The notes under the pieces were generated by a model. It saw only the letters and a list, made by a program, of their open reading frames with translations. It made no database searches and was not told where the DNA came from. From Olivibacter jilunii (lineage in GTDB: Bacteria; Bacteroidota; Bacteroidia; Sphingobacteriales; Sphingobacteriaceae), in contig NZ_LR027851.1 of assembly GCF_900607235.1 (NCBI RefSeq), positions 62,001 through 126,000 on the forward strand: a DNA stretch of 64,000 nt. Direction: 5' to 3'. Position numbers and translations under genes: made by a program. Positions 1 to 64,000 of this stretch are shown here, piece after piece. Within the stretch, counting starts at the first letter, position 1. Each line of letters opens with the position of its first letter.

Positions 1-3
1 TCC

Positions 4-906
4 TTAGTCGGCTAAATCTATCTCATTGGTTTCGGGAAGCTTTTCCTCTCCCAAGGCTTTCGGATGAAAGGTGAAATAGGAGCCCAGCAAGGATATAATT
101 GCTGATATAAAGTATGATATTAAACTGATCAAGATCGCACGGTGGGAGTCTAAATGGAAAAAATCTGACCCATACATAAATACGACTTCCCTTGCTCCTA
201 ATCCGCCTATTGACAAAGGAATCACCGCAACAATTTGCGAAAGCAAAAAGAGCAATAGGTAAGGAGAGAATTTGCCTTCGAAATGTAGTCCATACAAAAT
301 GCATATCGCGCAAATTACCTGTAGCGATTGAACACCCAATGCCTTGAGGTGCTTGAAAGTAAATGAATAGGCATAGTCATTAAAAAATCGGCGCATAATT
401 AAATAATATATAATCGTTCCGATGATGACTACGAAAATGGGGATCCAATTGGGAATGCCAAGTTTTGGAATGAAAATAACGAGTGCAGCAGTTATCAGAC
501 AGAGAGCCCATAAACCACTTAGTCTGTCAAAAAAAACGCATGACAGTAACTTTCTCCCTTTTACTTGATATTTTTTACGCAAAAAGTATATTTTGTAACC
601 ATCGCCACCTATACCACCGGGTAATGATATGTTATAGAACATACCCAACAAGTACAATTTGAAATTGTATAACTCCGGAAGATTGAGGTTAATGCCTTTG
701 AAAAACGTATTTAGCCGCCATGCGGAGATAACAATCGAAATAAAGAAGCTCAAAAAGCCAAGGAAGAGAAACAAAGGGTCAGATTTTGTGAAAACTTCCT
801 TCAAGTCGTTCAAACTTACTTTAGTAAATACTAAATATAAGGCCAGGGCGGTAACGGCAAATTTTAAGAGTAATTTGGAAGTAGTCCAGAGTGTCTGTTT
901 GGTCAT
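4..906 (-). CDS. Flippase-like integral membrane protein (LPG synthase TM-region / UPF0104 family)
   Basis: A 300-residue polytopic membrane protein with about seven to eight hydrophobic segments, including one at residues 10-30. The motif SLPGGIGGDGYK near residue 95 and a second glycine-rich PLSIGGLGAREV near residue 230 are typical of the lysylphosphatidylglycerol synthase transmembrane region (UPF0104). The soluble synthase domain of MprF is absent, so this is the stand-alone form, usually thought to move or modify lipids; the substrate cannot be read from the sequence. It lies 5 bp downstream of a small membrane-protein gene in the same direction, probably as an operon. The stop codon is almost at the window edge, so downstream partners are not visible. 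Confidence 0.8.
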   Translation of the reverse strand: MTKQTLWTTSKLLLKFAVTALALYLVFTKVSLNDLKEVFTKSDPLFLFLGFLSFFISIVISAWRLNTFFKGINLNLPELYNFKLYLLGMFYNISLPGGIGGDGYKIYFLRKKYQVKGRKLLSCVFFDRLSGLWALCLITAALVIFIPKLGIPNWIPIFVVIIGTIIYYLIMRRFFNDYAYSFTFKHLKALGVQSLQVICAICILYGLHFEGKFSPYLLLFLLSQIVAVIPLSIGGLGAREVVFMYGSDFFHLDSHRAILISLISYFISAIISLLGSYFTFHPKALGEEKLPETNEIDLAD

Positions 907-911
907 TGGGG

Positions 912-1262
912 CTATTTATAGATCAGAGGAGCTAAGCGGATAAAGAGCATGATTACATAAATGATCAGAAGTAAGGTGTTTAGCGAGAGCATCCAGTTGA
1001 GGTCTGTTTTTTCGTGGCGAGCCCTTCCTGTTAAGATTAATAAGGTTAAAAAGCTTAAAAATAAGATTAACGGAAATACAAAGACCCATTTGTTTTCAAT
1101 ATACACGTAAGTAGTTTCCATTTTTGCGCCGATCTCATCGTCTACAAAAACAGGGATAACAGCTGCTGCCAAGATAAGGATAAAAAGGCGTACCAATAAT
1201 TTGGAAACAAATTTACTTATGGTATGATTTTTGGATATGGATTTCTTAGAACTAGACTTCAT
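912..1262 (-). CDS. Small hypothetical membrane protein
   Basis: A 116-residue protein with a basic, Ser/Lys-rich N-terminus followed by three predicted membrane helices (about residues 24-41, 57-77 and 90-112). I recognise no family. The start is an ATG and the gene ends 5 bp before the flippase-like gene, which suggests co-transcription and perhaps a shared membrane role. It is short, but the hydrophobic pattern and operon spacing support a real gene. Confidence 0.6.
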   Translation of the reverse strand: MKSSSKKSISKNHTISKFVSKLLVRLFILILAAAVIPVFVDDEIGAKMETTYVYIENKWVFVFPLILFLSFLTLLILTGRARHEKTDLNWMLSLNTLLLIIYVIMLFIRLAPLIYK

Positions 1263-1340
1263 GTACTTATTTTGTTATTTTTTTGCAGCTGCCTATAATT
1301 AAATCGAGCGATAATAATTTTAAAAAGCTGCACAATGCTA

Positions 1341-1348
1341 TATATTTG
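1341..1348 (+). promoter_or_regulatory. Candidate Bacteroidota -7 box (TATATTTG)
   Basis: TATATTTG matches the Bacteroidota -7 consensus TAnnTTTG exactly and points toward the lipoprotein gene at 1513. No clear TTTG lies 19 bp upstream. If used, it gives a 5' leader of about 160 nt containing the folded element at 1425-1484. Confidence 0.45.
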
Positions 1349-1424
1349 CGTTGCGTTTTTTATTACTGAAACCTTTACAAAGGAAACAAATGTACAACTT
1401 TATTGTATTAAGATTAAAATCTAT

Positions 1425-1484
1425 CACTAAAGAATAAACGGCTATCGGATGCGATTCGTATCGCAATCGGAGTAATCTTTAGTG
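1425..1484 (+). other. Structured 5' leader element upstream of the lipoprotein gene
   Basis: The outer arms CACTAAAGA (1425-1433) and TCTTTAGTG (1476-1484) are perfect 9-bp complements. An inner hairpin TGCGAT-TCGT-ATCGCA occupies 1450-1465. The element lies between a good promoter box and the start codon at 1513. There is no T-run after it, so it is not an ordinary terminator. It could be a leader structure or a small RNA; the fold is seen, the function is unknown. Confidence 0.5.
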
Positions 1485-1512
1485 AGTACTTTACCATTAA
1501 TAACTAGTAAGA

Positions 1513-2034
1513 ATGAAAACAACTTTGAAACTTTTAATTTTAGTGCCCTTTCTGTTCTTTTTCGTTGGTTGTTCATCCTCGAAACAAGCAGTATCGTCAT
1601 CCTCGCCTAGTTCCGGACAATGGAAGAGAGGTGTGAAGGGACAATGGGTACTTAATAGTGTTGAGAAAAAGAACTTTCCCTCAGGCGCTAATGTGAAGCG
1701 TATTTTTGATGAAGCACCGATTGATTGCTTTATAGGAAGTACTTGGAACTTGATCGCTAATGGAAAAGGCACCATTACGTTCTCAACTGATGGTGAACTT
1801 TGCGCACCTGGTGCAACACGAGACATTTTTTGGTCGATTTATGAACCTGAAAATGGGGGAGAGGCTCAATTTCAATTTAAAAAGCTTTATCCCGGAGAAA
1901 AAGCTAAAAATGTAACTGAAGGTTACCGGTTGGATTTGGCTTATGCAGATGAGCAAACATTTACTTTACAAATGCCCGTAAATACGGGAGGTAATAACGA
2001 CTCGTTTTTGGAATTTAAATTCAGTAAACGCTAA
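1513..2034 (+). CDS. Lipocalin-like outer-membrane lipoprotein
   Basis: 173 residues. The N-terminus is a lipoprotein signal (Met-Lys, hydrophobic stretch, then VGCSSS), with the lipidated cysteine near residue 20. The mature part begins with a short Ser-rich linker and contains 'GQWVLNSVE', a Trp-containing 'STWNLIANGKGTITFS' and alternating beta-strand patterns typical of the lipocalin-like lipoproteins common in Bacteroidota. The ligand is unknown. The gene appears monocistronic: it has its own promoter candidate at 1341 and a terminator hairpin at 2057-2089. Confidence 0.75.
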   Translation: MKTTLKLLILVPFLFFFVGCSSSKQAVSSSSPSSGQWKRGVKGQWVLNSVEKKNFPSGANVKRIFDEAPIDCFIGSTWNLIANGKGTITFSTDGELCAPGATRDIFWSIYEPENGGEAQFQFKKLYPGEKAKNVTEGYRLDLAYADEQTFTLQMPVNTGGNNDSFLEFKFSKR

Positions 2035-2056
2035 GTTAGCTTAATAAAGATTTTAC

Positions 2057-2089
2057 AAAGCTCTGTAAGCAATTAAGTTACAGGGCTTT
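2057..2089 (+). terminator. Intrinsic terminator after the lipoprotein gene
   Basis: AAAGCTCTGTAA (2057-2068) pairs with TTACAGGGCTTT (2078-2089), with one G-U pair and a 9-nt loop, followed by TTTTGTTCTTTTTT. It starts 22 nt after the stop codon. Confidence 0.8.
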
Positions 2090-2208
2090 TGTTCTTTTTT
2101 GGGTATCGTGAATAAGCACATTTTACCACGAACCTTCCAATATATCAACCTCTTCTTGTAGTTTGTTTCCTAAAATTCTACATTTACGGCCCTAAACATA
2201 TTTCACAC

Positions 2209-3408
2209 ATGCTAAAATTTAATATGAAAACGCTCGTCGTTGCCGCGGCCTTCTTTATCGCAGGCAGTGGGCAGAGCTTTGCACAAGACAATCTGGTGAG
2301 GGCGCTTCAGAACAACCGAAGCGACAGCAGTAAATTCGGATTTAAGTTTACAGAAGTAATCAACCTGCAAAATACATCTGTAAAGAATCAAGGGTCATCG
2401 GGTACATGTTGGAGTTATTCAGGAAATTCCTTCCTTGAGTCTGAAATGATCAGAAATGGGCGAGAGCCGGTAGAAATATCTCAATTATTTACCGCAAGAA
2501 ATGTATATATTGAGAAAGGCAAAAATTATGTTCGTTTACATGGTGGTTTGAGTTTGGGCGAAGGCGGGCAACTGCACGATGTGATCAATATGTATCGTAA
2601 ATATGGTGCGGTGCCTCGTGACGTATATACCGGATTAAATTATGGAACGGAGGGGAACAAGTTGGCAGAAATGAGCGCGATGACAGATGCCATATTAGCT
2701 GCGGTTGTGAAAAATCCGAATGGTAAGTTAACGCCCAATTGGATCAGTGCCTATACCAATACAATTGATACTTATTTAGGGAAAGTTCCTGAAACGTTCA
2801 ATTACAAAGGGAAAAGTTATACACCAAAATCCTTTGCTAAAGAAGTGATCGGCTTAAATGCGGATGACTATATAGAGCTTTCTTCTTTTAAAGACCATCC
2901 TTATTATAGTAAATTTACGCTTCTGATTCCAGACAATTGGTCTTTTGATCAAGTTTATAATGTTTCAATGACCGATATCACTGCTATTATCGATCATGCA
3001 TTAAAAAATGGGTATACGGTAGGTTGGGCTACAGATGTAAGTGAGAAAGGGTTCAGTTGGAAAAACGGCGTGGCTTATGTGCCCGAGAAAGCTTATGAAA
3101 AAATGACGGAGGAAGAGAAGGCGACTATGTTCAATGGTCCGAAGCCTGAACTGGCCATAACGGAAGATTTGAGGCAACAAGCTTTTGACGATTATTCTAC
3201 CACGGATGATCATGGAATGCATATCGTGGGTTTAGCCAAAGATCAAAATGGTAAGGAGTATTATATAGTGAAAAATTCGTGGGGTGTATCAAACGATTAT
3301 AACGGTTATCTTTACGTGACCAAAGCCTTTGTCCAATTTAAAACCACTGCGTTTATGTTGCACAAAGGGGGCTTGCCTAAAGATATAGCTAAAAAATTAG
3401 GATTGTAG
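2209..3408 (+). CDS. C1-family cysteine peptidase (aminopeptidase C / bleomycin hydrolase type), exported
   Basis: 399 residues with an N-terminal signal peptide ending around SFAQ. The papain-type triad is visible: Cys67 in QGSSGTCWSYSG, His335 in DDHGMHIVG and Asn356 in KNSWG. The long insertion between Cys and His and the 'HGMHIVGLAKD' block fit the PepC/bleomycin hydrolase branch (C1B). A signal peptide is unusual for the cytosolic PepC enzymes but common in Bacteroidota homologues, and suggests a periplasmic peptidase. A second in-frame ATG at 2224 would start the signal peptide directly at MKTLVV and is a plausible alternative start. The gene is followed by a strong terminator. Confidence 0.88.
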   Translation: MLKFNMKTLVVAAAFFIAGSGQSFAQDNLVRALQNNRSDSSKFGFKFTEVINLQNTSVKNQGSSGTCWSYSGNSFLESEMIRNGREPVEISQLFTARNVYIEKGKNYVRLHGGLSLGEGGQLHDVINMYRKYGAVPRDVYTGLNYGTEGNKLAEMSAMTDAILAAVVKNPNGKLTPNWISAYTNTIDTYLGKVPETFNYKGKSYTPKSFAKEVIGLNADDYIELSSFKDHPYYSKFTLLIPDNWSFDQVYNVSMTDITAIIDHALKNGYTVGWATDVSEKGFSWKNGVAYVPEKAYEKMTEEEKATMFNGPKPELAITEDLRQQAFDDYSTTDDHGMHIVGLAKDQNGKEYYIVKNSWGVSNDYNGYLYVTKAFVQFKTTAFMLHKGGLPKDIAKKLGL

Positions 3409-3438
3409 CTTGTTCAATTATGCTGCTTAGAAAAAAAA

Positions 3439-3471
3439 GCGCCTATCGACAAATGCGATAGGCGCTTTTTT
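3439..3471 (+). terminator. Bidirectional terminator between convergent genes
   Basis: GCGCCTATCG (3439-3448) and CGATAGGCGC (3456-3465) form a perfect 10-bp stem with a 7-nt loop. An A-run lies to the left and a T-run to the right, so it can stop transcription from both the C1 peptidase (+) and the GT117 gene (-), whose stop codon is 2 nt beyond the T-run. Confidence 0.93.
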
Positions 3472-3472
3472 C

Positions 3473-6400
3473 TTAGCCTTGGGGAGTTCCCGAAAATAGC
3501 TTTTCGATATTGTTTAAGGCGTCTTCCAAAGACTTTGCTTGTTTGCTTTGTTTATACTCTTTAGCAAGTTCCGCTGAACTGTAGATAATCTGTGTGCCGA
3601 TTTGAATATTTTGCATTTCTAAATTGGGCTTTGTGTTTGCAATTGCGATGTAATACCGCAGAAGCTCATCTACATATTTGCCATTTTGTTCCAAGAGTGC
3701 ATTTGCTTTATCAGTCATACCAACCTGATACAATTGTCGAGACAAGAAATATAGCACCCTTGATTGGCCAAGTGAGTAAATACGTTTCGGAACCACAGCT
3801 AAGCATCTTTCCAATACCTTTTTAGCTTCCTCCTTGCGCCCATCTTCATATAAAGTCTGGCTAAGTGTACTGAAGTTGTTGATAATCAAAGAAAGCATTC
3901 CATAAGACTCATGATCAAGATAACGTGCCTTGGCCATATTGCCCCATACAAATTTATTCATCGTATTATCATAGAGGGCATCGACATTTACAGTTTCTCC
4001 CATCCGCATCTGCTCTTCCGTCTTATTAAATTTAACCGGCATGAGTCGTAATGCGAAACCTTCATTAATCAGGTAGTTGTCAAGACCCAAATAGTTACTG
4101 TTAGGTACGGTTGTAGCAAAATAGATCGGCCGTTTCCAGTTGTTATGTACCAAAATATCAAACATGGCCAATTCTGCTTTAGATACAAAATCCTTATTAT
4201 AGGTCCAAACCATTGTATCCACAATATTATTATCCCATTTTGTAGGAACTACCTTGTTTTTCAAAACGTCAGCCTTATTTACCGTCAGTTTAAAGTTTTT
4301 GGTAAACAGATAGTTTGACCGACTACCATCTTGGTATTCAACTTGATCATTTGGATTGTCGGACAACAAAACGTCCAGAACGGAGCTTAATTCAATCGGT
4401 TGCTTGAATCCGGCATCCATAAAAGATAAACCATCACGTGTTCCTTGTTTAAACTGACTATCCTTCATAGTGATAGGCAGGGCATCCGCTTCGTTCACTT
4501 TTTCTTTCATTTGGCGTACATACCAATCTGCGCTCAATAAACTAAGATTAACAATGCGGACGTCGGGTCTGAAATTTTCAACTTCCTGCACATACCAAAG
4601 CGGGTAGGTGTCATTGTCTCCATATGTAAACAAAATAGCGTTAGGCGCACAGGATTGCAAATAATCTTTTGCGAGATCCCTTGCTACATATTTAGTAGAG
4701 CGATCGTGATCATCCCAACCTTCTTTCGCCATTAAAACAGGAGCTGCGAGTAAGCCAATGAGCGTAGCCGCGATGCCTGCTGTTTTGGCATTGGTTCTCT
4801 TCTGTAGCATATCAGCCAGGCCAATGACGCCTAATCCGATCCAAATAGCAAAAGCGTAAAAAGATCCTGCATACGCATAATCGCGTTCGCGTGGTTGGAG
4901 TGGCGTTTGGTTAAGATAAAGTACAATAGCCAAACCGGTAAAGAAAAAGAGCAGACCAACAATACCGGCATCTTTTTGATGACGCTTAAAGTGCCATAAT
5001 GCGCCAATTATACCTAGAATTAGAGGCAATCCATAAAATTTGTTATTCGAGGGATCTGTTTTTAATGATTCAGGTAGTGCGTCCTGGCCACCTAGGCGGG
5101 CTTGGTCAATTGGTTTGATACCCGTAATCCAATTCCCTTCGGTGAAGCTGCCGTCACCTTTTTGATCATTTTGTCTTCCAACAAAATTCCAGAAAAAATA
5201 GCGGGCATACATATGTCCGACTTGGTAAGTGAAAAAGAAACTGAGGTTGTTCCCGAAAGTCGGTTGGTCGTTCTCTCCCAAGTTTAACCAGCTTCTGTAA
5301 AATTGCGGATGCCCTCTTCCCGGATCATTACTATAAATACGCGGGAATATGGTTTCGCGATCATAAACATAACTGTATTTTTTTCCTATATTCTCATACT
5401 TTTCTTCGCCTTTGATATAACTGTTGCCCCCTTCCTTCCGATCAATAATTTTTGAGGTAAAGTAGGGTCCTTTCAATAGTGGTTCTTCACCATATTGTTC
5501 GCGATTAAGATAACCCAAAAATGAAAATGCATTATCGGGATCACTATTGTTTAAGCTTGGATCAGCTTTTGCACGTACTAAAATCATAGCAAAAGAACCA
5601 TATCCAAAAATAATAAAGCATATGCCCAGCAAAATAAGATTGAGCCGGGGTTTTGCTTTTTTAATTGAGTGGAATATGCCAAATGTCAAGCCTCCTATTA
5701 CCAATAAAGCAAAGAATACAACACCGGTACCAAAGCCCAGGCCCAATGTGTTGACAAAGAAAAGGTCAAAATAGGCGGCAAACTTGATTAAGTACTGAAT
5801 GATTCCCCATAGTACAAATGCCACAATAACACAGCCGATAAGAAGGGTTTTAAAAACACCGCTATTAGTCGGACTTTTAACCCGTTTAAAATAAACGACC
5901 AGTGCCAATGCCGGAATGGTTAACAAATTGAGCAAGTGAACACCAATAGAAAGCCCCATTACATAAGCTATTAATAATAGCCATTTATCGGCACGGGGTT
6001 CCTCTGCATGAGCTTCCCATTTCAAGATTGCCCAGAACACGATAGCAGTACACAGTGAGGACATAGCGTACACTTCGGACTCCACAGCAGAAAACCAAAA
6101 AGTGTCTGAAAAGGAATAAGCCAGAGCGCCCACAAGGCCTGCACCCATAATTTGAATGAGATTCCCCTGTGTAAGTTCTGTACCGCTTCTCCATAGTACT
6201 TTACGCGCTAACGCGGTGATGGTCCAAAACAAGAACAGAATGGTTAAGCCACTGGAAACAGCAGACCCAAAGTTCATCCAATAGGCAATGGACTCTTTAT
6301 TGCCGAAAGCCAAATTGCTAAAGATATTTTGCAACATCAAAAAAAGTGGGGCGCCGGGCTGATGCACAATCTGCATCTTATAGGCCGCTGCGATAAATTC

Positions 6401-6508
6401 ACCACAGTCCCAATAACTGGCTGTAGGTTCTAGGGTTAACACATAAACTAAGGTGGACACCATAAATGTTATCCATCCAAGTAAATTGTTTGTTTTGTTA
6501 TAATCCAT
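3473..6508 (-). CDS. DUF2723 / GT117-family membrane glycosyltransferase (TMEM260-like)
   Basis: 1011 residues. The N-terminal half is a GT-C-type membrane region with roughly a dozen helices. The DUF2723 signature is seen near the start, 'YWDCGEFIAAAYKMQ' followed by HQPGAPLF, with acidic residues Asp34 and Glu37 in the first external loop, the position where GT-C enzymes carry their catalytic acid. The C-terminal 400 residues are soluble and include TPR-like helices ('FSTLSQTLYEDGRKEEAKKVLERCL'). Human TMEM260, a DUF2723 protein, is a protein O-mannosyltransferase, so a role in periplasmic protein O-glycosylation is a reasonable inference. The gene stands alone, facing the C1 peptidase across a shared terminator. 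Some Bacteroidota paralogues are also linked to surface-protein maturation. Confidence 0.85.
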   Translation of the reverse strand: MDYNKTNNLLGWITFMVSTLVYVLTLEPTASYWDCGEFIAAAYKMQIVHQPGAPLFLMLQNIFSNLAFGNKESIAYWMNFGSAVSSGLTILFLFWTITALARKVLWRSGTELTQGNLIQIMGAGLVGALAYSFSDTFWFSAVESEVYAMSSLCTAIVFWAILKWEAHAEEPRADKWLLLIAYVMGLSIGVHLLNLLTIPALALVVYFKRVKSPTNSGVFKTLLIGCVIVAFVLWGIIQYLIKFAAYFDLFFVNTLGLGFGTGVVFFALLVIGGLTFGIFHSIKKAKPRLNLILLGICFIIFGYGSFAMILVRAKADPSLNNSDPDNAFSFLGYLNREQYGEEPLLKGPYFTSKIIDRKEGGNSYIKGEEKYENIGKKYSYVYDRETIFPRIYSNDPGRGHPQFYRSWLNLGENDQPTFGNNLSFFFTYQVGHMYARYFFWNFVGRQNDQKGDGSFTEGNWITGIKPIDQARLGGQDALPESLKTDPSNNKFYGLPLILGIIGALWHFKRHQKDAGIVGLLFFFTGLAIVLYLNQTPLQPRERDYAYAGSFYAFAIWIGLGVIGLADMLQKRTNAKTAGIAATLIGLLAAPVLMAKEGWDDHDRSTKYVARDLAKDYLQSCAPNAILFTYGDNDTYPLWYVQEVENFRPDVRIVNLSLLSADWYVRQMKEKVNEADALPITMKDSQFKQGTRDGLSFMDAGFKQPIELSSVLDVLLSDNPNDQVEYQDGSRSNYLFTKNFKLTVNKADVLKNKVVPTKWDNNIVDTMVWTYNKDFVSKAELAMFDILVHNNWKRPIYFATTVPNSNYLGLDNYLINEGFALRLMPVKFNKTEEQMRMGETVNVDALYDNTMNKFVWGNMAKARYLDHESYGMLSLIINNFSTLSQTLYEDGRKEEAKKVLERCLAVVPKRIYSLGQSRVLYFLSRQLYQVGMTDKANALLEQNGKYVDELLRYYIAIANTKPNLEMQNIQIGTQIIYSSAELAKEYKQSKQAKSLEDALNNIEKLFSGTPQG

Positions 6509-6720
6509 CAGTTACTATTGTTTATTTCATTCTTTTATGCCCATACCTTGTTAGGATAAACGCATAATATATCATTATAATACAATTAAGTGCCGAAAAT
6601 AAGTATTAGTATTGATATAAAGGAAAAATTAAAAAGTAAAAAGTAAAAAAAGGGGTAGTGAAAAAAATCCGCTTGATATTCAAGTAGGTGCTAAAAAAGC
6701 GAAAAAAAATGAATAAAATA

Positions 6721-6752
6721 TTTTGAGTATTTAGAATATCGCTTTATATTTG
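6721..6752 (+). promoter_or_regulatory. Promoter of tRNA-Gln (TTTTG, 19 bp, TATATTTG)
   Basis: A -33 TTTG (6722-6725) and a perfect -7 box TATATTTG (6745-6752) are separated by 19 bp, the Bacteroidota sigma-ABfr arrangement. Transcription would start about 30 nt before the tRNA. Confidence 0.8.
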
Positions 6753-6791
6753 CACTCCGTTTACGGCAGAAGGCTGATAAACACAAAGGAT

Positions 6792-6862
6792 TGCCCGATA
6801 GTATAAAGGTAGTACAACTGATTTTGGTTCAGTTTGTCTAGGTTCGAATCCTGGTCGGGCAA
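6792..6862 (+). tRNA. tRNA-Gln (anticodon TTG)
   Basis: A 71-nt cloverleaf. The acceptor arms are TGCCCGA (6792-6798) and TCGGGCA (6855-6861), with discriminator A at 6862. The anticodon stem ACTGA/TCAGT encloses the loop TTTTGGT, giving anticodon TTG, and the T-loop is GGTTCGAATCC. CCA is not encoded. It has its own promoter at 6721 and a terminator hairpin directly downstream. Confidence 0.96.
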
Positions 6863-6879
6863 CATAACAAAAGAGAACT

Positions 6880-6910
6880 CGGGTCGTTTTAAAACGGCCC
6901 GAATTTTTTT
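6880..6910 (+). terminator. Terminator between tRNA-Gln and prs
   Basis: CGGGTCGTTTT (6880-6890) pairs with AAAACGGCCCG (6891-6901) with one G-U pair, followed by seven Ts (6904-6910). It ends 20 nt before the prs start, so prs is transcribed by read-through or from a promoter inside this short gap. Confidence 0.85.
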
Positions 6911-6929
6911 AAACACCAAACCCGCACTC

Positions 6930-7886
6930 ATGCCTCTTCAATTTAACACGGTTAAATTATTTGCCGGATCTGGTAGCAAAGAACTGGCTCAAAAAATCTC
7001 TCAAGCTTATGGAAAGGAATTAGGTGAGATGACTTTGTCTCGCTTTAGTGATGGTGAATTCCAGCCTTTTTATAACGAATCGGTTCGTGGTAGCGACGTA
7101 TTTTTGATTCAGTCTACCTATCAGCCCACTGATAACTTATTTGAATTGCTTTTAATGATTGATGCTGCAAAAAGAGCATCTGCCCACTATATAACGGCAG
7201 TGGTGCCCTATTTTGGGTTTGCCCGTCAGGATCGCAAAGATAAACCTCGGGTGGCTATAGGAGCGAAGATGATCGCAAATTTGTTGACAGCTGCGGGGGC
7301 TCATCGGATTATGACAATGGATCTGCATGCCGCTCAAATTCAAGGTTTCTTCGATATACCTGTTGACCACTTAGATGCGGCGAGTATTTTTGTGCCTTAT
7401 ATAAAATCGCTGAATCTTCCCAATCTTACAATAGCTTCGCCTGACATGGGCGGTTCTTACCGAGCGCGAACCTTCGCCAAATACTTTAATGCCGAAGTGG
7501 TTATTTGCGATAAACAGCGCAAGCGGGCGAATGAGATTGAATCAATGTCTATTATCGGCGATGTAACGGGGCAAGATATTGTGTTAATAGATGATATTTG
7601 CGATACCGCCGGTACTTTGTCAAAAGCAGCTTCCCTCATCATGGAAAATGGTGCCAGCAGCGTACGGGCTGTATGTACGCATCCCGTCCTTTCCGGCAAG
7701 GCTTACGAGACGGTAGAGAACTCGGTATTAAGCGAATTGATCGTTACCGATACAATTCCTTTAAAGGGAGAGAGCAGCAAAATCAAGGTGTTATCGACGG
7801 CTGACTTATTTGCACGTGCGATAACAAACATCAATGAGCACGGATCAATAAGTGATCTGTTCAAAATTTTTGATCAAAATAGATAA
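6930..7886 (+). CDS. prs: Ribose-phosphate pyrophosphokinase (PRPP synthetase)
   Basis: 318 residues. Makes PRPP from ribose-5-phosphate and ATP, the entry metabolite for histidine, purine and pyrimidine synthesis. Visible family features are 'SDGEFQPFYNESVRGSDVFLIQ', the ATP-site 'PYFGFARQDRKDKPR', the metal-binding 'TMDLHAAQIQGFF' and the PRPP loop VLIDDICDTAGT. The frame is open from 6834, but that start would lie inside the tRNA and read through its terminator; ATG 6930 gives the normal family length. The next gene, L25, has its own promoter candidate. Confidence 0.96.
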   Translation: MPLQFNTVKLFAGSGSKELAQKISQAYGKELGEMTLSRFSDGEFQPFYNESVRGSDVFLIQSTYQPTDNLFELLLMIDAAKRASAHYITAVVPYFGFARQDRKDKPRVAIGAKMIANLLTAAGAHRIMTMDLHAAQIQGFFDIPVDHLDAASIFVPYIKSLNLPNLTIASPDMGGSYRARTFAKYFNAEVVICDKQRKRANEIESMSIIGDVTGQDIVLIDDICDTAGTLSKAASLIMENGASSVRAVCTHPVLSGKAYETVENSVLSELIVTDTIPLKGESSKIKVLSTADLFARAITNINEHGSISDLFKIFDQNR

Positions 7887-7903
7887 TCGATCAAAATTTT
7901 TTC

Positions 7904-7911
7904 TATCTTTG
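7904..7911 (+). promoter_or_regulatory. Candidate -7 box for the L25 gene (TATCTTTG)
   Basis: TATCTTTG fits TAnnTTTG and sits 65 bp before the L25 start, just after the prs stop. No TTTG is found at the usual 19-bp distance, so the call rests on the -7 box alone. Confidence 0.5.
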
Positions 7912-7976
7912 CAGCCTTGAAAAACGGAGTATATCATTATATTCTAGACGTATAAAAAATAAATAAATAGAAATAA

Positions 7977-8564
7977 ATGAAATCAATTGCTATTAGCGGT
8001 TCTCCTAGAGAGAACGTAGGGAAAAGAGACGCAAAAGAATTACGCTACGCCGGTAAGGTGCCTGCTGTTCTTTACGGAGGTGGTGAACAATATCACTTCG
8101 CTGTGTCCGCAGCTGATTTGAAACCTTTGATTTATACACCTGAAGTTAATTTCGTAGATCTTGAAATTAGCGGAAAGAAGTATCAAGCAATCGTTCAAGA
8201 AGCACAATATCATCCGCTTACGGATCAAATTATTCACGTTGACTTTTTGGCTTTAAGTGATGATAAAGCTGTATCAATGAATATTCCTATTGCCTTGACA
8301 GGCACATCACCCGGTGTAAAAATGGGAGGTAAGTTGGTTCAGAAATTGCGTAAATTACGTGTAAAAGCCTTACCTAAAGATATGCCTCAAGTAATTGAAG
8401 TAAGCTTGGAGTCATTAGAAGTAGGTAAGTCAGTACGTGTCGGTGCGGTGGAAGTTAAGAATGCTAAAATCCTTAACAATGCTGATGATACGATCGTTTC
8501 AGTAATTATGTCGCGTGCATTAAAACAAGCTGAACAGGAAGCTGCTAAAGCCGGTAAAAAATAA
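7977..8564 (+). CDS. rplY: 50S ribosomal protein L25 / general stress protein Ctc
   Basis: 195 residues, the long (CTC) form with an N-terminal 5S-rRNA-binding L25 domain (about residues 1-90; 'KSIAISGSPRENVGKRDAKELR', 'VPAVLYGGGEQYHF') and a C-terminal beta domain (TL5-type, about 95-180). It ends in a Lys/Ala-rich tail. It binds 5S rRNA in the large ribosomal subunit. The order L25 then pth is very common in bacteria and supports both calls. A terminator follows, so pth is at least partly separate. Confidence 0.95.
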   Translation: MKSIAISGSPRENVGKRDAKELRYAGKVPAVLYGGGEQYHFAVSAADLKPLIYTPEVNFVDLEISGKKYQAIVQEAQYHPLTDQIIHVDFLALSDDKAVSMNIPIALTGTSPGVKMGGKLVQKLRKLRVKALPKDMPQVIEVSLESLEVGKSVRVGAVEVKNAKILNNADDTIVSVIMSRALKQAEQEAAKAGKK

Positions 8565-8589
8565 AAATCTTTTTAAGAATTTACCAAAA

Positions 8590-8621
8590 GCATCCGGTGA
8601 TCAGCATCGGATGCTTTTTTT
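8590..8621 (+). terminator. Terminator between rplY and pth
   Basis: GCATCCG (8590-8596) pairs with CGGATGC (8608-8614), extended by AAA/TTT, followed by a T-run (8615-8621). It lies 12 nt before the pth ATG, inside the longer open frame, which argues for the downstream start of pth. Confidence 0.85.
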
Positions 8622-8632
8622 ATAGGGTAAAA

Positions 8633-9193
8633 ATGAAATATTTAATCGTTGGTTTAGGTAATATCGGGCAGGAATACGCGGACACAAGACATAATATAGG
8701 TTTTATGGTAGCGGATGAACTCGTAAAAGAATTTGGTGCCGGGTATTCTACCTTGAAATATGCTTTTTATTCGGAATTTAAACATAAGGGTAGAACCGTT
8801 CATGTCATTAAGCCCACTACTTACATGAACTTGAGTGGAAAGGCCGTTAACTATTGGATGCATGAGCTTAAAATACCTATTTCCAATGTTTTGGTTATTG
8901 TGGATGACTTAGCTATACCTTTTGGAAGCGTTCGTATCAAACCGAAAGGGAGTGCTGCCGGACATAACGGACTCAAAAATATCGAAGCTCTTTGTGGAGG
9001 ACAGCAATACCCACGTTTGCGCTTTGGTATTGGTGATAACTACCCAAAGGGGCGGCAAATAGATTATGTTTTAGGACCATTCGATCAAGAAGAAAAAGCC
9101 GACTTACCGGCACTTATTGCACATTCCGTGGAAGCAATTAAGAGTTTCGTAACGGTAGGCTTGGAATTGACAATGACAAATTTTAATAAATAA
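8633..9193 (+). CDS. pth: Peptidyl-tRNA hydrolase
   Basis: 186 residues. Releases tRNA from peptidyl-tRNA that has dropped off ribosomes. Family marks are 'KYLIVGLGNIGQEYADTRHNIGF' with catalytic His20, 'KPTTYMNLSGKAV', 'VIVDDLAIPFGSVRIKPKGSAAGHNGLKNI' with the catalytic Asp, and the C-terminal 'RFGIG'. The frame is open from 8597, but those extra 12 residues would be encoded across the terminator at 8590-8621; ATG 8633 matches family length. Confidence 0.96.
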   Translation: MKYLIVGLGNIGQEYADTRHNIGFMVADELVKEFGAGYSTLKYAFYSEFKHKGRTVHVIKPTTYMNLSGKAVNYWMHELKIPISNVLVIVDDLAIPFGSVRIKPKGSAAGHNGLKNIEALCGGQQYPRLRFGIGDNYPKGRQIDYVLGPFDQEEKADLPALIAHSVEAIKSFVTVGLELTMTNFNK

Positions 9194-9254
9194 CTGTAGT
9201 TAAAGCTGTAGGGCTTAGCCATTAGCTAATACCTAAGTGTTAAATATTAAAAAT

Positions 9255-9599
9255 ATGAAAGTTTACGGAATCAAAAACTGCAACACGGTAAAGAAAGCAT
9301 TGGATTGGTTAAATAAGAACCACGTTTCTTACGAATTTCAGGATTTCAAGAAGTTAGGTGTCAGTGAAGATACTTTAGCACGTTGGGAAAAGGAAGTGAG
9401 CTGGGAATCCTTAGTAAATAAAAAAGGTACAACTTGGCGAAGTTTAAGCGATGCGGAAAAAACGGCAGTCATAGATCAGCAAACGGCCAATAAATTGATG
9501 CAAGCAAAAACCAGCGTTATTAAGAGACCGGTTATTGAATCGCCGAAAGGCCTGATTCTTGGGTTTGACGAAAAGGAATACCAAGATAAACTAAAATAA
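9255..9599 (+). CDS. Spx/ArsC-family protein (YffB-like)
   Basis: 114 residues from ATG 9255; a GTG at 9237 extends the frame but leaves a poor N-terminus. It has the thioredoxin-like ArsC fold, 'KVYGIKNCNTVKKALDWLNKNHVSYEFQDFKK', with a single N-terminal Cys10 instead of CxxC, and the conserved 'IKRPVIE' with the anion-binding Arg. The short single-cysteine form resembles YffB/Spx-like proteins rather than a proven arsenate reductase, and there is no ars operon nearby. Followed by a terminator hairpin. Confidence 0.85.
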   Translation: MKVYGIKNCNTVKKALDWLNKNHVSYEFQDFKKLGVSEDTLARWEKEVSWESLVNKKGTTWRSLSDAEKTAVIDQQTANKLMQAKTSVIKRPVIESPKGLILGFDEKEYQDKLK

Positions 9600-9606
9600 T
9601 TGTTAC

Positions 9607-9642
9607 AAAGGCTTAAAATAGATATTTTAAGCCTTTATTTTT
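9607..9642 (+). terminator. Terminator after the Spx/ArsC-like gene
   Basis: AAAGGCTTAAAATA (9607-9620) and TATTTTAAGCCTTT (9623-9636) are fully complementary, followed by ATTTTTAT. The central A/T pairs must open to form the loop. It begins 8 nt after the stop codon. Confidence 0.8.
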
Positions 9643-9734
9643 ATAGGCAGCCTTAAAAATAAAGTTATATTAGCGGCTTATAGTCAAAGCCAAGGCAAAT
9701 TTTTGCCTTACAAATTATTTTTCGATTTATAAGT

Positions 9735-11699
9735 ATGCTAAAACAACAACCCTTCATTGCGCTCATTGCTTTTATTCTTACGATAGGGACCTCCTTTGGT
9801 CAGACTGTCCCTGCGCCAAGCAAATACGATTATGAAAAAGCCTTTGCCCCGATCTTTTATACCCAAAATGGAAACGAATATCGGTCAGCTAGCGGGAAAC
9901 CTGGCGTAAAATATTGGCAGAATCGTGTTAATTATACAATAAAAGTTCGCTTGAATGAGGAACGCAAAGAGATAGAAGGCGTTGTATATTTAGATTATAC
10001 CAATAACAGTCCGGATAGGCTTGACTTCCTGTGGTTACAATTGGATCAAAACCTTTTCTCGAAAAAGAGTCGCGGGGCACAGATCGTTCCGGTAGGAAAA
10101 AGCAGATACGGTTCACATGATACACCTTTTGACGGAGGCTATACGATTGAGGCTGTTAAAGGAGCCGATGGTAAGAGTATAGCTTATCAGGTCAATGATA
10201 CAAGAATGCAAGTTTTCTTACCGGAAGCTTTGGACGCAACGGGAGGAAACACCAAGCTTGCCATCCATTATCGCTATACGATACCGGATTATGGCGCAGA
10301 TAGAACCGGCATACTGCAAACTGCCCATGGGGATATTTTCGCCATTGCACAATGGTATCCCAGAATGGCTGTTTATGATGATGTGTTAGGCTGGAATGTA
10401 CAGCCTTATACAGGTCCGGGCGAATTTTATTTAGAATACGGTGATTTCAATGTTGAAATTACGGCTCCTAGCAAACATATTGTCGTTTGTGGAGGAGAGC
10501 TGTTAAATCCCGATGAAGTCTATACCGAGGAGCAGCTAAAAAGATGGGAAAAAGCTAAAAAAAGCGATAAAACTGTTATGATCCGTTCCGGTGAAGAAGT
10601 GACAAACCCAACATCCAGGCCACAGGGCAAAAAAGAACTGACTTGGCGATTTAGACTTAATCGTAGCAGAGATATTGCTTGGGCTTCATCGAGCTCGTTT
10701 ATTATTGATGCCGCAAAAATTAACTTACCTAACGGACAAACATCAATGGCCGTGTCTGCCTATCCGATGGAAAGTAATGGTAATAATGCTTGGGAACGAT
10801 CAACAGAATATACGAAATCATCTATAGAATATTATTCAAGCAAATGGTATCCCTATCCTTATCCGATTGCCGTAAATGTTGCCTCGAACATAGGAGGGAT
10901 GGAGTATCCGGGAATTGTTTTCTGTAGAAGCACCGCCAAAGCAAGCAGCCTGTGGGGCGTAACAGACCACGAATTTGGTCATATCTGGTTTCCTATGATT
11001 GTGGGAAGTAACGAGCGTCTGTATGCCTGGATGGATGAAGGATTCAATAGCTTTATCAATACCCTATCAAAAGAAGCGTTTAATAACGGTGAATACAGAA
11101 CAGCGAAATACAATGGACATGATTTGGCGCGTGTTTATTTTAGCGATGACGTTGAACCTATTATGTCGTCTCCACAAAATATGAAGGAAAGTAATATAGG
11201 GACACTTGCCTACAGGAAGCCGCAGTTGGCATTAACAATTTTGCGCGAACATATATTGGGCGAGGAACGCTTCGATAGGGCTTTTAAAACTTATATTGAC
11301 TATTGGGCCTATAAACACCCTACACCATTTGATTTCTTTAGAACCATCGAGAACGTGGCAGGCGAAAATTTAAGTTGGTTTTGGCGGTCATGGTTTCAGT
11401 ATAATTGGAAATTGGATCAAGCGGTTGAAGGCGTGAAATATGTAGAAAACGATCCTGCCAAAGGTGCGATCATCACCGTTTCCAATCTCGAGGAAATGCC
11501 TATGCCGCTCATAGTTGAAATTGTATCAGCAAACGGTAACAAGCAGCGGATAAAGCTTCCGGTAGAAATTTGGGAAAGAAATCAGACATTCTCATTTAAA
11601 GTGGCTACAAATGAAAGGCTTAAATCGGTTGTTATTGATCCTGATAAAGTTTTTCCGGACATTAATCCTGCCAATAATAATTGGACCGATGTGCAATAA
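9735..11699 (+). CDS. Secreted M1-family metallopeptidase
   Basis: 654 residues with an N-terminal signal peptide ending at TSFGQ. The zinc site is seen: HEFGH at residues 412-416 and Glu435 in MDEGFN (HExxH followed 18 residues later by E). The aminopeptidase-type 'GGMEYPGIVF' exopeptidase motif lies about 20 residues before the zinc site. The N-terminal 200 residues form the beta-rich domain of M1 proteins. It probably acts in the periplasm or outside the cell on peptides. It stands alone in the plus direction, about 80 bp before the next gene. Confidence 0.92.
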   Translation: MLKQQPFIALIAFILTIGTSFGQTVPAPSKYDYEKAFAPIFYTQNGNEYRSASGKPGVKYWQNRVNYTIKVRLNEERKEIEGVVYLDYTNNSPDRLDFLWLQLDQNLFSKKSRGAQIVPVGKSRYGSHDTPFDGGYTIEAVKGADGKSIAYQVNDTRMQVFLPEALDATGGNTKLAIHYRYTIPDYGADRTGILQTAHGDIFAIAQWYPRMAVYDDVLGWNVQPYTGPGEFYLEYGDFNVEITAPSKHIVVCGGELLNPDEVYTEEQLKRWEKAKKSDKTVMIRSGEEVTNPTSRPQGKKELTWRFRLNRSRDIAWASSSSFIIDAAKINLPNGQTSMAVSAYPMESNGNNAWERSTEYTKSSIEYYSSKWYPYPYPIAVNVASNIGGMEYPGIVFCRSTAKASSLWGVTDHEFGHIWFPMIVGSNERLYAWMDEGFNSFINTLSKEAFNNGEYRTAKYNGHDLARVYFSDDVEPIMSSPQNMKESNIGTLAYRKPQLALTILREHILGEERFDRAFKTYIDYWAYKHPTPFDFFRTIENVAGENLSWFWRSWFQYNWKLDQAVEGVKYVENDPAKGAIITVSNLEEMPMPLIVEIVSANGNKQRIKLPVEIWERNQTFSFKVATNERLKSVVIDPDKVFPDINPANNNWTDVQ

Positions 11700-11781
11700 A
11701 TGTTAAATTTTATGTTTTAGCTAACACTTTTCGCCAAAAACTGTTTAGTTTGTACCTGAAAATACCAGATTCATTGAATAT

Positions 11782-12546
11782 ATGATAAAGCCTTTTATAT
11801 TATTTTCCTTGCTATTGGCTAGTGTTATTACCGTAAGTGCTCAGGATCGTTTTAGAGGGATTGTCTTGGAGTATAAGAGCAACGAGCTAATGCCGGAGGT
11901 TTCGGTGAAGAATTTAAATAAACATGATAGTACACGTAGTAATAGATCAGGGGAATTTTCTCTTCGAGCCGATAAGGATGATATTTTGGTGTTTTCTTAC
12001 CCAGGTTACCGTACGGACAGTTTAGTAGTAACAGATTTTGCTTTAAAAAGAGTATACCTCACCTCCGTTAACGATCCTCGAATGTTGGATGAGGTCAATA
12101 TTAACGCTTTGACTAATAGCCGGATTGCCGAAGAGAAAGAACGTTTGAGAAAAGAAGGGCAGTTTGCGAATACAGTTTCAGGAGGAAGTAGCGCAAATGG
12201 TACACAGCGTATGGGAGGAATTGGTTTTTCTCCCTCGCGCATATTTGGGAAGGGCGCTCGTAACGCCCGAAGACAATATAGAATGTTGGAAGTAGAAAGT
12301 AATAATCGGATTATAGATGCGCGATTTACAGAGGAGTTGATTACAAGCTTGACACCATTAAGAGGAGAAGATTTGAGCTTATTTATGGCAAAATATCGTC
12401 CGAAAGCGTCATTCATTCAGGAAGCGAATGACGAGACCCTCCGTCTATACATTATGGATTCTTATAATAAGTATAAAGATTTAAGCTCCGCGGCCAAGGA
12501 GAAAATTAAGCTGGATAATAAGGAACCCGAAAAGCGTGCTAAATAA
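11782..12546 (+). CDS. Exported CarboxypepD_reg-like domain protein
   Basis: 254 residues with a signal peptide (to about SAQ, residue 21). Residues 22-100 match the carboxypeptidase regulatory-like beta-sandwich used at the front of SusC proteins ('FRGIVLEYKSNELMPEVSVKNLN', 'RSGEFSLRADKDDILVFSYPGY'). The rest is a charged region with a helical Lys/Glu-rich end and no recognised domain. Similar small proteins are frequent in Bacteroidota; the function is unknown. Its 3' end overlaps the convergent WD40 gene by 8 bp. Confidence 0.75.
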   Translation: MIKPFILFSLLLASVITVSAQDRFRGIVLEYKSNELMPEVSVKNLNKHDSTRSNRSGEFSLRADKDDILVFSYPGYRTDSLVVTDFALKRVYLTSVNDPRMLDEVNINALTNSRIAEEKERLRKEGQFANTVSGGSSANGTQRMGGIGFSPSRIFGKGARNARRQYRMLEVESNNRIIDARFTEELITSLTPLRGEDLSLFMAKYRPKASFIQEANDETLRLYIMDSYNKYKDLSSAAKEKIKLDNKEPEKRAK

Positions 12547-13456
12547 GCTCTGTATTCCAAATAAGGACCATTTTATCATCGCTTACTGAGGCGAAGGTAT
12601 GATCGTTGATCCAGGTTATATTATTTATCGATAAACGATGTGTTTCGTACCCTTTTTCCAAACTAATATTTTTCATTAAGGAATAATCCGTGGCGCGCCA
12701 TATCTTAATGCTTTTATCGCGGCTCGCGGTAGTAAATAAGGGAAAGCTTGGGTGGTAAGCGATGCCATAAATGCTGAACATATGTGCCGTGATATTTCTA
12801 TTTAATAAAAAATCTTTTGTCTCGAATACATTTAATTGTGCATCGCGTCCGCCGGTTAATAGAAAGTTGCCATCGGGAGAAAATGTGAGTGCAGTAATGG
12901 CGGCACTATGCTCATTGATTTCTTGAAATTGCAGATAGTCCCGGGCATGAAATAATCTTATTTTACTGTCTTTTGCACCGAACGCGATGGTATCTTCGGT
13001 GCGGTTAAGTGCAATGCAGCGGACCGTTTCTGCAGACACATTGAAATGATATAGCAACTTGAAATTCACAGTGTCCCAGACAGATACCGTACCATCTTCT
13101 GACGACACAATCAGCTCAGGTTTTGTAAGGAAGGCCTGTATCCCGAAAATCGGCTTTTCGTGATGTTGCAGTCTAGCCACCACCAAATGTTTTTCAACAT
13201 CCACAATAGTCACCAAACCGCTTCTTTCGCCAATGGCTAGTAATTTGCCGGCAGGAAGGTAGTGCAGCGCATATACAGAGCTTTTTACAGGGAGGAGTAT
13301 TCTTTTAAATTTACCTACATCGAGATCCCATTCCACCACACCTTTGTCATTGCCTGCCGTGAACAGCATAGAGGGAGTACTTCCCGTCTCAACGGCAAAG
13401 ATCGGATTTTGATGCCCTGATAAAGTATATTTCTTATTAACCTCTATTCTGTTCAT
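12539..13456 (-). CDS. WD40-repeat protein
   Basis: 305 residues forming about seven WD40 blades across the whole length, e.g. 'TLSGHQNPIFAVETG', 'ITALTFSPDGNFLLTGGRDAQLNVFE', 'IYGIAYHPSFPLFTTASRDKSIKIWR' and a closing 'FASVSDDKMVLIWN'. There is no signal peptide or other domain, so it is a cytoplasmic beta-propeller, probably a protein-binding scaffold. It begins 2 bp after the hisIE stop and is the last gene of the histidine operon by position, which suggests co-expression; no direct link to histidine synthesis can be read from the protein. Confidence 0.88.
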   Translation of the reverse strand: MNRIEVNKKYTLSGHQNPIFAVETGSTPSMLFTAGNDKGVVEWDLDVGKFKRILLPVKSSVYALHYLPAGKLLAIGERSGLVTIVDVEKHLVVARLQHHEKPIFGIQAFLTKPELIVSSEDGTVSVWDTVNFKLLYHFNVSAETVRCIALNRTEDTIAFGAKDSKIRLFHARDYLQFQEINEHSAAITALTFSPDGNFLLTGGRDAQLNVFETKDFLLNRNITAHMFSIYGIAYHPSFPLFTTASRDKSIKIWRATDYSLMKNISLEKGYETHRLSINNITWINDHTFASVSDDKMVLIWNTELI

Positions 13457-13458
13457 GA

Positions 13459-14046
13459 CTATTTATGATGCCGTTTAGCTAAATTCTCAGCAATACGTAC
13501 CAAGGGGATGTTTTTTTCTCTCAATAGAACAAGTAAATGAAAGATCAGGTCTGATGATTCGTTAATAAAATCCATGTCTGATTCTTTCAGTGCAGCTATA
13601 ACGGTCTCTATAGCTTCTTCTCCCACTTTTTGCGCGATTTTATTAATGCCTTTGTCCCGCAGTTTGTTTACATAAGAACTTTCATTAGGATTGATAAAGC
13701 GATCATCAATAATTTTTTCTAATTGAAAAATGAAATTTTGATTAAAATCAGTTTTGAAGCAACTTCTAGATCCGGTATGACAGGTTGGGCCTTTTGGATT
13801 TACCTTAATTAGTAGGGTGTCGTTATCACAATCAACAGACGCTTCAACCAGCTCTAAGTAATTACCGCTTTCTTCTCCCTTTGTCCATAAGCGATTCTTA
13901 GTGCGTGAGAAGAAGGTGACACGTTGTTCTTTTTGCGTCTTTTCCCATGCCTCTTCATTCATGTAACCCAGCATAAGTACTTCTAATGTTTGATAATCCT
14001 GAATGACAGCGGGAACTAAGCCTGCTCCTTTATTAAAATCTAGCAT
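13459..14046 (-). CDS. hisIE: Bifunctional phosphoribosyl-AMP cyclohydrolase / phosphoribosyl-ATP diphosphatase
   Basis: 195 residues. The N-terminal HisI domain (about 1-105) carries 'VLMLGYMNEEAWEKT', 'FFSRTKNRLWTKGEESGN', 'VDCDNDTLLIKVNPKGPTCHTG' with its zinc/magnesium Asp and Cys residues. The C-terminal HisE domain (about 110-195) is an all-helical MazG-like part with 'KVGEEAIETVIAAL' and 'SDLIFHLLVLL'. It carries out steps 2 and 3 of histidine synthesis. It lies 17 bp behind hisF in the operon. Confidence 0.95.
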   Translation of the reverse strand: MLDFNKGAGLVPAVIQDYQTLEVLMLGYMNEEAWEKTQKEQRVTFFSRTKNRLWTKGEESGNYLELVEASVDCDNDTLLIKVNPKGPTCHTGSRSCFKTDFNQNFIFQLEKIIDDRFINPNESSYVNKLRDKGINKIAQKVGEEAIETVIAALKESDMDFINESSDLIFHLLVLLREKNIPLVRIAENLAKRHHK

Positions 14047-14063
14047 TTTTAAAATAAATTACA

Positions 14064-14852
14064 TTAACGGACTTCTATACCATGTGCTCTCAGTGTTCCC
14101 TTCAGGTCAGGTATACGAATTTCCCCATAGTGAAAAACGGAAGCTGCTAAAGCAGCATCTACCTGTGTTTCTAAGAAAACATCTACAAAATGTTGTTGAT
14201 TGCCCGCTCCGCCGGAGGCAATAATAGGTATACTTAAGCTTTGATTAACAGTACGGAGTAACTTGCAATCAAAACCATTCTTTGTTCCGTCATGGTCCAT
14301 GGATGTGAGTAATATTTCGCCGGCGCCTCTGCTTTCGGCCTCCTTTATCCACTCTTCTGTAAGGATATCCGTTTTTATCCGTCCACCATTGAGGTGAACA
14401 TAATTTTTGCCGTCAACGTACTTCGTGTCAATAGCGACAACAACGAATTGAATACCAAATGCATCGGCCAGTTCGTCGATTAATCCTGGATTTCTAACAG
14501 CTGCAGAATTAATGGAAATTTTATCTGCACCGGAATTTAATAATATATCTGCATCGCCAATCTCATGTATGCCTCCGCCAATGGTAAAAGGAATATTCAC
14601 ATTTCTCGCAACGGCTTTGACCATATCAATCGTTGTCTTGCGTTTTTCGTGCGTGGCGGTTATATCCAGAAAAACCAATTCATCAGCATCTTGCTTGGAA
14701 TATTGCCATGCCAGCTCAACTGGATCACCCGCATCGCGTAAATCGACAAAGTTAACTCCTTTAACGGTTCTCCCATCCTTTACATCCAAGCAAGGGATAA
14801 TACGCTTAGCAACGCCCGTATTTAAAAATTGATCAGTGAGCGAAGGTTCCAT
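14064..14852 (-). CDS. hisF: Imidazole glycerol phosphate synthase, cyclase subunit
   Basis: 262 residues, a TIM barrel with '[20 protein letters not shown]', 'DITATHEKR', 'PFTIGGGI', 'VVAIDTK' and 'IASGGAG'. Together with HisH it makes IGP and AICAR from PRFAR. The start used here overlaps the end of hisA by 31 bp; the first ten residues before AKRIIPC are longer than usual, but there is no better in-frame start codon, so overlap and coupling with hisA are likely real. Confidence 0.95.
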
Positions 14853-15571
14853 TCTTTTATCTCTTCAATACTTATTCTATTTTCGTATATGGCTTTTCCA
14901 ACAACACATGCTTCTATCCGAAGTTCGTCGAGGGCTTTGATATCATCCATGGAACTGATACCACCGGAGGCAATTAATTTGATGATAGGGGAGTGATCTA
15001 AAAGTTTTTTATACAAATCAATACCCGCTCCGCCAAGTTTTCCGTCCTTGTTGATGTCTGTGCAAAGGAACCTGAAGAAGCCCAAACCAAGGCATCTGTC
15101 TATATAATCGATTAACTTTAAAGGTGAACTTTCCATCCAGCCCGAATATTTAATGACCTCGTCTAGTACGTCTATAGCAACTACAATGTGATCGGAACAT
15201 TTGATTCCATTACAGTAAAGGTGGCTAAGCTCATCTAAAAACTCCGGATTGGTGATGGCTTGCGTTCCAACGATGACGCGATGTATACCGGAGTCAATCA
15301 ATTCCTTAACCTTATCGATGCTTCTGACCCCACCGCCGTACTGAACCTTCATGTCGGTTTTTTTGATAATGTCAAAAAGATACTGTTGATTGCTGAAATC
15401 GCCTTTTGCGCCATTGAGATCAATAATATGTACAAATTCGGTGCCGTTCGACTGATATTTTTCTATCATCTCCTCCAAACTGATATCATAGGTGGTAATA
15501 TCATCGTATTTACCTTCTCGTAAACGAACTACCTTTTTATCCAATATATCGATTGCTGGAATAATATACAT
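14822..15571 (-). CDS. hisA: ProFAR isomerase (phosphoribosylformimino-AICAR-P isomerase)
   Basis: 249 residues, TIM barrel homologous to HisF: '[27 protein letters not shown]', '[13 protein letters not shown]', 'VVAIDVLDE', '[13 protein letters not shown]'. It opens the ring of ProFAR in step 4. Twelve bp separate it from hisH, and its end overlaps hisF. It is one of the closely packed HAF-IE genes that form the tight half of the operon. Confidence 0.95.
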
Positions 15572-15583
15572 GACTTTTCTTGA

Positions 15584-16174
15584 TTAGATTGCACAAAAAT
15601 TTTTTAATAATTGTTCTCCTGCTTCTCCTGATTTTTCAGGGTGAAATTGGACTCCATAAAAATTGTTAAACTGTATAGCTGAAGAAAACTTAAGACCATA
15701 CGTTGTATAAGCGAGTGTAAAAGTAGGATTATATTCGATAAAATAAGAGTGGACAAAATAAAAATATGCATCAGCCGGTATTCCTTTAAAAAGGTTATTA
15801 TCATAACTTGAATTCACGCTATTCCATCCCATGTGAGGAACTTTATAGGGGATCTTATGAGCAAAATGCAGTGTGTCAATATCCATAATATGCAATAATT
15901 GAGCATTTCCTTCTTCCGAATGGCGCGTCAGTAATTGCATGCCGACGCAAATTCCCAACACCGGTTTTGTCAGAGCCTTTATCGAATTAACTAGTCCAGA
16001 TGTTTGCAGTTTCTGCATGGCGGCTCCTGCATGGCCAACGCCGGGTATAATAATGTGACTATATCGATCCATATTATCTCCTGCATTAACCATACCATAT
16101 TTTAAGCTCAGCCGATCGAGCGCGGCAGTCAACGAAAAAATGTTGCCCGCACCGTAGTTTATTATTCCAATCAT
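15584..16174 (-). CDS. hisH: Imidazole glycerol phosphate synthase, glutamine amidotransferase subunit
   Basis: 196 residues. Class-I glutaminase that feeds ammonia to HisF. The nucleophile Cys is in LGICVGMQLL, and the His/Glu pair is in 'GVQFHPEKSGEAG'. The N-terminal 'IGIINYGAGNIFSL' and 'IIPGVGHAGAAM' blocks are typical. Note GVGHAGAA where most homologues have GVGxFxxA. A 108-bp spacer with no gene separates it from hisB. Confidence 0.95.
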   Translation of the reverse strand: MIGIINYGAGNIFSLTAALDRLSLKYGMVNAGDNMDRYSHIIIPGVGHAGAAMQKLQTSGLVNSIKALTKPVLGICVGMQLLTRHSEEGNAQLLHIMDIDTLHFAHKIPYKVPHMGWNSVNSSYDNNLFKGIPADAYFYFVHSYFIEYNPTFTLAYTTYGLKFSSAIQFNNFYGVQFHPEKSGEAGEQLLKNFCAI

Positions 16175-16282
16175 GTTTAGCTATTCGCCTTTAGCACACA
16201 GCTATCAGCTCTAAAAAATTACCAATATTATTACTATCTACTCAAACCGCTACATTCATCCTACACCTTACACCCTAAACCT

Positions 16283-17440
16283 TTAAAGCACACCTTTCGT
16301 ACTGGGAAGTTCCATTCGGTCGGGATCCCTTTTTACCGCCATTTTAATCGCTTTGGCAAAAGCCTTAAAAATTGCCTCGATTTTGTGATGCTCATTTTGT
16401 CCTTCTGCTTTAATGTTCAGATTACATTTAGCTGCATCTGAAAAGGATTTAAAAAAGTGGATAAACATTTCTGTAGGCATTTCACCTATTTTTTCGCGTT
16501 TAAATTCCGCCTCCCATACCAGCCAGTTCCTTCCCCCGAAATCCAAAGCTACTTGTGCCAGGCAATCATCCATCGGTAAACAAAAACCATATCGTTCGAT
16601 GCCTCTTTTATCACCCAGTGCTTTCAATATCGTTTCTCCCAATGCCAAGGCAGTATCTTCGATTGTGTGATGCTCGTCGATGTGAAGATCGCCCTTTGTC
16701 TTTATCGTCAAGTCCATGCTACCGTGGCGAGCTAATTGATCAAGCATATGATCGAAAAATGGAAGACCTGTTTCGATTGCCGCTTGACCTTTCCCATCCA
16801 AGTTGACAGAGACGTAAATATCTGTTTCATTCGTTGTTCGTTGATGCACCGCCGCGCGATTGCCAACTTTCAAAAATTCATACACTTTTTTGAACTCGGT
16901 TGTTTCTAAGGCAATAACACCGGCATCAACGAGAAGGTTTTCATTTGCTCCAAGTGCGTCGTTATTTCGTAACCAGATAGCCTTTGCACCTAGATTCTGT
17001 GCAAGACGCACATCGTTAATCCGATCACCTATCACATAGGAGTTCGCTAAATCATACTTTTCGGTATCAAAATACTCTTTTAGCATACCGATGCCTGGTT
17101 TTCTGGTTTCCGCTTGTTCATGTGGAAAAGTACGATCGATGTGCTCTTTGCTAAAGTGCACGCCTTCACCGGCGAAAGTTTCCATAATGAAGCGGTGTAC
17201 AGGCCAAAAATTGGCTTCAGGATGCGAATCGGTACCTAAACCGTCTTGATTAGTCACTAAAACTAATTCATAGTCCAATTCTTTGGCTATCCGGGGTAAG
17301 TATTGTAATGCCCCAGGATAAAATTTAAGTTTCTCAAAGGAATCTATCTGTTCATCTTCCGGTTCAATAATCAATGTTCCATCGCGGTCGATGAACAAAA
17401 TTCGCTTTTTATTATTGCTACTAGCCATATTATCGATCAT
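16283..17440 (-). CDS. hisB: Bifunctional histidinol-phosphatase / imidazoleglycerol-phosphate dehydratase
   Basis: 385 residues. The HAD-type phosphatase domain is N-terminal (about 1-180; '[17 protein letters not shown]', '[25 protein letters not shown]'). The dehydratase domain is C-terminal (about 200-385; '[28 protein letters not shown]', '[15 protein letters not shown]', '[16 protein letters not shown]') with its manganese-binding histidines. It covers two separate steps of histidine synthesis. An internal ATG four codons in (17428) is an alternative start. The fusion resembles the enterobacterial HisB and is common in Bacteroidota. Confidence 0.95.
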
Positions 17441-17513
17441 TCTTTACAATCTAGCCAAGCACGCCACCGTTGTGTTTACTTAGCTTTCTGTTTTATTATC
17501 CAAAAGTACTATT

Positions 17514-18578
17514 CTACTGACCATTAACCAACGGATACGTGCGAAGTGCATGTAAGAGTTGCTGGTTTTCTTCGGGAGTGCCTATAGTTATACGTAGGCA
17601 TCCTTCGCATAATATGACCGACGATCGGTCGCGTACAATAATGCCTAGTTCAACAAGGTATTTGTAAATTTCCCGAGGGGTAGTCATTTTTACCAAGATG
17701 AAATTTGCCTCCGAAGGATAGATGTATTGTATAAGCGGGAGCGTTGAGAGGTCTTTAACTAATTTCTCTCTTTCTCTGACGGTAGTCTTTATCCATGTGT
17801 TGATTTCGTCTACATTTTCAAGAGCTTGTATTGCAAGTGTTTGAGACGCTTCGTTAATGTTGTATGGCGGCTTTATTTTGTTAAGCACATCAATGATATC
17901 GCGGGCCGCAAAAGCCATTCCTATTCTCAATCCCGCCAATCCCCAAGCCTTAGAAAGCGTTTGCAGCACTACCAGGTTATTATATTCTGTCAACTCTTGT
18001 ATAAAAGATCGTTGTTTGGCGAAGTTTATATAGGCTTCATCTACCACTACTATACCGTTGAAGTTATTCAACAGCGTTTCTATATCTGCTCTATTGATCG
18101 AATTCCCGGTAGGATTGTTGGGCGAACAGATGAAAATAATTTTACTGTTTTCATCGATCGTCTCAGCTATGCTATTAAGGTCTAACTGGAATTCTGTCGT
18201 CAGCGGGACGCGCTTAATTAAAACATCATTGATATTGGCGGATACTTCATACATTCCATAGGTTGGCGGAACGATAATAATATTGTCTATACCCGGGCGA
18301 CAAAAGGCCCTCAATAGAAGGTCAATTGCTTCGTCGCTTCCATTGCCAACAAAAATATGTTCCGTAGGAACACCTTTGATTTGGCGGACTTTTTCCTTTA
18401 AGTTTAATTGTAGTGGGTCCGGATATCGGTTGTAATTTACAGGTAAAGGTGAACCAAATGCATTTTCATTTGCATCTAATAAGATAGAAGCTTCTCCTTT
18501 AAATTCGTCACGAGCGGAAGAATAAGGTGTAAGCTTTCTAATATTGTCCCTTAACAGGTTTTGAATGTTGATGGTCAT
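17514..18578 (-). CDS. hisC: Histidinol-phosphate aminotransferase
   Basis: 354 residues, a PLP-dependent fold-I aminotransferase. 'LDANENAFGSP', 'RYPDPLQLNLKEKV', 'VGNGSDEAIDLLLRAF', 'CSPNNPTGN', 'VVDEAYINF' and the PLP-lysine segment 'LQTLSKAWGLAGLRIGMAFA' are all present. It transfers an amino group from glutamate to imidazole-acetol phosphate. The 73-bp gap to hisB contains no gene; the 59-bp gap to hisD contains a hairpin. Confidence 0.95.
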   Translation of the reverse strand: MTINIQNLLRDNIRKLTPYSSARDEFKGEASILLDANENAFGSPLPVNYNRYPDPLQLNLKEKVRQIKGVPTEHIFVGNGSDEAIDLLLRAFCRPGIDNIIIVPPTYGMYEVSANINDVLIKRVPLTTEFQLDLNSIAETIDENSKIIFICSPNNPTGNSINRADIETLLNNFNGIVVVDEAYINFAKQRSFIQELTEYNNLVVLQTLSKAWGLAGLRIGMAFAARDIIDVLNKIKPPYNINEASQTLAIQALENVDEINTWIKTTVREREKLVKDLSTLPLIQYIYPSEANFILVKMTTPREIYKYLVELGIIVRDRSSVILCEGCLRITIGTPEENQQLLHALRTYPLVNGQ

Positions 18579-18611
18579 TTTTAAAGTAAAAAGTAAAATG
18601 TAAAAAGCTTG

Positions 18612-18627
18612 CCACCCGTAGGGGTGG
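18612..18627 (-). other. Intercistronic hairpin between hisD and hisC
   Basis: CCACCC-CTAC-GGGTGG read on the minus strand, a 6-bp GC-only stem in the middle of an AT-rich spacer. It is followed by GCAAGCTTTTTAC, so it is at most a weak terminator; it may instead be an RNA processing or stability element that sets different levels for hisG-hisD and the later genes. Confidence 0.5.
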
Positions 18628-18637
18628 TAAAAAAATG

Positions 18638-19936
18638 CTACTCAGCTTTATGCCTTAATCTAACGCTTACAGCGTTTTTATGTGCGTGTAACCCTTCAAG
18701 TTCTGCCAATATTTCAACGGTAGGACCTAATTGGTTTATTCCAATTGGCGTAATGTGTTGAAAAGTTATTTTTTTAATAAAAGAATCTACTGACACACCG
18801 GAATAAGCCTTTGCATAAGCACTTGTCGGTAACGTGTGATTCGTTCCTGAAGCATAATCTCCCACGCTTTCAGGTGTTAAGTGCCCTAAGAAAACCGATC
18901 CGGCATTGATTATTTTGTTTATAATAGATTGCCAGTCATCGAGCGCAAGAATTAAGTGCTCCGGGGCATAGGCATTGCTGAACGACATCGCTTGTGTTAA
19001 ATCACTGCAAAGCACGGCATAGGAATGAGCGATGGCCGCTTTAGCTATTTCAACTCTTGGGAGCGCTTCTACCTGTTTAGCTAGCTCTTGATTAACTTGT
19101 TCTATAAGGGATTCACTATCACTAACCAAGATAGCTTGACTATCTTTTCCATGTTCAGCCTGTGCAAGCAGATCGGCTGCTACATAAATAGGATTGCTCG
19201 TCTTATCAGCTATAATGAGTACTTCCGAGGGGCCGGCAGGCATGTCGATCGCCGTATTCGTGGTAGCTTGTACAATGGTTTTAGCCTTTGTTACAAATTG
19301 GTTGCCCGGACCGAAAATCTTGTCAACTTTCGGAATGGTTGCAGTGCCATATGCCATTGCGGCGATCGCTTGGGCACCGCCGACCAGATAAATCCGTTTA
19401 ATTTTTAATAAATATGCACAATAAGCAATATAGCCATTTATAAGTCCACTGGCTTGTGGGGGGCAACATACGACAATTTCTTTGCATCCCGCTATTCGAG
19501 CAGGGACACCAAGCATAAGAAAAGTACTTGGAAGTACAGCCGACCCACCGGGAACGTAAAGTCCTACACGCTCAATGGGGCGCGCCTCCCTCCAACACGT
19601 GACGCCTTGCATCGTGTCGATCTTCTTTTCCTTACGTAATTGATTTTGATGAAATTTGTAAATGTTGTTAAAAGCGATTTCCAACGCCCTTTGCTGGTCT
19701 CTACCAATGCTGGTTGCTAGTAACTGAATATCGTCCTCTTCAATATACAAACGATCCAGTTTAACTTTGTCGAACCGTTCCGTAAAGTCAAACAGTGCGG
19801 CATCGCCCTTCTGTCGGACATTTTGGATAATATTGTCAACCGTTTCCTGAATGGTATGAGCCGGATCTGTATTGCGAATAATCAGCTGGCTTAACGCATC
19901 AGGGGAAAGCTCCTTATAGTTATATGTGTTTAACAT
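18638..19936 (-). CDS. hisD: Histidinol dehydrogenase
   Basis: 432 residues. Performs the last two oxidations from histidinol to histidine using NAD and a zinc ion. Seen are '[28 protein letters not shown]', '[14 protein letters not shown]', '[17 protein letters not shown]', 'YAPEHLIL' and '[24 protein letters not shown]'. The length is normal for the family. It is second in the operon, 131 bp behind hisG; that spacer holds no gene. Confidence 0.96.
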
Positions 19937-20067
19937 GCTTTACTTGTATTAGGATAAAGTATCAAGACGAAAGTATCGGGACAGGTAGACGTTATTTTTC
20001 TTCACCTTCTTATACGGTTGTCTTGCATCTTGCTACATACGTCTTGCTACCAATATCTTGGGTCCAA

Positions 20068-20919
20068 TTACATAATAATCTTTTCAATGGGCATGACAAC
20101 AATTCCCTGAGCACCGGCGGCTTTGAGTTTATTTATTTTTTCCCAAAAGTCACGCTCTTGTATGGCCGTATGGACGGCTACCCAACCTTCCTCGGCAAGA
20201 GGCACCACTGTTGGACTTTTTACGCCGGGGAGCAGGTCTACTATTATTTGAAGATTTTCTCTTTTCACATTAAGTACAACGTATTTAGTTTCCTTTGCCT
20301 TCAAAACGGATTGAATTCGCTGCATTAGCTCTTTCACAGCTTCTTCTTCTTCGATTCCGTTTTTGCCGATTAGGATGGCCTCCGATGACATAACGTCAGC
20401 AAAAGGTTTTAAGCCATTACTTTTTAAGGTGCCTCCTGTGGAAACGATATCGCATATAGCATCACTTAATCCTAATCCCGGCGAAATTTCAACTGATCCG
20501 GATATGGTGCGAATCGTTGCATTAATTTGATTGTCAGAAAGGTATTTTTTTAGGATGTTGGGGTAAGAAGTGGCGATGGCTCGCCCCTCTAAATCATTTA
20601 TTTGTACTAATTCGCTTTCATTTGGTATGGCAATCTTCAAAGTACATTTTCCAAAACCAAGGCGTTGCAAAAAATGTACGTTGACTCCAGTTTCACTAAT
20701 CACATTTTCACCGACAATACCTAAATCGGCGATCCCATCTTGAACGTACTCCGGTATATCATCATCCCGTAAGAAAAGAATTTCCAGTGGAAAATTGGAT
20801 ACGGAGGATATGAGTGAGCTTTTATAATTTTCGAAAGTTAGGCCACAGTTTTTTAATAACTCTACAGATTTTTCGTTTAATCTACCCGACTTTTGGATAG
20901 CTATTTTTAAGGATGACAT
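20068..20919 (-). CDS. hisG: ATP phosphoribosyltransferase, long form
   Basis: 283 residues. First enzyme of histidine synthesis, joining ATP and PRPP. 'LKIAIQKSGRLNEKSVELLKNCGL', 'IPEYVQDGIADLGIVGENV' and the PRPP-loop segment 'DAICDIVSTGGTLKSNGL' are visible. The length includes the C-terminal PII-like regulatory domain (about residues 210-283), so this is the long form that does not need HisZ and is usually inhibited by histidine. It is the first gene of the operon and is preceded by a promoter and a His-rich leader peptide. Confidence 0.95.
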   Translation of the reverse strand: MSSLKIAIQKSGRLNEKSVELLKNCGLTFENYKSSLISSVSNFPLEILFLRDDDIPEYVQDGIADLGIVGENVISETGVNVHFLQRLGFGKCTLKIAIPNESELVQINDLEGRAIATSYPNILKKYLSDNQINATIRTISGSVEISPGLGLSDAICDIVSTGGTLKSNGLKPFADVMSSEAILIGKNGIEEEEAVKELMQRIQSVLKAKETKYVVLNVKRENLQIIVDLLPGVKSPTVVPLAEEGWVAVHTAIQERDFWEKINKLKAAGAQGIVVMPIEKIIM

Positions 20920-21019
20920 GGATAGTATAATATTTTATTACATGTATCAAAGCACATGCAGATGAATATAAAAAAGTAAATGAATCGGGGTTTAACTGCT
21001 TCACGTAGAAACATACTTA

Positions 21020-21079
21020 TTACATATCGCCACAAGGGCGATGATGGAAATGTACGTGATGTGTGAAGACTTTTAACAT
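21020..21079 (-). CDS. hisL: Histidine operon leader peptide
   Basis: A 19-codon open frame, MLKVFTHHVHFHHRPCGDM then TAA, with five histidines in seven residues (positions 7, 8, 10, 12 and 13). It lies 31 nt after the expected transcription start and 100 nt before hisG. The His codons overlap a foldable region: TACGTGA (21053-21059, codons 7-9) can pair with TCACGTA (21001-21007), enclosing a smaller hairpin ATCGCC/GGCGAT (21026-21042). Ribosome stalling at the His codons would open the outer pairing. A T-rich stretch (ACTTTTTTATA on the minus strand) follows, but I see no strong GC-rich terminator, so the control may be weak, Rho-dependent or translational. By analogy with enterobacterial hisL, it should sense charged tRNA-His. 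Confidence 0.82.
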   Translation of the reverse strand: MLKVFTHHVHFHHRPCGDM

Positions 21080-21116
21080 TTTCTTATTCTGAACTTCTTT
21101 GTTAAGAAGAATGTTG

Positions 21117-21147
21117 CAAATATAGGATTCAATTTTGTTTTTGCAAA
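21117..21147 (-). promoter_or_regulatory. Promoter of the histidine operon
   Basis: On the minus strand, TTTG (21144-21147), a 19-bp spacer and TATATTTG (21117-21124) form a full Bacteroidota promoter with the same spacing as the tRNA-Gln promoter at 6721. The start would be near 21110, about 30 nt before the leader peptide ATG. A small hairpin CTTCTT-AACA-AAGAAG lies in the first part of the transcript. Confidence 0.82.
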
Positions 21148-21310
21148 TAAAAGGTGAATTTTATTAGCAAAAATTCATGTGTAACAAAAACGATAGTACT
21201 TCACTTTTTAGGTTTTTTACTTATCTTCACATTAAATATGGGATGAATGCCTCATGTTATGAGACATTGACCTTGCCTATTAGTTTGGTCCCATAGCCTA
21301 TTATAAGCAA

Positions 21311-22576
21311 ATGAAAAGAAAATTAACTTTTCTGGAAGGAACTTTATATGCTGGCGGTGCCATTGCCAATAATGTCGTTACGACGGTTACGATTCGTGGA
21401 AGCTTTAGTAAGGCATGTTTACAGGCGGCTCTCGATAAAGTACAACGGAGACATCCTCTTTTAAATGTTCACATTGAGCAAGATGTTAGCAGTGCGCCCT
21501 ATTTTGTCCAAGCTACAATAAAAAAAGATATTCAAGTCCGAGTTATTGACCGTCTTACCGACGACGATTGGAAAAGCGAATTCGTGCGGGAATGTCTCGC
21601 CCCCTTCGATGCCACTGATAGCTTACTTTTGCGTGTTGTGTGGATTAGAGGCGAGAATCTTTCAGACTTAATGTTTGTTGGCCATCATTGTATTTGTGAT
21701 GGCAGATCCGTGCTGAATTTAATGAATGAGACCCTCTGTGTATTAGGGAATCCTGCAATGGATATTGGTAGCTATGACCAATTTTCGTCTGTGCTCGATT
21801 TTATCCCGGAGCATGTAAAACGTAATAAGGGTAACAGGTTTATCGCCAAATGCCTTCCAATGATAGTAAAAACGGCATTACGCTTTGCCGCCTTTAAGAA
21901 AGAAATCAATCGATGTAACCCCTATTTTATTCATTGGAATTTAAGCAAAGAAGAATCAAAAGCGATTCTTGAACAATGCAAGTTTAAAGGACTTTCTATC
22001 CACACCTTTTTGAGCGCCGTATTTTTGACAGCTTATGGTGATGTTGATGGCAGCAGGCGATGTGTAAAACTCTTTTGTTCGATCGATATGAGAAGATTTA
22101 TTAAGGAAGTAAAAAATGACATGCTCTTTGCTTTTCCTGCAATGGTTCCCCTACATCTGAAAAAAAGTTCCGCTCGCAACATTTGGCAACAAGCGGAGAT
22201 GTTAAAGGTTGCATTAGCAAAACGTATGGAAAAGTTAACGGTTTATGATACGTTGGTTTTTAGTGAAGGGCTCACGCCGTTAATACCGCAAATAACCAAC
22301 TATGCAAAGAAAGACAAAGGGACGCACGCCTTTACTTTTTCAAATATGGGACGTGTTCAATTGGAGGAGCACTACGGCGCACTTGCCATTGAAAACTTGT
22401 ACGCGCCAGCTAGTCTCTTTGCTTTGGGTAATCCTTCTACCTTATCCATTACCAGCTTTAAGGGACAGATCGATTTTATGTTTACATCAGACGAAAACTT
22501 CCTGTCTTATCCTGTGGCACGAGCCTTTCAAACGCGCGCGCTTGAAATTATTCGGACTTCTCTTTCGACCAAGTGA
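21311..22576 (+). CDS. Free-standing condensation-type acyltransferase (HHxxxDG, PapA/alcohol acetyltransferase-like)
   Basis: 421 residues. The acyltransferase motif HHCICDG occupies residues 125-131 (His125, His126, Asp130), the catalytic HHxxxDG signature of the chloramphenicol-acetyltransferase-like superfamily. The N-terminal 'FSKACLQAALDKVQRRHPLLNV' is typical of condensation and PapA proteins, and 'FTFSNMGRV' near residue 345 is near the place of the usual second structural motif. There is no carrier protein, NRPS or PKS gene nearby, so the substrate is probably a small alcohol, amine or lipid. It faces away from the his operon. The following GH31 gene is 153 bp downstream. Confidence 0.78.
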   Translation: MKRKLTFLEGTLYAGGAIANNVVTTVTIRGSFSKACLQAALDKVQRRHPLLNVHIEQDVSSAPYFVQATIKKDIQVRVIDRLTDDDWKSEFVRECLAPFDATDSLLLRVVWIRGENLSDLMFVGHHCICDGRSVLNLMNETLCVLGNPAMDIGSYDQFSSVLDFIPEHVKRNKGNRFIAKCLPMIVKTALRFAAFKKEINRCNPYFIHWNLSKEESKAILEQCKFKGLSIHTFLSAVFLTAYGDVDGSRRCVKLFCSIDMRRFIKEVKNDMLFAFPAMVPLHLKKSSARNIWQQAEMLKVALAKRMEKLTVYDTLVFSEGLTPLIPQITNYAKKDKGTHAFTFSNMGRVQLEEHYGALAIENLYAPASLFALGNPSTLSITSFKGQIDFMFTSDENFLSYPVARAFQTRALEIIRTSLSTK

Positions 22577-22729
22577 ATGTAAAAAAAGCGGTAAAAAAAG
22601 ACATCAATTCTTAGGGCAGATCGTCGTAGATATCCAGTATAAATGAAACAATTATAAATCGTTTTCAGACTATTGCATTCATACCGCAAATACTGTACAT
22701 TGGCTATATAAATTTGAAATTGACGGAAT

Positions 22730-25177
22730 ATGGCTGAGACAATTAATAAAGATGCAATTGAACCGATTCAGGAAGAGACGTTAGAATCCGGTATACAACA
22801 TGTTAATAACCCGGTACTGGATTTGCCGCAGATTGTGAAAAAGTATCTTCAAAAGATCACAGGATATGTACAAAGAGGTAATAGTTACGTGTTTACAGAT
22901 GGTTCTGCCGCTGTAGAAGTAAAGGTGGTAAGTGATGAAATCATACGGATTAGGCTAGCACCCCATAGCCAATTTTTAGACGATTTTTCTTATGCAGTTC
23001 CAAATCCTGATCAACATGTAGCGCTTTACGCATTTCAGGAAGAAGAGGATACTTATAGCGTAAGTACTAATACTGTGACTTGCGTCATCAATAAAAAGGA
23101 TTTCTTGATATCTTTTCAGGACCGTGAAGGACAGGTTATCAATCGGGATCACACGCCGATGCATTGGGAAGAAAATCCGGATTTTGGGGGGTATTATGTT
23201 TATTGTACCAAAGTTGCGGAAGAGCAAGAAGCTTTTTATGGTGTAGGCGATAAACCCACGCACCTAAATTTGCGTGGTAAAAGATTGACCAATTGGAATT
23301 CAGACACCTATTCATTTTCCTTTGATCAAGATCCCTTGTATCGAAGTATCCCTTTTTATATTGGATTGAACAAAGGGGAGGCTTATGGAATTTTCTTTGA
23401 CAATACGTTCAAAACCTATTTTGATTTTGCTGCTGAAAAACATGACCAAACCAGCTTTTGGTCGGAGGGAGGTGAGCTACAATACTATTACATTCATGGC
23501 CCCCATATGATGGACGTCGTGAAGCGCTATCATAGTATTACAGGTACTCATTATTTACCTCCCTTGTGGGCTTTGGGATTTCACCAATGCCGATGGAGCT
23601 ATTATCCGGAAAGCAAAGTACACGAAATAGCGGCAGGTTTTCGATCCAGAAATATTCCCTGCGATGCCATATATCTCGATATCGATTACATGGATGGTTA
23701 TCGCTGCTTTACTTGGAATAAACATTATTTCCCAAATCCAAAAAAGATGATCAAAACCTTGGCAGATCAGGGATTTAAAACGGTTGTTATTATAGACCCG
23801 GGTATTAAAGTGGATGATAATTATTGGGTATTTAAAGAAGGCAAAGAAAACAAATATTTCTGTAGAAGAGGTGATGATTATTTTATGGAAGGTCATGTAT
23901 GGCCCGGACGATGTCAGTTTCCTGATTTTACCAATCCCGAAACACGTGAATGGTGGGGCGGTTTATTCAAGGGGTTGGTTGATGTCGGGGTAGCCGGCGT
24001 ATGGAACGATATGAATGAACCGGCTGTATTTGGTCGTGGTACATTCCCGAACGATGTGAGACATAACTACGACGGCTACCGGGGCTCTCATCGCAAAGCG
24101 CATAATGTATATGGAATGCAGATGGTACGAGCCACCTATGAAGGGCTTAAGAAATTGAATCATGGTAAGCGACCATTCACTATAACCCGAGCGGCCTATG
24201 CCGGAACTCAACGATATTCTTCCGTCTGGACGGGCGACAATGTGGCTACTTGGGAACATCTTCGCTTGGGTGTTCTGCAGCTCCAACGGCTTTCGGTATC
24301 GGGTATGTCTTTTTGTGGAACAGATATCGGTGGATTTAGCGGTGAACCTGATGGCGAATTGTTTACTAGGTGGATCCAATTTGGGGTGTTCTCACCTTTT
24401 ATGAGAGCACATTCGGCCGGCGATACAAGAGAGCGGGAACCTTGGAGTTTTGGTGCGGAACTAGAAGCAATCAACAAAAAGTTCATCGAGCTTCGCTATA
24501 AGTTTCTACCTTACATTTATTCGGTTTTTTGGGAACATGCGCAGTATGGCTTTCCGATTCTGAGACCGATCTCTATGCTAGAGCAGGCAATAGAATCGAA
24601 TATCCCAAGAGAGGAGGAGTTTTCTTTTGGTGATAAGGTGTTGGTTTCTCCTGTAGTCAATCCTGGACAAGTGAGCAAAAAAGTTTATCTACCTGCAGGT
24701 TACTGGTATCACTATTGGTCTGATACGGTGTTAAAAGGGGGGGAAGAACACGATATAGCAACGCCGTTAGATGAAATGCCTTTATTTATCAAAGCAGGAG
24801 CCGTAATTCCCGAGTATCCTGTTATGCAATACGTGGACCTTCGGCAGGTTGATAGTTTAAAGCTAAGAGTTTATTACGCGGACATAGAAGTGAATTCTTT
24901 CCTTTATGAAGATCATGGCGATACGTTTGCCTACGAACAGGAGATTTACCTTGAGAAAAAAATTGTACTAAAAGGCGAAAAAAATAGCTTAACCTTAAAC
25001 CAAACGATCGATGGATTGTTTACAGAGAGATATGAAACTTATAAACTGAGTTTTATAGGTTTACCATTTGAAATAAATAGAATATTGGTTGATAATCGAA
25101 TTACTGAATGGAAAGAAGAAGAAGGGGTTCCTACTATTCAGGTTGATAAAGATTTCCGGAATATTGTTGTCGAATAA
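22730..25177 (+). CDS. GH31 alpha-glucosidase-type glycoside hydrolase
   Basis: 815 residues. An N-terminal beta-sandwich (about 40-270) precedes a TIM barrel with the GH31 nucleophile motif VWNDMNEP (Asp around residue 427) and the acid/base region 'SSVWTGDNVATWEHL'. 'GLHQCRWSYYPE'-like residues ('ALGFHQCRWSYYPESKV') and 'IYLDIDYMDGYRCFTW' complete the family picture. There is no signal peptide, so it acts in the cytoplasm. Its place before glgB-glgA-glgC suggests work on glycogen or malto-oligosaccharides. A TAAATTTG box at 22709-22716 is very close to the start and may be a promoter giving a nearly leaderless transcript. Confidence 0.93.
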   Translation: MAETINKDAIEPIQEETLESGIQHVNNPVLDLPQIVKKYLQKITGYVQRGNSYVFTDGSAAVEVKVVSDEIIRIRLAPHSQFLDDFSYAVPNPDQHVALYAFQEEEDTYSVSTNTVTCVINKKDFLISFQDREGQVINRDHTPMHWEENPDFGGYYVYCTKVAEEQEAFYGVGDKPTHLNLRGKRLTNWNSDTYSFSFDQDPLYRSIPFYIGLNKGEAYGIFFDNTFKTYFDFAAEKHDQTSFWSEGGELQYYYIHGPHMMDVVKRYHSITGTHYLPPLWALGFHQCRWSYYPESKVHEIAAGFRSRNIPCDAIYLDIDYMDGYRCFTWNKHYFPNPKKMIKTLADQGFKTVVIIDPGIKVDDNYWVFKEGKENKYFCRRGDDYFMEGHVWPGRCQFPDFTNPETREWWGGLFKGLVDVGVAGVWNDMNEPAVFGRGTFPNDVRHNYDGYRGSHRKAHNVYGMQMVRATYEGLKKLNHGKRPFTITRAAYAGTQRYSSVWTGDNVATWEHLRLGVLQLQRLSVSGMSFCGTDIGGFSGEPDGELFTRWIQFGVFSPFMRAHSAGDTREREPWSFGAELEAINKKFIELRYKFLPYIYSVFWEHAQYGFPILRPISMLEQAIESNIPREEEFSFGDKVLVSPVVNPGQVSKKVYLPAGYWYHYWSDTVLKGGEEHDIATPLDEMPLFIKAGAVIPEYPVMQYVDLRQVDSLKLRVYYADIEVNSFLYEDHGDTFAYEQEIYLEKKIVLKGEKNSLTLNQTIDGLFTERYETYKLSFIGLPFEINRILVDNRITEWKEEEGVPTIQVDKDFRNIVVE

Positions 25178-25197
25178 AGAGTCAGAAGGGCGAAGGT

Positions 25198-25259
25198 TTG
25201 ACGTAACGGTCAATATTCTCTTTTGTAGAAATGAAATGTGTCTCCGAAATAAGTTCGGA
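25198..25259 (+). other. Palindrome and hairpin between the GH31 gene and glgB
   Basis: TTGAC-GTAACG-GTCAA (25198-25213) is a perfect 5-bp inverted repeat of operator type. TCCGAA-ATAAG-TTCGGA (25243-25259) can form a small hairpin. The 142-bp spacer holds no gene. Either may tune transcription of glgB; no regulator is identified. Confidence 0.35.
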
Positions 25260-25319
25260 CAGGTTGCTTTTTAGCTAAGTAATCATTATAGAGCGCACCT
25301 AACTGTAAAAAAACACTAT

Positions 25320-27230
25320 ATGCATAATACTGTTGAAGTATTCTCACTGTTTACTGATTTTGATGTTAGTCTTTTCAAAGCAGGAAAACATTTTAAGTTA
25401 TACGAAAAGTTCGGTGCTCATCATCTAGAAAAAGAGGAAAGAAAAGGAACTTATTTTGCCGTTTGGGCGCCTAATGCCCGATCAGTCAGCGTAATTGGTG
25501 ATTTTAATGGATGGAACCCCCATTTGCACCACTTATATATTCGATGGGATGCCTCTGGTATTTGGGAGGGCTTCATTCCTGACGTGCCTTTAGGGGCCAA
25601 TTATAAGTATCTTATCAAGACGGCAACCGGAGAAAATCTGGAAAAGGGAGATCCCTTTGCTTTAGTTTGGGAAACACCGCCAAAAACTGCTTCTAAAGTC
25701 GGTACCACCTGGTATGAATGGAAGGATCAGGATTGGATGGAGAAACGGCATCTTCACAATGGTTTGGATAGGCCTATATCTGTATATGAATTACACCTGG
25801 GGTCTTGGATGCGAGACCCCGAGCATCCTGATCATTTATTAAGTTACGGGCAGATTGCTGATAAATTGGTACCCTACATTAAAGAGGCCGGTTTTACGCA
25901 CGTAGAGTTTATGCCTATCATGGAGCATCCTTACTATCCTTCATGGGGTTATCAAGTAACCGGCTATTTCGCCGCTAGTGCTCGTTACGGTCCACCGCAA
26001 GAACTCATGTATCTCATTGAGCAACTGCACCGGAACGATATTGGTGTATTTCTCGACTGGGTTCCTTCACACTTTCCGGGGGACGCTCACGGGTTGTATC
26101 GATTCGATGGATCGCATTTATACGAACACCAAGATCCACGACAGGGATATCATCCCGATTGGAGCTCCTATATCTTTAATTATGGACGAAATGAAGTTAG
26201 GGCCTTTTTGATAAGTAACGCAATATTTTGGCTGGACCGATTTCATGCGGATGGTTTAAGGGTAGATGCGGTGGCTTCTATGTTATATTTAGATTATTCG
26301 CGCAATGCAGGTGAATGGATCCCGAATGAATACGGTGGTCGTGAGAACTTGGAAGCGGTGAGTTTCCTTAAAGAACTAAATGAAGCCGTTTATGCAAATT
26401 TTGCTGATGTGCAAACAATTGCTGAGGAATCGACGGCTTGGCCAGGAGTTAGTAGACCTACTTTTACCGGTGGTTTGGGATTTGGCATGAAATGGATGAT
26501 GGGGTGGATGCATGATACCTTGAACTACTTTAAACAGGATCCCGTTTATCGTAAGTATAATCATCAACAGATAACTTTCAGTACCGTATACGCCTTTCAT
26601 GAGAATTTTATGCTTCCCTTGTCGCATGATGAGGTTGTGCATGGAAAACATTCGTTAATCTACAAAATGCCCGGGGACGAATGGCAACGTTTCGCAAACC
26701 TCCGGGCGTTATATCTTTATATGTTTACGCATTCGGGCACTAAACTTTTATTTATGGGAGGTGAGTTCGGACAAACTGCGGAATGGGATTACAACCAATC
26801 GCTAGATTGGCATTTGCTCAATTTTCCGCCACACGAAGGCTTATTTCGTTTTGTGAAAGATTTAAATAATTTATATAAGACGCAACCCGCTTTATATGAA
26901 AAAAGTTTTTCGCCGGAGGGTTTTGAATGGGTAGAATTAGGTGACCATGAAAATTCGGTGCTTGTTTATTATCGGAAAGGGAGATCGGAGAAGGATGACT
27001 TGGTTGTTATATTAAATCTGACACCTGTAGTGCGATATTATTATCGTATCGGTCTTCCTCATAAAGGAACTTATGAGGTACTATTGAATTCAGACGATAA
27101 AGTATATTTTGGAAGTGGAATTAACTGCGAGCCTATTAAAGCCGAACCTTATCATTGGATGAACAAGGCCTATTCGGCGAAGTTTACGCTACCTCCATTA
27201 AGTGGTTTAGTTTTGAAAAGGACAAGGTAA
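25320..27230 (+). CDS. glgB: 1,4-alpha-glucan branching enzyme (GH13)
   Basis: 636 residues. The N-terminal CBM48 domain (about 35-130; 'FAVWAPNARSVSVIGDFNGWNP') precedes the GH13 barrel with the four conserved regions 'DWVPSHF', 'GLRVDAVASMLYLDY' with the nucleophile Asp, 'TIAEES' with the acid/base Glu and 'LPLSHDEVVHGK'. A C-terminal beta domain closes the protein. It introduces alpha-1,6 branches in glycogen. The second N-terminal domain of the long E. coli type is absent. glgA starts 12 bp downstream. Confidence 0.96.
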   Translation: MHNTVEVFSLFTDFDVSLFKAGKHFKLYEKFGAHHLEKEERKGTYFAVWAPNARSVSVIGDFNGWNPHLHHLYIRWDASGIWEGFIPDVPLGANYKYLIKTATGENLEKGDPFALVWETPPKTASKVGTTWYEWKDQDWMEKRHLHNGLDRPISVYELHLGSWMRDPEHPDHLLSYGQIADKLVPYIKEAGFTHVEFMPIMEHPYYPSWGYQVTGYFAASARYGPPQELMYLIEQLHRNDIGVFLDWVPSHFPGDAHGLYRFDGSHLYEHQDPRQGYHPDWSSYIFNYGRNEVRAFLISNAIFWLDRFHADGLRVDAVASMLYLDYSRNAGEWIPNEYGGRENLEAVSFLKELNEAVYANFADVQTIAEESTAWPGVSRPTFTGGLGFGMKWMMGWMHDTLNYFKQDPVYRKYNHQQITFSTVYAFHENFMLPLSHDEVVHGKHSLIYKMPGDEWQRFANLRALYLYMFTHSGTKLLFMGGEFGQTAEWDYNQSLDWHLLNFPPHEGLFRFVKDLNNLYKTQPALYEKSFSPEGFEWVELGDHENSVLVYYRKGRSEKDDLVVILNLTPVVRYYYRIGLPHKGTYEVLLNSDDKVYFGSGINCEPIKAEPYHWMNKAYSAKFTLPPLSGLVLKRTR

Positions 27231-27242
27231 AACGAAAGAAAA

Positions 27243-28664
27243 ATGCGTGTAATTCATTTCGCCGCGGAATGTTATCCTGTGGCCAAAGTTGGTGGTTTAG
27301 CGGACGTGCTGGGTTCTTTACCCAAATATCAGCGGAAGGCTGGAATTGAATCCTCCGTTGTGATGCCTTTCTATAACAAGACTTTTGTACAGAATAATGA
27401 GTTCGAAGTTCTACACGAAGGTAGCATCCAACAAGGCAATTCCTCTTACCATTACAGCGTTTTACGAGAACGCAGCAATCTGCTAGGCTTTGAGTTAATT
27501 TTGATTAAAATACCTGGCTTACTTGATCGGGAGGAAGTATATAGCTACCCGGATGAAAGCGAACAATTCTTGGCTTTTCAACATGCCGCTTTGGATTGGC
27601 TATGTGCAACTTACCAACGGCCCGACATTATACACTGCCATGATCATCATGCAGGTCTGATTCCATTTTATATTGAAAATGTGGATCAATTTAACTTGTT
27701 AAAGGGTGTTCCAACAGTTGCCACCGTTCACAATGGACAGTATCAGGGATGGCTAAGCTGGAATAGCGCTTCGCTCATGCCCACTTTTGATACGTGGCGA
27801 TGGGGCTTGCTCGATTGGAACGGATTAATTAACCCCTTAGCAGCCCTAATCAAATGTTGTTGGGCTTACACGACGGTTTCAGAAGGATATTTACATGAGT
27901 TATACGTAAGAGCTAATGGTTTGGAGGGCCTTTTTGAGGCTGAAAGGACGAAGTCATATGGGATTGTAAATGGGATTGATACAGAGGTTTGGGATACGGC
28001 TACCGATCCCATGCTTGAAAATAATTTTTCACCAGCTGCTGTTAAGAAGGGTAAAGAAAATAATAAGAGCATCCTGTGTGATACTTACGGTATGGACGCA
28101 AGTCTACCATTGTTTGTTTTCATCGGTCGTTTTGCTTTGGAGAAGGGAGCTGATCTATTAGCATCTGTTCTCGTATCTGTTTTAGAACGGTTTGAAGGAG
28201 AGGTTAATTTCTTCGTTTTAGGATCAGGAGATAAGGGCATCGAAGCGTCATTATTAAAAATACGCGAACAATTTTCACAACATTTGGCCTTGTTTATTGG
28301 TTATAATGAAGAACTGGCTCACCAAGTATATGCCGGTGCAGATTTTTTATTGATGCCGTCTCGAGTTGAACCCTGCGGGTTAAATCAATTGTATGCTATG
28401 CGTTACGGAACGGTGCCTGTAGTACATGCAACAGGAGGGCTGAAAGATACCGTGGTAGATATCGGTCGAGAAGGGTATGGTGTCTTATTTAATGACATTA
28501 GTGTTAACGGGGTTTGCGAGGGCATTGAACGCGCTTTGCACTTTTGGCGTCAAACGGACCAAAAGCAGCAGACTGCCCTAAGGAAGAAATTAATGAAGCT
28601 CGACTTTTCCTGGGAAAAATCGGCAGCCAAGTATACAGATTTATATAAAAAACTAATTAATTAA
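27243..28664 (+). CDS. glgA: Glycogen synthase (GT5)
   Basis: 473 residues. Extends alpha-1,4-glucan from ADP-glucose. The N-terminal 'AAECYPVAKVGGLADVLGSLPKY' contains the KVGGL nucleotide-sugar loop, and the C-terminal 'LLMPSRVEPCGLNQLYAMRYGTVPVVHATGGLKDTV' is the GT-B donor site with the conserved Glu. The length fits the family. It is followed 1 bp later by glgC, so the three genes are translated from one message. Confidence 0.95.
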   Translation: MRVIHFAAECYPVAKVGGLADVLGSLPKYQRKAGIESSVVMPFYNKTFVQNNEFEVLHEGSIQQGNSSYHYSVLRERSNLLGFELILIKIPGLLDREEVYSYPDESEQFLAFQHAALDWLCATYQRPDIIHCHDHHAGLIPFYIENVDQFNLLKGVPTVATVHNGQYQGWLSWNSASLMPTFDTWRWGLLDWNGLINPLAALIKCCWAYTTVSEGYLHELYVRANGLEGLFEAERTKSYGIVNGIDTEVWDTATDPMLENNFSPAAVKKGKENNKSILCDTYGMDASLPLFVFIGRFALEKGADLLASVLVSVLERFEGEVNFFVLGSGDKGIEASLLKIREQFSQHLALFIGYNEELAHQVYAGADFLLMPSRVEPCGLNQLYAMRYGTVPVVHATGGLKDTVVDIGREGYGVLFNDISVNGVCEGIERALHFWRQTDQKQQTALRKKLMKLDFSWEKSAAKYTDLYKKLIN

Positions 28665-28665
28665 T

Positions 28666-29937
28666 ATGACTCCAAAGGTAATATCCATCGTGCTAGGAGG
28701 GGGGAGGGGTTCCCGGTTAGCACCCTTAACTGATAAACGGTCAAAGCCGGCGGTGCCAATTGCCGGTAAATATCGCTTAGTCGACATACCTATTTCCAAC
28801 TGTTTGAATTCGGGATTCAATCGAATTTTTGTATTGACCCAATACAATTCGGCATCACTAAATACGCATATTAAAAACACTTATAACTTTAGTGTTTTCA
28901 GTAAAGGATTCGTTGATATTATCGCTGCCGAACAGACGATTGAAGGAGATAAATGGTTTCAGGGAACCGCTGATGCCGTGCGGCACTCTTTACGTTACAT
29001 GGTCAATCACGATTATGATTTTATCCTTATTTTATCGGGCGATCAACTCTATCAGATAGATTTCCAAGAGATGATTGAATTTCATATTAGTAAGAAAGCA
29101 GAAATCACCATTGCCACGATCCCCGTTAACGCAAAGGACGCTACTTCTTTTGGTATATTGAAATCTGATGATGAGGGGCATATTACCTCCTTTATAGAAA
29201 AGCCTAAAACAGAATTGCTTGTTGACTGGAGTTCGGAGGTAAGTGACGAAATGAAAGATGCGGGAAGGGTTTATCTCGCTTCGATGGGAATTTACGTTTT
29301 TAGTAAAGGGGTACTAAACGACCTGCTAACACAAAATCAGGGATTGGATTTCGGTAAAGAACTGATACCTGATGCAATTACCGATCAAAAGAAAGTGATA
29401 AGCTATCAATATGATGGCTATTGGACTGATATTGGTAACATTGATTCTTTCTTTGAAGCTAATATTGGTTTAACAGATGAAATACCTGCCTTTAACCTCT
29501 TTGATAAACAGAGTATTTTTACAAGACCTCGTATGCTACCTCCATCTAAAATGGCTGCGACTACGCTCTATAACGCTATTGTGGCGGATGGTTGTATTAT
29601 TGCTGCGAAGGAAATCGAACGCTCGGTTATCGGCGTCCGTTCTAGGATAGGGAAGGGTACGGTTATCAAGAATACCTATATGATGGGGAGTGATTTTTAT
29701 CAAAACCTTGAAGAGCTTGAAGATGCAAAGAGAACTAACAAGCCCATTGTTGGGGTTGGAGAAGATTGCTATATTGACACGGCAATTTTAGATAAGAGCT
29801 GTTCAATCGGTAACAATGTACAGATTAAAGGTGGCCCACATCTGCCGGATGGAGACTTTGAAACCTATACGGTGAAGGACGGCATTATCGTTATTAAGAA
29901 ACGAGCCGTGATTGCCGATAATACGATTATCGGTTAA
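28666..29937 (+). CDS. glgC: Glucose-1-phosphate adenylyltransferase (ADP-glucose pyrophosphorylase)
   Basis: 423 residues. Makes ADP-glucose for GlgA. The N-terminal nucleotidyltransferase domain shows 'VLGGGRGSRLAPLTDKRSKPAVPIAGKYRLVDIPISNC', 'WFQGTADAVRHSL' and 'LSGDQLYQIDF'. The C-terminal part is a left-handed beta-helix ('SVIGVRSRIGKGTVIKNTYMMGSDFY'). It is the last gene of the glycogen block and is followed by a strong terminator. Confidence 0.95.
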   Translation: MTPKVISIVLGGGRGSRLAPLTDKRSKPAVPIAGKYRLVDIPISNCLNSGFNRIFVLTQYNSASLNTHIKNTYNFSVFSKGFVDIIAAEQTIEGDKWFQGTADAVRHSLRYMVNHDYDFILILSGDQLYQIDFQEMIEFHISKKAEITIATIPVNAKDATSFGILKSDDEGHITSFIEKPKTELLVDWSSEVSDEMKDAGRVYLASMGIYVFSKGVLNDLLTQNQGLDFGKELIPDAITDQKKVISYQYDGYWTDIGNIDSFFEANIGLTDEIPAFNLFDKQSIFTRPRMLPPSKMAATTLYNAIVADGCIIAAKEIERSVIGVRSRIGKGTVIKNTYMMGSDFYQNLEELEDAKRTNKPIVGVGEDCYIDTAILDKSCSIGNNVQIKGGPHLPDGDFETYTVKDGIIVIKKRAVIADNTIIG

Positions 29938-29952
29938 TTGTCGGCCAACTCG

Positions 29953-29981
29953 CAGTTAGCTAACGATCGTATCAGCTAACT
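29953..29981. repeat. Inverted repeat after glgC
   Basis: CAGTTAGCT (29953-29961) and AGCTAACTG (29973-29981), a perfect 9-bp stem with an 11-nt spacer. It lacks a T-run and sits just upstream of the true terminator; it may protect the 3' end of the message. Confidence 0.6.
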
Positions 29982-29995
29982 GGCACATCAAATTC

Positions 29996-30045
29996 AGTAC
30001 AAAATATTCGTTAGCATTAACGACTATTTTGTACTTTTGTTTTTT
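29996..30045 (+). terminator. Strong terminator after glgC
   Basis: AGTACAAAATA (29996-30006) pairs with TATTTTGTACT (30025-30035), an inner CGTTA-GCAT-TAACG stem sits inside after a two-base mismatch, and TTTGTTTTTT follows. The stem totals 16 pairs. Confidence 0.88.
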
Positions 30046-30203
30046 AATGAAAGTTCCTCAGATTGTACTTCATTCTTCAATGAGTTTTATAACCCCATCG
30101 GTTATATTAAAACAATTTTTCCCTTTTTGCACGATGTTGTCAAGCTTTTCACTGAAAGCCACTGACACTTTATATTTATTTGTCAAAAAACGTATTGTTT
30201 TAC

Positions 30204-31475
30204 ATGGATAAAATACTGATAAAGTCTGCCACGTTAGCCTTTCCCGGACATGAAAAAAATGGTCAAACGCTAGATGTTCTCATCAATCGGGGTATAGTCG
30301 AGGCCATTGAAAATAAGAATATCATAAACGACGAAGATGCAACGGTTATTGACGCTAATGGACAATACTTGGCTCCGGGATTTTTCGATTTAAACGTAAA
30401 TTTAGGCGAGCCGGGATTGGAGACAAAGGAGACGATTGAAAGCGGTTGTGCCGCTGCTGCGGCAGGTGGTTTTACCGGATTAGCGATGCAACCTAACACA
30501 GAGCCTGCCCTACATAGTAAAGGAGAGATATCCATGGTTGTAAATTTAGCGAGAAATCAACTGGTATCTCTTTACCCGATTGGAGCTATAAGTAAAGGGA
30601 GAACGGGTAATGATCTGGCAGAGCTTTATGATATGAAGTTAGCGGGAGCTGTTGCTTTTTCCAATGGCAATAAAAGTATTCAACAGGCAGAACTAATGAG
30701 TAGAGCACTCCTCTACTGCAAGGGATTCGGTGCACTGATCATGTCTTTTGCGGAAGATGCTTCGATTGCAAATCACTCAAAAATGAATGAGGGTGTTATG
30801 AGTACCTATTTGGGAATGAAGGGAAATCCCGGGCTTGCTGAAGAATTGATGATATCGAGAGATTTATCGCTCGCTAATTACCACAACACTGTTATTCATT
30901 TTAGCACAATTAGTACAAAAGGGAGTGTATCCCTGATAAGGGAAGCCAAGCAGAAGGGAATACAGGTCACTTGTGACGTCGCCGCTCATCATCTGGTTTT
31001 AACGGATGATCGTGTCGCCGGTTTCGATAGTAATTATAAGGTGAGCCCCCCGTTGAGAACAGCAGAAGATATACAGGCATTGAAAGAAGGGCTATTAGAC
31101 GGTACGATCGATGCGATTGTTTCTCAGCATACGCCCCATGAAGTAGAATATAAGCGCGTAGAGTTTGAAATTGCAAAAAATGGTATAATCGGCCTTCAAA
31201 CTACTTTGCCTTTGCTACTCGAAGCACAATTATCAATCGATTTAATAATAGAAAAAATTTCAATAAGGCCGCGCGAGATTTTATCGCTTCCGACGCCATC
31301 TTTGACCGTTGGAGCTGCTGCGAATTTAGTTTTGTTTAATCCGAAAGAAAATTGGACCTTTGATATAAATACAAACTATTCCAAATCGATTAATAGTCCT
31401 TTTTATGGCGCTACTTTAATGGGCAAAGTAAATTTGGTGGTGAATAATAATAAAGTATATAGTACACTAAATTAA
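30204..31475 (+). CDS. Dihydroorotase-like amidohydrolase homologue lacking the metal ligands
   Basis: 423 residues from ATG 30204; a TTG at 30180 extends the frame but the family N-terminus is MDKILIKSAT. Overall it aligns with dihydroorotase ('LAPGFFDLNVNLGEPG', 'AAAAGGFTGLAMQPNTEPAL', 'VSPPLRTAEDIQALKEGLLDGTIDAIVSQHTPHE'). However, the metal and substrate residues are changed: HxH is Asn64-x-Asn66, the Arg of HLRE is Gly68, the HCED His is Phe (FAED), the His before VST is Thr (TIST), and the catalytic Asp of DHAPH is Gln (QHTPH). Catalysis as a dihydroorotase is therefore unlikely. Known inactive homologues (PyrC'/PyrX) support aspartate transcarbamoylase, but no pyr gene is nearby. It heads a five-gene run with glycosyltransferases. 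Confidence 0.8.
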   Translation: MDKILIKSATLAFPGHEKNGQTLDVLINRGIVEAIENKNIINDEDATVIDANGQYLAPGFFDLNVNLGEPGLETKETIESGCAAAAAGGFTGLAMQPNTEPALHSKGEISMVVNLARNQLVSLYPIGAISKGRTGNDLAELYDMKLAGAVAFSNGNKSIQQAELMSRALLYCKGFGALIMSFAEDASIANHSKMNEGVMSTYLGMKGNPGLAEELMISRDLSLANYHNTVIHFSTISTKGSVSLIREAKQKGIQVTCDVAAHHLVLTDDRVAGFDSNYKVSPPLRTAEDIQALKEGLLDGTIDAIVSQHTPHEVEYKRVEFEIAKNGIIGLQTTLPLLLEAQLSIDLIIEKISIRPREILSLPTPSLTVGAAANLVLFNPKENWTFDINTNYSKSINSPFYGATLMGKVNLVVNNNKVYSTLN

Positions 31476-31476
31476 T

Positions 31477-32148
31477 ATGATGGACGCACGTATTGAGAAA
31501 GCATTAACTGCTGCACTTTCTGCTTTTGATAAGATAAACGGAACAAACGAGGTTTTTCGAACGAATTTATTCGCAGCTTTTAATAGCGATGAGAGCTATA
31601 TGCAAAAGGTGGATTTGTTAGACGAATGTTTTGATGCTTATCCTTCTTATGAAGATTTAAGGGAAATTGCGTTCGACCTCTTGCTGATGAACTTTTTTGC
31701 AGCAGATGTCGAAAAATTGGAAGAGGATTATCTCGAATCGGAGGAGTGGGAAGATATTGAAGAGCAGACTATAGATCGGGGAACCGAGTTGCTCAATTTA
31801 CTGTTATACTTAAGAGAATGCATTGATGAGGAAATCGAGCCGGAGTTAAGTGATTTTCTAAAAGAATTCCTGTTGGTAGATGAAGATGAATTTCAAGATG
31901 AACATCGTATTTATGAACCGATGATTGCCAACCAAATATTAGTGGAGAGCAATTATAAAGAAATAAGTCGAGTAGCAGCTAATCTTGGCGAGGAGCAAGA
32001 GCTGGCTGGGCTGTTTTATCCGATAATGAGCTTCTTTGCTGAACAGAATCCATCGGAAAGCCAATTTACCGAATATCTAAGAGCTAGTGGCGATCCGTCA
32101 ATGGACGCAGCGGTTTATGCACTTATAGTGGCCTATAATAAAAACTAA
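31477..32148 (+). CDS. Hypothetical acidic cytoplasmic protein
   Basis: 223 residues, strongly acidic (stretches such as 'EEDYLESEEWEDIEEQ') and predicted all-helical. There is no signal peptide and no membrane segment. I recognise no family. It starts 1 bp after the dihydroorotase-like gene and ends 6 bp before the DUF4199 gene, so it is firmly part of that operon. Two ATGs in a row begin the frame; either may be used. Confidence 0.7.
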   Translation: MMDARIEKALTAALSAFDKINGTNEVFRTNLFAAFNSDESYMQKVDLLDECFDAYPSYEDLREIAFDLLLMNFFAADVEKLEEDYLESEEWEDIEEQTIDRGTELLNLLLYLRECIDEEIEPELSDFLKEFLLVDEDEFQDEHRIYEPMIANQILVESNYKEISRVAANLGEEQELAGLFYPIMSFFAEQNPSESQFTEYLRASGDPSMDAAVYALIVAYNKN

Positions 32149-32154
32149 AAGTAA

Positions 32155-32739
32155 ATGGAAAACAACAGCTTATTACGGAAAGAAGGAGCTAAGTTAGGGA
32201 TTGTAGTGGGAATACTGATGATTGTATTAACCATTATTCCCATGTACTATTATGCTTCCAGTTCCTCGTTTTGGATGGTCATTATTGGCCCGGTCATCAC
32301 CGGCTTTTTTCTTCCTTTAGTATTAGCTATTTTATTCACATTTAGATTGCGAGGAACTATCGGCGGCTATTGGAGTTTTAAGCAAGCTGTAATCGGTGTT
32401 TTTTCCATGTTGCTTGTGGCAAGCTTTATTTCCTCAGTCTCCGGATTTGTTTTTGAGAAGTATATAGAGCCTGATATGAGAGAACGCTATATGCGTAACA
32501 TAGCGAATAACTCAATTGAGTACATGGAGAAATCAGGTGCTGATGCTGAGCAGATTGACACGCAACTGGAAAAGATAGATGAGCAAATAGAAAAGGCAGG
32601 TGAAGTTAATATTGTTAATACATTGCGTGGTTTTGCGATCTCTACTATTGTTGTTTTCGTGATTGCTCTAATATTTGGTGCTTTATTTAAGAAAGAACGA
32701 CCCATATTTCAAACAATCTCTGAAGAACCTCAGGAATAA
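32155..32739 (+). CDS. DUF4199 membrane protein
   Basis: 194 residues with four hydrophobic segments (about 15-35, 40-62, 80-100 and 155-178) and a charged coiled-coil-like stretch before the last ('EKSGADAEQIDTQLEKIDEQIEKAGE'). The pattern, including the N-terminal Lys/Glu-Gly region and the helix before the last TM, matches the DUF4199 family of Bacteroidota, often encoded next to GT2 glycosyltransferases. Function unknown; a role with the two following GTs is an inference from the neighbourhood. Confidence 0.75.
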   Translation: MENNSLLRKEGAKLGIVVGILMIVLTIIPMYYYASSSSFWMVIIGPVITGFFLPLVLAILFTFRLRGTIGGYWSFKQAVIGVFSMLLVASFISSVSGFVFEKYIEPDMRERYMRNIANNSIEYMEKSGADAEQIDTQLEKIDEQIEKAGEVNIVNTLRGFAISTIVVFVIALIFGALFKKERPIFQTISEEPQE

Positions 32740-32777
32740 ACCGATAAACAAATCATTTGATAATTGCTTATTAACAC

Positions 32778-33728
32778 ATGGATATATCTGTCGTCATACC
32801 TTTGTACAATGAAGTTGAATCTTTATCTGAATTGGTGGCTTGGATTAAACGGGTAAATGATGAGAACAGCTTCAGTTACGAAGTGATTATGATAGATGAC
32901 GGTAGCACAGACGGTTCATGGCGTGAAATTGAGGTGCTAAAATTAACCTATCCTGAAATTTATGCCATTAAATTTCGGCGGAATTATGGAAAATCAGCTG
33001 CATTGAATGTCGGTTTTGCAGCTGCATCGGGCGATGTTGTTATCACCATGGATGCTGACTTACAAGATAGTCCGGATGAGATACCGGTTCTTTTTCATCG
33101 AATAAAAGAGGAAAAGCTGGATTTATTGTCGGGATACAAACAAAAAAGGCATGACCCTTTAAATAAAACGCTGCCTACCAAACTTTTTAATGCGGTGACA
33201 CGCAGGGTTTCAGGTATCAATAACTTACATGATTTCAATTGCGGGCTGAAGGCTTATCGAAAGGATGTAGTTAAAAATATAGAGGTTTACGGAGAGATGC
33301 ACCGTTATATCCCCGTTATTGCAAAATGGGCAGGCTTTACAAAAATAGAAGAACAGGTTGTAAAGCATTATCCTAGGAAGTATGGCACGACCAAATTCGG
33401 TTTCAGTCGATTTATCAATGGTTTTTTAGACTTACTGTCAATATTTTTTGTTGGCAAATTTAGTAAAAGACCGATGCATTTTTTTGGAAGTCTAGGTGTA
33501 CTGAGTTTTATGGGGGGCTTTATTATGACTCTTTGGCTGATTTCGGATAAACTGATCAGCATATCGAAAGGTACCTCCTATCGAAATGTTACCGATCAAC
33601 CTTTGTTTTACATTGCTCTAGTTGCAATTATAGTAGGTACGCAGCTATTTTTAACCGGCTTTATTGCTGAGTTGGTCTCGCGCAATGCACATGACCGAAA
33701 TAATTATCAAATAGAAAAAGTGATCTAG
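32778..33728 (+). CDS. GT2 glycosyltransferase with C-terminal membrane helices (DPM1/GtrB-like)
   Basis: 316 residues. The GT-A domain (about 1-230) shows 'DISVVIPLYNEVESL', 'VIMIDDGSTDGSW', 'MDADLQDSPDEIP' with the metal-binding DxD-type residues, and the 'FNCGLKAYRKDV' acceptor-side block. Two C-terminal TM helices (about 237-260 and 273-298) place it in the polyprenyl-phosphate glycosyltransferase group (GtrB/ArnC-like). It probably loads a sugar onto undecaprenyl phosphate for envelope glycan or protein glycosylation. 19 bp separate it from the next GT2 gene. Confidence 0.9.
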   Translation: MDISVVIPLYNEVESLSELVAWIKRVNDENSFSYEVIMIDDGSTDGSWREIEVLKLTYPEIYAIKFRRNYGKSAALNVGFAAASGDVVITMDADLQDSPDEIPVLFHRIKEEKLDLLSGYKQKRHDPLNKTLPTKLFNAVTRRVSGINNLHDFNCGLKAYRKDVVKNIEVYGEMHRYIPVIAKWAGFTKIEEQVVKHYPRKYGTTKFGFSRFINGFLDLLSIFFVGKFSKRPMHFFGSLGVLSFMGGFIMTLWLISDKLISISKGTSYRNVTDQPLFYIALVAIIVGTQLFLTGFIAELVSRNAHDRNNYQIEKVI

Positions 33729-33747
33729 ATAGCTTTTATTTTCCGCT

Positions 33748-34740
33748 ATGATTTTCTTTTCAATTATTATTCCTTTATATAATCGACCGCAAGAAATAGA
33801 CGAGCTTCTGTTTACACTGGTACAGCAAGGCTATCCTGAATTTGAAGTGCTGGTGATTGAGGATGGATCTACAAATAGTGCCGGGAAGATCGTTGAAAGC
33901 TACCGGGATAAACTTAATCTTCGATATTTTTTCAAACCCAACGAAGGGCAAGGTTTCAGTCGAAACTTTGGTTTCGAACGTGCAAAGGGAGATTACTTTA
34001 TTGTATTCGACTCTGATTGTTTGATTCCGGCTAACTATCTACAGCTGGTTAACGATTATCTATCTCTTCATAAGTTGGACGCTTATGGCGGTCCCGATGC
34101 CGCACATGCGTCGTTTACACCCATTCAGAAAGCTATTAGTTATTCCATGACATCGCCCCTTACTACCGGTGGGATTAGAGGGAATAAAAAGCATATCGGG
34201 CAGTTTCATCCTCGAAGTTTCAATATGGGCGTTTCCAGAGAGGTGTGGGAGGCCGTCGGTGGATATAAGTTGACTAGATTAGGGGAGGATATAGAATATA
34301 GTATACGGATTCAAAGAGCAGGATTTAAGATCGGCCTAATCCCCGAAGCCATTGTCTATCACAAACGGAGAACTGATTTTAGTCAGTTTTATAAACAGCT
34401 TCATTTTTTTGGAAGGGCTAGAATTAATATTTACAAGCACTTTCCCTCAGAGCTGAAACTTGTTCATTTTTTTCCGGCACTTTTTACGCTATTTTTAATT
34501 TTTACCGTCGCACTGAATTTTTTACAAGGTTTTATTTTGTTTAGAATTCCATTAGTTACATGGTGTTGTAATTTTCTGCTAGGGGTCTATGTCTTATTAC
34601 TTTTTTTCCACGCTTGGTCTCAGAGCAAGTCGCTTAGGGTGGCGGGCCTTGGTGTGGTAGCTGCTATGATTCAATTAACTGCCTATGGTTTGGGATTCAT
34701 GCAGGATTTTTGGAAAAAAGTGATATTAAATAAAAAATAG
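33748..34740 (+). CDS. GT2 glycosyltransferase
   Basis: 330 residues. 'FFSIIIPLYNRPQEIDELL', 'VLVIEDGSTNSAGK', 'DYFIVFDSDCLIP' (DSD metal site) and 'GEDIEYSIRIQRAGFKI' are the GT-A landmarks. Three C-terminal hydrophobic segments (about 245-265, 270-290 and 300-318) anchor it in the membrane. It is a family-2 processive or transferase-type enzyme of unknown acceptor. It is the last gene of the five-gene run, converging on the response regulator with an 8-bp gap. Confidence 0.88.
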   Translation: MIFFSIIIPLYNRPQEIDELLFTLVQQGYPEFEVLVIEDGSTNSAGKIVESYRDKLNLRYFFKPNEGQGFSRNFGFERAKGDYFIVFDSDCLIPANYLQLVNDYLSLHKLDAYGGPDAAHASFTPIQKAISYSMTSPLTTGGIRGNKKHIGQFHPRSFNMGVSREVWEAVGGYKLTRLGEDIEYSIRIQRAGFKIGLIPEAIVYHKRRTDFSQFYKQLHFFGRARINIYKHFPSELKLVHFFPALFTLFLIFTVALNFLQGFILFRIPLVTWCCNFLLGVYVLLLFFHAWSQSKSLRVAGLGVVAAMIQLTAYGLGFMQDFWKKVILNKK

Positions 34741-34748
34741 TAAGTAAT

Positions 34749-35105
34749 TTATCCAAGCGCAACGATTTTATTGTTTAAATCCTCGATATTAAAAGGTTTT
34801 GCTATATAATCGTCAGCACCAACTTCGGATGCTATACGTTCGCTTTCTCTGCCAGCGGAAAACATAATGATCGGTAAGTGAGCAGTTTCTTTATTGTTCT
34901 TTAAAATTCTCACAATTTCGTCCCCCATTAATAAGGGCATCCAGATATCGATTAACAGCAAGTCGGGCTTTTCCGATGAAATTCTTGGAAGCAAACGTGA
35001 GCTATTGGACTCCAGTAATACCTGATATCCATAGCTTTCCAATAATAAGCCCGTAATGTCTAATATGCCTTCATCATCATCACATATCATAATTTTCTTT
35101 ATCAT
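34749..35105 (-). CDS. Single-domain response regulator (partner of the LOV kinase)
   Basis: 118 residues, a receiver domain only. The acid pocket 'MICDDDEG', the phosphorylated Asp in LLIDIWMPLLMG (about residue 52) and Lys in AKPFN (about 104) are present. It has no output domain. Its first 26 bp overlap the end of the LOV histidine kinase gene, which suggests a translationally coupled pair. A CheY-like protein downstream of a light sensor would need another target, e.g. a phosphorelay. Confidence 0.92.
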   Translation of the reverse strand: MIKKIMICDDDEGILDITGLLLESYGYQVLLESNSSRLLPRISSEKPDLLLIDIWMPLLMGDEIVRILKNNKETAHLPIIMFSAGRESERIASEVGADDYIAKPFNIEDLNNKIVALG

Positions 35106-36642
35106 GATCTTGGTATTTTAGGGGTAATGTAAAACTAAAGGTGGCGCCTTCTCCGATTGTACTTTCAACCCAAAGGGTTCCTTTATGTTTTTTTATGATC
35201 TGGTTGCTTATATACAGACCGACACCGATGCCGGGATACTGTTTCTGTATTTCGTCCACCCGATAAAAAGAATCAAATATTTTCTTCTGATATTGATGGT
35301 CTACACCCAAACCATAATCGGTAATTGAAACTTTTATGAAATCACTTAATCGTGAAAGATGTATATTAATTGATCTATTGACGGGGGAAAATTTAATGGA
35401 GTTAGTTAATAAGTTTAAGATGACTTGCTCCAAGCGCAGTCTATCTCCTATATAATAATTACTTGCTGCTCCCTGAACCTCGAAATGGTTATCATGATAT
35501 TTTCCTCGTAATTTATCTACGACCTCTAAGATCATTGCGTCAAAGTCAAATGCCTGTTTGGTAAGTTCTATTCTTCCGGTTTTAATTTTGGATGCATCCA
35601 AGAGGTCAATAACCAGATGCTCCAATTTGTCTACATAAGATTTTGTTTTATTGAGTGTTCCCTTAAGTGTTTCGCTTGCATCAGGAGGAAGCATCCGTTG
35701 TGTTAATTGTAAACTCGCTGTAATGGCTGTTAACGGAGTTTTAAGTTCATGACTGGCTGTACTTAGAAAGTCATCTTTTCTTTTCTCGAGCTCCCGTAAC
35801 TCCGTTATATCGCTAATCGCTAAAATGATGTTTGCATTAGTCGTGTGTGATATAAAATGAGCATCAAAATTCAATACTTTTTTTCCGACACGAGTTGGAA
35901 AGTCTTCCAACAAATAATCCTTTATGCTCGTTTTTTTTGAGCTTAATTGCTCGGCGAGGTTTTGTAGCCCCATAGTGTTCCACTTCCCGTTGTCGATGCC
36001 CAGGATATGTTGGTCCAGTACCTCGTCCTCGGCAATATGGAAAGTTTTAAGGAAAGATCTATTGACCTTTATAATATGAAGATTCTCCGTCAAAATCAAC
36101 ACGGAATCCCTAACCGTGTCTATTACGGCCGTCAGGAGACCTTCATCATCCGATAGATTGTTGTCATGTTCAACTAACGTTTTTTTTACTTTAAGTTTTT
36201 CTACTCGGAGCTGCTGATTGGTTAGTTTTAAGCGAGTAACATCGTTTTGAACACCAATATAATAAGTAACATTATTTTCCTCGTCTCTTATTGGTTGTAA
36301 GCGAAGTTGATTCCAAAATAGAGATCCGTCTTTTTTATAGTTTTTTATTTCTATTTCACATGGCTGCCCCAGATGCAAGGCTGTTTTGATGACTTTTTTT
36401 TGTTCTTCGTTGTCATCATTGCCTTGTAAAAAACGACAATTATGGCCAATAACTTCATTGCGCGAATAGCCAGTGAGCTCTTCAAATGCCTTGTTGCAGT
36501 AGACAATGGGATAATCGGGCTGCGAGCAATCGGTTATTACTACACCGACTTTTGTAGTATCTAAAGCGGTTAGTAGCAGATCCAATTCCCTATTGTAAGT
36601 ACGAGCGGAAAATGAAAATTTATTTTCGTCAATTTGCTTCAT
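35080..36642 (-). CDS. LOV-domain histidine kinase (predicted blue-light receptor)
   Basis: 520 residues. Residues about 20-136 are a LOV/PAS domain with GHNCRFLQG: Cys69 is the expected flavin-adduct residue, with Asn101 and Asn111 (in NYKKDGSLFWNQL) and Gln132 (YYIGVQND) for flavin contacts. The spacings 32, 10 and 21 are the same as those of Cys450, Asn482, Asn492 and Gln513 in oat phototropin LOV2. A short coiled coil, a second PAS (about 166-283), the dimer/His domain with His298 in SASHELKTPLTAI-like sequence (STASHELKTPLTAI), and the ATPase domain with 'NLLTNSIKFSP', 'DYGLGVDHQYQKKIFDSF' and 'GIGVGLYISNQIIKKHKG' follow. No TM segment, so it is cytoplasmic. Confidence 0.92.
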   Translation of the reverse strand: MKQIDENKFSFSARTYNRELDLLLTALDTTKVGVVITDCSQPDYPIVYCNKAFEELTGYSRNEVIGHNCRFLQGNDDNEEQKKVIKTALHLGQPCEIEIKNYKKDGSLFWNQLRLQPIRDEENNVTYYIGVQNDVTRLKLTNQQLRVEKLKVKKTLVEHDNNLSDDEGLLTAVIDTVRDSVLILTENLHIIKVNRSFLKTFHIAEDEVLDQHILGIDNGKWNTMGLQNLAEQLSSKKTSIKDYLLEDFPTRVGKKVLNFDAHFISHTTNANIILAISDITELRELEKRKDDFLSTASHELKTPLTAITASLQLTQRMLPPDASETLKGTLNKTKSYVDKLEHLVIDLLDASKIKTGRIELTKQAFDFDAMILEVVDKLRGKYHDNHFEVQGAASNYYIGDRLRLEQVILNLLTNSIKFSPVNRSINIHLSRLSDFIKVSITDYGLGVDHQYQKKIFDSFYRVDEIQKQYPGIGVGLYISNQIIKKHKGTLWVESTIGEGATFSFTLPLKYQDHDKENYDM

Positions 36643-37284
36643 ACATTAGCAGTATAGTATCCTATGCCTAGCAAAATAGGAGATGTTTTGTATAATAAAG
36701 TAGTCAAACTCCCCCACTTTCTATTTACAACTTAATATTACAAACTTCAAACCAAAGTAATTTAATGGTAAATTTACGTAAACGAAAGATGCTTGAATTG
36801 CTCACATTCTATACAAATTAAATATGAAAAAAAATATCATGGATAATCATGCAAGGGGAGGGATTGACAGTTGATAAATGAGCCTGTTCAACGTGAACAA
36901 AAAATTAACAAAAAAATGATAAATGGATTTGGTTTTAAAAATCAACTTGTTGAGTGTTTTTAAGGCTTGTTTTGTGGGTTAAAGCTGAGATTTTGGTTGA
37001 ATATTTGATAACAAGACATACTGAGTTGCGATGGCCAACGTTATAAAAATAATTCAATACGATTATTTCTTGAATGGGTATAGAAACACGTATGGAGTTG
37101 TTGTTTTGGATTGTATCGGAATAAATTAATAAAAGAAGCGTCTATTCAGTGAATGACGATTGGTCATTGTGGCTTTGCCCGCTTCAAAATTTTAAAAGTA
37201 AGACTGATATACTTGCATAAACCACCGCTTAAAGTAGGTGATAAAATATGCGAGTTGATGATTATCAAAAAAATAGGATTTAAA
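36643..37284. other. Long intergenic region with three palindromes, no gene seen
   Basis: This 642-bp AT-rich stretch divides the LOV kinase (-) from the second response regulator (+). TCCTAT-10 nt-ATAGGA (36660-36681) lies just upstream of the kinase start. TGTTCA-ACG-TGAACA (36885-36899) is a perfect 6-bp-arm palindrome. AAATAAT-TCAATACG-ATTATTT (37047-37068) is a perfect 7-bp-arm repeat before the regulator. I see no convincing coding frame or RNA gene; the open frame from 37153 to 37284 looks like leader. Confidence 0.6.
36885..36899. promoter_or_regulatory. Candidate operator TGTTCAACGTGAACA
   Basis: A perfect palindrome with 6-bp arms around ACG, in the divergent region between a sensor kinase and a receiver gene. 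The binding protein is not known. Confidence 0.4.
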
Positions 37285-37656
37285 ATGAAGAATATTCTTT
37301 GCGTAGATGACGATACGGATTTCGCGGCAATGGTTGCGGATATACTAAAACCGGAGGGCTACGATGTTAAAATAGATACAGGAAAAAATATGCACAGTAT
37401 TTTGAGAACCGGAAAGTTTGGGTTGGTTCTACTAGATGAACGCCTCATGTGGATGTGGGGTAGTGATTTGTGCATGGAATTAAAGCAGAATCCGTTAACA
37501 AGCCATATTCCGGTTGCGATGGTATCCGCTTCCGATGATATAGCAAAAATTAAAGAGCGATGTGGAGCAGAAGCCTACGTGAAGAAACCATTTGAGCTAA
37601 TGCATTTTTTGCATTTAGTGGACGAATTATATTTGTATAAAGATGAAGTCGCCTAA
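37285..37656 (+). CDS. Response regulator, receiver domain only
   Basis: 123 residues from ATG 37285; the frame is open from 37153, but the extra 44 residues are unlike a receiver and 37285 starts exactly at MKNILCVDDDTDF. Phosphorylatable Asp in LVLLDERLMWMWG, Ser/Thr region 'VAMVSASDD' and Lys in VKKPFE are seen. There is no output domain. It is divergent from the LOV kinase and could be a second partner, though it may equally serve another kinase. Confidence 0.88.
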   Translation: MKNILCVDDDTDFAAMVADILKPEGYDVKIDTGKNMHSILRTGKFGLVLLDERLMWMWGSDLCMELKQNPLTSHIPVAMVSASDDIAKIKERCGAEAYVKKPFELMHFLHLVDELYLYKDEVA

Positions 37657-37686
37657 ATAGTGTATACTTGAATATATTTAGAAAGT

Positions 37687-37887
37687 ATGAGCAACGGACA
37701 ATATCGTAAGGAAATTTTTAGAGGACAAAATGTAGGGATTATCCTGAAGAAAGATCAGCGTACGGGGAACATTACTTATGGCTATGTCAAGGATATTTTA
37801 ACATCGGCCACCTTTCATTCCAGAGGAATTAAAGTTCGACTCGAAGATGGGCAGATCGGAAGAGTTGCCGAAATCTTGGAAGATTAA
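37687..37887 (+). CDS. YwbE-like protein (DUF2196)
   Basis: 66 residues. The whole length matches the small YwbE family: a 'RKEIFRGQNVGIILKKDQRTGNITYGYVKDILT' core and 'HSRGIKVRLEDGQIGRVAEIL' end, a compact beta-barrel. The biochemical function of the family is unknown. 30 bp behind the response regulator, followed by a terminator hairpin at 37906-37946. Confidence 0.88.
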   Translation: MSNGQYRKEIFRGQNVGIILKKDQRTGNITYGYVKDILTSATFHSRGIKVRLEDGQIGRVAEILED

Positions 37888-37905
37888 TAGAATAAATACT
37901 AAGCG

Positions 37906-37954
37906 GGTGTCTCCTATGCTTGTCAAAGACAAATGTAGGAGACACCTTCGTTTT
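37906..37954 (+). terminator. Terminator after ywbE
   Basis: GGTGTCTCCTA (37906-37916) and TAGGAGACACC (37936-37946) form a perfect 11-bp stem with a 19-nt loop, followed by TTCGTTTT. Confidence 0.85.
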
Positions 37955-38044
37955 ATAATAGCCGAGCAATGAATAATTCAATATAAACAGCAGGATTTTC
38001 CGTCTCTTATTGCACTTGTTATTAAAAAGAGTTATTTTTCTTGC

Positions 38045-38761
38045 ATGCAAGAATATCTTTTATTTATTGACACGGAAACAACGGGGCTACCCAAAAAGTG
38101 GACGGTAGGATATTCTACAAAAGATAATTGGCCAAGTGCCGTTCAAGTCGCTTGGATTGTGTTTACAAAGGACGGAAGGGAAATCAAGCGAGAAAATTTC
38201 TATGTGAACGAAGACGATGTGGTGGTTAGTCGGCAAGCGCAATTAGTGCATCGGATAAAGGATTCATACTTAAGAACGTTTGGAGTACCGCGTTGTGCCG
38301 TAATGGAAAAACTCAGCAGTGATCTCCGGCAATTTAAACCTCTAGTCGTGGGGCACTTTGTCGCACTCGACTTTCATGTATTGGGAGCGGATTTTTATCG
38401 CTGCGCTATGGAAAACCCACTTGGCGATTTACGCCTATTTTGTACCATGTTAGCGAGTTCCGGATACGTTAAAAAACCTTGGATAAAATACCTCCGTTTA
38501 AACGAACTCTACCAGGAACTTTTTGAAAAGGAGCTGGAGAAGGCCCATAATGCTTTATTAGATGCAGACGCCACAGCAAAGAGTTATTTTGAGCTGGTCA
38601 AAAGAAAAGAAGTTACAGAAGAAACAATTGAAGAACAGCAAGTCAAATTATCAAAACAACTGATTCTTGATAAGTCACCATGGAGCATATCAACGGTGTT
38701 AATAATTTTGTTTTTTTTGATTGCTTTAATTGTCTGTTCGTTAGTTTTCAAGCGTTTATAA
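38045..38761 (+). CDS. DnaQ-type 3'-5' exonuclease with C-terminal membrane anchor
   Basis: 238 residues. Exonuclease motifs: 'LLFIDTETTGLP' (ExoI, DxE), 'VGHFVALDFHVLG' (ExoII) and 'KAHNALLDADATAKSYFEL' (ExoIII, HxxxxD). The last 25 residues are a single hydrophobic helix with a positively charged end (KRL), which is unusual for this family and would tether the enzyme to the membrane. The following gene, CBS/DUF294, is a frequent neighbour of such exonucleases in bacteria, suggesting a shared, probably nucleotide-related, signalling role. Confidence 0.88.
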   Translation: MQEYLLFIDTETTGLPKKWTVGYSTKDNWPSAVQVAWIVFTKDGREIKRENFYVNEDDVVVSRQAQLVHRIKDSYLRTFGVPRCAVMEKLSSDLRQFKPLVVGHFVALDFHVLGADFYRCAMENPLGDLRLFCTMLASSGYVKKPWIKYLRLNELYQELFEKELEKAHNALLDADATAKSYFELVKRKEVTEETIEEQQVKLSKQLILDKSPWSISTVLIILFFLIALIVCSLVFKRL

Positions 38762-38810
38762 GTCGTTTATATGCACTTCAATTAATGACTATAGTTTTAT
38801 AGAAAAACTC

Positions 38811-40298
38811 ATGGATAATACAAAAGAACAAGCCCCTTCATTTGATGAAAGTTACCTGATGCCTGAACAGGTCTATTCGAGAAGAATCAGTGATATAGCT
38901 TTCAGGGAGCTGGTGACCTGCAAAGAAAGCATGCCGGTGTACGAAGCCGCCCGTATTATGGCTGCCAATAAGGTTAGTTGTTTGTTTGTCACCAGTGAAA
39001 GTGGAAATATCGACGGCTTCATTACTGATATAACGTTGCGTGATAATGTGATCGCGAAAAAAGCTGATCTTACTAAACCTGTGTATTATTTTATGGATCG
39101 CGCCATTGAGTCAATTTCCATCGATACCTATATATATGAAGCGCTGCTGACGATGTATGAAACAAAATTACGCTATTTGCTGGTAGAGTCAGAAGGCAAA
39201 TACGTAGGATTTGTTAGCAGAAATAAATTGATGAGTGAACAAGCTCAATCGCCATTAGTCTTTATTCAATCTGTAAAATTAGCTAGAACGAGTATCGAGT
39301 TAAAAGAGAAGTGGTCTCGTGTTCCGTACATTGTCAATCAGTTATTGAGTAAAGGTGTACAAGCTGAGATTGTTAATCAATTAATAACCGCTATTGCTGA
39401 TACAATTGCGCAGAATGTAATAGAAGAAGTGTTGAGCGAAATGAGCAATCCACCCTCTAAATTCGTTTTTATGGTGTTGGGAAGCGAGGGACGTAAAGAA
39501 CAGACTTTGAAAACAGATCAGGATAATGCGCTAATTTATGAGGATAAGGCGAACGAACATCGGGAAGAAGTTCGGAAATGGTTCCTTGAGTTTGCGCAAA
39601 AAGTGTCTGATCGATTGCATTTTGTAGGCTTCGCGTATTGTACGGGGGGCTATATGGCGAGTAATCCACAATGGACACACTCCTTATCGCATTGGAAGAG
39701 CAATTATAAAAAATGGATGGAGGAATCGCTTCCGGAGACTGCCATTAAATTTTCGACTTTTTTTGATTGCCGATTGATTTATGGAGATAAAGCAATCATG
39801 GATAATCTTCGAGACTTTCTAGATGTAGAGCTTCAGCAGCCTTTAGAGAAGTTTTTTGTGTATTTGGCTAAAAATGCCTTGCAATACGTGCCGCCATTAA
39901 CGTTCTTTAAACCAATTAAGACGATAACAGTACAAGGCCGCGAGGTCTTTGATATTAAAAAAGCGATGACCCCAATCGTAGACTTGGTGCGTGTTTATGC
40001 TCTACGGAATCGGATTTTTTTAGAGAATACCGGAGAACGAATGAAAATGTTGCGAGATATGGGCGTGTTCACTGAAAATCAATATCAGGAATTAAGCTTA
40101 TCTTATTATTACTTAATGACAATGCGTCTAAAAAATCAGGCGGTGCGCATGATCGTTGATAAGGGTGAGCCGGACAACTATATTGATATTGATAAGATTA
40201 CACGTATTGAACGTGTTACCTTAAAGGAAATTTTTAAGACTGTGGAAAATTTCCAGTCGGGTATACGTATTAAGTTTACCAATAATTTATTAGGATAA
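38811..40298 (+). CDS. CBS-domain / DUF294 nucleotidyltransferase-like protein
   Basis: 495 residues. Two CBS motifs (about 20-145; 'SMPVYEAARIMAANKVSCLFVTSE', 'YIYEALLTMYETKLRYLLVE') bind adenine nucleotides. The nucleotidyltransferase-like domain follows with 'VLGSEGRKEQTLKTDQDNALIYED' (GSxGRxEQ and DQD), then the C-terminal DUF294_C helical domain (about 350-495). There is no cyclic-nucleotide-binding domain at the front, unlike many homologues. Probably a signalling protein; converges on the permease gene with 11 bp between. Confidence 0.9.
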   Translation: MDNTKEQAPSFDESYLMPEQVYSRRISDIAFRELVTCKESMPVYEAARIMAANKVSCLFVTSESGNIDGFITDITLRDNVIAKKADLTKPVYYFMDRAIESISIDTYIYEALLTMYETKLRYLLVESEGKYVGFVSRNKLMSEQAQSPLVFIQSVKLARTSIELKEKWSRVPYIVNQLLSKGVQAEIVNQLITAIADTIAQNVIEEVLSEMSNPPSKFVFMVLGSEGRKEQTLKTDQDNALIYEDKANEHREEVRKWFLEFAQKVSDRLHFVGFAYCTGGYMASNPQWTHSLSHWKSNYKKWMEESLPETAIKFSTFFDCRLIYGDKAIMDNLRDFLDVELQQPLEKFFVYLAKNALQYVPPLTFFKPIKTITVQGREVFDIKKAMTPIVDLVRVYALRNRIFLENTGERMKMLRDMGVFTENQYQELSLSYYYLMTMRLKNQAVRMIVDKGEPDNYIDIDKITRIERVTLKEIFKTVENFQSGIRIKFTNNLLG

Positions 40299-40309
40299 AA
40301 TCGTTGATC

Positions 40310-41656
40310 TTATACAACCAGATTTAACAACAGAACACCGATGAGGCCGACGATGGCAACAATGGATTCCATTACCGACCAAGTTAGCACGGTATCTTTG
40401 ATTGTCAGATTAAAGTACTCCTTAAACATCCAGAAGCCTGAATCATTGACATGTGAGAAGGCTAAACTACCTGCGCCGACCGCTAGCACCATCAAATTAG
40501 GGTCAGTTCCAGTGGATTGAATCAGTGGTAGAATCATCGAACCGGTCGTCAATCCCGCTACAGTTGCCGATCCGACGCATATTCGTATAATAGCCGCTAT
40601 TAACCAACCTAAGGCAAGCGGCGGAACCGGAAGTGCTCTCAATGAAGTAGCAATCTCCTCGCTTACACCGGTTTGTGTAAATACTTCTTTGAGCGCTCCT
40701 GAACCGGCAATAATCAAAATGATGGTAGCAACGTCCTTCACCGCTTGCGTACAATGATTCATTAAATCGTCCATTTTAAGTTTTTGAACGACTCCCAAGG
40801 AGAAAAGTGAATAAAAAAATACAATCATCAAAACCACCGATGGCGAACTCAGAAATATTAATAGCTGTTGAACTGTTGGACTCAACGTAAATACATGTTG
40901 GATAAATGTCGTTGCAATTAGTAGTATAACGGGCAACAATGCCGTAAAAAAGCTATTAAAAGTGCCTGGTAATTGATCATCGGGTAAGTCTTCTGAAATG
41001 AATGTCTGTAAGGGTTGCGATGGGATTTTTTTGAGAAATTGTGCAAAGAAAGGACCGGCGATAATGATAGCCGGTATAGCAAGAGCGAAGCCATATACAA
41101 GCGTTAAACCCATATTGGCGTTGAATTGGATAACCAGTGCGGAGGGTGAAGGATGAGGGGGTAAAAAGCCATGCGTAACCGACAGCGCTGCTAACATAGG
41201 CAAGCCAATGAAGACCGCCGGAAGTTTATATTTATAGACTACCGAAAAAATAAGAGGCACCATCAGCACAAAACCTACTCCGTAAAAAAGTGGAATACCG
41301 ATGATAAAGCCAACAATCATCATGGCCCACTGAATTTTTTTTTGCCCCACCCACGACATCATCACCGCGGCTATTTTTTGCGCAGCACCGCTTACAGCAA
41401 TGATTTTACCGAACATGGCTCCAAACGTAATTAATATTAGTAAGGATGATAAAATATCGCCAATTCCTTTCTCTAATGTTGTCGCAATTTTATCAATAGA
41501 TAAGCCTAAAGTAGCTGCGGCAAAGATTGAAACGAGTAAAAAGGCAGGGAAGGGATGTACTTTGAATGTATTAATCAGTAGGATTAACAAGAAAATGGAT
41601 AGGGCAATGTAAACTAGGGTCATTGGTGTCTGTTTTGTTGGTACTGTGTTAGGCAA
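40310..41656 (-). CDS. GntP-family gluconate/organic-acid:H+ symporter
   Basis: 448 residues and about 12-14 membrane helices. Features of the GntP family include 'KVHPFPAFLLVSIFAAATLG', 'GIGDILSSLLILITFGAMFGKIIAVSGAA', 'HGFLPPHPSPSALVIQFNAN', and the C-terminal 'GSATVAGLTTGSMILPLIQ' and 'SHVNDSGFWMFKEYFNLT'. The substrate could be gluconate or a related hydroxy acid. No gluconate kinase is close. It stands alone, 176 bp from the SusD gene upstream. Confidence 0.9.
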   Translation of the reverse strand: MPNTVPTKQTPMTLVYIALSIFLLILLINTFKVHPFPAFLLVSIFAAATLGLSIDKIATTLEKGIGDILSSLLILITFGAMFGKIIAVSGAAQKIAAVMMSWVGQKKIQWAMMIVGFIIGIPLFYGVGFVLMVPLIFSVVYKYKLPAVFIGLPMLAALSVTHGFLPPHPSPSALVIQFNANMGLTLVYGFALAIPAIIIAGPFFAQFLKKIPSQPLQTFISEDLPDDQLPGTFNSFFTALLPVILLIATTFIQHVFTLSPTVQQLLIFLSSPSVVLMIVFFYSLFSLGVVQKLKMDDLMNHCTQAVKDVATIILIIAGSGALKEVFTQTGVSEEIATSLRALPVPPLALGWLIAAIIRICVGSATVAGLTTGSMILPLIQSTGTDPNLMVLAVGAGSLAFSHVNDSGFWMFKEYFNLTIKDTVLTWSVMESIVAIVGLIGVLLLNLVV

Positions 41657-41803
41657 ATTAACAGAATTGTTTTATTTATAAAAATAATGAACGAATATTG
41701 TTGAGAATATCTTTTAAAGTCAAGATGGCAAAGAGTTTTGATTGAGAAGCCATGCTCCCAACTGACCGTAAAATTGGTGGTACATCATTGGATATGATAA
41801 AAA

Positions 41804-41824
41804 GGCGCTCATTTTTTGAGCGCC
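41804..41824 (-). terminator. Terminator after SusC/SusD operon 1
   Basis: On the minus strand, GGCGCTCA-AAAAA-TGAGCGCC is followed by TTTTTATC: an 8-bp perfect stem and T-run, beginning 8 nt after the SusD stop. Confidence 0.9.
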
Positions 41825-41832
41825 TCTGTTGT

Positions 41833-43464
41833 TTAGTATCCCGGATTTTGCTTCAAATTTGGATTAATGGCAATTTGCGTATTCGGAATCGGATACAATT
41901 CCCGGTTTGGGTCACTACTAGGTCTGTGATCCCACCAAGCGGCTGTTGTATACTTTCCAAAACGAATAAGATCGGTACGTCTTTTTCCTTCAAAAATAAA
42001 TTCACGACCTCGCTCAGCCAATAATTCATCTAGTGTCAAGCTTGCCGTTGTATATTGTGCAGCAGGCCAATCTTCGGCGGAAAAGGCTCGTTTTCTACTT
42101 TCATTAATTAAATTTACTGCCTCTTGGGTGGCAACACCGCCATTTTTTCGCATAATGGCCTCTGCTTTATTAAAGTATATTTCGGTAAGACGATAGATCA
42201 TATAGTGGTTTTCACGATAGTTGGCATCTTGTAAGGTCCCGGATTTATATTTATTGAATCTAGCTCCACTATTTTCTTCTCCTTGTGCCATACCGCCTGC
42301 GCTGGTTAAGTCTCCCTCGCTTTCACGGCGGATACTGTTTACAAAAACAATAGGTTTTCCGCTCCATTCTTCCGTGCCTAACACCGGTGTTTGTGTGCCA
42401 TATTTGTATTGTGGGCCGAACAAAAACCACTCTTTCTTGCGTAAGTCGTTTTCAGTGTAAGCATCAAAAGCGGTTGGTATCACTACGAAGGCATTCCATC
42501 CGCCGTATCCGACATTAAGTACATCTTTCATATAATCATAGCCCATAAAGAAGCCGCCCCAATCAAATGCGAAACCTCCTTTTTGACTATATGCAAATTG
42601 AAAAAGAGCCTCTGTTGCACGTTGATTCGTATTACTAAATGTAGACGTCAGATCAGCAGCCAGGTTAGGACCACCCCCTAAGCCGCCCCCTTCACCATTT
42701 AAAACCTGATCACAGGCTGCAATACACTCGTCCCACATGGGCTGTCCTACCCACTTTTCAGCATTAAGATAGAGTTCTGCTAGCATGGCGTATCCCGCAG
42801 CCTTGTTTACTCTTCCAATTAATGCATCCGAAAGCGGTAATAAATTAGGAACATTTTCTTCAAGCTCCTTTTGTATGAAAGCAAAGACTTCCGTACGTGG
42901 TTTGGTCTCTGGATTGGCTATTTCTTCAGACACTTCTTCAACAATGGGTACATTGCCCCATAATTCCATTATTTTCATGTAATTATAAGCGCGAAGTACC
43001 TTGAGTTCTGCAATGATCGCATTCAGTTCGTCAGGCTCCATACCTACCTTTTCTGGTGGGGTTGCTTGAATCCGATTGAGCGCGTTGTTAACATAACCTA
43101 AGCCTGTCCACATTCCAATCCAAGCATCGCGTGTGCGAGATTCATTGTCTGTCCATGTGTGATAATGCTGTCTAAAATGATCTCCTGCATCATAGCCATG
43201 TCTGCCTTTTTGCGGCCAGGCCAATTGATCAGACGACAATTCCGAATGGTAGTAATAACCACTGCCTCCGGTAGGCGCTAGCCATGATTGCATATGGGTC
43301 ATTGGGCGTAAGGCCGCTTGCAATACTTCTCTTCTGTTGTTGAGAAATTTATCGTTGCTTATTTCGCTATAAGGATTTTCGTCCAGTTTGGTACAAGCTT
43401 GATAGCTCATTGCTATCATACCAAATACAGAAATATATATAGATTTTTTTAGGAGTTGTTTCAT
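41833..43464 (-). CDS. SusD/RagB-family outer-membrane nutrient-binding lipoprotein (operon 1)
   Basis: 543 residues. Signal peptide with lipobox SYQAC (Cys near residue 24). 'LRPMTHMQSWLAPTGGSGYYYHSELSSDQLAWP', 'RAYNYMKIMELWGNVPIVEE' (the SusD LRAxxYxxL-type helix), and the C-terminal 'ELLAERGREFIFEGKRRTDLIRFGKYTTAAWW' with closing 'NPNLKQNPGY' are typical. It is the lid and glycan- or peptide-binding partner of the SusC transporter 12 bp upstream. The ligand cannot be read from the sequence; no glycoside hydrolase is in the operon. Confidence 0.94.
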   Translation of the reverse strand: MKQLLKKSIYISVFGMIAMSYQACTKLDENPYSEISNDKFLNNRREVLQAALRPMTHMQSWLAPTGGSGYYYHSELSSDQLAWPQKGRHGYDAGDHFRQHYHTWTDNESRTRDAWIGMWTGLGYVNNALNRIQATPPEKVGMEPDELNAIIAELKVLRAYNYMKIMELWGNVPIVEEVSEEIANPETKPRTEVFAFIQKELEENVPNLLPLSDALIGRVNKAAGYAMLAELYLNAEKWVGQPMWDECIAACDQVLNGEGGGLGGGPNLAADLTSTFSNTNQRATEALFQFAYSQKGGFAFDWGGFFMGYDYMKDVLNVGYGGWNAFVVIPTAFDAYTENDLRKKEWFLFGPQYKYGTQTPVLGTEEWSGKPIVFVNSIRRESEGDLTSAGGMAQGEENSGARFNKYKSGTLQDANYRENHYMIYRLTEIYFNKAEAIMRKNGGVATQEAVNLINESRKRAFSAEDWPAAQYTTASLTLDELLAERGREFIFEGKRRTDLIRFGKYTTAAWWDHRPSSDPNRELYPIPNTQIAINPNLKQNPGY

Positions 43465-43476
43465 CTTTTTATGTTT

Positions 43477-46400
43477 TTAAAATCCAACATTTACACCAAG
43501 CGTGAATGATTTGGTTCGAGGATAGAAACCACGACCGTCTATACCTGTCGTAAAACCAGTGTCTTGAATTTCAGGGTCTATTCCACTGTAGCCCGTGAAT
43601 GTTGCTAAATTTCTGCCGGCAGCGTATATTCTTAAATTTCTTATATAGTTCGAACTCAATTTGAATGTATACCCTAAAGTGACATTATCCAATTTTACAA
43701 AATCACCTTTTTCTAAGTAGTAATCCGAGTATTGCGGATCATCGTTCAGCTGGTTATGGGTAGTAATGGCACTTTTGAAGATATTATTTGGAAGCCATTT
43801 CTTGTTTCCAAAATACATTTCTTTGGTATTCAGAATGTCAAAACCGAATTTACCCCTGAAAAATACCGTAAGATCAAAGTTTTTGTAGCGTAATGTATTA
43901 TTAAGGGATAGATTGTATTTCGGAACACCATTTCCGATTATGGTAAGATCGTCGTTATTCATTTCACTGGTAGTTGCCACCGATCCATCAGCTTTATAAA
44001 ATTGCCATTTCCCATCGTCTGTGAAGCCCGCAAATCGTTTTCCATAGAAATTACCAACCTTACCTCCTTCTTCAAGACGAATGGCGTTTCCAAGATTGCC
44101 TGGAGAGGGCAGCCCTCCGAACTCAAGGAAATTAGCCTGAAATACATCACTTGATAACTGTTTTAGCCGGTTATTTTGCAAGCTACCAGCCAAATCGATG
44201 TTCCATGTGAAGTTGTCTTTTTTAACCGGGGTGCCGCTCAGTATCAATTCAACGCCTTTGTTCGTTATTGAGCCCACATTCATTAAGATCTTGTCGCGAA
44301 CGAAAGATGGTTGCTGCGCATTATAGTCATATATTAAATCCTTCGTTAAACGGTTATAAACATCTAATGAACCGGAAAGTCTATTGTCTAATAAGGCAAA
44401 ATCCAAACCGAAGTTCCACTCGGCTTTGCGCTCCCACTTAAGGTTAGGATTGGCGTTTCTTGCTGGGCCAAATGTTTGATAATAAGTTCCATCCATTAAG
44501 TATGTGCCTCCAGTACTAAGCGTAAGCAGGGATTGGTAATTACTTATATCTTGATTGCCTGTAACACCATAGCCAACTCGTAACTTTAAATTATTGACAA
44601 GTGTTGTATTCTTTAAAAATTCCTCTTCACTGATGGTCCAACCGATAGATGCCGCGGGAAAGTTTCCCCATTTATTGTTCTCACCAAAGCGGCTAGAACC
44701 CTCTCTCCGAAGAATAAATTGTGCAGAGTATTTTCCTAAATAAGAATAGTTTATTCGACCAAAAAAAGCTACAAGCGTATTGTCATCTTTAAAACTGCCC
44801 ATACCCGGGCGAGGCAGTAGCGTGTTATTAATAGCGCTACCACCACCAAGATTCCAATCCAACATGGCGTCATTAGTAAAGCCGTTATTATTCACATTAA
44901 ACTTTTCTAGCGTATTATATTGATAACTATAGCCTATTGTCGCGTTTAACGAATGGTCATCTGCGATCGTAGTGGTATAGTCGAGCGTCGATTCGAAGGT
45001 CTGCGACCAGGTGAGGTAGTTCGCTTTAGCGGCATATCCCATCCCCTGATATTCAGAATTTTGCCGTTGATCCCAATCATTGATCGAGCGATACCTCCGA
45101 TCGTTATATTCATCCCGAACATAGGAGCCAAAGGCAGAAGCTTTTAGGCCTTCTATAATGTTGTAGGTAAATCGAGCATCACCACTGATAGTAGATTGAT
45201 TACGTTCAAAAATGCGGTTCTCTAATCTGGAAAGGGGATTATAATTGTTAAAGCCTTGGGTCTCTAAAAAGGAACCATCGGGATTTCTAATCGGAGCCGT
45301 CGGATTTCGCTGTATCGCTTGTTCAAAATCAGAACCCGTTGTCTTTCCGTAATCTACCGAGTTGATATCGTCATTTACGCCGCCACCCAATAAGTTCGCC
45401 TTACTTAAGTTGGCTGCTAAGTTAAATTGCATCTCCAGTCGATCTTGCAATCCCTTTTGATTCACATTAACCCGTCCGCCAAATTGCCGCCTCCCATTTT
45501 CTTTTGCAATCCCTTGTGCGTTGTTAAAATAAAGTGACGCACGGTAATTCGACTTTTCACTTCCTCCTGACGCTGCTAAGTTATGGTAATGGCTAAAGTT
45601 GTCTTTGTTTACCAGCTCGTCGTATAAGTCTGTGGATCCGCCTAAATCCAAATCCTGAGCGATTAATCCCTGATTGATCAGATCGCGGAATTCGGATGCT
45701 GATAGATACTCCGGCTTTTTATCTACTGACTCATGCTGTATATAAGTAGAGTAGTCATACCTCGGTTCCCCTGCCTTACCCTTTTTTGTGGTAATTAAAA
45801 TTACGCCCGCATTTCCGCGTGTACCATAAATGGCAGCAGCGGATCCATCTTTTAAAACTGAGAAAGATTCGATATCATCTTGTTGCAGTAAATCCAGGTT
45901 ACCTCCCGGAATACCGTCGATAACGATCAGCGGTGTCGTGCCTCCTTTTAATGAATTAATCCCTCTTAACTGAATTGAAGTAGTCGAATTTGGATTGTTC
46001 CCTTGTGTGCGCGTAATATTCAAACCAGCTACTTTTCCCTGGATTAAATCCATGGGTGATCGTGTTCCCCCTGCATTGAAGTCTTCGGCCTTCACATTAG
46101 CAACCGCTGAATTGATTTCGCTCCGCTTTTGTGTACCGTATCCCACAACAACGACTTCCTCTAAATTATTGCTCTCCTCCCGTAAGGATACATTGACAAT
46201 ACTTCTATTACCAACAGGTTGCTCTGCGCTTAAATAACCTAAATAGCTAAACACCAGCACATCATTTGTTGAAGCTTCGATCTGAAAGCGGCCCTTTTCA
46301 TCAGTTGTTACTCCTTTTGATGAGCCTTTTATTAAAACCGAAACTCCCGGTAAAGGAGCTTGATCTGTTGCGCTCGTTACCGTTCCGGCGATTGTCTTCT

Positions 46401-46554
46401 GCTGTTGTTTGAACGAGCGGGTGGTCGATTTGGAAGCGAATCTACTTGACGCTTCGGCAAAAGATGGGACGCCTGGCATCCCAATGGAAATTAACAAAGC
46501 CAAACTTCCCGTTAAGGCCATGCTTTTAATTGGTCTGTTTTTTTGATTGGTCAT
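43477..46554 (-). CDS. SusC/RagA TonB-dependent outer-membrane transporter (operon 1)
   Basis: 1025 residues. Unusual signal sequence rich in 'ALTGSLALLIS', then a CarboxypepD_reg domain (about 54-125; 'IAGTVTSATDQAPLPGVSV'), the 'EVVVVGYGTQ' SusC signature, the plug (about 140-250) and a 22-strand barrel ending in 'SFTLGVNVGF'. There is no STN domain, so it should not need an anti-sigma partner. The N-terminal 120 residues and the upstream DNA are close to those of the second SusC (48550-51726), while plug and barrel have diverged. Two palindromic operators lie upstream. Confidence 0.95.
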   Translation of the reverse strand: MTNQKNRPIKSMALTGSLALLISIGMPGVPSFAEASSRFASKSTTRSFKQQQKTIAGTVTSATDQAPLPGVSVLIKGSSKGVTTDEKGRFQIEASTNDVLVFSYLGYLSAEQPVGNRSIVNVSLREESNNLEEVVVVGYGTQKRSEINSAVANVKAEDFNAGGTRSPMDLIQGKVAGLNITRTQGNNPNSTTSIQLRGINSLKGGTTPLIVIDGIPGGNLDLLQQDDIESFSVLKDGSAAAIYGTRGNAGVILITTKKGKAGEPRYDYSTYIQHESVDKKPEYLSASEFRDLINQGLIAQDLDLGGSTDLYDELVNKDNFSHYHNLAASGGSEKSNYRASLYFNNAQGIAKENGRRQFGGRVNVNQKGLQDRLEMQFNLAANLSKANLLGGGVNDDINSVDYGKTTGSDFEQAIQRNPTAPIRNPDGSFLETQGFNNYNPLSRLENRIFERNQSTISGDARFTYNIIEGLKASAFGSYVRDEYNDRRYRSINDWDQRQNSEYQGMGYAAKANYLTWSQTFESTLDYTTTIADDHSLNATIGYSYQYNTLEKFNVNNNGFTNDAMLDWNLGGGSAINNTLLPRPGMGSFKDDNTLVAFFGRINYSYLGKYSAQFILRREGSSRFGENNKWGNFPAASIGWTISEEEFLKNTTLVNNLKLRVGYGVTGNQDISNYQSLLTLSTGGTYLMDGTYYQTFGPARNANPNLKWERKAEWNFGLDFALLDNRLSGSLDVYNRLTKDLIYDYNAQQPSFVRDKILMNVGSITNKGVELILSGTPVKKDNFTWNIDLAGSLQNNRLKQLSSDVFQANFLEFGGLPSPGNLGNAIRLEEGGKVGNFYGKRFAGFTDDGKWQFYKADGSVATTSEMNNDDLTIIGNGVPKYNLSLNNTLRYKNFDLTVFFRGKFGFDILNTKEMYFGNKKWLPNNIFKSAITTHNQLNDDPQYSDYYLEKGDFVKLDNVTLGYTFKLSSNYIRNLRIYAAGRNLATFTGYSGIDPEIQDTGFTTGIDGRGFYPRTKSFTLGVNVGF

Positions 46555-46622
46555 AAATGTTTAATAATCAAGTTTATAAATTGATCGGTGAGCAAAAAAT
46601 CAAGTCAATAAATACTCACCTC

Positions 46623-46638
46623 ACTAAATCGCTTTAGT
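46623..46638. promoter_or_regulatory. Candidate LacI-family operator 1a (ACTAAATCGCTTTAGT)
   Basis: Perfect 6-bp arms ACTAAA/TTTAGT around TCGC, with the CG centre usual for LacI-family sites, 69 bp before the SusC start. The core of 14 bp is identical to the site at 51789-51802. Confidence 0.65.
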
Positions 46639-46687
46639 AAAATAATCGAAAAAAAGGCCTTGGTTACCCTAAGAAAATGTAGATACG

Positions 46688-46701
46688 CTAAACTGTTTTA
46701 G
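46688..46701. promoter_or_regulatory. Candidate LacI-family operator 1b (CTAAACTGTTTTAG)
   Basis: CTAAA/TTTAG arms, 64 bp (about six helical turns) centre to centre from operator 1a. It differs by one base from the site at 51841-51854. Confidence 0.6.
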
Positions 46702-46751
46702 TTTTTTTATCATAGTTTAAATGGTTTTTGTTAGTTTATATAGTTTCAAAA

Positions 46752-46785
46752 GGCTAACTTCTTAAGAAAAAAATTAATATCAAAG
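46752..46785 (-). promoter_or_regulatory. Conserved 34-bp block upstream of SusC 1
   Basis: On the minus strand it begins CTTTGATATTAA and ends TTAAGAAGTTAGCC. A copy of the same length lies at 51920-51953. CTTTG could be a -33 element; no -7 box follows in both copies, so its role is unclear. Confidence 0.45.
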
Positions 46786-46913
46786 AGTTTTTGCTAATTT
46801 GTGAAATGTATACACAACTAACAATATTATTTGGCAAGTAGATTGACGGTAATGCACACTCTTTTTGTCATGAATAAAAACGTTGCTCGTGATCATAGAG
46901 GAGGGGTAAAAAA

Positions 46914-46945
46914 AACAGCAATTTTCCAAAAGGAAAATTGCTGTT
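46914..46945 (-). terminator. Terminator after SusC/SusD operon 2
   Basis: AACAGCAATTTTCC and GGAAAATTGCTGTT form a perfect 14-bp stem with a 4-nt loop; on the minus strand a T-run (TTTTTTTT) follows. It is 69 nt beyond the SusD 2 stop. Confidence 0.9.
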
Positions 46946-47013
46946 TTGCATTTATCTAAAGAAGCCTTAAAAACTGCGCTATCTTTTGACTCGGTGCGAT
47001 GAGTACGACCCCA

Positions 47014-48531
47014 TTACCATCCGGGATTATTTGGCGCTAAATTAGGATTCGCCTGAAGTTCTCGTTGAGGTATTGGTAATAATAAGTACTTTTCTGTCCA
47101 AGTGGTACCGCTTTCGTTTCTATAACCTATTAAGTCAACAAAGCTATTAGCCGCTAAGTTATAGGCTTTACGCGTCCGTTGGATGTCGAAATAAGCTTTA
47201 TTTTCATAGCATAGTTCGTGATATCTTTCACGCCAAACAGCTTCCCTAAATTGGCTTTGTGATAAGCCACTTAATGGTGCCAATCCTGCTCTTTGTCTTA
47301 CTTTATTCAAAGAAGCATAGGCTGCGTCGGTAGGTCCATTAACCTCATTTTCAGCTTCGGCATGAATTAAATATACTTCCGGCATGCGGATTAATGTAAA
47401 GTTGATATCCGGTGTTAAGTCGCCATTAACACCCGAAGAAGCTTCCAACCAATATTTATATAAGGCTGGTGGAAAGGTAATAGTTCCGGTACCATTTTTT
47501 GCCCTTGGGGCACTGGTAAAGAAAAATCCGCGTTCGGCGCTACGTTTATCACCCGCTTCATAACTGTTAACAAACTCTCGACGTGGAACCAATGAACCAT
47601 ATTCATCACCGTGTCTAGAGATTGAGGAATTATAAGGAATAATCATTTGGGTGATGTTATTTTCCGCTACACCGCCCAGGTATTGTACCTGTAAAATGAA
47701 TTCCCCTAAATTTTTATTCGGTCTATCGTGGAGAAACTCCAAATTACTAAACAAGGGATACCAGGCATCACCCTGTGTAGTTACTTCGGCTGCTTTGGCC
47801 GCTGCTAACTGATAATATTCAGTACCCTTATTTAAAGGATAGCCCGCCATTGTAAGATAAACATTGGCCAATAGTGATTTAACTGCCCCTTTAGATGCTC
47901 TTCCCGTCCGGTCTACATCTGGTATAGAAGAATTTTCAGCAGCTGTTAAATCATTGACAATAAGCTCATATATTTCTTCTTTATTGGCTCTTTGAGGGCG
48001 CAATTGACTATCGTCTGTTGGATCAACCGGCTGTGTTACCAATGGGATATCCCCAAACAGTCGGGTAAGAAAGAAATAATAGTATGCACGCAAAAAATGA
48101 GCTTGACCCATCAAATTAGATTTTTGAGTGTCATTCATATCAATCTGCGGAATGCGGCTTATTGCTACATTGGCATTTGCTATACCTTCATAAAAGCCTT
48201 GCCAATAGCTGTAAAAGCCGGGGTTCTCGGTTCCGGTTGTGTGGTTGATAACACCCAAGTTAAAGTTACTTTGTGAATTTGTCGAAGCATGGCCAACGAG
48301 TAATTCGAGGTTTATCCAGGGGCTCTCACCATAACCAATCCCATCACCGCTTGTGTTGGCTCTTAAATTGGTGTAAATACCGTTAACAAAGGTCTGAGCT
48401 TGTGTTGCATTCTGAAAATAGCTATCCTGTGTTGGATTACTCTTGTTGTTTTCATCCAGGAAGCTCTCGCTGCACGAACTCGCTGTAAGTAAAGTTGCAG
48501 CTGCAAAGATGGATATTATAGATTTTTTCAT
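47014..48531 (-). CDS. SusD/RagB-family outer-membrane nutrient-binding lipoprotein (operon 2)
   Basis: 505 residues. Lipoprotein signal with TASSCSES (lipidated Cys near residue 20). SusD marks: 'NKSNPTQDSYFQNATQAQTFVNGIYTNL', 'GQAHFLRAYYYFFLTRLFGDIPLVTQPVD', 'SLLANVYLTMAGYPL', 'YHELCYENKAYFDIQRTRKAY' and the end 'ANPNLAPNNPGW'. It pairs with the SusC gene 18 bp upstream. Its sequence differs strongly from SusD 1, so the two systems probably take different substrates. Confidence 0.94.
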   Translation of the reverse strand: MKKSIISIFAAATLLTASSCSESFLDENNKSNPTQDSYFQNATQAQTFVNGIYTNLRANTSGDGIGYGESPWINLELLVGHASTNSQSNFNLGVINHTTGTENPGFYSYWQGFYEGIANANVAISRIPQIDMNDTQKSNLMGQAHFLRAYYYFFLTRLFGDIPLVTQPVDPTDDSQLRPQRANKEEIYELIVNDLTAAENSSIPDVDRTGRASKGAVKSLLANVYLTMAGYPLNKGTEYYQLAAAKAAEVTTQGDAWYPLFSNLEFLHDRPNKNLGEFILQVQYLGGVAENNITQMIIPYNSSISRHGDEYGSLVPRREFVNSYEAGDKRSAERGFFFTSAPRAKNGTGTITFPPALYKYWLEASSGVNGDLTPDINFTLIRMPEVYLIHAEAENEVNGPTDAAYASLNKVRQRAGLAPLSGLSQSQFREAVWRERYHELCYENKAYFDIQRTRKAYNLAANSFVDLIGYRNESGTTWTEKYLLLPIPQRELQANPNLAPNNPGW

Positions 48532-48549
48532 CGTTCTTTCGTGTATAAG

Positions 48550-51500
48550 TTAAAAGGTCGCGTTTAATCCGAAGGTAAACGTCATGGGTTTTGGGTAATC
48601 ATGAAACTCAATGCCTTGTGCAAAAGTGTCATCATAAGTAGTAACTTCCGGATCATAGCCACTGTAATCTGTTATTAAGAAAAAGTTTTGGACAGATGCG
48701 TACACTCTCAGTCTGCTTAACTTGATCTTTTCCAATGCACTAGAAGGAAGGTTATAACCTAGCATTAAGTTTTTACCGCGAATAAAAGACCCGTCTTCCA
48801 CTTTATGTGAATCGAGTAAGGTGTCGTAACGTACACCCGCACCTCTTATTTGGGCAATCGGTGTATTTTGATTCTCCGGAGTCCATGCGTTCAAGACCGT
48901 GGCATAGCTATTAGCAATACCCGTGCGATCTTCCGATGAATGTTGACTCATGCGGAAAACATCGTTTCCGTAAGAATATTGTAATTCGAGCGTAAGATCA
49001 AAATTCTTGTAGCGCAAGGTATTAAAGAAGCCACCATAGAAATCAGGAATACCTTTTCCAAGAATAGTTCTATCCGCGTCATTTATCTGGCCGTCATTAT
49101 TCAGGTCGCGATACTTGATGTCGCCCGGCAAACGGTTATATCTGGCTGCTTCCGCTTCTTCGGCAGTGCTCCAAGTACCTTCTCTGATCAATCCATAGAA
49201 ACTACCTACGGGGTTGCCGACACGTAAAATATTACTGTTACTTCCAATGAAGAATGGGTTCATAAATACGTCTTCATTATTTGTACCCAAAGCCGTTACC
49301 TCATTCTTTAGATAAGAGAAGTTTAACGCGGTAGTCCAAGAGAAGTCGCCTTTGTCAATATTTACCGTATTGATTCCAAATTCAAATCCACTGTTCTTCA
49401 TGTCTCCAATATTTGTCATCATGCTTGTGTATCCACTAGAAGCCGGAACAGGTGCGGCAAGAAGTAGGTCAGAAGTTTTCTTAAGATAAGCATCGAAGAC
49501 AATGTTGATGCGATCATTCAATAAACCCAAATCAAAACCAGCATTATATTGCGCTGTTTTTTCCCATTTTAAGTTCGGGTTTGGTAATGTGCTAATAACG
49601 GTTCCGGCTGATAAACGTCCATCAAACACATAATTACCTGATTGTAAGTTGGCTCTAGACAGATAACTATCAATTTCGGAGTTACCGGTTAAACCGTAGC
49701 TTAAACGTAACTTCAGATTGCTAACTGTTTCGCTCCCTTTTAAAAAGTCCTCTTCCGAAATACGCCAAGCGGCTGCCGCGGATGGGAAAAAAGCAAACTT
49801 ATTGTTTTCACCGAAGCGAGATGATCCATCAAAACGACCGGTAAGAGTTAATAAGTACTTATCTTTATAGCCGTAGTTAGCACGGGCAAAATAAGAATTC
49901 ATTTGATAGTTTTGCACATCGGAAGTAGGCGGCATTGGTGTAGCTCCCATACCAAGGTTATTCCACTGATAAAAGTCGTCAGCGATATCATTAGCCGATG
50001 CCTCCCACTCTAATACTTCAAACTTTTGCGCTTCTGTACCTAGCGTTGCACTAATTGTATGATCGCCGAATGTTCTGTTGTAATTGATGTGGTTAGACCA
50101 TTGCCAAAAGAATGAACTTTCAGCGCCAATTCTTGCAAAAGTTCTTCCTAAACCACCATCGAAGTTCGATAAACTACTTACAAAATAAGGTTGATGTTGG
50201 TCGCGTACGTTTGCACCAATAGTTGAAGTAAAGTCTAAGCCTTCCATTAAGGTAACCTTAGCATAGGCATTACCTGTGAATACATTGCGTTTATAAAGAC
50301 GCGTTATTTCATCAGCTTGTGCCCGAGGGTTGTCACCGGTTTCTAAACCATCATAGTCTTCACGACGACCGTATGTGCCATCAGGATACTTGTAAGGAAT
50401 GAACGGAACCATTTCAATCATCATGCGGGGTGGGATATTTCCCCCGACACCATCATCCTGTCTGCGTTCTGTGTTGTTAGAGTAACTGATCGTTCCACCA
50501 ACTTTAAGCCAATCGCGCACTTGATGATCAATAACGGCGCGTGCGCTATATCGTTTTTGAAAACTATTTACAATAATCCCTTGGTCGTCAAAATATCCTA
50601 AATAAAGACCATAAGTTGATTTATCGCTTCCTCCTGTAAAAGATAAATTGTGAGATTGACCAATAGCTGTACGGGTTAATAGATCTTGCCAATCTACGTC
50701 GTAAAGAGGCTGTCCATCAGCGGTGAACAGTTCTCGGTTGCCGAAAGTGTTGCCAACGGCATAGCGCTTGTGCTTCTCAACAGGGTTTTCATATCGACCC
50801 GCTGCAAAGCCTTCCGGGTCATATTTTTGTGCATTTTGATAACCCAAAGCTTCTATCTCCATCCATTCCGCGGAGTTGAGTACATCTTGCTTACGTGTCA
50901 TTTTGTTCACGGTCATAAAGGCATCATAGTTGATCTGGCTTTGTCCTTTTTTACCGCGTTTGGTAGTGATCATAATAACACCGTTTGCCCCGCGTGTTCC
51001 GTAGATCGCCGTTGAAGATGCATCTTTTAGAACATCAACTGATTCGATATCACTTGGGTTGATGGTGGATATATCTTCTGTAAAGATAATTCCATCAACA
51101 ACGTAAAGTGGCTCATTTGTTGCGTTAATTGAACTAAATCCACGGATACGAACTTGTGTTCTACCACCTGGTCTTCCCGAGTTTGTTGATGCATTAACAC
51201 CCGCTATCCGACCACTAAGTGCTTGGTTTACGTTTTGTGCCGGGCGCTGCGTTAGTTCTTCAGACTTAACGCCCGCAACGGAACCGGTAATATCTACTTT
51301 TCTTTGTGTTCCATATCCGACGACAACCACCTCATCTAAACTTTGGCTATCCTCTTGTAGTGCTACATTTAAATTGGTAGAGCTTCCGACAGTTCTTTCC
51401 GTCGTTAAAAAACCTATATAGCTGAATACTAGTATATCAGAAGAAGAAGCTTCAATGGTGAATTGTCCTTTTTCATTGGTAGTAACACCTTTTGAGGATC

Positions 51501-51726
51501 CTTTTACCAACACAGAAACACCAGGTAAGGGCGTTTGGTCGGTCGCACTGGTAACTGTACCGGCAATTTGTTGTTGCTTCTTATTCGCAAGATAAGTAGC
51601 ATTGGAAGTTAACCTGTTGGAAGCCGCAGCCTGCGAAGGGCAGAAGGGGATCCCAACAGAAATCAACAAAGCCAAACTTCCTGTTAAGGCTATGTTTTTA
51701 ATTGGTTTGTTTTTTTGATTGGTCAT
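48550..51726 (-). CDS. SusC/RagA TonB-dependent outer-membrane transporter (operon 2)
   Basis: 1058 residues. Same unusual signal region as SusC 1, then CarboxypepD_reg (about 52-125), 'DEVVVVGYGTQ', plug ('ITGSVAGVKSEELTQRPAQNVNQALSGRIAGV', 'STAIYGTRGANGVIMITTKRG') and barrel ending in 'TFGLNATF'. No STN domain. The start region at the DNA level (51650-51726) is nearly the same as that of SusC 1 (46480-46554), pointing to duplication of promoter and 5' end. The divergent LacI gene starts 372 bp away. Confidence 0.95.
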   Translation of the reverse strand: MTNQKNKPIKNIALTGSLALLISVGIPFCPSQAAASNRLTSNATYLANKKQQQIAGTVTSATDQTPLPGVSVLVKGSSKGVTTNEKGQFTIEASSSDILVFSYIGFLTTERTVGSSTNLNVALQEDSQSLDEVVVVGYGTQRKVDITGSVAGVKSEELTQRPAQNVNQALSGRIAGVNASTNSGRPGGRTQVRIRGFSSINATNEPLYVVDGIIFTEDISTINPSDIESVDVLKDASSTAIYGTRGANGVIMITTKRGKKGQSQINYDAFMTVNKMTRKQDVLNSAEWMEIEALGYQNAQKYDPEGFAAGRYENPVEKHKRYAVGNTFGNRELFTADGQPLYDVDWQDLLTRTAIGQSHNLSFTGGSDKSTYGLYLGYFDDQGIIVNSFQKRYSARAVIDHQVRDWLKVGGTISYSNNTERRQDDGVGGNIPPRMMIEMVPFIPYKYPDGTYGRREDYDGLETGDNPRAQADEITRLYKRNVFTGNAYAKVTLMEGLDFTSTIGANVRDQHQPYFVSSLSNFDGGLGRTFARIGAESSFFWQWSNHINYNRTFGDHTISATLGTEAQKFEVLEWEASANDIADDFYQWNNLGMGATPMPPTSDVQNYQMNSYFARANYGYKDKYLLTLTGRFDGSSRFGENNKFAFFPSAAAAWRISEEDFLKGSETVSNLKLRLSYGLTGNSEIDSYLSRANLQSGNYVFDGRLSAGTVISTLPNPNLKWEKTAQYNAGFDLGLLNDRINIVFDAYLKKTSDLLLAAPVPASSGYTSMMTNIGDMKNSGFEFGINTVNIDKGDFSWTTALNFSYLKNEVTALGTNNEDVFMNPFFIGSNSNILRVGNPVGSFYGLIREGTWSTAEEAEAARYNRLPGDIKYRDLNNDGQINDADRTILGKGIPDFYGGFFNTLRYKNFDLTLELQYSYGNDVFRMSQHSSEDRTGIANSYATVLNAWTPENQNTPIAQIRGAGVRYDTLLDSHKVEDGSFIRGKNLMLGYNLPSSALEKIKLSRLRVYASVQNFFLITDYSGYDPEVTTYDDTFAQGIEFHDYPKPMTFTFGLNATF

Positions 51727-51788
51727 AAATGCTTAATAATCAGAATGTAAAATGCTTGATTTTGTACGGAATTGTAAATAGATTGTTA

Positions 51789-51802
51789 CTAAATCGCTTT
51801 AG
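51789..51802. promoter_or_regulatory. Candidate LacI-family operator 2a (CTAAATCGCTTTAG)
   Basis: Identical in all 14 bases to the core of operator 1a, 63 bp upstream of the SusC 2 start. Confidence 0.65.
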
Positions 51803-51840
51803 GAACGATCTAAAAAAATAAGAAGCGTGGCATTAACCAG

Positions 51841-51854
51841 CTAAATTGTTTTAG
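51841..51854. promoter_or_regulatory. Candidate LacI-family operator 2b (CTAAATTGTTTTAG)
   Basis: CTAAA/TTTAG arms, 52 bp (about five helical turns) centre to centre from operator 2a; one base differs from operator 1b. Confidence 0.6.
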
Positions 51855-51919
51855 TTTTAAAGGCACAAATTTCGTTCATCATGGTCACCGTGGTTTGTTA
51901 GCTTGTTTTATTAATAGTC

Positions 51920-51953
51920 GGCTAACTTCTTAATAAAAATGTTAATATCAAAG
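51920..51953 (-). promoter_or_regulatory. Conserved 34-bp block upstream of SusC 2
   Basis: Second copy of the block at 46752-46785: same CTTTGATATTAA start and TTAAGAAGTTAGCC-like end on the minus strand (ATTAAGAAGTTAGCC here). Confidence 0.45.
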
Positions 51954-52098
51954 AACTTTTTAAAATTTGTACTGGAATAGGGATGGTTTGAGGATCTTTT
52001 TAACAATTATGTGAAAACGATTGCCTTTTTCTTTCTTTAAATATTATCTTTACCACAACCTTATCAGCTAAACAATGCTATTACCAATTGCATAATCA

Positions 52099-53121
52099 AT
52101 GAAAAGAAATAGAATCTCCATTAAAGATATTTCGAAGGCCTTAGGGCTTTCCAATACGACCATCTCTTTCATCTTGAATGGGAAGGCCGAGGAAATGCGA
52201 ATAAGCGCGCAAGTTGCTGAACGTGTTTTAGCTTATGTAAAAGAGGTAGGCTATACACCTAATTACTTAGCAAGAGGCTTGGTGACAGGTAAAACTAATA
52301 CAATAGGATTTATAGTAGAGAATATTGGCAATCCTTTTTTCTCGCAAATCGCCTCGCTAATAGAAGAACAGGCTTATAATAACGGCTACAAGATAATTTA
52401 CAGTAGTACAAATGGACAGACAGAAAAGGCGGTTGAACTTATACGGATGTTCAGAGACCGGGGGGTGGATGGCTACATAATTTGTCCTACAGAAGGCCTG
52501 GAAGACGAAATCAAACAATTGAGGGAAGAAAATAGGCCAGTTGTACTTTTCGACAGATACTTGCCGAAAATTGATTCCCATTATATAGGAATTAATAATG
52601 AAAATGCAATGTATGAAGCCTGCCGGCATTTGGCGAACAAAGGAAAGAAGCATATAGCTTTAATCACGACTGATTCGCAACAAACTCAGATGCTTAGTAG
52701 GTTGGAAGGTTACAAAAAATTAATAAAAGAGCGAAATTTGAATGAATATATTTTATACATTCCTTATAGGGAAAGAAAAGAACGATTGTTGTCCGATTTT
52801 GAAGAATTTCTAAAGAAAAATCCAATGATCGATAGCGTCTGCTTTGCTACCAATTATTTAGCGGTAGGGGGCTTGGAAGTAATGAGACATCGTAAAATAA
52901 AGATTCCGACAAAAATTTCGGTACTAGCATTTGACGATAATGAGGCACTTCGCCTATTTCAACCAGCCATAACTGCGGTTGAACAACCTCTTGAGGATAT
53001 GGCAAAATTAATTATTGATCGATTGCTTGTTGATTTAAAGCTTGGTAAAGTTACGGATAAAACCTTTCATAAAGAACTATCTGCTCAATTGATTTTAAGA
53101 GATTCAACCGAGAAAGCTTAA
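52099..53121 (+). CDS. LacI-family transcriptional regulator
   Basis: 340 residues. N-terminal helix-turn-helix 'SIKDISKALGLSNTTISFILNGKAEEMRISAQVAERVLAYVKEVGYTPNYLARGL', then a periplasmic-binding-protein-like sensor domain ('TIGFIVENIGNPFFSQIASLIEEQAYNNGYKIIYSSTNG', 'VDGYIICPTEG', 'VVLFDRYLP', 'SVLAFDDNEALRLFQPAITAVEQP'). It is divergent from SusC operon 2. The two paired palindromes in front of each SusC gene have the layout expected for a LacI protein, so it likely controls both operons. The effector is unknown, probably a sugar or sugar phosphate. Confidence 0.93.
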   Translation: MKRNRISIKDISKALGLSNTTISFILNGKAEEMRISAQVAERVLAYVKEVGYTPNYLARGLVTGKTNTIGFIVENIGNPFFSQIASLIEEQAYNNGYKIIYSSTNGQTEKAVELIRMFRDRGVDGYIICPTEGLEDEIKQLREENRPVVLFDRYLPKIDSHYIGINNENAMYEACRHLANKGKKHIALITTDSQQTQMLSRLEGYKKLIKERNLNEYILYIPYRERKERLLSDFEEFLKKNPMIDSVCFATNYLAVGGLEVMRHRKIKIPTKISVLAFDDNEALRLFQPAITAVEQPLEDMAKLIIDRLLVDLKLGKVTDKTFHKELSAQLILRDSTEKA

Positions 53122-53165
53122 GTTATGAGCTCCATTTGATAACCGAACATAACAAAGGAGCCGGT

Positions 53166-53726
53166 TTACTTTTCCCATCTAGGAATGTCTATATCGAAAC
53201 CGAATAAATCGAGTGCCCGTGCCACGGTGTGGGTAATCATTTCATCGATTGTTTGAGGTTGCATATAGAAGGCTGGCACAGGGGGCATCACAACACCTCC
53301 CATTTCAGTTACCTGTAGCATTGTTTTTATGTGCCCAGCATGTAATGGTGTTTCCCTAAAAAGTAGAACCAATCTTCGCCTTTCTTTTAATGTTACATCC
53401 GCTGCACGTGATAAAAGCGAGCTGGTTACGCCTGTAGCTATTTCCGACAAGGTTTTTACTGAACAGGGTGCAATTAACATGCCCATCGTTTTAAAAGATC
53501 CACTGGAAATAGCAGCCCCAACATCCGACAGGGCATAAACCCTATGGGCCAGCGAAACCACATGTTCATGTTTATAACCCGTTTCATAGGTTCGTACCAT
53601 TTCGGCGGCCTTGCTTATAATGAGATGTGTTTCAATATCCAGTTCTTGCAGCAGTTCAAGTGCCTTTATTCCATATTGGATCCCCGTGGCTCCACTAATA
53701 CCTACTATTATTCTTCTTTTAGTCAT
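53166..53726 (-). CDS. ubiX: Flavin prenyltransferase UbiX
   Basis: 186 residues from ATG 53726; a TTG at 53747 would extend the frame by seven residues and overlap the previous gene. 'RRIIVGISGATGIQYGIKALELL', 'LIISKAAEMVRTYE', 'ISSGSFKTMGMLIAPCSVKTLSEIATGVTSSLLSRAADVTLKERRRLVLLFRETPLHAGHIKTMLQ' and 'MPPVPAFY' are the family marks. It makes prenylated FMN for UbiD-type decarboxylases. No ubiD is in view. The start follows the gamma-glutamyltransferase stop by 14 nt, suggesting shared transcription. Confidence 0.94.
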   Translation of the reverse strand: MTKRRIIVGISGATGIQYGIKALELLQELDIETHLIISKAAEMVRTYETGYKHEHVVSLAHRVYALSDVGAAISSGSFKTMGMLIAPCSVKTLSEIATGVTSSLLSRAADVTLKERRRLVLLFRETPLHAGHIKTMLQVTEMGGVVMPPVPAFYMQPQTIDEMITHTVARALDLFGFDIDIPRWEK

Positions 53727-53740
53727 TTCTTTCAAAGGCT

Positions 53741-55657
53741 TTACCAACCGATACCGTAATCCTCTCCATGGTTACTGCTCCCTCCCCAAAAGGTGCCATG
53801 TTCCTGATCGACAAAGATAGCATTTATCGGTCCACTCGTACGTTCGCCGAAAGTCATGTTGTAGCCCATCTGTTTTAAGGTATTTCTTATTCCCTCTTTA
53901 GTGTTGCTATTTAACAAGATGCTTCCCGATTTTGGTACCCTATCTTTCATTTGAGTACCACCCAACGACAGCCAAAGTTGATTGCTGTTAATGTTGGCTG
54001 CTTCCGTTGCTTGCTGTACAGTCATGCCGAACTCAACAATATTAAGAAAGAATTGAAGGAGGTTCTGATCCTGTGTATCTCCTCCCTGTACAGCGAAAGC
54101 CAGAAACGGCTTGCCATTTTTTAATGCTAAGGAAGGTGTTAATGTCACTCGGGGCCGTTTGCCTGGTTGTATCACGTTGTAAGGATTAACGATTGAATCC
54201 AAAACAAAACTTTGTAAGCGTTGGCTCATACCGATTCCGGTATTTCCGGCAATGCAGGCGGGCACCCAACCACCGCTCGGTGTAATTGCAACAAGCCATC
54301 CTTCTTTATCCGCTGCAACAACACTAGTAGTCCCTCTCCAAAGTCGATCACGATATAGACTGTCTTCCGCTGTCTCACTGTTTAGTAGGGCTTGATTTGA
54401 AGCGTCGTGTTTAGGTACAAAATCCTTAATCTTTTCGTTACTGTTGCTGTCTAGCAACAAAGATCTTTTCTTTAAAAGACCTTTAAACGGATTGCTTTCA
54501 TTTTGGAACGGAAAGGGATCTCCAGGTAATGCAATCATGAGGTTCCTGTCTTTTGGTATCATTGCTGCCCGTTTTTTGGCGTAATTTTTATCAAGCAACC
54601 CACTAATAGGAGGACGTGGCCTGAAGTAAGGATCTCCATAGTAAAAGTCTCTATCTGCGAATGCCAAATTCATTGTTTGATATAGGGTATGAATATATTG
54701 AGCAGAATTATATCCCAAATTTTTGAGATCAAAATTTTCGAGAATATTCAAACTCTGTAACAAGGCAGGGCCTTGCGTCCACTCTTGAAGTTTATATACC
54801 TCAACCCCACGATAATTTACATGAAGAGGTTCTTCTTCGATGGGTGTCCAGTTCGCCAAGTCGGCCTTTGTAATTAAACCTCCTTGCTCAGCTGAACCGC
54901 GTACGAATTCATCGGCAATATCACCTTTGTAAAAGCGATTATAAGCAGCCATAATTGCCTCTTCTCTGTTTTTGCCTTCTTTCAAGGCTTGTTGCTCGGC
55001 CTCTACCAGTTTGTTGAGTGTAGCTAACAGCTGTGGTTGACGAAAAATTTCTCCAGCTGCAGGAGCCTCCCGCTTACTACCAAGATGCGGTAGAAAAACG
55101 GCTTTACTATAAGGCCATTCTTTTATTTTTTCTTTATTACGTTCAATACTGTTCGCGGTTTGAGCATCAATTGGATACCCAGCGGCCATTTCGATTGAAG
55201 GATTCAAAACTTCTTGCAGACTTAGAGAACCATATTTGGCCAACATATAGCAAAGTCCACCTGGCGTACCTGGCGTTATTGCTGCCAAAGGACCGTATTC
55301 GGGTGGAAAGTCGTAGCCCTTCGATTTAAAAAAGTCAACAGTCGCGCCGGTAGGGGCAACACCCAAAGCATTGATGGCGATCACTTTCTTCGTTGTCGGG
55401 TTATAGATAAGTGCTTGAGTTTCCCCACCCCAACTTAAAACGTCCCACATTGTGCATGTTGCAGCAAGCATGGCACAGGCTGCGTCAACGGCGTTTCCTC
55501 CTTTCTGGAAGATCATGGCTCCGGCAGTAGCAGCGAGCGGCTTACCGGTTATCGCCATCCAATTTTTACCGTATAGAGGTGGTTTCTGTGTTTGTTGACT
55601 GTAAGAGGCTTTAGTAATTAACAAAAAAATGCAAAGGTATAGGGTAAATGATTTCAT
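53741..55657 (-). CDS. ggt: Gamma-glutamyltransferase (secreted)
   Basis: 638 residues from ATG 55657, beginning with a clear signal peptide (MKSFTLYLCIFLLITKASYS). An upstream in-frame ATG at 55705 is less likely because a promoter box (TATATTTG, 55684-55691) lies between the two. Family features: 'KNWMAITGKPLAATAGAMIFQKGGNAVDAACAMLAATCTMWD', 'GTPGGLCYMLAKYG', the self-cleavage nucleophile Thr in RGTTSVVAADKEG, and 'PRVTLTPSLALKNGKPFLAFAVQGGDTQDQNLLQ'. Cleaves gamma-glutamyl bonds, e.g. of glutathione, in the periplasm. Length and layout are those of the long GGT-like group. Confidence 0.9.
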   Translation of the reverse strand: MKSFTLYLCIFLLITKASYSQQTQKPPLYGKNWMAITGKPLAATAGAMIFQKGGNAVDAACAMLAATCTMWDVLSWGGETQALIYNPTTKKVIAINALGVAPTGATVDFFKSKGYDFPPEYGPLAAITPGTPGGLCYMLAKYGSLSLQEVLNPSIEMAAGYPIDAQTANSIERNKEKIKEWPYSKAVFLPHLGSKREAPAAGEIFRQPQLLATLNKLVEAEQQALKEGKNREEAIMAAYNRFYKGDIADEFVRGSAEQGGLITKADLANWTPIEEEPLHVNYRGVEVYKLQEWTQGPALLQSLNILENFDLKNLGYNSAQYIHTLYQTMNLAFADRDFYYGDPYFRPRPPISGLLDKNYAKKRAAMIPKDRNLMIALPGDPFPFQNESNPFKGLLKKRSLLLDSNSNEKIKDFVPKHDASNQALLNSETAEDSLYRDRLWRGTTSVVAADKEGWLVAITPSGGWVPACIAGNTGIGMSQRLQSFVLDSIVNPYNVIQPGKRPRVTLTPSLALKNGKPFLAFAVQGGDTQDQNLLQFFLNIVEFGMTVQQATEAANINSNQLWLSLGGTQMKDRVPKSGSILLNSNTKEGIRNTLKQMGYNMTFGERTSGPINAIFVDQEHGTFWGGSSNHGEDYGIGW

Positions 55658-55683
55658 AAAAAGTGTCTGTTTTGACGGTGAAT

Positions 55684-55691
55684 CAAATATA
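55684..55691 (-). promoter_or_regulatory. Candidate -7 box for the ggt gene (TATATTTG)
   Basis: Perfect TAnnTTTG match on the minus strand, 26 bp before ATG 55657 and inside the longer reading frame. No clear -33 TTTG at 19 bp. Confidence 0.5.
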
Positions 55692-55826
55692 GGAAAATTG
55701 ACCATATAGTGCTAACGAAGGCTTATGGCATAACTGCTGTATTAAACAATAATCATTTTAATGTGTAGAAAAAGAAAGGAGAAGCAATCAAAATGCACGC
55801 TTCCGTGTTTATAGAAAAAACATAAT

Positions 55827-56861
55827 ATGACCCGTATACCGCTTTATTTACCCAATAAACAAAATGGGAAAAATGTCTTATTGCTTGCTGCTGATATTGG
55901 AGGGACAAAAACAAGCCTAGGTACGTTTAAGGTAGAAGATGCACAAATTAAGTTACTACGGGAGCAAACCTTTCCGTCCCGAGATTATTTATCTTTCGAT
56001 CAGATTTTAGATGAATATTTAAGAAATGATGTTAATTCACCACCTGAAGTGTTATCTATTGGTGTAGCAGGACCCGTGGTAAATAATGCCGTAAAATTGA
56101 CTAATTTATCATGGAATATTGATGCCAAGATGCTGCAACAAAATAGCGGGTGGAGTAAAGTATGTATATTGAATGACCTGGAAGCAATGGCTTATGGTTT
56201 AGCGGGAATTGCAAAAGATGATTTGGCAACGTTATATTCGGGAGAACCTGAGGCCGGGAATATTGCTATCCTAGCACCGGGTACCGGATTGGGAGAAGCA
56301 GGGCTTTTTTGGGATGGAAAATTCTATCGGCCTTTTGCTACGGAAGGAGGTCATAGCGAATTCTCGCCGCGTACTGAAACGGATATAGAACTTTTTCATT
56401 ATTTACGAAACGAAAGTCCGTTGATCAGTTGGGAGCATTTGATTTCGGGGGCCGGGATATACCGAATTTATTCCTTTCTACGGGATGTAAAAGGCTATAA
56501 AGAACCTGCTTGGTTGAGCGAAAAATTAACTACGGAAGACCCCGCTGCTGTGGTAAGCCACACAGCAATGCGTGAATTAAACGATGGATGCGTTAAAGCC
56601 ATGCAGTTATTTGTAAGTTATATGGCTCGAGAAGCCACTAGTTTGGTTCTTAAATTGAAAGCTACAGGTGGTTTATACCTGGGAGGGGGGATTCCTCCAA
56701 AAATTTATCCACTCTTACGCGATGAGCTGTTCCGGCAGCAGTTTATCCAAAGTGATCGCATGGAGCTTTTATTGCAGCGTATTCCCATACACCTAATTCT
56801 AAAGAACCGAACTGCATTGACGGGAGCAGCATATTATGGAGCCTTTGGTAAAGAGCTATAG
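55827..56861 (+). CDS. glk: Glucokinase (Glk family)
   Basis: 344 residues. The N-terminal 'LLLAADIGGTKTSLGTF' is the phosphate-binding motif; 'LSIGVAGPVVNNAVKLTNLSWNID', 'LNDLEAMAYGL', 'LAPGTGLGEAGLFW' and 'FATEGGHSEFSPRTETDIELFHYL' match the PF02685 glucokinase family rather than the ROK type. Phosphorylates glucose with ATP, feeding glycolysis and, via glucose-1-phosphate, the glycogen genes in this window. It faces the VOC gene, with 7 bp between the stops. Confidence 0.92.
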   Translation: MTRIPLYLPNKQNGKNVLLLAADIGGTKTSLGTFKVEDAQIKLLREQTFPSRDYLSFDQILDEYLRNDVNSPPEVLSIGVAGPVVNNAVKLTNLSWNIDAKMLQQNSGWSKVCILNDLEAMAYGLAGIAKDDLATLYSGEPEAGNIAILAPGTGLGEAGLFWDGKFYRPFATEGGHSEFSPRTETDIELFHYLRNESPLISWEHLISGAGIYRIYSFLRDVKGYKEPAWLSEKLTTEDPAAVVSHTAMRELNDGCVKAMQLFVSYMAREATSLVLKLKATGGLYLGGGIPPKIYPLLRDELFRQQFIQSDRMELLLQRIPIHLILKNRTALTGAAYYGAFGKEL

Positions 56862-56868
56862 TCCCCTG

Positions 56869-57264
56869 TTATACACGCTCTTCGAGTATTGATAGAATAT
56901 TGCCGGCAGGGTCTGCAAACCAAGCTATTTTGGGGCCTGGCCCTGTGTCATCGGCATTAGCGATACCTCGTTCGTCGGTGCGAATTTCTCCTGTATATGA
57001 AAGGAAATGAACACCGTCGGCAGAAAGTTGATTAACCGTACTGACTATGTCTTCTACCACAAAGTTAAGTACGGTAAAAGTGGCAGGTTGATGATTCTTT
57101 TTTGGATAGATAATAATGGTATGACCACCTGTCAAATGAAGTTCGAGCACACCCATCTCGGCACGTGTCACCTGTAATCCTAATGTGTTTTTGTAAAAAG
57201 CTTCAGCTTTCTCCATATCATCAGCTGAATAACTGCTGAATGTCTTGCGAGTTTGTAATATCAT
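56869..57264 (-). CDS. VOC-family protein (glyoxalase/bleomycin-resistance fold)
   Basis: 131 residues. One VOC module pair: 'FSSYSADDMEKAEAFYKNTLGLQVTRAEMGVLELHLTGGHTIIIYPKKNH' and 'FTVLNFVVEDIVSTVNQLSADGVHF', ending 'PGPKIAWFADPAGNILSILEE' with the typical C-terminal metal-ligand Glu. The substrate is unknown; proteins like this are often annotated as glyoxalase but need not have that activity. Confidence 0.85.
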   Translation of the reverse strand: MILQTRKTFSSYSADDMEKAEAFYKNTLGLQVTRAEMGVLELHLTGGHTIIIYPKKNHQPATFTVLNFVVEDIVSTVNQLSADGVHFLSYTGEIRTDERGIANADDTGPGPKIAWFADPAGNILSILEERV

Positions 57265-57364
57265 CTTTGTTTATTTTAAGCGCCTCACCATTCGCAACGC
57301 ATCTTAGCTGTCCTGCACTGATTGATAACAATAAAATATCAATCTTGTTCTACTCACTTGCCAT

Positions 57365-57392
57365 CGAAACGTTTGTCTCGCAAACGGTTGCG
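57365..57392. promoter_or_regulatory. Candidate LacI/GalR-type operators upstream of the sulfatase gene
   Basis: CGAAACGTTTG (57365-57375) and CGCAAACGGTTGCG (57379-57392) lie side by side, about 100 bp before the sulfatase start. The second resembles the LacI/PurR-type consensus CGCAAACGTTTGCG. They differ from the SusC operators, so another regulator would bind. Confidence 0.4.
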
Positions 57393-57488
57393 TTTACATT
57401 GCTTTTGGTTTTAAGTATTTTAAGCCGTAAAATTGCTCAGAACGCCAATATGGAACCGAAATCGAAAACACTAAATGTATAACTTATT

Positions 57489-59003
57489 ATGAAATCTAAT
57501 AGATTAATGCGGTGGCTTGCAATAGTTGGTCAAGTAATAATTTTTGTCCTGCCTTTAATGGGATACGCGCAGAATAATACGTTGCCGCCTAACATTATCT
57601 ATATTTATGCGGACGATCTCGGCTATGGTGACATCAGTCCTTATGGACAGAAAAGAATAAAAACGCCTTATTTGGATCAAATGGCGAAAGAAGGCATGCA
57701 ATTTACCAATCATTATACAAGCACACCGGTTTGTGCGCCCGCACGTTGTATGCTGCTGACAGGTAAGCATGGTGGCCATTCCTATATTAGGGGAAACTAT
57801 GAGATGGGTGGTTTTCCGGACAGCTTAGAAGGCGGGCAAATGCCCCTTCCGGAGGGGACTTATACACTTGCTAAAATGCTAAAAAAAGCCGGATATGCGA
57901 CCGGTTTAATAGGAAAATGGGGATTGGGAATGCATAATACCACCGGTTCTCCCTTAAAGCAGGGCTTCGATTATTATTTTGGTTATTTGGATCAGAAACA
58001 AGCGCATAATTATTACCCTTCTCACTTATGGGAAAATGATCAATATGTTAAATTAGGGAATCCGGATATATTTGTGCATCGCCCTGTCGATTCCTTGAAA
58101 GCAGATGATACTGATTTTGATTACTTCAAAGGTAATAGCTATGCCCCTGGTCTAATGACAGACAAGGCGCTTCGGTTTATCGAAAGATCTAAAGAGAGGC
58201 GTTTTTTTCTTTACCTGCCCTATACGATTCCCCACGTGTCGCTTCAAGCTCCCGAAGAATATGTAAATCAATATAAAGATCGGTTTAACGATCAACCTTA
58301 TTACGGGCAGCATGGGTATGCGGCCACGAAATATCCCCGAGCAACCTACGCTGCATTGATATCCTATTTGGATGCACAGGTCGGTCTCATTTTACAAAAA
58401 TTAAAAGAGCTGGGTTTAGATGAACGGACGATTGTTATGTTTTCGAGTGATAACGGGACCGCGTTCAATGGAGGTGTGGATTATACCTTCTTTGATAGTA
58501 CTGCAGGTTTAAGAGGTCTGAAGATGGATGTTTTTGAAGGAGGAATTAAAGAGCCATTTCTGGTACGATGGCCCGGTAAAATAAAACCAAACAGCAAAAC
58601 GGACCACGTTTCGGCGCAATACGACTTGATGGCGACTATAGCGGATCTTATCGGAGAGGATGCAGGTAATACAGATGGCATTTCGTTTCTCCCTACTTTG
58701 CTTGGGAAAGAGAAAAAACAAAAACAGCATAAATTTCTATACTTTGAATATCCGGAAAAGGGAGGCCAACTGGCAATTCGGAAAGGGGATTGGAAAGCAA
58801 TCAAGCTTAATATGAAAGGGAATCGAAAAGCGAAATGGATGTTGTTTAATCTTGGAGAGGATCCCCGCGAAACCAATGACCTGGCACAACAGCATGCCGA
58901 ACTATTGCATGAATTTGATAGAATTGTTGCTCGGGAGCACCAACCTGCTCACATCCTGGATTGGGAGATTATTGATAATAAACTTCAAAATGAGAAAAGG
59001 TAG
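57489..59003 (+). CDS. Arylsulfatase-type sulfatase (secreted)
   Basis: 504 residues with a signal peptide ending GYAQ. The FGly motif CAPAR with Cys82 (CxPxR) is followed by the 'LTGKHGGHSYIRGN' extension, and metal-binding 'IYADDLGYGD' and 'FSSDNGTAFN' are present. The N-terminal metal site, 'GKWGLGMH' and 'DLMATIADLIGE' are family marks. It needs a formylglycine-generating enzyme to mature Cys82; none is seen here. Probably removes sulfate from a glycan or aryl ester in the periplasm. It stands alone, with no glycoside hydrolase next to it. Confidence 0.93.
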   Translation: MKSNRLMRWLAIVGQVIIFVLPLMGYAQNNTLPPNIIYIYADDLGYGDISPYGQKRIKTPYLDQMAKEGMQFTNHYTSTPVCAPARCMLLTGKHGGHSYIRGNYEMGGFPDSLEGGQMPLPEGTYTLAKMLKKAGYATGLIGKWGLGMHNTTGSPLKQGFDYYFGYLDQKQAHNYYPSHLWENDQYVKLGNPDIFVHRPVDSLKADDTDFDYFKGNSYAPGLMTDKALRFIERSKERRFFLYLPYTIPHVSLQAPEEYVNQYKDRFNDQPYYGQHGYAATKYPRATYAALISYLDAQVGLILQKLKELGLDERTIVMFSSDNGTAFNGGVDYTFFDSTAGLRGLKMDVFEGGIKEPFLVRWPGKIKPNSKTDHVSAQYDLMATIADLIGEDAGNTDGISFLPTLLGKEKKQKQHKFLYFEYPEKGGQLAIRKGDWKAIKLNMKGNRKAKWMLFNLGEDPRETNDLAQQHAELLHEFDRIVAREHQPAHILDWEIIDNKLQNEKR

Positions 59004-59152
59004 AATTTGAGTGGCCGGTTTAAAAAATCACCATAGCACCGGTTCCCTATTAGGACAACCAATGGGTTTCGAAGATAGGGGTAAACGTGCTTTGTGAAAA
59101 TTCGAGCAAGAAACGGATTGTAGACCAGTCTTACTTTCCTTAATTTCGACTC

Positions 59153-60082
59153 ATGCAAAATCAGCATTTGATAATACCGGTTAACGGACCTCTTAACTTC
59201 AAAGAGTGTTTGTGGTTTCTTGATAGAGGATATGATGACTGTTTGATTCGCATTTATGACGATCATTTTCGAAAGGCGCTGATTGTAGAAAATGAAAAGA
59301 TCATTTTGGATGTTTTTGGAGATACCGAAGGACTTAAAGTGACAATAGCAGGTAAAGTGTTAGAAGAAGAAACGATTGTTTATATTAAACAGTATTTAGT
59401 TGAATGGTTTGATCTTGAAAATAACTTAGAGAATTACTATGCGATTGTATCCTCTTCCGGGAAATTGAACTACATGTCCACCGCTTTTTATGGTTTGCGA
59501 TTAATCGGTATTCCGGATCTTTTTGAAGCTATTGTTTGGTGCATTATAGGACAACAGATCAATTTGACATTTGCTTATAAAATAAAAAGGCGCTTGGTAG
59601 AGGAGTATGGCCGTTGTGTTGTTTATCAGGGCGATACTTATTATGTTTTTCCCTCTCCTCAGGATTTTATAGCCGTAAATCCACAGGACCTACTGAAAAT
59701 ACAACTCTCCAAGAGTAAAGCTAACTATATCATTGAGGTAGCTAAAGCCTTTTTAGAAGGTAGAATCAGTAAGAAAATTGTAGCAGGTTTACCAAGTTTC
59801 GAATTGAAACAGCAGTTATTAATGTCTGTGAAGGGAATTGGTCTTTGGACAGCAAATTATGTCTTGATGAAATGTTTACGAGTGCATAATAGCATACCTT
59901 ACGGAGACGCAGGACTACTGAACGCGCTTGTGAAATTTCATATAATAGAAGACAAAAAAGACTTAGTTGGCACTAAGCAGTTTTTCAGACAGTTTAAGGA
60001 CTGGGAATCTTACATCGTCTTCTATTTATGGCATAGTCTTTCGAAGGATGCGAAAATTAATTCAGCGCATCATGAAAAATAA
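59153..60082 (+). CDS. DNA-3-methyladenine glycosylase II (AlkA-like)
   Basis: 309 residues. N-terminal AlkA_N-like beta region (about 10-110) and a C-terminal helix-hairpin-helix GPD domain: 'LFEAIVWCIIGQQINLTFAYKIKRRLVEEYG', 'LLMSVKGIGLWTANYVLMKCLRV' (HhH) and the catalytic Asp in PYGDAGLLN. Removes alkylated purines from DNA. The last 26 bp overlap the convergent 2OG oxygenase gene. An Ada-type zinc domain protein lies close by, so the three form an alkylation-damage cluster. Confidence 0.88.
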   Translation: MQNQHLIIPVNGPLNFKECLWFLDRGYDDCLIRIYDDHFRKALIVENEKIILDVFGDTEGLKVTIAGKVLEEETIVYIKQYLVEWFDLENNLENYYAIVSSSGKLNYMSTAFYGLRLIGIPDLFEAIVWCIIGQQINLTFAYKIKRRLVEEYGRCVVYQGDTYYVFPSPQDFIAVNPQDLLKIQLSKSKANYIIEVAKAFLEGRISKKIVAGLPSFELKQQLLMSVKGIGLWTANYVLMKCLRVHNSIPYGDAGLLNALVKFHIIEDKKDLVGTKQFFRQFKDWESYIVFYLWHSLSKDAKINSAHHEK

Positions 60083-60770
60083 TACCAAGCGCGTATCGCT
60101 GACCGGTATGCAATGGACTCACGCCGTGTTTCATGTTCACTTTATGAAAACCTTTTACTCCCTTTACAGATCGGAAATTTGTAGTGAATATTAATAGGTC
60201 GCCTTGATTGAGCTGTAGTACATTAGCCTTTGATTGTGCACGTGGCACCTGTTCGGTGATGACAAATTCACCGCCCGTGTAGTCCTTTCCGATTTGATTG
60301 AGCATAATAACCATTTGCAGGGGAAAGTAAACGGTTCCGTATAAATCCTGATGCAAGGTATTAAATCCTCCCTCGTGGTACTTTAATATCAATACCGTAG
60401 GTTTCGTCTGTCCCTGCTCATGGCAATGTCTTTGCATTTCATTAAAAGTTGAAGGAAACGCAGCGTTTATTTTTAGTTCATTCATCCAACGATTGGCCAC
60501 TGATACAATCTTTGGATAAATACCTTCACGCAACGCCAAAATTGGCTCAGGCAAAGGATATTTAAAATACTTATACTCACCCAAACCGAAACGATACCTT
60601 TCCATTAGAATGGTCTTTCTGTAACGGGTGTCGTTATCATATGAGTTTATTAGTTCCTCACATAAATCGGTGGAGAAAAGGTTCTTTATAATTACAAAAC
60701 CCTTTTCATGCAAAGACCTGGAAATGCGGCTCCAATCTTGTGTTTCAATTAATGAAAAAATTTGTTCCAT
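60057..60770 (-). CDS. 2OG-Fe(II) oxygenase (prolyl-4-hydroxylase-like)
   Basis: 237 residues from ATG 60770; the open frame runs back to 60887 but that part overlaps the neighbouring gene. 'ILKYHEGGFNTLHQDLYGTVYFPLQMVIMLNQ' holds the HxD iron pair, 'GEFVITEQVPRAQSKANVLQLNQGDLLIF' is the core jelly-roll, and the distal His is in VNMKHGVSPL with Arg in TGQRYALGIIFH for 2-oxoglutarate. It starts 1 nt after the Ada-domain gene stop, so the two are translationally coupled. The neighbours suggest a repair-related substrate, but hydroxylation of a protein is also possible. Confidence 0.87.
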   Translation of the reverse strand: MEQIFSLIETQDWSRISRSLHEKGFVIIKNLFSTDLCEELINSYDNDTRYRKTILMERYRFGLGEYKYFKYPLPEPILALREGIYPKIVSVANRWMNELKINAAFPSTFNEMQRHCHEQGQTKPTVLILKYHEGGFNTLHQDLYGTVYFPLQMVIMLNQIGKDYTGGEFVITEQVPRAQSKANVLQLNQGDLLIFTTNFRSVKGVKGFHKVNMKHGVSPLHTGQRYALGIIFHDALN

Positions 60771-60771
60771 C

Positions 60772-61047
60772 TTATTTAAAGTAATGTTTTTGAGTTGATT
60801 TCCATTTTTCATACGCACTCCGCAGGCAATGGCCACACGGGCGATATCCTTTCGCAACGGCTTCCTGTTCGTCATAGAAAAATACACGATGTGCCACTTT
60901 CATACGTTTGCCCGAACCACATGACAATAAACCATATATTTTTTTTGGCCAATAACCTGCCAAGCTGACTTTTTTTTTATGAATTAATGCCCGAAGTTTG
61001 ATCATTCTCTCTCCTCCGGTTTTGCCAAGTTCAATATGTCGATACAT
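60772..61047 (-). CDS. Small Ada-type metal-binding domain protein
   Basis: 91 residues from ATG 61047 (an upstream in-frame ATG at 61068 is possible). The whole protein is one Ada zinc-binding-like domain: 'KIYGLLSCGSGKRMKVAHRVFFYDEQEAVAKGYRPCGHCLRSAYEKW'. Cys43, Cys71 and Cys74 match three of the four zinc cysteines of Ada; the position of the second (Ada Cys42) is Lys47. The Cys at the methyl-acceptor place (Ada Cys38) is kept. There is no methyltransferase or AraC domain. Coupled to the 2OG oxygenase gene. Confidence 0.82.
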   Translation of the reverse strand: MYRHIELGKTGGERMIKLRALIHKKKVSLAGYWPKKIYGLLSCGSGKRMKVAHRVFFYDEQEAVAKGYRPCGHCLRSAYEKWKSTQKHYFK

Positions 61048-61252
61048 TATAATAAAACATTTCTTCAAAATAAATTAATGTTCAAGTATTGTAAAACCCG
61101 AATATTGCTGCTTTTTAAAAAGTACACAGGTTTGCACAATAGTGTGGTTTACTGTAACGGCAATTAAAAAAATTACTTTTCTTTAAAATAAATTAATATA
61201 TTTACCTAGCGTAAATCGCTAATAATCACTTTCCAATTAATAATAACAGATT

Positions 61253-61963
61253 ATGAAAAACTATTTCGCAGAATTTTTCGGAACTTTCTGGTTGGTTTTT
61301 GGCGGCTGTGGCAGCGCGTTGTTTGCTGCGGGTATACCAGATTTAGGCATTGGCTATATGGGAGTAGCGTTTGCTTTCGGTTTAACAGTCCTTACTATGG
61401 CCTACGCTGTAGGTCATGTTTCAGGAGGGCATTTTAATCCTGCAGTCTCTATTGGACTTTTAGTAGGCGGCCGTTTTCAGGCCAAGGATTTGCTGCCATA
61501 CATTCTTTCGCAGGTTTTGGGAGCGCTTGCTGCCGGCGCAATTCTTTATTTAATATTAACCGGCAATGCGAACCCTGTTGCGATTGATAATACGAAGGCA
61601 GGGGCGTTTGCAGCAAATGGGTATGGTGTCTTGTCGCCCCATGGTTATCAATTTGGTGCGGCTTTTTTAGCAGAAGCGGTATTAACGGCTTTTTTCCTGA
61701 TTGTTATACTGGGAGCGACCGATAAGTTTGCGAATGGTAAATTTGCCGGTATAGCCATTGGGTTGGCACTTACTTTAATTCACTTGATTTCAATTCCCAT
61801 AACAAATACATCGGTGAACCCTGCTCGTTCTACTTCGCAAGCGATAATTGCCGGAGGCGAATATCTTAGTCAGTTATGGTTGTTTTGGGCAGCACCCATA
61901 ATAGGAGCAATCATAGGAGCCTTAATTTATAAATCACTTATTCAGAAAAGCGACCCAAGCTGA
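61253..61963 (+). CDS. aqpZ: Aquaporin Z (MIP family water channel)
   Basis: 236 residues with six membrane helices and two NPA half-helices: 'GGHFNPAVS' (Asn62) and '[10 protein letters not shown]'. The Arg after the second NPA belongs to the selectivity filter, and His in '[16 protein letters not shown]' sits in the AqpZ-like place, which fits water rather than glycerol. It has its own region upstream with a weak TATATTTA box (61196-61203), and is followed by a hairpin at 61989-62016. Confidence 0.93.
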
Positions 61964-61988
61964 TCTTGTAAAAAGGTATATCTTGACA

Positions 61989-62016
61989 AGCGGGGTAAAC
62001 AATTTGTTATCCCGCT
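61989..62016. terminator. Hairpin between aqpZ and the MutS-like gene
   Basis: AGCGGGGTAA (61989-61998) pairs with TTATCCCGCT (62007-62016), ten pairs including one G-U, with an 8-nt loop. No T-run follows on either side, so termination may be weak. Confidence 0.55.
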
Positions 62017-62036
62017 CGTTACATTGAAGGTTGGCA

Positions 62037-63389
62037 TTAGTGGCCAGTGTCGTTATTATTAGTCATATCGTTTAGCATTTCCAAGATCCCTTCGTTTTTT
62101 AAAAGCCAAGTGCCAATCCGGTCGCTTGTGATACCATCTAATAAGATATGGTTAAAGGTTGGTCCGTTTGTTCCGAATTGGGTTTGAAAATGCTTGAATT
62201 GAATGGGAGTGATATCTTTTAAATTATGGGCAATTTCTACCAAATGACTTGAAATCACAAAGAGGCTGTTTGGGTGCTTCGAAAAAGCTTCAACTATTAA
62301 CAATGAACATTCATAGGCATCTTTTACATTGGTACCCCTAAAGAGTTCGTCGAAGATAATAAGTAGATTTTTGCGCGTAGAAAGCTCTTGTGCAACGAAT
62401 TTTACGCGTAAGACCTCGTTGTAAAAATGGCTGCGTCCCTGTGTTAGGTCGTCCGCAAGATTGATTGTTGTCAGTAAGCCGTTAAACAATCCAGTTGTCA
62501 TCTTTTTTGCCGGTATAGGAAAACCAATATGAGCGAGATAGGTTGCGATGGCAATTGATTTCATTAATGTCGATTTTCCGGACATATTTACCCCCGTAAG
62601 AAAGCATAGATGATTATTCGCTGTTAGGCTGAAGTCGTTAACAATGGGATTGTGTAAAAAGGGATGAAAAACTGCCTTCAGCTCGAGCTTGCTTTTGTCA
62701 TGTTGGATATATTGGGGAAAAGAGAAGGAATGCTTTTTTGCCGCCAATGCAACGGAATAATAGGCATCTAATTGATAAACATAATTCAGTATGTCCCGAA
62801 TTTCTTGTCTATAAATTTTCCTTATTAAATAGTCGCAACGTTCTAATCGAATTCCTTTTAACTTCCGGTAATTTTTTTCTAAGCAATTCCTTATGAACGC
62901 ATCGGCATAGATTGTGTTTATCAATATGGATAAGTTCTTGATAAAAGAAACTTGGCCTTTTTTCTGTAATTCTTGACAAAGCTCGTTCAGGAAAGATATC
63001 GTATCCAGTATTTCGATTAAGCCACGCTGCTTATTATATTGTTCCTGTTTCTTTTTATATTGATATTGAATTGATTTTTTCAAGGCTCGAAAGAAGGAAT
63101 ATTTTTTTGGACTATCTGAATTCGCTAAATAAAATTCAATAAAGTCCGTCGGTTCTTTCTGAAAGGATATATTTTCGATTTCCTCGTAAAGAAATCTTAA
63201 ATCCTCAACCCGTGTTTGTAAGTCATATATGTTCCTGAGCGGCGTTTGAAAGAGTTCTTTTAGGCGTGTTTTACCGCCAAGGGTAGTTGTATAATCGAAG
63301 TAAGCATAAACGCTGCGATTGTATTTTGGACTTTCGAAAAGCTGTAAATCGTCTATAGTTTGATTATCAATCAAAAACGTATCATTCAT
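62037..63389 (-). CDS. MutS-family ATPase (MutS domain V type)
   Basis: 450 residues from ATG 63389; the frame is open to 63434, but MNDTFLIDNQTIDDL is the usual start of these short MutS homologues. The C-terminal ATPase has Walker A GVNMSGKSTLMKSI, Walker B 'LLIIFDELFRGTN' and the signature 'STRKNLL'. The N-terminal part is the helical lever/clamp region; the mismatch-recognition domain I of MutS is absent. Such proteins are common in Bacteroidota, with unknown role; they are not the classical MutS1 or MutS2 (no Smr domain). Confidence 0.88.
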   Translation of the reverse strand: MNDTFLIDNQTIDDLQLFESPKYNRSVYAYFDYTTTLGGKTRLKELFQTPLRNIYDLQTRVEDLRFLYEEIENISFQKEPTDFIEFYLANSDSPKKYSFFRALKKSIQYQYKKKQEQYNKQRGLIEILDTISFLNELCQELQKKGQVSFIKNLSILINTIYADAFIRNCLEKNYRKLKGIRLERCDYLIRKIYRQEIRDILNYVYQLDAYYSVALAAKKHSFSFPQYIQHDKSKLELKAVFHPFLHNPIVNDFSLTANNHLCFLTGVNMSGKSTLMKSIAIATYLAHIGFPIPAKKMTTGLFNGLLTTINLADDLTQGRSHFYNEVLRVKFVAQELSTRKNLLIIFDELFRGTNVKDAYECSLLIVEAFSKHPNSLFVISSHLVEIAHNLKDITPIQFKHFQTQFGTNGPTFNHILLDGITSDRIGTWLLKNEGILEMLNDMTNNNDTGH

Positions 63390-63510
63390 GTTTAGGGTGT
63401 TAATCGGCCTTTTCGTTTTAACGTATAAAAACATAATTTGTTGTTCTACTGAAAAGTAGTCTAAATTTCAGAAAATGCGTAAAACAGGAAAAGGCATAAT
63501 ATGATTTTTC

Positions 63511-63518
63511 TACCTTTG
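63511..63518 (+). promoter_or_regulatory. Candidate -7 box for the helicase gene (TACCTTTG)
   Basis: TACCTTTG matches TAnnTTTG, 45 bp before the ATG at 63563. No -33 TTTG at 19 bp. Confidence 0.45.
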
Positions 63519-63562
63519 CTGACGAGTCTTGCTACGAATTTCGCAGATACATCGTAAATTAT

Positions 63563-64000
63563 ATGAACTTAAATGTTATTCATAGGCGCGTTATCGATTT
63601 TTTAACAAAAACGGATAAGCCCGTTTTTTTAACAGGTAAAGCAGGAACGGGCAAGACTACCTTTCTTCACTATCTAAAAACTACTATAGCAAAGAACATC
63701 GCGATAGTAGCTCCCACCGCAATAGCTGCTTTAAATGCAGGTGGTGTTACTATCAATTCGCTTTTCCAAATACCTTTCGGTCCGCTGATTCCTCGAAAAG
63801 ATCTCGGTGATTTCAAAGATCATAAGGCGGTTCGCATGGCGCCCGACAAAGCAAAGATGCTCATCAGTCTACAGTTGCTCATTATTGATGAAATCAGTAT
63901 GGTTCGCGCAGATGTCATTGACAGAATTGATTTGATTTTGAGAAGTATTAAAGGTTCTGACAGGCCATTTGGCGGCGTTCAGTTACTCATGATTGGCGAT
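63563..64000 (+). CDS. PIF1-like helicase / AAA ATPase, partial (cut by window end)
   Basis: 146 codons before the window ends; the gene continues. Starts MNLNVIHRRVIDFLTKTDKPVF. Walker A is LTGKAGTGKTTF (about residues 23-34), followed by 'IVAPTAIAALNAGGVTINSLFQIPFGPL' and Walker B 'LLIIDEISMVRADVIDRID' with FGGVQLLMIGD. These are the motifs I, Ia, II and III of the PIF1/RecD-like SF1 helicases. In Bacteroidota the full gene is often more than 700 residues with an added C-terminal domain, which is not in view. Confidence 0.88.
   Translation, partial: MNLNVIHRRVIDFLTKTDKPVFLTGKAGTGKTTFLHYLKTTIAKNIAIVAPTAIAALNAGGVTINSLFQIPFGPLIPRKDLGDFKDHKAVRMAPDKAKMLISLQLLIIDEISMVRADVIDRIDLILRSIKGSDRPFGGVQLLMIGD

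Follow-up and report, generated by a model that had tools for sequence, protein, structure and literature searches.

The his operon of Olivibacter jilunii is preceded by a short frame of clustered His codons that, judged by its sequence, is an attenuator of the leader-peptide kind. The interpretation favored here, at about an even chance, is that of a histidine-responsive leader-peptide attenuator whose output has been switched from transcription termination to the translation start of hisG. A fuller account for the Sphingobacteriaceae, which falls just short of an even chance and is offered tentatively, would be that the sensor of the his attenuator has been kept and its terminator lost, that the first nucleotides of the mRNA mask the hisG start, and that a weak UUG or GUG start codon has been taken, giving a leader-peptide translational attenuator that operates without a Shine-Dalgarno sequence.

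The his leader and its conservation

In the window (the whole stretch of 64,000 nucleotides that was analyzed) the his operon lies on the minus strand in the order hisG-D-C-B-H-A-F-IE. The first gene, hisG (20068–20919), has an ATG start at 20919 and scores above the cut-offs of TIGR00070 and TIGR03455, and the remaining genes hisD, hisC, hisB, hisH, hisA, hisF and hisIE occupy 13459–19936 of the same strand. In the profile scan hisG, hisD, hisC, hisB and hisH exceeded their NCBIfam cut-offs and the best match of hisA fell slightly under its own; hisF and hisIE were assigned by reading frames, without profile scan. The gene divergent from hisG (21311–22576) has weak matches only, to PapA5-type acyltransferase and peptide-synthetase families.

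Upstream of hisG the sequence reads as a promoter (21117–21147, minus strand) composed of TTTG at 21147–21144, a 19-nt spacer and TATATTTG at 21124–21117, followed by the 19-codon leader frame MLKVFTHHVHFHHRPCGDM (21020–21079, minus strand; ATG at 21079–21077, stop ending at 21020). Five His codons fall within seven residues of this frame (codons 7, 8, 10, 12 and 13), and the distance from its stop to the hisG ATG is 100 nt; the preliminary description of this DNA, which had placed a His-rich frame behind a promoter and 100 nt before hisG, is confirmed in these points. For the primary sigma factor of Flavobacterium psychrophilum the published consensus is TAnnTTTG (PMC9723704). At least five His in eight residues occur in 1 of the 801 ATG frames of 8–40 aa on the two strands of the window, and the same density occurs in none of 10,825 frames from ten shuffled copies of it.

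The window HisG shares 93% identity with the HisG of Olivibacter sp. XZL3, also of the Sphingobacteriaceae, and hisG is present in 133 of the 151 genomes of this family that were searched. (Fourteen of the 18 genomes with no hisG match are small genomes, 1.0–2.4 Mb, of the genera labelled g6, g11 and g23.) The His-rich frame is conserved in these relatives, the check that the preliminary description had proposed: a short ATG frame with at least four His in eight residues precedes hisG in 87 of the 91 family upstream regions read, and a His leader is found at 79 of 80 named loci, a set that overlaps the first. Both counts support the leader-peptide role for the his operon that had been proposed. 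The four upstream regions that fail comprise one leader frame with three His (L089), one unrelated frame with three (L048) and two with no frame (L075 and L082).

Of the 87 family leaders, 72 have the motif TATATTTG 15–60 nt before their ATG, versus 3 of 819 background windows of 45 nt. The distance from leader stop to hisG start codon is 50–90 nt in 71 of the 87, more in 15 and less in one (median 69). Within the window's genus (five sequences) the sensor part is nearly invariant. Six of the nine upstream regions of Parapedobacter (g4; L007, L011, L016, L021, L036 and L038) have 140–319 nt between leader and hisG, and in several of these six the TTGAA of the usual start persists ahead of the extra sequence, a pattern resembling a DNA insertion at the start of hisG.

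Intrinsic terminators at his and at other operons

Terminators were called by a rule of our own, a stem of at least 5 pairs followed by a U-tract with an energy of -6 or better, applied from leader stop to hisG (up to 160 nt) within the family and to the last 170 nt before hisG outside it. Only one of the 87 family His leaders passes, and weakly (L081, -6.3 kcal/mol), and the named-locus set yields 0 of 79. The window leader has no terminator by this rule, and a promoter/terminator scan also gave none at 20780–21200; the latter zero is weak alone, because the phe-type terminator of the window's genome, plain in the sequence, went undetected in the same scan, whereas our rule recovered both the trp and the phe-type controls. 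The preliminary description had seen no strong terminator and was right to leave the output mechanism open.

Outside the family 24 of 40 hisG upstream regions pass the rule. By family label these are all five of f2, two of f3, six of f4, three of f5, four of f15, two of f33, the single f20 and one of the two of f8; the 16 without a terminator by the rule belong to f8, f9, f10, f13, f14, f16, f17, f22, f24 and f28. Where the outside upstream region has at least four His in eight residues, 18 of 23 carry a terminator, and in two f4 members (L099 and L103) inspection by eye shows a possible pairing between the end of the leader and the terminator's 5' side, in the manner of a classical attenuator. 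In the distant family f22 (L124, L125 and L127) His leaders occur as well (HHLGHHHHGSHEHVVH and similar), and none of them passes the rule. Conserved structure in a 5' element of hisG has been described for Flavobacteriaceae, and for F. psychrophilum there are published clues that amino acid operons are attenuated through leader peptides (PMC9723704).

Other operons of the Sphingobacteriaceae behave differently from his. A strong terminator is present in all 24 trp upstream regions scanned (24 of the 30 loci retrieved; the six set aside were one close to the end of its contig, one containing stops and four partial matches of lower strength), 21 of which also have a frame with at least two Trp codons, and in 26 of 27 phe-type upstream regions. 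In the window's own genome an aromatic-rich leader, MKYTAAYWFFGYFYFSSKGRD, with a strong terminator precedes the prephenate-dehydratase gene (L165, 2192–2070, minus strand), and a Trp-rich leader, RNWWWP, also with a strong terminator, precedes trpE (L280, 3057–2930, minus strand). The use of ilvD as an additional internal control was dropped, 28 of 30 upstream regions having been scanned with no consistent leader and two terminators found. Since the trp and phe-type upstream regions of the family keep their terminators, the loss of the terminator is, for the operons checked, a peculiarity of his.

The leader resembles enterobacterial hisL in that a run of His codons lies in a short frame before hisG and the position of the ribosome would pick between exclusive folds; it differs from hisL in having no intrinsic terminator, a Bacteroidota-type promoter and other helices. 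Transcription attenuation of the hisL type, which the preliminary description had drawn on, is unsupported in the family, because 86 of the 87 leaders are without a terminator by the rule, while several other families have one, as do the trp and phe-type upstream regions of the Sphingobacteriaceae. In Rfam the enterobacterial attenuator is the family His_leader (RF00514); the Rfam scan of the window returned only a tRNA at gathering level, with nothing up to E 1 in 20850–21250, and the his leader has no Rfam match to a T-box riboswitch.

Predicted helices and their co-evolution

The minus-strand RNA of the window is predicted to fold into two helices that enclose a hairpin. Helix P1 pairs CUUCAC (21063–21068, leader codons 4–6) with GUGAAG (20999–21004) at pair probabilities of 0.94–0.99, and P2 pairs ACGUAC (21052–21057, codons 8–10) with GUAUGU (21011–21016), a segment past the leader stop, at 0.93–0.99, so that P1 and P2 together range from 0.93 to 0.99 in the free window RNA. 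The enclosed hairpin P3, AUCGCC-loop-GGCGAU (21026–21042; 21042–21037 with 21031–21026), lies at the last His codon and the leader end, is predicted at 0.93 or more in the window, and is found in the alignment fold as well. P1-P2-P3 is also the fold of the consensus of the genus's five sequences. A 7-bp inverted repeat (21059–21053 with 21007–21001), which the preliminary description had regarded as the helix that switches, is present but is not the preferred pairing: its predicted probability in free RNA is 0.00, and it was rejected in that role in favor of P1 and P2, which use another register. The associated proposal that a stalled ribosome alters the fold stands to the extent that a conserved fold would have one of its arms occupied by the ribosome; the helices concerned are not those of the 7-bp repeat. 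The stability of the window leader compared with shuffled sequences is modest (z -1.73, 13 of 200 shuffles being as good).

An alternative small hairpin, P4 (GUUUC-UACGU-GAAGC, 20998–21012, minus strand), is predicted from alignments A1 and A3 and folds in the window RNA once the leader part is omitted. As P4 shares bases with the 3' arms of P1 and P2, the modeled folds are mutually exclusive by geometry, and P1/P2 would be blocked by a ribosome on the His codons. Of the 87 family leaders, 82 have a post-stop hairpin of at least 5 bp with a loop of 4–7 no more than 48 nt from the leader stop, and its loop is UACGU, UACGC or UACUU in 49 of these.

A further helix, P0, is predicted to join the 5' UTR and leader start (21076–21089, minus strand) to a segment toward hisG (20964–20977), with pair probabilities of 0.31–0.56 in the minimum-energy fold; there its hisG-side arm stops 44 nt short of the hisG ATG, and an extra 8-bp hairpin (20939–20960) with no U-run behind it lies between. 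Each of the five genus sequences (the window and L002–L005) folds such an additional hairpin between P0 and hisG, differing in sequence and having no U-run. Within the genus 6–27% of shuffled pairs do as well as P0, and two of the five members (L004 and L005) seem to have almost no 5' UTR for it, if the guessed promoter, a loose pattern match in some members including these two, is right. Because P0 is weak in the genus, ends 44 nt away and is separated from hisG by the extra hairpin, a translational output is best argued from sister genera and is least certain in the window.

In the family as a whole the hisG start codon (the only gene so counted) is UUG in 60, GUG in 11 and AUG in 16 of the 87 cases. 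The AUG starts belong to the window's genus (5), Parapedobacter (6), g5 (4) and g13 (1), and in most of these leader and hisG are farther apart. The best duplex between 5' UTR and tail, taken as P0, stops 0–20 nt short of the start codon in 47 of 86 cases and overlaps that codon in 18; in the other 21, mostly in g1, g4, g5 and g16, it stops at a greater distance. Among 27 named Pedobacter sequences the position of P0 ranges from 12 nt ahead of the start to 3 nt inside it.

P0 was tested by partner swapping, because its arms are not aligned by sequence. When the energies of own duplexes were compared with those of duplexes swapped between genera, P0 gave a z of -7.3 (19 genera) and P1/P2 likewise -7.3 (20 genera). 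The controls of 5' UTR with post-stop (z -0.6) and 5' UTR with leader (z -0.4) were flat; because leader with tail was mildly positive (z -2.5) and post-stop with tail went in the opposite direction (+3.3), the swap z-values are not to be read as exact. Within genera the P0 signal is seen in Pedobacter (z -3.6, p 0.0005, 27 sequences; leader-with-tail control, z -1.7) and in Mucilaginibacter-like loci (z -4.6, p 0.0001, 27 sequences), and the P1/P2 swap test in Pedobacter is not significant (z -1.4). Individually, 48 of 86 P0 duplexes have p ≤0.05 against shuffles of the arm pair.

His leaders of other Bacteroidota families share the gene, the phylum and the run of His codons with the present one, and their sensor is perhaps homologous; they differ in the terminator carried by 18 of 23 and in the P0 signal, which is missing in 23 His leaders from outside the family (z -0.9), while segments of the same size within the family give a mean z of -3.4 (range -4.7 to -1.9; one sequence per genus, 17 genera, with g1, g4 and g5 left out). 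The likewise terminator-less f22 gave no P0 signal, from 3 usable leaders only. Pairing of leader with post-stop segment co-evolves in the other families too (z -3.0), so that pairing of the P1/P2 type is not special to the Sphingobacteriaceae and P0 is.

Covariation in the aligned part was examined in 26 sequences of eight sister genera (alignment A1, 26 of 30 group sequences, with L023, L027, L079 and L086 left out). Here 92.1% of the P1-P2-P3 cells are paired, versus 26–44% with the partners slid, and among 500 partner shuffles the paired percentage was matched in none and the covariation score in one. Pairs changed on both sides (3 of 19) are not above shuffles, 65 of 500 being as high, nor is the count of pair types (446 of 500). 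Among related genera, one P2 pair is changed on both sides in 7 of the 26 sequences, and two P3 pairs are so changed in one sequence each. RNAalifold applied to the sister-genera alignments A1 and A3 (the latter with 15 of 16 sequences) predicts P3 and P4, and neither P0 nor P1/P2.

Proposed mechanism, alternatives and significance

In the mechanism proposed, expression of the operon would respond to histidine by way of leader translation. With charged His-tRNA present, the ribosome would complete the leader and depart; the P1-P2-P3 rod would then form and bring the RNA ends together, and P0 would close, hiding the hisG start region in an OFF state in which the untranslated RNA might additionally be shortened by Rho. 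With low charging of His-tRNA, the ribosome would halt on the His codons and cover the 5' arms of P1 and P2; P4 would then replace P1/P2, P0 would stay unclosed, and hisG would be translated (ON). P1-P2 is assigned to OFF and P4 to ON because a halted ribosome would cover the 5' arms of P1 and P2 and the physiology needs ON at low histidine, and hiding of the start is taken as the simplest output because no terminator follows and, in many genera, the end of P0 adjoins or covers the hisG start. How a stalled ribosome would open hisG is inferred: either the rod may be needed to join the ends in time, or the ribosome may be in the way. This coupling is the weak point of the proposal, because P0 is nested outside both folds and forms in simple folding despite the ribosome: with a ribosome placed on the His codons of the 87 leaders, the predicted openness of hisG positions -35 to +3 goes from 0.50 to 0.50–0.53, and it reaches 0.57–0.58 if the RNA up to and under the ribosome is removed as well.

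Some attenuators replace the terminator by a structure that hides the ribosome-binding site and are known as translational attenuators (PMC9413887). The proposed hiding of the first gene's start region is like these, and differs in that the start would be hidden by the mRNA's own 5' end, ahead of the leader. Terminator-less leader peptides, and a base stem at a start region, are also described in Actinobacteria: the LEU element likewise has its leader region closed by a base stem that lies where the first gene starts, its Leu codons pair with the Shine-Dalgarno box, and the region may form a pseudoknot (PMC1262725). Unlike in the LEU element, the His codons here are predicted to pair with a post-stop segment, and the base stem draws on RNA that precedes the leader. 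Among the open-licence literature matches listed there is no report of the Sphingobacteriaceae his leader, of its terminator loss or of the 5'-end helix.

Several alternatives share part of this evidence. The sensor could be the same and the output Rho-dependent termination, with Rho recruited to the post-leader stretch or to untranslated hisG after the ribosome leaves and hindered by P4 or by a stalled ribosome. The lack of an intrinsic terminator fits this, as does a CCCC-like C-patch a few nucleotides behind P1/P4 in many genera (in the window at 20990–20987), and Rho has been suggested for terminator-less cys leader peptides of Actinobacteria (PMC1262725); however, the C-patch is absent in g2, g18, g20 and g21, and Rho by itself needs no co-evolution of P0, so that Rho as the principal output appears unlikely, if still deserving of attention. 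An unusual intrinsic terminator, in which the P1-P2-P3 rod and a U-rich stretch halt RNA polymerase, would suit P1-P2-P3 as the histidine-replete structure, as OFF would require, and U-rich sequence does occur shortly behind P1/P4 in some cases (g14, CAAAACTTTTTT), with L081 even passing the terminator rule. Such a terminator is nonetheless improbable, given that the window and g15 have no U-run behind the stem and that 86 of 87 leaders fail the rule whereas the trp and phe-type upstream regions pass it.

P0 and the leader might instead serve mRNA stability, hand-over of ribosomes to hisG or the like, with histidine control being minor, and the location of P0 near the leader start and, in many genera, near the hisG start would be compatible with such roles. 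Leader frames have been proposed as a source of reinitiating ribosomes, the spacing in Bacteroidetes peaking at 11–14 nt (PMC4833913), but the spacing between leader and hisG is here well over that range in the family figures given above, and consecutive His codons at this operon would be difficult to explain without histidine sensing; these other roles are accordingly given little weight. That the His-rich frame arose by chance and has no function, for which no supporting point was found, is contradicted at the level of sequence by the conservation of frame, promoter and predicted helices together, and its probability is close to nil.

If the preferred reading, a histidine-responsive leader-peptide attenuator acting on the hisG translation start, is correct, the his leaders would provide a natural comparison of one sensor at one operon with two outputs across families of one phylum, in genomes of which the same ones retain terminator attenuators at other operons. 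Such a comparison would allow it to be asked how a regulatory RNA shifts from stopping transcription to controlling translation, and also how a start site may be masked in a phylum, the Bacteroidota, that has been described as not relying on Shine-Dalgarno pairing (PMC9723704). It further suggests that searches for attenuators based on terminators would miss a class of this kind.
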